The notes beneath the pieces were generated by a model. The model saw nothing but the letters and a program-made list of their open reading frames with translations. It did not search any database and had not been told where the DNA came from. This document shows, in pieces, positions 1 through 22,708 of a stretch of 22,708 bases of DNA. A program made the position numbers and the translations under genes. This DNA is from a virus. The stretch spans positions 1-22,708 of the IMG/VR virus record IMGVR_UViG_3300030331_001847, one strand, 5' to 3'. Every line of letters begins with the position of its first letter. Within the stretch, counting starts at the first letter, position 1.

Positions 1-171
1 TTTGTCTACTTTGTGCTTATCCACTTCATCAGACATTTTTTGAAGTTGTTTAATACGTGGAATAGCTAGTGCATCTGCTACGTTTTCGTTGCCGCGATTA
101 CCTGCTTTTATGTAAGCAGGAACAGCATCGCTGTTAGTTGCTAGAGCTAGTTCTGTTTTTTCATTCGCCAT
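1..171 (-). CDS. Conserved phage protein of unknown function, N-terminal part only
   Basis: The start codon at 171 follows a ribosome site (GAGGT, six bases upstream), and the frame is open for 57 codons to the left window edge, so the gene continues outside. The visible part has a polar N-terminus and then a stretch reading AYIKAGNRGNENVADALAIP, followed by a Lys/Asp-rich helix. This 'KAGNRGNEN ... IPR' style of opening resembles N-termini that I recall from phage proteins of unknown role encoded beside replication genes; I do not recognise a function. It lies 20 bases downstream of the 126-residue gene on the same strand and so is probably the next gene of the same transcript. Confidence 0.7.
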   Translation of the reverse strand, partial: MANEKTELALATNSDAVPAYIKAGNRGNENVADALAIPRIKQLQKMSDEVDKHKVDK

Positions 172-191
172 TGGTTTACCTCATGGGTTAG

Positions 192-572
192 TTATTGGGA
201 TCTAAAGTTTAGTTTCACAAGTTCGCGTGTCTGTACCCCAGGTACATCCTGTGTCTGGGACAACTCTCGAAAAGCTGTAGCAGACACACGCTTATGCAGT
301 AACTCAAAGGCCTGTTGTTCAGATATGAATCTATAGAATTCATCCCAATCTGTTACGTCAGGCACATTTTCTGTTACAACGGAAATTGTAGCACTGTCAT
401 TAGCCATACGCTTAAGGCCAGCTTTCTCCAGTTCCCGTATCAAATCACGGGCGATCTCCTCTTCCCGTTCTTTAATTCCTTTTAGTTGATCGTTGATATC
501 TTTGATTTGTTTTTTTACTTCGATCAAGTTATTGATTTTATCGTCCAATGTCATGTCATCTTCCTGAGTCAT
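192..572 (-). CDS. Small coiled-coil protein of unknown function
   Basis: This 126-residue protein begins with about 50 residues of charged heptad-like helix (Lys/Glu/Asp/Ile-rich, likely coiled coil), then a short globular part with the run VPDVTDWDEFYRFI and a C-terminal strand-like segment. No enzyme motif is visible. The start overlaps the end of the helicase gene by four bases (ATGA), which suggests coupled translation. An 18-base tandem duplication at 552-587 gives the gene two successive ribosome-site-plus-ATG units, so a second start at 554 (six codons later) is equally possible. The architecture recalls small phage helical proteins of the host-nuclease-inhibitor or Gp157 sort, but the sequence does not show this. 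Confidence 0.8.
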   Translation of the reverse strand: MTQEDDMTLDDKINNLIEVKKQIKDINDQLKGIKEREEEIARDLIRELEKAGLKRMANDSATISVVTENVPDVTDWDEFYRFISEQQAFELLHKRVSATAFRELSQTQDVPGVQTRELVKLNFRSQ

Positions 573-1921
573 GCTATCTTCCTGAGTTTGTTTAAGTTGT
601 TTAGGATTGTTAGTAGCTCTTCCATGCGACCTAACTTACCTTCTAGTTTTGTATACACATCTGGCTCCCATGTGCCTTCAGCAGCAATGCGGATAACCTC
701 AGTGCGTTTGGTTTGACCGGCACGGTATATGCGCCGATTGAATTGTTGATAGTGTTCAGCATTGTAAGTAGGCGATGCCCATATTACGGTGGTAGCTGTT
801 GTCATTGTTAAGCCATGACCTGCAGACTGAGGATGGCAAAAGACAACTTGAAGCTGCCCTGCTTGCATCCTATCAACAATATCGTTGCGTTTGTGACCAG
901 GTGTACTACCGTCGATCACTCCGTATTTGATTCCTCTTTTGTCACATTCTTTGACCATGTGGTCTCGTTCATGGCTCCAGTTGAATGCGACAAGGCTGTG
1001 TGGTCTTTGTTGTACGAGCTCGAGAACAAGGTTGTATCTGTCCTCATGCACACCAACTACGTTGCCTTCGTTGTCGTACAAAGCTCCTGTACACATTTGT
1101 AATAGCTTTTTGACTTTAGCCCCTGCGTGTACAGCATTGATTGTTGCTTCGTTTGTATGCAGCACAGAGTCATTGATCATGTCGTTGTATTGATCCATGA
1201 CTTTCTTAGGTAGTTTGGTAGCCAAGGTAGATACAGTTTGCTCTGGCATATCGATACATTCTTCGAGGCTGTAGCGTATGTTGATATCGAGTAAAGCACT
1301 GGCAACAATCTCTTCTGCATCATCTTTGTCTACCCACTCATTAGCAAAGCCGTTGAATCTGCTGGTACATACTGCGTTTCGAAAAGAGTAGAAACGTCTG
1401 CCCAGGCGCTCTCCGCCATCAATGAGATAGGCTGGGTGCCAGATGTCTACAATGGAGTTGCTGTTGGGTGTACCTGACATGCCAATGCGATAGTCAAAGG
1501 ATTCTATGATCTTAGCTATTGCTTTGCTGCGTTGCGCATCTTTGTTTTTGAAAGCAGTGAACTCATCGATGCAGATTGTGTTGAAGCCCTCGAGCATCTG
1601 CATGTTCTTAGCTGCCCACTTAACAGCATCATGGTTTGTAAGTACAACTGGTTTGCCTTCTTCGAATGCTTTGCTGCGGTTTTTTGCATAAGCAACAGAG
1701 TATTCTAGGTTGGGTTGGAACTTCTCGATATCGTCTCCCCAGCTGGCTTGTAGTATTGATAGCGGGGCAACAACCAGCATACGGCCTCTGTCTAAGGGTA
1801 GCTGGGTATATGCGTCTATGACGCTTCTAGTTTTGCCAGTTCCAGGGTCTGAGGTTATTAAGCATTTTTGTTTGTTGATGATGAAGTCTGTTGTTTTAGT
1901 TTGATGTTCAAATGGTTGCAT
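569..1921 (-). CDS. SNF2/DEAD-like superfamily 2 DNA helicase (ATP-dependent translocase)
   Basis: This 450-residue protein carries the superfamily 2 motifs in order: a Q-motif-like FEHQ at residues 4-7, Walker A SDPGTGKT at about 24-31, Walker B IDEF around 118-121 (DE where many helicases have DEAH), motif III SGTP at 149-152, and the C-terminal QFNRRIYRAGQT motif VI at about 393. The 'Q...R..RxGQ' form of motif VI is characteristic of SNF2-type translocases. Phage proteins of this size are usually bare motor cores and may remodel replication forks or displace proteins from DNA. The ribosome site before the ATG is weak, and a perfect 11-bp hairpin lies just upstream (1954-1986). The gene probably belongs to the replication and recombination set with the nuclease and primase upstream. 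Confidence 0.92.
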   Translation of the reverse strand: MQPFEHQTKTTDFIINKQKCLITSDPGTGKTRSVIDAYTQLPLDRGRMLVVAPLSILQASWGDDIEKFQPNLEYSVAYAKNRSKAFEEGKPVVLTNHDAVKWAAKNMQMLEGFNTICIDEFTAFKNKDAQRSKAIAKIIESFDYRIGMSGTPNSNSIVDIWHPAYLIDGGERLGRRFYSFRNAVCTSRFNGFANEWVDKDDAEEIVASALLDINIRYSLEECIDMPEQTVSTLATKLPKKVMDQYNDMINDSVLHTNEATINAVHAGAKVKKLLQMCTGALYDNEGNVVGVHEDRYNLVLELVQQRPHSLVAFNWSHERDHMVKECDKRGIKYGVIDGSTPGHKRNDIVDRMQAGQLQVVFCHPQSAGHGLTMTTATTVIWASPTYNAEHYQQFNRRIYRAGQTKRTEVIRIAAEGTWEPDVYTKLEGKLGRMEELLTILNNLNKLRKIA

Positions 1922-1953
1922 AGTTATTTTTTAAAGTTGAAATTAGATTGCAA

Positions 1954-1986
1954 GGATGCCCCTGGCAATATGAATCAGGGGCATCC
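1954..1986 (-). other. Perfect 11-bp stem-loop ahead of the helicase gene
   Basis: GGATGCCCCTG at 1954-1964 pairs exactly with CAGGGGCATCC at 1976-1986 around an 11-base loop. It sits in the 154-base gap between the 77-residue gene and the helicase start. There is no run of T on either strand directly after the stem, so a standard Rho-independent terminator is unlikely. It could be an RNA-processing or mRNA-stabilising stem, or an attenuation element. The rest of the gap is AT-rich with no clear promoter. Confidence 0.6.
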
Positions 1987-2075
1987 CACAGTGTCACCAT
2001 ATGCACACAATTACCAAAATGCACATGGCCCCCACTCTGCAATGATTAGAGTCTACTATAAATTATTAAGTGTTA

Positions 2076-2309
2076 TCAAGTCTTTTTGACCTGTCTTATG
2101 TTTGGTTCAGCAACAAAGATATCTTGGAGTATGAGCTCTCTCATACGAGCCTGCTCTGACCTGTCCATAGGCGTAATAATTTTTATGTCTTTCTTGGATA
2201 GCTTGTAAGTTGCCCAGTACATTGCTTCTGGGGGATCGCATTGCAGAGCATATTCTACGATCACAGGTTTCTTTGTGTCTGGATCGTCATAGCAGTAATA
2301 CATTTGCAT
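2076..2309 (-). CDS. Small protein of unknown function
   Basis: I place the start at the ATG at 2309 rather than the in-frame GTG at 2318, because AGGAGGTG ends six bases before the ATG and would overlap the GTG. The protein has 77 residues, opens MQMYYCYDD, and alternates charged and aromatic residues with no membrane segment or known motif. It probably forms a small alpha/beta domain. The ATG shares one base with the stop codon of the preceding 45-residue zinc protein (TAATG), so the two are likely translated together. Function is not recognised. Confidence 0.75.
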   Translation of the reverse strand: MQMYYCYDDPDTKKPVIVEYALQCDPPEAMYWATYKLSKKDIKIITPMDRSEQARMRELILQDIFVAEPNIRQVKKT

Positions 2310-2446
2310 TATTTCCACCTCCTGTTCATCACAAATTTAAAGCACTTGGAGCAGCAGCGCCCTCTAGATATTGGGAGGGCGCTATTTCCTTCCCCTTCGA
2401 TTTCTGCTTTACAAAAGGTACAACGTAAAACTTCTTTTTTAGGCAT
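2309..2446 (-). CDS. 45-residue zinc-binding mini-protein
   Basis: An open frame of 45 codons fills the gap between two larger genes exactly: its ATG overlaps the end of the upstream gene by eight bases, and its stop overlaps the start of the downstream gene by one base. The protein has CTFC at residues 9-12 and CCSKC at 31-35, a treble-clef or zinc-ribbon spacing, with a middle segment (IEGEGNSALPISRGRCC) of a kind I associate with very small phage and prophage zinc proteins. The last codons also contain the AGGAGG ribosome site of the next gene. The role is unknown; nucleic-acid or protein binding is the natural guess. Confidence 0.8.
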   Translation of the reverse strand: MPKKEVLRCTFCKAEIEGEGNSALPISRGRCCSKCFKFVMNRRWK

Positions 2447-2861
2447 CAGGTTTTGCAGTTATCCAGATACGAACACCTTTTACGCCGTTGCTTTCTGCTT
2501 GTCTGCCTTGAATCTTAAAACCTTTTCTTGTAGCTGTAGTGCGAAAATTATTTCCTGATGCGCTGAAAGGTTTTTTTAGATTACCGTTTGTGTAAGGGAA
2601 AAAGACGCTATCTCCAGGCTCCATTTCGTTTAGTAATTTTCTAACATCGGGGTATTTAGTTTTTCTACCGTAGGTTCTTTCTGGTATAGGTATATTTTTT
2701 TCTATTGGAAAATCTGTCATACGCAACTCCTTTGCATCTTCTTTCATTTGCTCATAAACAAAGTCTTCTATGTCTATACCTAAAGATTCGCAGATATCAG
2801 CAAATCCCGGTCTTAGTGTTTTTATTTTATTTTTGACACGCTGGCGATTTATGTCATCCAT
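2439..2861 (-). CDS. Phage protein of unknown function, basic C-terminal domain
   Basis: This 140-residue protein starts at 2861 behind AGGAAG. The N-terminal 50 residues are helical and charged. The C-terminal half has a strand pattern with PGDSVFFPY, then Arg/Lys-rich TATRKGFKIQGRQ and GVKGVRIWIT at the end. This 'GDSVFFP ... GFK ... GVRIW' layout resembles a small domain seen in many phage early proteins with no assigned role; the basic patch hints at nucleic-acid binding. The gene is the first after the terminator at 2873-2939, so it may have its own promoter or depend on read-through. Confidence 0.8.
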   Translation of the reverse strand: MDDINRQRVKNKIKTLRPGFADICESLGIDIEDFVYEQMKEDAKELRMTDFPIEKNIPIPERTYGRKTKYPDVRKLLNEMEPGDSVFFPYTNGNLKKPFSASGNNFRTTATRKGFKIQGRQAESNGVKGVRIWITAKPDA

Positions 2862-2872
2862 GTTTCTTCCTG

Positions 2873-2939
2873 AAAAAACGACCCTGATTAGTTGCGCGTT
2901 TAGTTTTGGGAGAAAGTAAAACTATAACTAACCAGGGCC
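2873..2939 (-). terminator. Rho-independent terminator after the nuclease gene
   Basis: Read on the minus strand, CCCTGGTTAGTT...AGTTTT pairs, with one bulged stretch, with AAAACT...AACTAATCAGGG across a short loop, and the stem is followed by TCGTTTTTTC (the T run is 2873-2878). Stem plus T run directly after the nuclease stop codon fits an intrinsic terminator. The stem is long and imperfect, so termination may be partial. Confidence 0.7.
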
Positions 2940-2946
2940 GTGACCT

Positions 2947-3696
2947 TTAAGAAACACCCCATGCGCATTCAGGGTACTCTCCTTTCTTATAGGGACACCA
3001 TTTACAATTGTTTTTACTAGGTCGAGGCTCATAGTCTGTGCAAGTTGTCATTGCAACTCCTCTCCTATGGAACCCAGGAGCAAAAGACATTGCTTCTTCT
3101 CTAGTAAATTGTTTCTTGGTGGTTTCTCCTTTGTCTAAATACCATAGTTCTGTTTGTGCAAATTGTAAATCTGGGTATCTGAAGAAAGTACCTATGGCAT
3201 ATAGCAAACACTGTTGTCCGTGGCCTATTTCGTTACCCCACTTCTGTCCTGTTTTGTAGTCGATCACCCGTGCTGAGTGCTCGTCTTCATGTACAAAAGC
3301 GTCTAGTTTTATACGAACCCAGGTTTTAGGTGTCATCCACCCAGCTGGTTGCCAATCTAAGTCAAAGCCCCAGTTACCTTCTAACTCTACTTTTGCATCT
3401 GCGTAAAGCTTTCGGAGCTCTTCAAAACTATCTTCGAACTTTTTTAGTGTTTCAGGCATTTCACCGAGCACACCTTTTACATAGTCTTCTGCTTGTTCAT
3501 GTATCTCGCTACCTCGAGTAGCTGCAGGACTAGATGGCTCTGCAATTTTCTTTACTCTGTTTATGTAAGTTCTGTAAGGACATTCCTCAAAAACTTTTAG
3601 TGCAGAGTAAGACCAGGTAGGCGTTAGGCCTAACTGATCTGGTTTGACTATTAGTTTAGCTGCGTCAGGTCTTTCTTGTTGAGTTAATGCCACCAT
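2947..3696 (-). CDS. PD-(D/E)XK nuclease of the RecB/Cas4/AddB type, likely Fe-S cluster
   Basis: This 249-residue protein has the family signature in order: YSALKVFEECPYR near residues 30-42, His66 in GSEIHE, Asp132 in IKLDAF, the core IDYKTG (Asp146, Lys148), and the Gln161-Gln162 and Tyr166 helix. It has one N-terminal Cys (39) and three C-terminal Cys (231, 234, 244) in CKWCPYKKGEYPEC. That one-plus-three arrangement is the 4Fe-4S signature known from AddB and Cas4. The expected activity is metal-dependent 5' or 3' exonuclease on DNA ends, in recombination, replication or host DNA breakdown. It lies between the primase-helicase and a terminator. No cas1 or cas2 is nearby, so a stand-alone phage nuclease is the best reading. 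Confidence 0.9.
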   Translation of the reverse strand: MVALTQQERPDAAKLIVKPDQLGLTPTWSYSALKVFEECPYRTYINRVKKIAEPSSPAATRGSEIHEQAEDYVKGVLGEMPETLKKFEDSFEELRKLYADAKVELEGNWGFDLDWQPAGWMTPKTWVRIKLDAFVHEDEHSARVIDYKTGQKWGNEIGHGQQCLLYAIGTFFRYPDLQFAQTELWYLDKGETTKKQFTREEAMSFAPGFHRRGVAMTTCTDYEPRPSKNNCKWCPYKKGEYPECAWGVS

Positions 3697-3734
3697 ACAA
3701 ATAACTCTATTACAAAAAATAAATTATAAAAGAA

Positions 3735-6221
3735 TTAGGCAACTAATGCTTGTTTATCTTTGTCAGAGAAATAAGTGTCGATTAGTTCTTGTTGCATGTC
3801 CTCTGACACTTGCCATTGAACTTCTATACCTCGTATCGGATTAGAGTCTCTACCTGCATTTACTTCACGCTTTCGCACTTTGTTGAGTCCGTTACGATCA
3901 AGCCGCTTTGAAAACTCTTTGGAGTTTATACGCGGTGTTTGTTCTGTAAGTGCATGGAACACAGTTCTTAGATGCTCTGATGGAACTACACAGTATGAGT
4001 CTTGGCAGCTTGCAATCCAGTTCTTTACGAACCTTTGTGCATTCATTACCTCTCCACTGCCCATTAATGCTGATGCGTCTATCTGCAACACATCTGAAAA
4101 GAACATAATGTCTCCGTCTTTGATTGCCTGGCAGAATTCTTCGAATACTGACATAGATACATGTCGCATTTCTGATTTTGCATCGTTGTTAAAGGATGTT
4201 CTTACTAATCGCTCTACTACTTTGTAAGTACTAAGAGCTCCTGCTAGATGCTTTAGCTCGTCATCAATTTTATCCAAGTTGTCTAAGACTTCTGGATGAG
4301 ACTCCTCTATCTTTGACTCTTGCCTGGGGGCTATGTTGTAGCGTCTATCCCCATCTTCTATCTTTACTGCGTCTGGTCTGTTGGTTAGGAATATAAAGTT
4401 GGTAAAGCTTTTTACTTCTGCTTGGTTGCTACGCATTGCTCTGATTGTCATTGTGTTTTCTGTTATTTGATTCTTTAGTTTGTCTGCTATTTTTACTGTG
4501 CCTTGCTGGGCAGACCCCATATGAAACTCATCAACTATCAGGAACAAGGCAGTACGCATGTATAAGTTGAACTGCTCCTCTATATTCTGCAGCGCTTTCA
4601 TAGGTACGTGTGACTCACCAAACAAAGGTCTTAGTATTCTGCTGTAGAACAAACCTTTACCTGTCCCTGGTACACCTGTTAGTACCCAAGCGGTTCCTGC
4701 TTTGCGTTTGGTTTGGTATATGTACGCAAGCCAGTTTACAAACCGCTCGAGCTCTTCGTCCCCATTGCCAAGTATGTGGTGCATAAGGGTGTAGGTTATA
4801 GGGCATATGTCCTTTAGCTTTATGCCTTCGCCTAGGGTTAATGGTTTAGAAGGTTTTACAGCGTCTAGCATGTGCTTTGTTTGCCGATACATATTTATGT
4901 AATAAGGCGGACTGCTAAGTTGTATAGGTTCTTTGTCTTGTGTTGGATCAAATATGACGCTTGCGTCTGGTATAAAGTCAGGCACAGGTCGCCCATGACT
5001 TAGCATGAAAGACTCGATAGATCCTTTGGCTAGTGGTGTTAGTGGGAAGTCATCTGAAAACTGATTTAAGTTGGGATCAAATACGCCGCAGTAGTATATG
5101 TCAGTATAGAAGTCTCGTATTGCTATAGGTCTTCTTGTCTGTCCTGACTCAGTTATCTCGTCTTCAAACATCTCAAAGATGCTGAGATAAAAGTCTGGAT
5201 CAGCTTTTTCTATTTCAAAGATTGGTTCGTCTTTGAAGTTGTACATGTAAGTGGGTGACTGCAGATTGAAGTAGTAAGCATTGCTGTCACCACCATTAAT
5301 GTTGCATCTTATGTAAGGAGATGAACTGTCATCTGCTACTGTAATAGATACTTTGTCAGGGTTAGTAAGTATCTCTTCGTTTTGATAGCCAACCTGGGCA
5401 ATCTGTATACGCTCTTTCTTTGAGGACATACCTGCATCTTTACGAAGCTGGTTCTTTTTAGTCTTTGATATTTCAAAGCACACCTCTCGACTTATGCCAC
5501 CCATCATAGATGCTAGGTCTAGGGTCTCATGTTCTCTTTGTATTAGCGTAGTTCTATCGCTGTCATTGCCAAACGGGTTAATAGCTTTGCCTGTAAACAT
5601 AGGCGGGGCTATGAATATTAGCTTGCCGTTGTCTGCTACGGATGTATCTAAAGTGTACTTGAGAGAGTATCCGTTTACGGACAGCTCTATTTGTTCCTCG
5701 AGTAACTCACATGTGTGGTTAGTATGCTGCAGCCATAGCTTTATGGTTTTGGGCGGTAGCGGCACACTTAACATAAAGAATATATGTAGCGAAAAGGTAG
5801 GCTTCATACCGAATGAAGATGATGCTTGGACTATGTGAGTTACATTGTGGAGCTCTTCAGGTAGCTGCCCCATGATCATGTTTGCTACATGTTCCACGTG
5901 CAACTTTGTTAGTGGTGGAGCAAAGTTTACTTGGGGTATGGATAAGTTATCTATATCTAGGACTAGTAAATCACTGTAAGCGTTGCGATCTGTTTTGCCT
6001 TTGCGTGATTCGTTTTTTAGTTCTTTCTTGAGTGATCCTTTGAGAAGGCATTGGCCTTTGGCTGATTGTTTCTTGAGTAGTTTAAATAGTTCTTCAGGTG
6101 TGTTTACTTCGAAATGGTGGCTAGTTACATCTTTTACTAGCGGGTATGGCTTTGATCCACTTGAGTCAAAGGTTTTTGACAGGGGCAGGCCATTGTTTGC
6201 AGATAAAAAATTTAGCTGCAT
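3735..6221 (-). CDS. Primase-polymerase/helicase fusion (PrimPol plus superfamily 3 or D5-like helicase)
   Basis: This 828-residue protein starts behind AGGAGG. The N-terminal domain carries LVLDID (Asp89, Asp91) and a SLH motif (Ser144-His146) followed by hydrophobic strand residues, as in archaeo-eukaryotic primase and PrimPol catalytic cores. The C-terminal domain has Walker A GVPGTGKG at 516-523, Walker B LIVDEF with Asp564-Glu565, and a sensor segment FIFLTNRPD followed by GDRRY, the form seen in DUF5906/D5-like phage helicases. It should unwind the origin or fork and lay down primers for the PolA-type polymerase encoded upstream. The middle segment (about 250-450) is less familiar. No other replicative helicase or primase is in this window, consistent with this one protein doing both jobs. 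Confidence 0.9.
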   Translation of the reverse strand: MQLNFLSANNGLPLSKTFDSSGSKPYPLVKDVTSHHFEVNTPEELFKLLKKQSAKGQCLLKGSLKKELKNESRKGKTDRNAYSDLLVLDIDNLSIPQVNFAPPLTKLHVEHVANMIMGQLPEELHNVTHIVQASSSFGMKPTFSLHIFFMLSVPLPPKTIKLWLQHTNHTCELLEEQIELSVNGYSLKYTLDTSVADNGKLIFIAPPMFTGKAINPFGNDSDRTTLIQREHETLDLASMMGGISREVCFEISKTKKNQLRKDAGMSSKKERIQIAQVGYQNEEILTNPDKVSITVADDSSSPYIRCNINGGDSNAYYFNLQSPTYMYNFKDEPIFEIEKADPDFYLSIFEMFEDEITESGQTRRPIAIRDFYTDIYYCGVFDPNLNQFSDDFPLTPLAKGSIESFMLSHGRPVPDFIPDASVIFDPTQDKEPIQLSSPPYYINMYRQTKHMLDAVKPSKPLTLGEGIKLKDICPITYTLMHHILGNGDEELERFVNWLAYIYQTKRKAGTAWVLTGVPGTGKGLFYSRILRPLFGESHVPMKALQNIEEQFNLYMRTALFLIVDEFHMGSAQQGTVKIADKLKNQITENTMTIRAMRSNQAEVKSFTNFIFLTNRPDAVKIEDGDRRYNIAPRQESKIEESHPEVLDNLDKIDDELKHLAGALSTYKVVERLVRTSFNNDAKSEMRHVSMSVFEEFCQAIKDGDIMFFSDVLQIDASALMGSGEVMNAQRFVKNWIASCQDSYCVVPSEHLRTVFHALTEQTPRINSKEFSKRLDRNGLNKVRKREVNAGRDSNPIRGIEVQWQVSEDMQQELIDTYFSDKDKQALVA

Positions 6222-6255
6222 TTTATCCTCCTAAAACTAAACGCGGCTTAGAATA

Positions 6256-6447
6256 CTAACTTTGCTGTTTTACAAGATCAACTTCCTGGCGTTCTGGTCG
6301 CTCAATTTTTACACTGTTGGGAGCTTCAAAAAGCAAACGCACTTGGTTTCTATCTATACGAGCTACTGTGACTAATACAGAAGTATTGTCATCTAGATAA
6401 ACAAGAACTTGTTCATCTATTTTTCTGGTTAAGACTAAGCCACTCAT
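6256..6447 (-). CDS. csrA: CsrA/RsmA-like RNA-binding regulator
   Basis: This 63-residue protein matches CsrA along its length: an N-terminal strand LVLTRK (Leu6, Thr7, Arg8, equal to the Leu4-Thr5-Arg6 RNA-contact strand of E. coli CsrA), an acidic turn, the central RNQVRLLFEAP segment (E. coli GNQVRIGVNAP), and VKIERPE, where Arg50 sits at the position of the RNA-binding Arg44. Its size is the family norm. CsrA dimers bind GGA-containing hairpin loops in mRNA leaders and block or stimulate translation. The start codon follows the polymerase stop codon directly (TAGATG) with no good ribosome site, so it is probably translated by coupling. A phage copy could regulate late phage genes or take over host carbon and virulence control. 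Homology is near certain; the phage role is inference. Confidence 0.9.
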   Translation of the reverse strand: MSGLVLTRKIDEQVLVYLDDNTSVLVTVARIDRNQVRLLFEAPNSVKIERPERQEVDLVKQQS

Positions 6448-8253
6448 CTATTTACTATAGCATTTATCCCAACCGCCCTCTGCATCTAGCGGAAGCGTTA
6501 AGGCCCACTTAGGCGGCTGTCTCATAATGTACAGCATTTCTTCTAGCTTTTCGTCTGGGCCATCTTCGTCGCTGATTGCAACGATCTCATCGTGAACTGT
6601 GAGCACAACTTCAAACTCTGGCTTGTTTTGTATTGCCATCATCTGATCACATATGACTATTCTTGATAAAGCTTGGATTATGTTCTCTGTTATTTTCCCG
6701 CCGTAGGTGTATTCGGTTTTGTTGTGGGATTGGTATTGCATTTTGCCATTGCCCAGCAGTCTTAGGTCATGGTACTTGAGTGCCATTCCGTTGGGCAAAA
6801 GAATAGAATTAGGTGCAGCCTCCAGACACTTATAGGTATAGGCAAAGCGGTCATCTTGTATAAGGCTTGCGGAGGTTGCTTGCCTAAGAATGCGCTCTGA
6901 CCGTTCCCATAAGGCTGGAATGGCTGCGTATGTGCTACGGTAAGTGTTTACTGCCGATAAACACTCATCAAAGGGGATCTCAATGTTGGCTGTTTTTAAT
7001 GTAGCCATAAATTTGTGAGCCCCCATGCCGTAGCCCAAACCTAGTATCGCTGTTTTACCAACGAATCTTTCTATCTCATCTTCTTTTGTAATGTGCCTGT
7101 TGTATAAAGAACTGGCAAAGTTGCTGTATACATCTGCTCCGTGCTCATACAACTCTAGTAAGTTGTGTTGGTCAGCTAACCAAGCAAGCATTCTTGATTC
7201 TATGTTTGATAAGTCAGCTACAAACATTAGCTTACCTTCAGGAGCTTCTAATACTTTGCGTAGCTCACTGTTTCTTGGCAGGTTTTGTAGGTTTATCTTT
7301 TCTGTACCACCGAATCTACCTGTATGTGCAGCGTAATACTTGAGAGGAGAAGGGATGCAGCCCTCGGCATTGACGCTATTGATGAAGCGTTGCGCTCGAG
7401 TTTCATTCAAGCGGCTTTTAACTGCCTCTCGTCCAGCAAACACATGTGCATACTCTGGGTGCTGCTGTTGCCACTGTCGATAGGCTGCATCGTTCTTACC
7501 AAAAGCAGGTATAGATTTGCCAGTAGTAGGGCTTACTTTAGTAGGTACCGTAAGTCCTTGGCTCTCTGCCCAGGCTGCAAACTTTTGATTACTTGCAAGC
7601 ACGGCTCGTTCTAAACCAGACTCTTCGATTGCTTTCTTAGTAGTTTCTTTTTCTTTATCTAAAAATGTTTGTGTTTTTTCTAAGTTGACTACAATCTTTG
7701 GCTCACAGAATAGTCTGGTTGTTAGGTCAATGATGTCCCACTCATTATCGGGTAGCTCTAGGCACAGCTTCATGTAGATAGCGTATGTAAGATCAACATC
7801 TTGTATGCAGTAGCCAGCAATGTCTTCTTCAATGTCAGGTGGCAAGTCGTATATGCCTTTTGCATTTACGAGCTCTTCGCCTTTACGCATTGTTGGATCG
7901 TCTGGAAAGCATCGCTCTGCTGTGCTTTTGAGACTTGCAGACTGCCCAGGCCAGAGACCTCTTGATAGAGCAGCAGTATCTAAATACCTTTTAGGTTTGT
8001 GTCCGTACAGTTGGGTAAGCAGATAGCCATCGAATGGTGTGTTGTGGCACAACAAATGTGCTTCTTCCCAATCAATGTCATTGAGTCCATCTTCTACTTG
8101 GTCTTCACCAAACCATTCTGTTTCTTCACCTTCAATCTTTATACCTACGCCCCATACTTTGAACATGGGGTGCTTGATATATTCCATGACGGTTAGTTTG
8201 GTAAGGGAAACCTTTGTGTCGTAGTAAGTTTCAAAGTCTAAGGTAACTAGCAT
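6448..8253 (-). CDS. polA: Family A DNA polymerase with 3'-5' exonuclease domain
   Basis: This 601-residue protein has a proofreading exonuclease domain (DFE at residues 6-8, CHNTPFDGYL as ExoII, YCIQDVDLTY as ExoIII) and a polymerase domain with motif A ADLSNIESR (Asp347), motif B RFVGKTAILGLGYG (Arg396, Lys400, Leu404, Tyr408) and motif C VHDE (Asp555). It has no 5'-3' exonuclease domain, as in T7-like replicative polymerases. Leu404 sits where E. coli Pol I has Phe762 and T7 has Tyr526. Motif A has Asn where the common form is Gln (DxSQIExR). It is the replicative polymerase, co-transcribed with the CsrA-like and primase-helicase genes. The ATG follows AAGGAT. Confidence 0.97.
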   Translation of the reverse strand: MLVTLDFETYYDTKVSLTKLTVMEYIKHPMFKVWGVGIKIEGEETEWFGEDQVEDGLNDIDWEEAHLLCHNTPFDGYLLTQLYGHKPKRYLDTAALSRGLWPGQSASLKSTAERCFPDDPTMRKGEELVNAKGIYDLPPDIEEDIAGYCIQDVDLTYAIYMKLCLELPDNEWDIIDLTTRLFCEPKIVVNLEKTQTFLDKEKETTKKAIEESGLERAVLASNQKFAAWAESQGLTVPTKVSPTTGKSIPAFGKNDAAYRQWQQQHPEYAHVFAGREAVKSRLNETRAQRFINSVNAEGCIPSPLKYYAAHTGRFGGTEKINLQNLPRNSELRKVLEAPEGKLMFVADLSNIESRMLAWLADQHNLLELYEHGADVYSNFASSLYNRHITKEDEIERFVGKTAILGLGYGMGAHKFMATLKTANIEIPFDECLSAVNTYRSTYAAIPALWERSERILRQATSASLIQDDRFAYTYKCLEAAPNSILLPNGMALKYHDLRLLGNGKMQYQSHNKTEYTYGGKITENIIQALSRIVICDQMMAIQNKPEFEVVLTVHDEIVAISDEDGPDEKLEEMLYIMRQPPKWALTLPLDAEGGWDKCYSK

Positions 8254-8267
8254 CCTGCTTTATCCTT

Positions 8268-8480
8268 TTAGAACTGATCGTTTTTGGCATCCTGCTCTTG
8301 TCGATGTGCGTACACACCTGATTCGATCTGTTGGAATTTCTTGACTATATCATCATGTAGCTCAGGCATTCTAGTTCTTAGCCAAACAAATGTGTACTGA
8401 AGCTTTTCGTATGAGTTGAAGTCTTTGTCCAAGTGTTCTTGGATTTTGTTGGATTCTTCTAGGTATTCTTCTTTATCCAT
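8268..8480 (-). CDS. Small helical protein of unknown function
   Basis: This 70-residue protein starts behind AAGGAA. It is highly charged and mostly helical, with residues EYLEESNKIQEHLDKDF near the start and an aromatic patch YTFVWLR in the middle. There is no membrane segment, Cys pair or known motif. It ends 14 bases before the DNA polymerase start, so it belongs to the replication transcript and might be a small polymerase or fork partner, but nothing in the sequence proves that. Confidence 0.75.
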   Translation of the reverse strand: MDKEEYLEESNKIQEHLDKDFNSYEKLQYTFVWLRTRMPELHDDIVKKFQQIESGVYAHRQEQDAKNDQF

Positions 8481-8489
8481 TTGTTTTCC

Positions 8490-8960
8490 TTATCTACTAG
8501 CTATTTCAGAATAGTCTGTGTCATACACAATTGTGCTGCTGATGTCATCGTCAACCTCAAAGGCACCTGATGAGTATTCAATATCATAGGAACACGTTTC
8601 ACCGTCACTGAAAGTAACTTCAATGTCATAGTCTGTAATCTGAATATCATCGATATCTTCTACTGTGTAGGTACCCCCAAGATCTATATGAGTTGTGCAA
8701 GTTGCACCAGTTCTGTGTTCAACAATGATTTGATCTTGAGGAGATGGTTGAAGCGGGGGAAGGTTAGTTTTGAAATAAGAGCTCTGAAGTACTGGGTCAA
8801 AGGTTGTGTCACATTCGGGACAAGTTATGTATGGATGACTATCTTTGTGTCGCTTGTAATCATCTGAGTCTTCGCATTCTATGAAGCCATGCCCCATGTC
8901 ATAGCCACAGTGTCGGCAGATCCATTCTGTGACTTCTTCTACTGCTATTGTTCTACCCAC
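8490..8960 (-). CDS. Zinc-ribbon protein with acidic beta-rich tail
   Basis: I choose the GTG at 8960, because AGGAGG lies five bases before it; a GTG at 8966 is in frame but falls inside that site. The 156-residue product has a likely zinc module near its N-terminus: CRHC (Cys15, Cys18), Cys29, His38, His42 and CPEC (Cys47, Cys50). It is followed by a Pro-rich linker and a beta-rich, strongly acidic tail with repeated Asp/Tyr/Thr residues. The ligand spacing is not a classic RING, though some ligands could form a second site. It follows the ubiquitin-like module and two membrane proteins in the same transcript, so a partner or target of that system is conceivable. Function is not recognised. 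Confidence 0.75.
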   Translation of the reverse strand: MGRTIAVEEVTEWICRHCGYDMGHGFIECEDSDDYKRHKDSHPYITCPECDTTFDPVLQSSYFKTNLPPLQPSPQDQIIVEHRTGATCTTHIDLGGTYTVEDIDDIQITDYDIEVTFSDGETCSYDIEYSSGAFEVDDDISSTIVYDTDYSEIASR

Positions 8961-9229
8961 ATCCACCTCCTGTATGGAAACTTAGTTACTTTGACTAGCT
9001 GTAATTTTTCGTGACGCATAGTGCGTTTCATTACAAACAAAACAATTGAAACAATTAGACCGCCAAGTAAAGCAGCCATCATGCCGCTGAATGTACCGGC
9101 AAGTACGATCATTAGAAAAAAAGTAATCAGAACGTCAAAGAATATGTCGTATGTAATTACCTTGCGAACTCCAAATTTGAACAACAGGAACAACATTCCT
9201 GAAGCTGCAATGATACCTGCTAGCATCAT
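8945..9229 (-). CDS. Small membrane protein with three likely transmembrane helices
   Basis: This 94-residue protein starts behind AAGGAGG. Hydrophobic segments at about residues 1-17, 30-48 and 50-66 look like transmembrane helices, with a Lys/Arg-rich cytoplasmic tail (MKRTMRHEKLQLVKV and later RRW). The start overlaps the previous gene by four bases (ATGA) and the end overlaps the next gene by 16 bases, so the three genes are probably translated together. It is not placed next to lysis genes and has no holin hallmark beyond size. It could anchor a phage factor in the inner membrane or act in superinfection exclusion; neither is shown. Confidence 0.8.
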   Translation of the reverse strand: MMLAGIIAASGMLFLLFKFGVRKVITYDIFFDVLITFFLMIVLAGTFSGMMAALLGGLIVSIVLFVMKRTMRHEKLQLVKVTKFPYRRWMWVEQ

Positions 9230-9489
9230 GTGTCATCCTCCTTGATGGTTGGTGGGTTATGTTTCCAAGAGTTAGGACCAACTTGTTCTAAGCTTGGTTT
9301 TTCTCTATCTTTTTTAGTATCTTCAGTATCTCTGGTAGGCTCTCCAAAGCCTGCACCCACTCCAAAATCTGTTCCAGGTCTTCTTCGGAAAGCCGTATCT
9401 TGATCTCTATCTCTTTCATCGTTTGTGTCTTTTAGTATTTGTCTGACGGTAAAAAATGTAACCACAAACTGTAGAAACTTCATAAACAT
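9226..9489 (-). CDS. Small single-pass membrane protein with charged tail
   Basis: I set the start at the ATG at 9489, nine bases after AGGAGGT, rather than at upstream in-frame codons lying inside the preceding gene. The 87-residue product opens with a hydrophobic helix (MFMKFLQFVVTFFTV) and continues with a long, very polar tail rich in Asp, Arg, Lys and Thr, including a Gly-rich turn (TDFGVGAGFGEP). This reads as an N-terminal membrane anchor with a disordered cytoplasmic tail. The ribosome site lies inside the end of the E2-like gene, so the gene is coupled to the ubiquitin-like module. No family is recognised. Confidence 0.7.
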   Translation of the reverse strand: MFMKFLQFVVTFFTVRQILKDTNDERDRDQDTAFRRRPGTDFGVGAGFGEPTRDTEDTKKDREKPSLEQVGPNSWKHNPPTIKEDDT

Positions 9490-9491
9490 AA

Positions 9492-10460
9492 TTACGCTAC
9501 CTCCTCTTGGTTTAGGTTCCTGCTTTCCCATTCTCGCTTGTCTTTGTCCCACCATCGTTTCCAATACCGACCAGCGCCGTCATGCGAATCAACTTGTTTG
9601 AGGAACAACTCAAGCACGGTCACAGCCATAGGGATATCGAAATCAGTTACTGCTTCGTAAATAGGTGGGCCAAAGTCACCGAGGCATGGTGAAGTTACAC
9701 TGGTTTGGTGTGGATGTATTTGACCACGCGTCACATAGCCAGAAACTCTGTCATCGCGGTTGATTGCTCTGAACCTGACTTCGGCACTGCCATATGTGTG
9801 ACGGATAAAGTCAACAGACATACCAGGTATGTTGATAAATATGTTGTCATCTTCATCAGCACACTCTTCGAATGTGCGGCTTTCGAGTTCTACGTTGATG
9901 ACTTTAGCTTTAAGTGGTTTTGTACGAAGTGTGAATTTGTATTTGAAGACAGCGGTTGAATAATCGCTAGTAAATTCTCGAACCTTTAGTGATTTGGGAA
10001 CATAGATAGGGCTGTCTTGTAGCATGTGATCCCATACATCTGTGGAGTACACAGTTGGCTTTTGGTTTTTGATTTTTAGTTTTAGCTTAGCATTCTTTTT
10101 GTTGAAGATAGTTTGCTTGCGATTATTATATGATTCTTGGTTATCAGAAATGGACTCTTGAGATCTTTGATACGCATGGGATAGATCATCAAACTGCTTT
10201 TTAATTCGCTGTTCGATGAGTCCAGCAAGCACACTGTTACCGCCAGCTACCTTTGCATAGTCCCAGTAGCTGTTGTTTTTTATAGCATGTTCAATGCTTT
10301 TCATAGCTCTCATTGCTTTAGCAGAATCGATGCTGAGCTCTCGCCAATAGTCTCTGTGGCTTCGCATTAGTTTTTCTTCTGTTGCTATCTCTGCTTCCAG
10401 ATTCTTGATAGCTTCAGTGTGTGGAAATATTTCGAATGTTTTGAGTAATGTACCGGGCAT
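9492..10460 (-). CDS. Putative E2-like (ubiquitin-conjugating fold) protein
   Basis: This 322-residue protein starts behind GGAGG inside the end of the JAB gene. Residues 15-130 are helical and Lys/Glu-rich (likely coiled coil). The last third has a strand, then QIHPHQTSVTSPCLGDFG (His249-Pro250-His251, Cys259), then a helix LELFLKQVDSHDGAG and an aromatic end (RYWKRWW). An HPx motif eight or so residues before a Cys-Leu pair, followed by a helix and a small 'D..DG' turn, is the active-site layout of E2 enzymes and their bacterial relatives, which carry the modifier on that Cys. Its place in one operon with a modifier, E1 and JAB supports the call. The call rests on motif and context, not on a search. 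Confidence 0.65.
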   Translation of the reverse strand: MPGTLLKTFEIFPHTEAIKNLEAEIATEEKLMRSHRDYWRELSIDSAKAMRAMKSIEHAIKNNSYWDYAKVAGGNSVLAGLIEQRIKKQFDDLSHAYQRSQESISDNQESYNNRKQTIFNKKNAKLKLKIKNQKPTVYSTDVWDHMLQDSPIYVPKSLKVREFTSDYSTAVFKYKFTLRTKPLKAKVINVELESRTFEECADEDDNIFINIPGMSVDFIRHTYGSAEVRFRAINRDDRVSGYVTRGQIHPHQTSVTSPCLGDFGPPIYEAVTDFDIPMAVTVLELFLKQVDSHDGAGRYWKRWWDKDKREWESRNLNQEEVA

Positions 10461-10463
10461 TGT

Positions 10464-11342
10464 TTACAACCTCCAACCTTGTTGTGTGTAAGTTTCTTCA
10501 TCCATGTACTCTTCCAAGAACATGTCCTTTTCCTGTTTTGTCATTTTGTTGAACTCTTCTTTTGTTACTTCAATCGGATTACCGTCAACATCGTAGAAAG
10601 TTTCTGACTCTTCGTCATAAGGTGAGTAGCCACCGTAGTGTTCGAATAAGGTAGGTTGAGGTGTAGGAAGTGTTGAATACGATTGGACTCTGCCAAGCGT
10701 CCCAAGAGAGAGTTGAGGAGTGATTACTGTTTTTTGTTTCTTGACATTTTCTTTGATTGTTTCATCAAGATAGTCTGTTAGATGTTTAGGTAAGGGCTCA
10801 GGGACAGGACCATTTGATACGCATTGATGTATACAGTTCTGGTCTACATCATATACATCAACCTTGGACTGATTGCGCTTGTTGTAGATACCACGAATAA
10901 ATAGCTTGCAGCCACCGTCAAGGAACTCCTGCATTTGTATCTCGTCCTGGCGTGATGGACTTACGCCCATGTTTACATGCGAGTGACCCCAGTAGATAAG
11001 CTTGTCTGACTCTTTGCCTAGCGATTCCAGGTGGATAGCCAAGTCAGCCATTGCTTCTGAACTGATGTCTGTTTCTGCACCGCTGACAGTCTGCTCAGGC
11101 ACATAGATGTCTGTGACCGTAAGCTCTGTAACGATGTCATCTTTGTTTCTTTTTGTTTCAACAAGGCCAAGCCAGCCAACCTCGGTAGATACTTTTGCAA
11201 TAAGGTATTGGATTGACTGCCAGGCGTACTCTTCGTAATAGACTTTCGGAGCTTTGGGAAATGCCCATTCGTACATCTGCTCAGTTTCAGGACTGTCAGA
11301 TGTAGAATCGAAATGTACTTGAGTTGGTTTTTTCTTTTTCAT
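10464..11342 (-). CDS. JAMM/JAB metalloprotease (deubiquitinase-like isopeptidase)
   Basis: The start at 11342 overlaps the E1 stop by four bases (ATGA); a longer in-frame form would run deep into the E1 gene. The 292-residue product has all JAMM zinc-site residues: Glu54 in TEVGWLG and GHSHVNMGVSPSRQD, which gives His120, His122, Ser130 and Asp133 in the H-x-H-x7-S-x2-D pattern. The site therefore looks catalytically intact. In bacteria, JAB proteins encoded next to E1 and modifier genes trim the modifier C-terminus or remove it from targets. The C-terminal 120 residues lie beyond the JAB core and look linker-like then acidic (EEFNKMTKQEKDMFLEEYMD); they may bind a partner. Confidence 0.9.
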   Translation of the reverse strand: MKKKKPTQVHFDSTSDSPETEQMYEWAFPKAPKVYYEEYAWQSIQYLIAKVSTEVGWLGLVETKRNKDDIVTELTVTDIYVPEQTVSGAETDISSEAMADLAIHLESLGKESDKLIYWGHSHVNMGVSPSRQDEIQMQEFLDGGCKLFIRGIYNKRNQSKVDVYDVDQNCIHQCVSNGPVPEPLPKHLTDYLDETIKENVKKQKTVITPQLSLGTLGRVQSYSTLPTPQPTLFEHYGGYSPYDEESETFYDVDGNPIEVTKEEFNKMTKQEKDMFLEEYMDEETYTQQGWRL

Positions 11343-12043
11343 ATTTTGTCTCTGGTAGCTAGCATCATGGGTTTGAAGAACACATCCAGCTGTGCCGTGG
11401 CACACCCGTCATCAAGCAGGAAGTTCATAAACTCCCACACTGCAAGGTTTGCAATGAGTGATGCGGTAGGGCCAACTGATATGTTAGTACCGCAAGGAGA
11501 TACTTCACCCTCGTCATCACTGATGAGAGAGTCATACCAGTTTTGTAGCTGGGCTGTGTTAGTTGGAGAGAAGTGAAACACGTTGCCATGTGTAGATGCC
11601 ATGCGTGTTTCGAAGATTTGGAATAGTTCGCTGTTAGCTGATTTGTCTTGCGCATCCACAATCTCACGGCGAGATGCCATTGTGTCAGTCAGCAAAAACA
11701 AGAAGCCAGTAAACTGTCTGTCTGTGACCCGCTCGGTATGGAACTCCATGTGAGTTTGATCGGCAGATACGCCAAGCTTTCTCTCAGCCAAGTCACGTAA
11801 GCCCCAGACTTTGGGTTGGTTGATGTGTTTGTTGAAGTAAGCCTGATTAGCCAGGTTGTGTGCTTCGACAATATCGTAGTCATACACTTTGATATTGGTG
11901 AAACCCAACTCGACTAGTGCCATGAACACTCGAGAACCCGTAGCACCTGCACCAACAATATTGATTGGGTAGTTGTTGTAGTCATCGGCACGGATAATAG
12001 AATCATGTCGGATGGTCGATAGTAGAGCCATATGCTTTCCCAT
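11339..12043 (-). CDS. E1-like ThiF/MoeB-family adenylyltransferase
   Basis: This 234-residue protein has the ThiF nucleotide fold: GAGATG at 31-36, VYDYDIVEAHNLANQ at 53-67 (Asp55 and Asp57, Asn63, Gln67), and TDTMASR at 119-125, where Asp120 matches the Mg-binding Asp of MoeB. SPCGTNIS holds Cys184, which could be the thioester cysteine. The usual zinc CxxC pairs of MoeB are absent and the protein is compact. It should adenylate the C-terminal Gly of the small modifier encoded just upstream and pass it on. The Arg usual after Asn in the E1 'NLNRQ' motif is replaced (NLANQ). The ribosome site at 12043 is weak; an ATG four codons later is an alternative start. Confidence 0.88.
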   Translation of the reverse strand: MGKHMALLSTIRHDSIIRADDYNNYPINIVGAGATGSRVFMALVELGFTNIKVYDYDIVEAHNLANQAYFNKHINQPKVWGLRDLAERKLGVSADQTHMEFHTERVTDRQFTGFLFLLTDTMASRREIVDAQDKSANSELFQIFETRMASTHGNVFHFSPTNTAQLQNWYDSLISDDEGEVSPCGTNISVGPTASLIANLAVWEFMNFLLDDGCATAQLDVFFKPMMLATRDKI

Positions 12044-12060
12044 AGTTGATTGAAGTTAGA

Positions 12061-12141
12061 TCTTCCTGCATAGGGGGAGTAATAGACGCTTGCACAAAAA
12101 GGACTAGTCAAAAGAACAAACGCCTGCCCTATGCAGGAAGA
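12061..12141 (-). repeat. 15-bp perfect inverted repeat with 51-base loop between modifier and E1 genes
   Basis: TCTTCCTGCATAGGG at 12061-12075 is the exact complement of CCCTATGCAGGAAGA at 12127-12141. The pair fills the gap between the modifier stop (12164) and the E1 start (12043), so the transcript can fold a long stem just before the E1 gene, which itself lacks a good ribosome site. There is no T run after the stem. A translation or processing switch that sets modifier above E1 is a reasonable guess. Confidence 0.7.
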
Positions 12142-12163
12142 AACCAAAGAGTGCGGTCAGGTT

Positions 12164-12379
12164 TTAGTTACCTTTGGCACCCTGAGCTACAACAACTCGG
12201 TCGCCATCAGCCAGAGTATGACTTGTCTCAACAGTCTCTGCACCGACTTTGATGGTTTCCGAACCGCTTGGCTCAACGCCAGCTGCGCTGAGTGCATCAG
12301 CAACAGTAGCTCCAGAAGACAGAGCAACCTCTGTCACCGCACCAGGGATGCGGATTACTTTGACGAGTATTTCGTCCAT
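12164..12379 (-). CDS. Ubiquitin-like/ThiS/MoaD beta-grasp modifier protein
   Basis: This 71-residue protein starts behind AGGAGGT and has the ThiS/MoaD pattern: two N-terminal strands (ILVKVIRIPG and TEVALSSGATVADAL leading into a helix), then ETIKVGAETVETSHTLADGD, where 'L.DGD.V.V' is the hallmark before the last strand, and the tail VVVAQGAKGN. Such proteins are activated by an E1 at a C-terminal Gly and carry sulfur or are joined to other proteins. This copy ends Gly-Asn instead of Gly-Gly. With E1, JAB and E2-like genes directly downstream, protein conjugation is more likely than cofactor synthesis; no thiamin or molybdopterin genes are nearby. Confidence 0.88.
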   Translation of the reverse strand: MDEILVKVIRIPGAVTEVALSSGATVADALSAAGVEPSGSETIKVGAETVETSHTLADGDRVVVAQGAKGN

Positions 12380-12419
12380 GTGATACCTCCTGTATCTTGT
12401 GGCAGTTTGGAGGATTTAC

Positions 12420-12442
12420 GATTGGGTGCCACACTCCCAATC
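12420..12442 (-). other. Short stem-loop before the modifier gene
   Basis: GATTGGG at 12420-12426 pairs with CCCAATC at 12436-12442 around a nine-base loop, in the 68-base gap between the 78-residue gene and the modifier gene. No T run follows, so it is not a clear terminator. It may separate or process the two messages. Confidence 0.4.
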
Positions 12443-12447
12443 ATAAA

Positions 12448-12684
12448 TTACTTTAAGCTCTTAAAATATCTGCGACTTTCTTCCTCATCTAGTATGCGGT
12501 TAGCAGTAATGATGATAGTTATTGGATCGCCTTTGTTCTCTGTCAATTTGTTTATCCACCCACTAACATTTTTTAATTCTACGTTGCGTATTTCTTTGAT
12601 TGAGGTGTAAGCAAAAGAGTCTTCAGATTCAAAGTTTCTAAACTCAAACTTTATGTCGTAGTGCGATTTAGTGTCTTTTGTCAT
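12448..12684 (-). CDS. Small protein of unknown function
   Basis: I choose the ATG at 12684 behind GAGGGAT; in-frame codons further upstream lie within the previous gene and lack a site. The 78-residue product is alpha/beta in character, with strand-like KFEFRNF and ITIIITANRIL separated by a polar helix (SIKEIRNVELKNV) and a charged end (EEESRRYFKSLK). No Cys, membrane segment or known motif. It is the last gene before the ubiquitin-like module, about 70 bases upstream of the modifier gene, and overlaps the preceding gene by 17 bases. Confidence 0.7.
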   Translation of the reverse strand: MTKDTKSHYDIKFEFRNFESEDSFAYTSIKEIRNVELKNVSGWINKLTENKGDPITIIITANRILDEEESRRYFKSLK

Positions 12685-12892
12685 AGTAAGATCCCTCTTG
12701 ATAAGTAACCACACGCCCCGTTTCTGACCACAGGTGGGGCTGACCTGCGGGATGAGTGACTAAATCATCCCTTGAACTATGATGAAGTTGAGCTAAGGTG
12801 TCGGACCAAAAGTTCTTAGGCCAAATCTTTAAGTTAGGTTTGCTTAGTATTTTTTCTACGTTAGCTATTCGTCTGTCCAGATGTGATTTCAT
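12668..12892 (-). CDS. Small protein of unknown function, overlapping both neighbours
   Basis: This 74-residue frame starts 32 bases inside the preceding gene and ends 17 bases inside the next, and it bridges a stretch that would otherwise be empty. It opens MKSHLDRRIANVEKILSKP (a basic helix), then a Trp-rich middle (KIWPKNFWSDTLAQL), then a polar tail ending YYDKRH. The composition looks like a real protein rather than a shadow. The ribosome site (AAAAGAA) is weak, which fits translational coupling. No function is recognised. Confidence 0.6.
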   Translation of the reverse strand: MKSHLDRRIANVEKILSKPNLKIWPKNFWSDTLAQLHHSSRDDLVTHPAGQPHLWSETGRVVTYQEGSYYDKRH

Positions 12893-13238
12893 AGTGTTTC
12901 TTTTCCCAATAAAAATAAGCTTCCAATGGGTCTACAAACTTTATTAGTTTCTCTAGACCATCGATTGTTATCCAAGGCTCTTTGCTTTCGCCTTCCTTAT
13001 CACAACCAAGGCACAGCGCTTTGTTAACCAGTGGTTGATGATAGTTCTCCAATATGAAATGAGCCTGGGGCTGTGCATACAACCCTTCGTCATCTATATA
13101 TAAACCATCCCAGTTTTGATTGAACGTCACGCAGTCAAAGCTGGTGCAATCAATTAACTTGTAGATGTCTTTGTAGTCACCGCTGTAATCAACAGTGGTT
13201 ATGGTCTTTTCGAAAGGGTCTATCAAATATGCTTTCAT
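12861..13238 (-). CDS. Phage protein of unknown function (MKAYLIDP family-like)
   Basis: The start at 13238 is fixed by an ATGA overlap with the preceding gene and GGAG nine bases upstream. The 125-residue product opens MKAYLIDPFEKTITTVDYSG, then YKDIYKLIDCTSFDCV and DGLYIDDEGLYA, a pattern I know from small phage proteins of the DUF3846-like kind that keep 'ID...YIDDEG.L' near the middle. Those have no assigned role. A later NKALCLGCDKEGES segment includes a CxxC pair. It belongs to a run of four overlapping genes. Confidence 0.8.
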   Translation of the reverse strand: MKAYLIDPFEKTITTVDYSGDYKDIYKLIDCTSFDCVTFNQNWDGLYIDDEGLYAQPQAHFILENYHQPLVNKALCLGCDKEGESKEPWITIDGLEKLIKFVDPLEAYFYWEKKHYEITSGQTNS

Positions 13239-13459
13239 CGTTGAGCACTCCACATTTTTATGTCTTCGGTTAAGTCAGGTGGTGAGTCACGTACAAGCTT
13301 CTCACACTTGCTCCAATCATCGCATGTGAATCTTACGATCACACAGTTGTCTCCAGATATACCACCTCTCGGGTCGTACAATACTTCGGCATTGTCCAAA
13401 GCATTGATGCCATCATCAATTATCTGAAAGTCATTCATGCTTAGATATGGTCCTGACAT
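13235..13459 (-). CDS. Small protein of unknown function
   Basis: This 74-residue protein starts behind AGAGAGGTGA and is the first gene after the terminator and hairpin at 13492-13629. It has an acidic helical part (MNDFQIIDDGINALDN), a strand region NCVIVRFTCDDW and an end SPPDLTEDIKMWSAQR, a compact alpha/beta layout. It ends in an ATGA overlap with the next gene. The hairpin in its leader suggests that its expression is regulated at RNA level. No family is recognised. Confidence 0.75.
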   Translation of the reverse strand: MSGPYLSMNDFQIIDDGINALDNAEVLYDPRGGISGDNCVIVRFTCDDWSKCEKLVRDSPPDLTEDIKMWSAQR

Positions 13460-13491
13460 ATAGTCACCTCTCTGTTGGTTAGTAATAAGAT

Positions 13492-13557
13492 CACGGTAAA
13501 GAGTAGGAGTAAGTGGGACAAACAGGTTTCATTCTGTTTTACCTACTCTCTACCGTG
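13492..13557 (-). promoter_or_regulatory. Long imperfect inverted repeat in the leader of the 74-residue gene
   Basis: CACGGTAAAGAGTAGG at 13492-13507 pairs with CCTACTCTCTACCGTG at 13542-13557 in 15 of 16 positions (the exception can pair G-U in RNA). The 34-base loop holds a smaller AACAG/CTGTT hairpin. It lies between the terminator at 13596-13629 and the gene start at 13459. There is no T run. It could be a structured leader, an RNase III site or an operator; no convincing sigma-70 promoter is visible in this gap. Confidence 0.55.
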
Positions 13558-13595
13558 AAGCTGGTTAAGGCACACCACTCAGCCTGGCGCTGTGG

Positions 13596-13629
13596 AAAAA
13601 AACCCCGACGAACCGAAGTCCGCCGGGGG
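13596..13629 (-). terminator. Strong Rho-independent terminator with UUCG tetraloop
   Basis: On the minus strand the sequence reads CCCCGGCGGAC-TTCG-GTTCGTCGGGG followed by seven T (13596-13602). The stem is 11 pairs counting two G-U pairs, capped by a cUUCGg tetraloop. It lies eight bases after the stop codon of the 195-residue gene and should end the first early transcript. Confidence 0.92.
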
Positions 13630-13637
13630 CATGTGGG

Positions 13638-14225
13638 TTACGCAGCAGCGAGTTTGGCGCGAGCTCTCATGTCAGCCAACGCAGTCGCGCTGTCTTGTTG
13701 CTTGAGCTTGTCAACGATGTCATCCATCTGAACTTGCGCATCTGAAAAAGAATCGCAAGTACGGTTGTAGACCCACTCATCGTCAATAACCTCGGATGGA
13801 TTGAAATAGTGTAAATCAAAATCCATACCTTCGACGCATTGCATCATGTTAGAAGTAATGCAGTAGAGGGTCTTGAAGTCATCATCAACAAGCTGCTCCA
13901 CATTCTCGATCTCGCATGAGACACCTACGTCTTCACGAGCTTTCTCCGTTGGGTCGCAACCCCAAACCTCATCATCGAGGTTGGAAGAAATGATAAGTCT
14001 ACGAGCATTCCAACAGATCTTGTCCATCACGTCTTGCACGTAACCAAGGATCTGAATAGGAATGTACGCTCCCTCTGGATCAAGAGCTTCCGCAAAAGCT
14101 TGAAACACATTGTCTTCGAATGTGGAATCAAAGGAGTCAATGTATCGGGCAAGCTTTGCTTTTTTGCCAGCTCGAGACGAGACGGCAGATGCAGCGGAAG
14201 GAATGAATGTGTTTTTGTCAGTCAT
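13638..14225 (-). CDS. Acidic phage protein of unknown function, last gene of the first early operon
   Basis: This 195-residue protein starts behind AGGAGGT and is followed at once by a strong terminator. The first 30 residues are Ala/Ser/Lys-rich (SAASAVSSRAGKKAKLARYI), then an acidic body with four Cys spread along it (CWNARRLI, SCEIENVEQL, LYCITSNMMQC) and a helical, Ala-rich C-terminus (ADMRARAKLAAA). No known motif. The strong ribosome site and terminator suggest high expression, so it could be an abundant early or DNA-binding protein, but that is a guess. Confidence 0.85.
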   Translation of the reverse strand: MTDKNTFIPSAASAVSSRAGKKAKLARYIDSFDSTFEDNVFQAFAEALDPEGAYIPIQILGYVQDVMDKICWNARRLIISSNLDDEVWGCDPTEKAREDVGVSCEIENVEQLVDDDFKTLYCITSNMMQCVEGMDFDLHYFNPSEVIDDEWVYNRTCDSFSDAQVQMDDIVDKLKQQDSATALADMRARAKLAAA

Positions 14226-14309
14226 AAGTCGGTACCTCCTGTACCTAGTTTAGTTTTAGTTGTGAGCCTTGAAGCTCAAAATTGTCCTGACCATGAGGAT
14301 TGGAAATCC

Positions 14310-14474
14310 TCATGCAAAATCTTCGATACAATCTATGTCAAAGACTTGACCAGATAGATCTCTTACAACCTCTCCAAAGTTTATGTCAGCGGGATCTTTG
14401 TCTTCGAACCCATTGCCCCAGTAATACCCTGCAGGGTTGTTTAGGTCTATCTCTTGGTAGTCATTCATGGTCAT
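14310..14474 (-). CDS. Small acidic protein of unknown function
   Basis: A 54-codon frame begins at 14474, nine bases after AGGAGGT. The protein is acidic and aromatic (MTMNDYQEIDLNNPAGYYWG at the start, then FEDKDPADINFGEVV) and ends CIEDFA. It fills the space between two clear genes and has its own good ribosome site. An inner ATG at 14468 is less well placed. An unrelated 7-bp stem-loop (14295-14311) follows its end. Function unknown. Confidence 0.7.
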   Translation of the reverse strand: MTMNDYQEIDLNNPAGYYWGNGFEDKDPADINFGEVVRDLSGQVFDIDCIEDFA

Positions 14475-14481
14475 GGGATAA

Positions 14482-14631
14482 TTACCTCCTGTTTCTTATC
14501 CAAAATAAAACGATTCCTATAAATAGGAATATTAGTGAGATGTAAAATGCGGCTGTGTAAAGCCCCATTACAATTGGTAGTAGCGATAGCACCAACACTA
14601 CCGCTACTACAAATACAAGAATGTCTTTCAT
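14482..14631 (-). CDS. 49-residue membrane protein with two likely transmembrane helices
   Basis: The ATG at 14631 shares one base with the stop codon of the preceding gene (TAATG). The product is almost entirely hydrophobic: residues 4-25 and 26-45 form two membrane helices, with a short basic end IRNRR. The AGGAGG that codes for its last residues is also the ribosome site of the next gene, a sign of a real, tightly packed gene. The size and topology fit a tiny phage inner-membrane protein; holin activity cannot be excluded but there are no lysis genes nearby. Confidence 0.75.
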   Translation of the reverse strand: MKDILVFVVAVVLVLSLLPIVMGLYTAAFYISLIFLFIGIVLFWIRNRR

Positions 14632-14861
14632 TAGCTGTTCCAGAAATTCTCAAGGTCAATTGCTGCAGATAGCTCTGTGTGTGACTCGATGTCCTCCAAC
14701 ACATCGTCAATGTCAAGAAGCGCGGCAGCGATTGCTATCGCAGCTAGGTCATACGCTGCATCGCGCGGGTTAGTTTTAACGTACTCGATTGCTCTTGAAC
14801 CAAGTGCCTTTGCTTTCGATAGAAAGGGAGTTGCTTTTTCTTTCATCTCTTCCATCTTCAT
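14631..14861 (-). CDS. Small helical protein of unknown function
   Basis: This 76-residue protein starts behind AGGAGAAGG. It is helical: a charged part (MKMEEMKEKATPFLSKAKAL), an Ala/Ile-rich stretch (AAYDLAAIAIAAALLDIDD) that could lie on a membrane or form a helical bundle, and an acidic end (DLENFWNS). It overlaps the previous gene by four bases and the next by one, placing it in the middle of a four-gene coupled set with two membrane proteins. Confidence 0.75.
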   Translation of the reverse strand: MKMEEMKEKATPFLSKAKALGSRAIEYVKTNPRDAAYDLAAIAIAAALLDIDDVLEDIESHTELSAAIDLENFWNS

Positions 14862-15124
14862 CGATACCTTCTCCTTCTTTTATTGCTCTTTATTTCTACA
14901 AGTTTGACTAGGACACCAGTGAAACCTAGTACCCCAGTAAATGGCATTGCGAAACACGCAAATACCAAGAACACTATGAATGGCAAATCATCTGGCTTTA
15001 CGATCTCAGTAATTGAGTCATCCATCAGAAGACTAACGCCTGAGAACAGGCAGATAGTACAGAGCAGTAAAGCCAAGATGGTCATGCAGATGGCAAAGAT
15101 GTCTACGAATGAGTAATCTCTCAT
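14858..15124 (-). CDS. Small membrane protein with two transmembrane helices and basic tail
   Basis: This 88-residue protein starts behind GGAGAAA with ATGA overlaps at both ends. It has hydrophobic helices at about residues 8-32 and 48-72 and a strongly basic end SNKRRRRYR, which points to both ends lying on the cytoplasmic side. The short loop between helices holds several acidic residues (DDSITEIVKPDD). No family is recognised; small two-helix proteins of early phage operons often act at the host membrane. Confidence 0.8.
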   Translation of the reverse strand: MRDYSFVDIFAICMTILALLLCTICLFSGVSLLMDDSITEIVKPDDLPFIVFLVFACFAMPFTGVLGFTGVLVKLVEIKSNKRRRRYR

Positions 15125-15405
15125 GCTGTTTCTCCCCTAGGTGTCATGTTGATGATACGCATTAGTTCTGTTTGACAGCATCGTTCAAACATAGGGTGAT
15201 TCTCAGCACCAAGCACGTTGTATAGATGCCAGCCCTCAAGCCAATCAAGTCTTTGCTTTTCGATTGCATCTAACTTTAAGAATAGATGTCCGATCTCGAC
15301 TTGTAGTTGAGCTTTTCTCTCTTTAGCTTTGATCAATTCCAGTTTGGTTAGAACTCCGTTGATCAAATCTGCGGGGTCCATTGGGGGATAAGCTTTTCTG
15401 TTCAT
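15121..15405 (-). CDS. Small helical protein of unknown function
   Basis: This 94-residue protein starts behind AGGAGGT, a site lying inside the end of the DUF2493-like gene. It is mainly helical: residues 20-55 form a Lys/Glu/Leu-rich likely coiled coil (LELIKAKERKAQLQVEIGHL), followed by an aromatic turn (DWLEGWHLYNVLGAENHP) and MFERCCQTELMRI. No catalytic motif is seen. It overlaps the next gene by four bases. Confidence 0.8.
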   Translation of the reverse strand: MNRKAYPPMDPADLINGVLTKLELIKAKERKAQLQVEIGHLFLKLDAIEKQRLDWLEGWHLYNVLGAENHPMFERCCQTELMRIINMTPRGETA

Positions 15406-15407
15406 AG

Positions 15408-15842
15408 TTACGCCACCTCCTGACGTAGTTTTGGGTTTTGTATCATTAGGACACGAATGAATAAGCCTTTCTTCTCAGCTATCTCAATCATGTGTTTAGT
15501 GCCTTTGGACTTACCGTCCCATATTGCAATAAGCGCATCTGCATTGTCAGCCATCTGAACATTGCGTCGATAGCCAGCAGACTTGCCATAAAGATCCCAG
15601 TTTGCAGGGAACTGCTCGATCTTGAAATCACGATGCTTTGCATATGCTTCACCGATTCTGTCTGAGCCACGAGCCGTGCCTGATAAGACAGTGATTTGAT
15701 GATGCTTTGCCTTCTCCGAGAGAAGCTTATCAAAGCGGGGAGTGAGATCACGAAGCATTAGATTAGGACTTGCAGGAAGCTCACGAGAACCAGCAATGAT
15801 TACTCTGAATGGTGAAGGGAAAAGCTCGATTTGATTTTGCAT
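15408..15842 (-). CDS. DUF2493/YspA-like SLOG-family nucleotide-binding protein
   Basis: This 144-residue protein starts behind AAAAGGAG and matches the DUF2493 layout: VIIAGSRELPASPN (GSR at 18-20), LSGTARGSDRIGE at about 53-65, FPANWDLYGKSAGYRRN at 78-94, and NADALIAIWDGKSKGT at 100-115. This is a Rossmann-like SLOG fold predicted to bind nucleotides or nucleotide-derived ligands and often found in phages and defence loci; its exact reaction is unknown. It is the first sizeable gene after the repeat cluster at 15,907-16,222, so that cluster is a good candidate for its regulation. Confidence 0.9.
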   Translation of the reverse strand: MQNQIELFPSPFRVIIAGSRELPASPNLMLRDLTPRFDKLLSEKAKHHQITVLSGTARGSDRIGEAYAKHRDFKIEQFPANWDLYGKSAGYRRNVQMADNADALIAIWDGKSKGTKHMIEIAEKKGLFIRVLMIQNPKLRQEVA

Positions 15843-15906
15843 AATTTACTCCTTTTATGCTGATTAGAATCAAAGTTGATCTGACCATTAGCTGCGGAGC
15901 AGGTAA

Positions 15907-16222
15907 TGTGTGCCAGATATGAGGTATGTGTGCCAGATTTTTTGGTTTGTGTGCCAGATTGTGTGCCAAGTCAAAAGTGAGATAAGTCATTGATTAATTA
16001 GCGAATTGATCAATGTGTGTCATGTGTGTCAACTTGTTTTAGGTTCTCTAAAAAAAGTCTAATGTCTAATGTCTAGGGTCTAGTTTTAAACTATGTCTAT
16101 TTTTGGTGACACACATGGTACACATTGGCTAAAGCCAAGTGTTAATGTAAATAAATCAATTAGTTAGATGTGTGCCAAGTACTGATGTAGTACCTGACAC
16201 ACACGTAAAAAGCTGACACACG
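15907..16222. repeat. Cluster of eleven TGTGTGYCA repeats (iteron- or operator-like)
   Basis: This gene-free stretch (15,843-16,239) holds TGTGTGYCA on the plus strand at 15907, 15927, 15948, 15960, 16014, 16023 and 16169, its complement TGRCACACA at 16107 and 16195, and one-mismatch copies at 16116 and 16214. The first four are 20, 21 and 12 bases apart; two at 16014 and 16023 are directly tandem. Between them are AT-rich blocks and a GTCTAAT repeat (16057-16081). On the minus strand some copies extend to TTGACACACA, which resembles a -35 element. Such clusters bind replication initiators or regulators. An origin or operator of the early operon is the likely role. Confidence 0.85.
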
Positions 16223-16239
16223 GGGGCGCGATGTCAAGA

Positions 16240-16404
16240 TCAGAGATCGTTGTCACCGAATATTGGATCTGTGTCTGGTTCGTAAAGTTCTTCGAGTGTG
16301 TAGCCTGTTATGTCTTCCCAGTCAGGGTCACATTCAGGACAGCTGTAGCATTTAAAGTCTGGGTCTGGGAGGCATTCGGGGTCTTGTATTTCACATGGGT
16401 TCAT
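16240..16404 (-). CDS. 54-residue Cys-rich zinc-binding-like mini-protein
   Basis: This frame starts at 16404 with AGGAGA upstream. The protein has Cys4, Cys11, Cys19, Cys22 and Cys25 in the order MNPC...ECLP...CYSCPECD, so a CxxCxxC core could bind zinc or be oxidised. The second half is acidic (DWEDITGYTLEELYEPDTD). It lies between the repeat cluster and the first gene of the early operon, on the same strand. The CPEC piece resembles that in the zinc-ribbon protein at 8490-8960, but only over a few residues. Function unknown. Confidence 0.7.
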   Translation of the reverse strand: MNPCEIQDPECLPDPDFKCYSCPECDPDWEDITGYTLEELYEPDTDPIFGDNDL

Positions 16405-16423
16405 AGTCTTTGGTCTCCTGTTG

Positions 16424-16687
16424 TTATACGACTAGATCAGCTAAAGTTTTGCCAAGCTCTTCTGAAAGTAATACACCACCTGTAATTACTGCTGCATTGA
16501 TTGCTAGGCCAGCGGCGTATGCCTTGGGGTTTCTTGTTGCGGTGCGCCGTTCAATCTCTGCTTGGATTAGTGCGAGTGCGCCTGCCTTCTTTAAGTTCCA
16601 TTTCATTTCTAAAGTGTGCTTTCTAATTCCTAAAAGTTCATTGTCTGTTAGGTTCTTGAGGTTGTTCATTGCATTCTTGATATTCAT
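16424..16687 (-). CDS. First gene of the minus-strand operon, small protein of unknown function
   Basis: I choose the ATG at 16687 behind TGGAG, because the longer in-frame form would run through the direct repeats of the intergenic region. The 87-residue product opens with a polar helix (MNIKNAMNNLKNLTDNELLG), has a basic middle (RRTATRNPKAYAAG) and ends with a hydrophobic, Ala/Val-rich helix (INAAVITGGVLLSEELG). The end could be a membrane helix or a helical bundle. It is the most upstream early gene visible on this strand, so it may be among the first expressed. No family is recognised. Confidence 0.7.
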   Translation of the reverse strand: MNIKNAMNNLKNLTDNELLGIRKHTLEMKWNLKKAGALALIQAEIERRTATRNPKAYAAGLAINAAVITGGVLLSEELGKTLADLVV

Positions 16688-16746
16688 AGGTTGCTCCAAT
16701 TGATTCGAAATTGTCCTGACCGGACCCGAGCCTGCGAGGGTACGTT

Positions 16747-16790
16747 TGCGAAACAAGGTTCCAGCCCGACAATGCGAAACAAGGTTCCAG
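16747..16790. repeat. 18-base direct repeat in the divergent intergenic region
   Basis: TGCGAAACAAGGTTCCAG occurs at 16747-16764 and 16773-16790, 26 bases apart start to start, with CCCGAC/GTCGGG (16765-16770 and 16790-16795) as an inverted pair around the second copy. The region lies between the two divergent operons and about 140 bases before the first late gene. Paired sites of this kind could be a regulator operator or part of the packaging start site (cos or pac). Confidence 0.7.
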
Positions 16791-16895
16791 TCGGGGAGAT
16801 CGGGGAAACGGGTAGCTGGACAGCGGCATGGGGAGATAGTGTCTCAGCGATTCAGAAAAAATTTTTCAAAAAAATTTTCCAGAAAATTCCTGCCC

Positions 16896-16924
16896 TTGTG
16901 ATTGGATAAAACAAAAGATAAGAT
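16896..16924 (+). promoter_or_regulatory. Candidate promoter of the late operon
   Basis: TTGTGA (16896-16901) and TAAGAT (16919-16924) are 17 bases apart, each matching the sigma-70 consensus at four of six positions, just after an A/T-tract region (16851-16890) that could bend DNA or act as an UP element. Transcription would start near 16931, at the ATG of the first late gene. The match is modest and a phage-controlled promoter may be used instead. Confidence 0.35.
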
Positions 16925-16930
16925 CGCGCC

Positions 16931-17182
16931 ATGTCCCAAGTTAAACAGATGTTATCTATCGAGGGCTTAGAGTTTGCAATCCTTGGAACTGGCAGGTCTC
17001 CTGGGGGTTACGAAGTCTTGGTTTACGATGGTTACAAAGTAGAGGCAGTACGTTCTATCGAGGATTATCGACAAGAATTAGAGGGTGCTGGGTTATTACA
17101 TATGGCACCTATATTCGTTTATCTTGACGAAGGTGTACGTGACGAAATTGGCAGAGAGCAACGAACAACAACCGTCCACTGA
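16931..17182 (+). CDS. Small protein of unknown function at the head of the late operon
   Basis: This 83-residue frame starts at an ATG with no ribosome site. The protein is alpha/beta-like: LEFAILGTGRSPGGYEVLVYDG early, a helix SIEDYRQELEGAG, then APIFVYLDEGVRDEIGREQ. The last 44 bases overlap the small terminase gene, so that gene may be translated by coupling. No family is recognised. The frame is open, well composed and in the place where many phages carry a small pre-terminase gene. Confidence 0.7.
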   Translation: MSQVKQMLSIEGLEFAILGTGRSPGGYEVLVYDGYKVEAVRSIEDYRQELEGAGLLHMAPIFVYLDEGVRDEIGREQRTTTVH

Positions 17183-17657
17183 GGACGTAGTAGAGTTTCA
17201 ATCTCATATGCCCTACATGGGCTTGAGCCTAGGAGACTTAACTGTTCAACAAGAAAAGCTTGTGATGCTTGTACTTAGTGGTATGAGCATAGCAGCCGCT
17301 GGGCGCGGTGCAGGTTATTCCAACACTAACGCTGTTTACGATGCGATCAAAAGACCCAAGGTCGCTCAGGCATTAGAGTATTTCCGTGAGCAGATGCGCG
17401 AAGACGTAAACTTTACTGTGGCTAACGCACACATTATGTATATGGACGCTTATCAGTCTGCCTCTAACGCAACTGAAATGAAAAACACTGTTGATAGCTT
17501 AGTCAAACTGCATGGGTTGGGTACTCCTGATACAGCAGCGCAGGTAAATATAAGTATCGACACCACCCCCAAACAGTTAGAAAGGATGTCTGACGAAGAG
17601 CTACTGAAGATTGCTGGTAAGGATGCTGCTTATCTAGAACCCGCCTCAGATGATTGA
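17139..17657 (+). CDS. terS: Terminase small subunit
   Basis: I choose the GTG at 17139, six bases after GAAGG; a GTG at 17133 and a longer form from 17085 are also in frame. The 172-residue product has a predicted helix-turn-helix region (LTVQQEKLVMLVLSG...AAAGRGAGYSNTNAVYDAIK, about residues 34-72), a central helix-rich part, and a C-terminal segment (LERMSDEELLKIAG) like many small terminases. It recognises the packaging site and feeds the concatemer to the large subunit. It overlaps the large subunit by eight bases, and its position just upstream strongly supports the call. Confidence 0.85.
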   Translation: MTKLAESNEQQPSTEDVVEFQSHMPYMGLSLGDLTVQQEKLVMLVLSGMSIAAAGRGAGYSNTNAVYDAIKRPKVAQALEYFREQMREDVNFTVANAHIMYMDAYQSASNATEMKNTVDSLVKLHGLGTPDTAAQVNISIDTTPKQLERMSDEELLKIAGKDAAYLEPASDD

Positions 17658-19296
17658 AGTCCCACAGCAACAATGCAAGCGTTGTAAAAACCTGCACCCT
17701 GAGACTTTGTACTCAGGTAACGATGGTTTTTGTGTTTACTGCAAAGCAGATGAGGCTGAGTCTATACCACCACCTGCTTCTCCTATAGTAGAAGAAGTTG
17801 TCCCACAACAATCTGTAGAAGAAAAAGCCAGGGCAGAACTCGCTTTACGTTTTTTGACCCGCAAAAGACTGTTACCTTTTGTTGAAAGATTCAACGCCGA
17901 TTACCAAGCAGGATGGGTACATAAAGATGTCTGCAAACGCCTCGAGGAGTTCAGCAAAAAAGTGGTGGCGAAAGAATCACCTCGCCTCATGTTATTCCTC
18001 CCTCCGCGCCACGGTAAGTCTACTTTGGCTTCAGTTGCGTTTCCGGCTTGGCATCTGGGCCGTAACCCGCAACACGAATTCATTTCATGTTCGTACAGCG
18101 GCTCGTTGGCTATGGGATTCAGTCGGAAGGTCAGGGGATTATTGCGGGAGCCTACTTATAAGACTGCATTCGAGACTCGGCTTGATCCTGAGTCGCAATC
18201 AGCGGAAGCTTGGCTTACTACTGCTGGCGGTGGCTTTGTCGCCGCTGGTGTGGGGGGTGGTATTACTGGTAAGGGAGCTCACGTTCTGGTTATCGATGAT
18301 CCAGTAAAAAACCGCGAAGACGCAGAAAGTCAGAATAACAGAGATGCAAACTGGGATTGGTATACGTCCACGGCTTACACAAGGTTAGCGCCTGGCGGAG
18401 GAGTCTTAGTTATTCTTACGCGCTGGCATGATGATGACCTTGCAGGGAGATTGCTAAAGGCTACTGCAGAAGGTGGCGATGATTGGGAAGTGGTTAGATA
18501 CCCAGCCATAGCTGAAAGCGAAGAACACTATCGGGATGCGGGGGAAGCACTACACCCAGAGCGTTACAGCGTAGATGCCCTTGACCAGATTCGAAAGGCA
18601 GTTGGCCCTAGAGATTGGTCAGCACTTTATCAACAAAACCCTGTGGCGGATGACGGCGAATACTTTACCCGTGACATGATCCAATACTATGACCCCGAAG
18701 ATATAGACATGGATGCGATGCGTTATTACTGCGCATGGGACTTAGCTATTGGTAAAAAAGACAGAAACGATTATACGGTAGGTATGGTTATAGGCGTTAA
18801 TGAGTATGACGAATTATTCATTGTTGATGTTGTTCGTGGTAGATTTGACGGCTTTGAGATAGTAGAAAGAATATTAGACCTGTACGAAGAGTGGAAACCT
18901 TCGATGATTGGTATTGAGAAAGGGCATATTGAGATGGCTCTTGGCCCTTTTCTTGAGAAACGTATACGGGAGCGGGGGCTTTACGAGGCGTACATAAAAG
19001 ACTTACGAACTGGTCGTAGGGATAAGGAGGCTAGAGCGAGAGCAATCCAAGGACGGATGCAGCAGGGAATGGTATATTTTCCGCGCGACGAGATATTTAC
19101 GGGGCCATTAGTCGCAGAGATGTTACGTTTCCCTGGGGGTGTAAATGATGACCAAGTTGATGCTTTGGCATGGTTGGGTTTGATGATGACAGAGTTTGCC
19201 ACTTATCAGGCACCTGTCATCCGAGAGCCTTCATGGAGAGACAAACTGGATTATTTAACAGCTACCCCGAAACATAAATCAGCGATGAGTGCCTAA
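17650..19296 (+). CDS. terL: Terminase large subunit with N-terminal zinc knuckle
   Basis: This 548-residue protein has the packaging ATPase motifs: Walker A PPRHGKST at 118-125, Walker B VLVIDDP with Asp216-Asp217, and the coupling motif TRWHDDDLAG at about 257. The RNase H-like nuclease follows with WDLAIG (Asp364), IGIEKG (Glu423) and DDQVDALAW (Asp504). In addition, residues 9-31 form CKRC...CVYC (Cys9, Cys12, Cys28, Cys31), a zinc knuckle before the ATPase that most large terminases lack, joined by a Pro/Glu-rich linker. It cuts concatemeric DNA and pumps it into the prohead through the portal encoded next. Confidence 0.96.
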   Translation: MIEVPQQQCKRCKNLHPETLYSGNDGFCVYCKADEAESIPPPASPIVEEVVPQQSVEEKARAELALRFLTRKRLLPFVERFNADYQAGWVHKDVCKRLEEFSKKVVAKESPRLMLFLPPRHGKSTLASVAFPAWHLGRNPQHEFISCSYSGSLAMGFSRKVRGLLREPTYKTAFETRLDPESQSAEAWLTTAGGGFVAAGVGGGITGKGAHVLVIDDPVKNREDAESQNNRDANWDWYTSTAYTRLAPGGGVLVILTRWHDDDLAGRLLKATAEGGDDWEVVRYPAIAESEEHYRDAGEALHPERYSVDALDQIRKAVGPRDWSALYQQNPVADDGEYFTRDMIQYYDPEDIDMDAMRYYCAWDLAIGKKDRNDYTVGMVIGVNEYDELFIVDVVRGRFDGFEIVERILDLYEEWKPSMIGIEKGHIEMALGPFLEKRIRERGLYEAYIKDLRTGRRDKEARARAIQGRMQQGMVYFPRDEIFTGPLVAEMLRFPGGVNDDQVDALAWLGLMMTEFATYQAPVIREPSWRDKLDYLTATPKHKSAMSA

Positions 19297-19298
19297 CT

Positions 19299-21413
19299 AT
19301 GAAAAACCCATTGAAGAAAAAAAGAGCGATGTCTCCTGAAGAAGAGGGGCGAATTGCTTCTACTCAGTGGGACAGATATGAAAGAGCTCGTGACAATGGG
19401 CATGTCGAATATGTTGAGATGGCAAAGAAGTGCGATGCCTATTATCAAGGTGATCAGTGGGAAATAGAAGATGTATCTATGCTGGATGCCGAAGGGCGAC
19501 CAGCCTTAACGGTCAACACTATACTTCCAACTATTAACACTGTTCTAGGCGAACAGTCTACTCGCCGTGCAGATATACAATTTAAACCTCGTAGAGGTGC
19601 AACTGAAGAAGTAGCAGATGTGCTTAACAAGTTGTATATGCAGATTGCCGATAACAATAAGTTAGATTGGCTAGAGCAGCAGGTATTTGCTGACGGTCTT
19701 ATTATGGATGGGCGCGGTTACTTTGATGTGCGTATAGATTTTTCTGATCACATTGAAGGTGAGGTGCGGATCACGGCTAAAGATCCTTTGGACATACTTA
19801 TTGACCCCGATGCTAAGGAGTACGATCCAAAGACCTGGAACGAGATCTTTGAAACTAAGTGGATGACACTAGAAGAAATTGAAGAGCTCTACGGTAAAGA
19901 TAAAGCAGAAGATTTACGGTTTATTGCAGAGAACGGCAACTCGTATGGCAGGGACTCTATTGAGTATGAAGAGACTAGATACGGAGATACCGAAAATGCA
20001 GATGAGTACTTGGGTGGGTCTTACGACTCTGATGAATATAAGACAGTTAGGTCACTACGAGTTATAGAACGACAGCATCGAAAGCTAACTCGTGTTCAAT
20101 GTTACGTTGACCCTGTAACAGGAGACTCTCGCCCTGTACCTGAGAACTGGTCAGATTCAAAAACAAAGAGGTTTGCAAAAGAGTATGGTTTAGAAGTTAT
20201 TAGCAAAATGTCAAAGAAGGTTCGATGGACAGTAACCTGTGACAAAGTAGTTTTGTTCGATGACTTTTCTCCTTACAGCGATTTTACGATTGTCCCTTAC
20301 TTTGCTTATTTTCGTAGGGGTACGCCTTTTGGCATGGTTCGAAACTTGCTGTCGCCACAAGAACAGTTAAACAAGATAAGCAGCCAGGAACTGCATATTG
20401 TAAACACCACCGCTAATAGTGGATGGATGGTAGAAAGTGGATCGTTAGTTGGTATGACCCCTGATGATCTTGAAGAACACGGTGCCGAAACCGGCTTAGT
20501 AGTTGAGTATGCTCGTGGTACTAACCCGCCTTCTAAGATACAACCTAATCAGATACCTACTGGTTTAGATCGTATAGCACAAAAAGCTGCAAATAATATC
20601 CAAGCAATAAGCGGTATCAACGAGTCAATGCTTGGCACGGATAGTGCCGAAGTATCTGGTATAGCTATACAGGCTAAACAGAATCGCGGTGCGATTATGA
20701 TCCAAGTGCCTTTGGATAACTTGCGTAAGACCCGGCACTATTTAGCTGAGAAGATTCTTAATCTTATTCAAAATTTTTATACAGAAGAAAGAATTATACA
20801 GGTTACTAATGACTCTGATCCTATGAAGCCTCGAGAGCCGATGGTTATAAACGAGATGACTCCAGAGGGTATGATAATTAATGACTTAACTTTGGGCGAA
20901 TACGATGTGGTGGTGTCTACTGCACCCGCTAGAGATTCGTTTGACGAAGTACAGTTTGCAGAGGCACTTAGCTTACGGCAGGTAGGCGTAGCTGTGCCGG
21001 ATGATGCAATAATTGAATACAGCCACTTGGCTAAGAAAGGCGAGTTGGCTAAACGTATTAGGATGATGACAGGTGTAGAAAGAACTCCAGAGCAGATGGA
21101 AGCCCAAGCTATACAACAGCAGTTCCAACTGCAGCAAGCGCAGCTTGAATTGGAGAAAATGCAAGCCGAAGTACAAAGGATTGGTTCAGAGGCAGCTGTT
21201 AATATTGCAAAAGTACAGGATACAGCAGAAGTGGAACCACAATTACGCATGGCTGAGTTAGAAGCTAAGATAAACATGAAGATGCAGGAGCTAGAGCTAC
21301 GCCGAGAGTTAGCTTCTCTAACAAATGAAGTTAGAACTAATCAACAACAAACCCAAGCCGCTGCTAAGATAGCTAGTACAGCTATGCAAACAGCTAGAAA
21401 CCGCCCAACCTAA
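19299..21413 (+). CDS. Portal protein, P22-like
   Basis: This 704-residue protein is close in length to the P22 portal (725). It has an N-terminal acidic helix region, WDRYERARDNGHVEYVEMAK followed by an Asp/Trp-rich segment (YYQGDQWE), a central beta-rich part with PYFAYFRRGTPFGMVRNLL, and AISGINESMLGTDSAEVSGI near residue 450, typical of the family's wing-stem transition. The last 110 residues are a Gln/Glu-rich coiled coil (EAQAIQQQFQLQQAQLELEK), like the barrel of P22-type portals. Twelve copies should form the DNA channel at one capsid vertex. It starts two bases after the terminase stop. Confidence 0.93.
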   Translation: MKNPLKKKRAMSPEEEGRIASTQWDRYERARDNGHVEYVEMAKKCDAYYQGDQWEIEDVSMLDAEGRPALTVNTILPTINTVLGEQSTRRADIQFKPRRGATEEVADVLNKLYMQIADNNKLDWLEQQVFADGLIMDGRGYFDVRIDFSDHIEGEVRITAKDPLDILIDPDAKEYDPKTWNEIFETKWMTLEEIEELYGKDKAEDLRFIAENGNSYGRDSIEYEETRYGDTENADEYLGGSYDSDEYKTVRSLRVIERQHRKLTRVQCYVDPVTGDSRPVPENWSDSKTKRFAKEYGLEVISKMSKKVRWTVTCDKVVLFDDFSPYSDFTIVPYFAYFRRGTPFGMVRNLLSPQEQLNKISSQELHIVNTTANSGWMVESGSLVGMTPDDLEEHGAETGLVVEYARGTNPPSKIQPNQIPTGLDRIAQKAANNIQAISGINESMLGTDSAEVSGIAIQAKQNRGAIMIQVPLDNLRKTRHYLAEKILNLIQNFYTEERIIQVTNDSDPMKPREPMVINEMTPEGMIINDLTLGEYDVVVSTAPARDSFDEVQFAEALSLRQVGVAVPDDAIIEYSHLAKKGELAKRIRMMTGVERTPEQMEAQAIQQQFQLQQAQLELEKMQAEVQRIGSEAAVNIAKVQDTAEVEPQLRMAELEAKINMKMQELELRRELASLTNEVRTNQQQTQAAAKIASTAMQTARNRPT

Positions 21414-21426
21414 TAGGAGATTGTAA

Positions 21427-22464
21427 ATGTCTGAAGAAAACACAGAAGTTATGCCAGGGGCCGACCCAATGGAACCCCAAGAAACGCTAGATCTTAATTT
21501 TGGTCTAGGCGAAGAAGAAAACACTGCAGAAGCGGTTGAAGAAGAGCAAGTAGAGGAAGCAGCGGAGCCAGATACAGAAGAGGCTACCAATGAGACCGAT
21601 GACAACAACGAAGAGACAGAGGATGGCAGTGTTGAAGAAGCTGCACGAGAAGAAGAAGCAGAAACAGAAGAGCCAATCGAGCCAGAAGCGCCTGAAACAG
21701 CCGAAGAAATAGAAACCACTGCTAAAGAGCAGGATAAAAAGCCTATGGTTCCTAAATCTAGGCTGGATGAGGTGCTTGCAAAGCAAAAAGCCTTGCAAAA
21801 ACAGCTTGATGACATGAAAGCAGCGCAAGAAGTAGCTGAAAATGCGCCTGAAGAGTACGATTTTGCGGCAAAAGAAGGCGAATATCAGTCTCTACTGCTT
21901 GATGGCGAGTCTGAAAAGGCTACTGCACTGCGACAAGAGATACGAAAAGCAGAAAGGGAGCAGATTGCCTACGAAATGCGCCAAGAAATGAACCAAACCG
22001 TTACGCAGAGCCAACAAGCAACCGCTTTGCAGACTGCAGCTAACGAATTAGAGGCAAATTTCCCTGTTTTTGATCAAAATTCTGAAGTGTACAACGCTGA
22101 ATACACCCAAGAAGTCATAGATTTGCGTGATGCGTTTATTGTTCAGGGGTATGGCCCTGTAGATGCACTAAGCAAAGCAGCTAATTTTGTTATCAAGAGT
22201 AACGATATAGCTGCACCAACTGCCGAAGAAGGCTCAACTCTGGCTGGAGATAAAGCTCCAACCCCACAACAGGATGAAGTGGCTAAAAAACGTGCTGAAG
22301 TTAGCAAAAAACTTAAAGCTGCGGAGTCTCAGCCCCCTGAACTTCCTGGCGAAAGCTCTGCTGATAGAGGCGAAAAGTCTTTAGACATAAACAGTATGTC
22401 TGAAGAGGAGTTTAACGCTCTCCCCCCAGACACGCTAAAGCGTCTGAGGGGCGATATTTTATAG
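21427..22464 (+). CDS. Probable scaffolding protein (acidic, coiled-coil)
   Basis: This 345-residue protein starts behind AGGAGA, eight bases after the portal stop region. Residues 1-105 are extremely acidic (Glu/Asp/Thr with few hydrophobics). Next comes a coiled-coil stretch starting KPMVPKSRLDEVLAKQKAL. A helical body and a short C-terminal tail SEEEFNALPPDTLKRL follow. A disordered acidic part plus coiled coil immediately after the portal gene is the usual layout of procapsid scaffolds of P22-like phages, which shape the shell and leave before packaging. The next gene would normally be the coat protein, which lies beyond or after a small partial gene. No protease motif is visible. Confidence 0.75.
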   Translation: MSEENTEVMPGADPMEPQETLDLNFGLGEEENTAEAVEEEQVEEAAEPDTEEATNETDDNNEETEDGSVEEAAREEEAETEEPIEPEAPETAEEIETTAKEQDKKPMVPKSRLDEVLAKQKALQKQLDDMKAAQEVAENAPEEYDFAAKEGEYQSLLLDGESEKATALRQEIRKAEREQIAYEMRQEMNQTVTQSQQATALQTAANELEANFPVFDQNSEVYNAEYTQEVIDLRDAFIVQGYGPVDALSKAANFVIKSNDIAAPTAEEGSTLAGDKAPTPQQDEVAKKRAEVSKKLKAAESQPPELPGESSADRGEKSLDINSMSEEEFNALPPDTLKRLRGDIL

Positions 22465-22474
22465 GAAAGTAACT

Positions 22475-22708
22475 ATGAGCGAAGGTACTTCAATAAAAAT
22501 ACCAACCTGGGCATTACCTATAGCCGCTGCTGCATTATCTGGTGCAATAGCATGGGGTTCTATGCAAGCACAGGCGCAAGCAACCAGTTCGGAGGTGGCT
22601 AGAATCGAGCAGGTGGTAAAGGAGACAGCGGAGAAAGCGGTAGCCAACGGGCAGCTTTCAGCAGTCAACCAGACGCAAATCAAAGCAGTGGTGGACAGTC
22701 TGAGTCAA
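22475..22708 (+). CDS. Small membrane-anchored protein, cut by the right window edge
   Basis: The start at 22475 follows AGGAAAG. The visible 78 residues begin with a short polar stretch, then a hydrophobic helix WALPIAAAALSGAIAW (about 12-28) that could cross the membrane, then a Gln/Ala/Glu-rich coiled coil (ARIEQVVKETAEKAVANG). The frame stays open to the edge. The layout, one N-terminal helix and a helical tail, is shared by small phage membrane proteins and spanin-like proteins; its place between scaffold and (probably) coat gene does not settle the role. Confidence 0.6.
   Translation, partial: MSEGTSIKIPTWALPIAAAALSGAIAWGSMQAQAQATSSEVARIEQVVKETAEKAVANGQLSAVNQTQIKAVVDSLSQ

Follow-up and report, generated by a model that had tools for sequence, protein, structure and literature searches.

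Bacteria are known to use ubiquitin-like (Ubl) conjugation chiefly as an anti-phage weapon, and the locus described here raises the question of whether a phage runs such a system of its own. It lies at positions 9492–12379 of a 22,708-nucleotide stretch, the window, which comprises positions 1 to 22,708 of the IMG/VR virus record IMGVR_UViG_3300030331_001847. The initial annotation had proposed a complete module of modifier, E1, JAB isopeptidase and E2-like protein, encoded by four minus-strand open reading frames, whose coordinates were confirmed: a 71-residue β-grasp Ubl modifier (12164–12379), a 234-residue E1-like adenylating enzyme of ThiF fold (11339–12043), a putative JAB/JAMM metallo-isopeptidase of 292 residues (10464–11342) and a 322-residue E2/UBC-like protein (9492–10460). 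A strong ribosome site, GGAGGT (12385–12390), is found 5 nt before the modifier ATG. The E1 stop (11339) and the JAB start (11342) share 4 nt in the ATGA overlap already annotated, and 3 nt separate the JAB and E2 genes. The cassette is flanked by polymerase, CsrA and primase genes, and the window also encodes a family A DNA polymerase, a primase-helicase, a large terminase and a portal of P22 type (6e-119). The K (JAB plus NlpC/P60) and I (Ubl) proteins of lambda/T1 are also a phage-encoded Ubl–JAB pair, but the window has neither NlpC/P60 nor adjoining tail genes, contains an E1 and an E2-like protein, and places a DNA polymerase next to them. The replication-gene setting had been annotated as unlike that of lambda K/I, and a K/I tail origin is ruled out by both the domain content, with no NlpC/P60 match, and this context.

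The modifier matches Pfam Ub-Mut7C (7.5e-5) with a score exactly equal to the 23.0-bit cut-off. Its AF2 model (pLDDT 88) has a β-β-α-β-β order followed by a disordered tail, and matches Caldiarchaeum ubiquitin, SAMP1, MoaD and TtuB in Foldseek/VIA. Fold, structure matches and Pfam score thus agree on a β-grasp protein, which from its model appears closest to conjugatable or sulfur-carrier Ubls; in nine relatives, of 60–82% identity, the tail is invariant. The E1 is clearly recognized by Pfam ThiF (PF00899; 4.5e-20, 72 bits, cut-off 28.1) and consists of a single ThiF domain, with no rhodanese or E2 fusion. Residues G31, G33, G36, D55, D57, N63, Q67, K78, D120, R147 and C184 are invariant or nearly so among 22 diverse phage E1s (25–78% identity), the ATP-site residues and the catalytic Cys being those that define the E1/ThiF superfamily. 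In the JAB protein the zinc site reads H120-S-H122-x7-S130-x2-D133 plus E54, these five motif residues being invariant in 11 sequences; the JAMM motif is present in most of the diverged loci checked, and the Pfam Prok-JAB score is below threshold (13.3 of 25 bits). The β-grasp modifier, the ThiF-type E1 and the intact JAMM site of the initial annotation are therefore all corroborated.

The E2 call is the weakest of the four, its basis being an HPH-x7-C motif with UBC spacing, the order of secondary structure elements, conservation and a borderline profile match. The protein contains a variable N-terminal coiled coil (residues 15–131) and a UBC-like domain (136–322), the latter carrying the motif H249-P250-H251-x7-C259-L-G-D-F, in which the H-to-C spacing of 10 is the same as in the HPN...C of UBC proteins. 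In the AF2 model a four-strand meander is followed by the flap, the Cys and the helices. Nearly all invariant residues (28 of 30) fall in the UBC-like part; identity among relatives is 25–30% in the coiled coil and 48–67% in the domain, and the catalytic motif is invariant against 26–46% identity across the remainder of the protein. Comparison with a UBC profile by hhalign gave an alignment that registers on the active site with borderline significance, its score being equalled by 1 of 300 column shuffles but by 19 of 200 block shuffles. The protein matched no Pfam, NCBIfam or PHROG family, and Pfam and NCBIfam scans assigned none of 29 diverse E2-like proteins to a family. Foldseek and VIA searches with the whole model returned coiled-coil matches only and no UBC chain, because the helical N-terminus fills the match list; this result is no evidence against a UBC fold. 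The annotated E2-like protein thus keeps its conserved HPH...C motif, while its proposed UBC fold is without a family or fold-library match, and the proposal of a complete modifier–E1–JAB–E2 module stands for the four conserved genes and is qualified to the same extent for the E2 fold. E1 Cys184 and E2 Cys259, the residues that had been singled out for mutation, were correctly chosen.

The 16 close IMG/VR contigs all have the four genes, and in each the order is that of the window; in L010 the contig ends within the modifier gene. The dN/dS ratios, 0.05–0.20 for E1 and JAB and 0.3–0.5 for E2, belong to a pattern that indicates purifying selection on all four genes. In diverged phages the same components are reshuffled into at least three further gene orders: Ub-E2-E1-JAB (L031, L032, L177), E2-JAB-E1-Ub (L034–L036) and Ub-E2-JAB-E1 (L092, L104, L105, L108 and other loci); Ub-E1-JAB-E2 is found in L033 and L180. 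JAB adjoins E1 in 50 of 58 diverged loci (E≤1e-3). Searches of viral contigs and phages with a single E2 protein found no relatives, whereas an alignment query did. A first pass over genome contigs also gave none, and a second yielded seven contigs from MAGs; these are probably phage contigs, and several of them carry the full cassette. The crAss001-type and Dulem virus 41 proteins fail to align at the motif in the E2 alignment and are for that reason only tentative E2s; the cultured crAss001 may tentatively be said to carry a cassette relative, gp76–gp78. Judged from these sequences, the four-part Ubl module is real and conserved, and it is not unique to the window phage, reshuffled versions being present in many unrelated phages.

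The C-terminus of the modifier, a point absent from the initial annotation, is GAKGN and not -GG. Tails in relatives comprise AKGN plus an extension, AKSA and KxDNA. A K-rich extension comes after AKGN in L033, and a second modifier domain in L035, as would be expected for JAB-processed precursors; the L180 tails are AKSAS and AKSAA, and the rumen-type tails KxDNA. Removal of one residue from -AKGN would expose Gly. A maturation leaving Gly, first suggested by the PRTRC-like G-x-K-G tail, is questioned by the L180 and rumen-type tails. Few tail residues are as strongly conserved in many members as Asn (AKGN, KADN-A), which could itself be the reactive end of the modifier. There is a precedent for such an end in MccB, a ThiF-like enzyme that acts on the C-terminal Asn of a peptide in microcin C. 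In bacteria, Cap2 attaches proteins by a C-terminal Gly or Ala, with which the protein tagged in type II CBASS ends, and substitution of the cGAS C-terminal Gly by Ser, Val, Arg or Trp abolished this conjugation (PMC10097602). By this standard, the -GN end requires trimming or else is atypical, and for a modifier without -GG the prediction is either maturation by JAB or a reactive end of an unusual kind.

The linkage and conservation of the genes, the β-grasp fold and the active-site residues lead us to favor, with a probability of about two in three, a phage-run system of reversible ubiquitin-like protein tagging, for which we infer the chemical steps, the target and the benefit as follows. 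JAB would trim the modifier C-terminus, perhaps removing just the last Asn in the window phage; such trimming is clearly needed in some relatives, whose tail continues into a K-rich extension or another modifier domain. The mature C-terminus would be adenylated by E1 and then loaded onto Cys184, from which the modifier would be transferred to Cys259 of the E2-like protein, the HPH flap taking the part that the HPN flap plays in eukaryotic E2s. Directed by its N-terminal coiled coil, the E2 would join the modifier to a target amine, and JAB would also be able to take the tag off. Target choice is probably set by the fast-evolving coiled coil. The location of the cassette among replication genes points to a function early or midway in infection and not in virion assembly, a candidate being the alteration of a host or phage protein of replication or defense.

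Several known systems share part of this equipment. In the eukaryotic and archaeal ubiquitin pathways (Uba1, Ubc4, Rpn11; the Caldiarchaeum Ub operon) there are an HPN-type flap, the same H-to-C spacing of 10, a JAMM site and a β-grasp modifier, but in the window there is no Gly-Gly, no RING E3 was identified, and the E1 is a minimal ThiF protein that lacks the Cys, UFD and second adenylation domains. BilABCD has the same four enzyme kinds in separate Ubl, E2, JAB and E1 genes, with an ISG15-like Ubl processed by JAB (PMC11354881). In contrast to that host defense system, the cassette is phage-encoded; BilA has two Ubl domains (one in the window modifier, two in L035), the CEHH motif of BilB places His after Cys whereas His-Pro-His precedes Cys here, and BilD combines inactive and active adenylation domains with a Cys domain. 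Judged against the published description of Bil (PMC11354881), the one-domain modifier, the 234-residue E1 and HPH-x7-C place the cassette outside it. Type II CBASS Cap2/Cap3 likewise combines E1 and E2 chemistry with a JAB peptidase, but Cap2 is an E2–E1 fusion and tags a CD-NTase, whereas the window has separate genes and a β-grasp modifier; no CD-NTase was found among the proteins scanned. Membership of this type was rejected, the E1 being a lone ThiF domain of which PADLOC E1–E2 profiles match the ThiF part only.

That hosts turn this chemistry on phages in Cap2/Cap3 and Bil (PMC10097602, PMC11354881) allows for a counter-defense function, in which modifier, E1 and JAB titrate or reverse CBASS- or Bil-type conjugation instead of tagging targets of the phage's own. 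A phage JAB could indeed strip host conjugates, but purifying selection would not be expected to keep an intact E1 site together with a modifier and its matching E2 in a decoy, and the modifier tail is unlike known host tails, which makes this function improbable. A sulfur-carrier or cofactor pathway, in which E1 makes an acyl-adenylate or thiocarboxylate on a ThiS/MoaD-like modifier trimmed by JAB, as in PDTC/quinolobactin siderophore-type operons, with the fourth protein a sulfur acceptor enzyme or scaffold, draws on the similarity of the modifier to MoaD and TtuB, as great as that to ubiquitin, on the known occurrence of JAB in siderophore-type ThiS operons (PMC1779556) and on the best curated NCBIfam matches of E1, which include the ThiS adenylyltransferase ThiF (54.6 bits, far under the cut-off of 159). 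We regard it as unlikely, given that scans of cassette proteins and neighbors showed no rhodanese, cysteine desulfurase or metabolic enzyme, that E1 has no rhodanese fusion, that the HPH-x7-C site of the fourth protein has UBC spacing and order, and that the tails are AKGN, AKSA or KxDNA instead of -GG.

The plasmid PRTRC cassette (ParB-related, ThiF-related; TIGR03735 A, TIGR03736 ThiF, TIGR03737 B) has the identical enzyme kinds, is carried on mobile elements, and its PRTRC_C Ubl ends G-[AT]-K-G, to be compared with GAKG-N here. The Ubl-E2-JAB-E1 order of several diverged phage cassettes mirrors PRTRC C-B-A-ThiF, and a true PRTRC module is known in at least one phage, BgVeeders33. The window cassette might then be remote kin with the same obscure role in replicon maintenance. 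Membership proper was rejected, since no PRTRC model recognizes a window protein (PRTRC_ThiF gives E1 26 bits, its cut-off being 144.75; no match for A, B or C) while the positive control BgVeeders33 passes A, B and ThiF. Even distant kinship is unlikely: profile comparison matched neither Ubl, JAB nor E2 to PRTRC, the E2 active-site layout differs, the conserved His-Pro standing after Cys in PRTRC_B but before it in the window, and no PRTRC ParB, E or F gene was identified.

Under the favored reading of phage-run tagging, the recurrence of the four-gene set in many unrelated phages implies that bacterial viruses may run their own ubiquitin-style tagging. Among the papers searched there was none on phage-encoded E1–E2–JAB–Ubl systems, and an earlier description may still exist. 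It is possible, though we advance it tentatively, that the cassettes form a widespread and previously undescribed class of phage Ubl conjugation systems, present in podovirus-like phages, among them the window phage, in gut, rumen and jumbo phages and possibly in crAss001. Their E2s would be a new family whose targeting domains vary, and their modifier would be activated at an end other than Gly-Gly. Phages with a complete, conserved and repeatedly reshuffled system would reverse the usual roles by tagging proteins during infection, and a large family of minimal E1–E2–JAB systems with odd tails would be available for work on mechanism. Should the crAss001 gp76–gp78 assignment hold, a laboratory-grown phage would be available for testing the idea.

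The 120-nt gap between the modifier and E1 genes contains a perfect 15-bp inverted repeat (12061–12141, minus strand; arms 12061–12075 and 12127–12141), a candidate attenuator or RNA element that would possibly keep the modifier in excess over E1. No inverted repeat was found in the same gap of L005 and L007; those of L001 and L002 have inverted repeats too, but of different sequence. The E1 gene has an alternative ATG four codons downstream of the annotated one.

The four genes of the cassette lie on the minus strand of the window, encoding the modifier (12164–12379, a 71-aa ORF), the E1 (11339–12043, 234 aa), the JAB isopeptidase (10464–11342, 292 aa) and an E2-like protein (9492–10460, 322 aa). 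The initial annotation had read them as a phage-made ubiquitin-like conjugation module; the ORFs were found at exactly the coordinates it assigned, the ATGA overlap of the E1 and JAB genes was confirmed, and JAB and E2 are spaced by 3 nt. All four genes recur in unchanged order in 16 close IMG/VR relatives, and the DNA polymerase gene adjoining the cassette is the same one in every close relative checked for this neighbour. The dN/dS values are 0.05–0.27 for the modifier, E1 and JAB and 0.3–0.5 for E2. The predicted module is confirmed as a genuine phage ubiquitin-like module, while its interpretation as a conjugation system, with a putative activity, is partly supported.

The record is a phage of 22,708 bases, which encodes a large terminase and a P22-type portal, together with a family A DNA polymerase, a primase-helicase, a PD-(D/E)XK nuclease, an SNF2 helicase and CsrA. 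The latter, a homologue of the RNA-binding global regulator (6256–6447, minus strand; PF02599, 9.9e-12), is located between the DNA polymerase and the primase and recurs at the equivalent position in nearly all close relatives. A YAcAr protein of the SLOG family (PF10686, 5.9e-10) is encoded at 15408–15842 on the minus strand; this nucleotide-ligand-binding family is often tied to stress or defence. Within the cassette, the strong ribosome site GGAGGT belongs to the modifier gene itself, and the 120-nt gap separating this gene from E1 holds an inverted repeat (12061–12141) whose perfectly matching 15-bp arms flank a 51-nt loop. Inverted repeats of different sequence are found in the same gap of two other loci (L001 and L002), and the element could set the modifier-to-E1 ratio.

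The E1 matches Pfam ThiF at 72 bits, and its ATP-site residues and Cys184 are invariant across 22 diverse phage homologues (25–78% identity). The complete JAMM site of the JAB protein is invariant in 11 sequences, its Prok-JAB profile score being sub-threshold. The modifier score sits exactly on the Pfam Ub-Mut7C cut-off; in its AF2 model (pLDDT 88) the fold is a beta-grasp and the tail is loose, and the structure matches include Caldiarchaeum ubiquitin, MoaD, TtuB and SAMP1.

The modifier has no C-terminal Gly-Gly. Its tail in the close clade is GAKGN, with one extra Gly in two members, and elsewhere AKGNV (L031), AKGNS (L177), IKGNL (L105) or AKGN followed by a K-rich extension (L033). One ORF (L035:6740–7192) contains two tandem modifier domains, each ending in AKGN, an arrangement that resembles polyubiquitin or an ISG15-type precursor. 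The tandem modifier genes of L180 (IMGVR_UViG_2914811602_000003; 2470–2688 and 2771–2986), with E1, JAB and E2-like genes nearby, end in AKSAS and AKSAA, tails containing no Gly; those of rumen-type loci (a convenience label that says nothing of sample source) read KxDNA or KxNNA. A conserved short motif followed by extensions fits JAB maturation, and the mature end may be Gly, after removal of Asn, or a less usual residue. Gly is suggested because PRTRC_C, the modifier of the plasmid PRTRC cassette, ends in GAKG plus an extension or in GTKG, and because every characterised ubiquitin-like protein points, to our knowledge, to a mature C-terminal Gly. The sole bacterial case tried accepted Gly or Ala, but none of Ser, Val, Arg and Trp (PMC10097602).

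The E2 identity of the fourth protein is only probable, since profile scans gave no match to any family and the hhalign alignment, which places its active site in register with that of UBC proteins, is of borderline significance. In the model, an N-terminal coiled coil leads into a meander of four strands, after which come a flap of low confidence, Cys259 and helices; the predicted order after the coiled coil is that of the UBC fold. The HPH-x7-C motif, with an H-to-C distance of 10, is kept across phages otherwise sharing little, the stretch reading HPHVLNNGKPCFGDF in L033 and HPHILGNDEPCLGDF in L180; in yeast Ubc4 it is HPNINANGNICLDIL, the eukaryotic HPN...C having the same distance of 10. 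The coiled coil is 25–30% identical, versus 48–67% for the UBC-like part, which holds 28 of the 30 invariant residues, and in diverged phages the E2-like ORFs vary in length from about 280 to 1,608 aa and are dissimilar at the N-terminal end. It is plausible, from this variation, that the coiled coil is a fast-changing, target-facing part. Paired adjacent E2-like proteins occur at L081:2877–5377 and L034:980–4241; in L081, one member retains HPH without the catalytic CLG and is possibly an inactive partner.

Iyer et al. (2006) predicted five types of bacterial E1/E2/JAB/Ubl operons besides the lambda K/I pair (PMC1779556). Type 6d is PRTRC-like in composition, and its E2 His comes after the Cys (PMC1779556), whereas in the window cassette His-Pro-His comes before the Cys, the genes are separate, the E1 is a ThiF protein on its own and the surroundings are phage replication genes; the curated PRTRC models failed on it. 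Separate genes and the lone E1 also distinguish it from CBASS Cap2, an E2–E1 fusion that acts on a CD-NTase. Bil is set apart, by description, by a two-domain BilA, two adenylation domains in BilD and a CEHH motif in BilB (PMC11354881). The cassette has the defining features of none of these systems, though it probably works like them. Our literature search, of incomplete coverage, found no description of phage-encoded systems of this kind; relative to the literature searched, the phage-borne class and its E2-like family are new, and the modifier tails are unusual.

A profile-guided search yielded 74 phage E1 loci. JAB lies near E1 in 50 of 58 diverged loci (E<=1e-3), several of the others being cut by contig ends, and the four components recur in four gene orders; an hhalign comparison links the modifier profile of the window clade to that of the rumen-type loci (3e-6). 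Annotated E1 relatives include Dulem virus 41 and the Xanthomonas jumbo phage PhiXhv-15, in which an 892-aa protein with HPH...CLG adjoins E1. In the cultured crAss001 (NC_049977, locus gp75–gp78), gp77, an annotated metalloprotease (JAB-like), and the ThiF protein gp76 lie between the primase gp80 and the uracil-DNA glycosylase gp74. They are preceded by gp78, a close homologue of which, in PhiCrAssBcn18, has HSH...PCTG; gp78 is a tentative E2 candidate, because that homologue and the window E2 do not align over the motif. Relatives of gp78 are present in 45 phage records. A true PRTRC module, with A, B and ThiF scoring above the curated cut-offs, is present in Burkholderia phage BgVeeders33, and therefore more than one cassette type has been acquired by phages. 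In rumen/gut-type phage cassettes, a conserved companion ORF of 130–210 aa, with no family match, directly precedes the modifier (L043:2747–3199, L092:1557–1997 and similar), standing where PRTRC protein E would.
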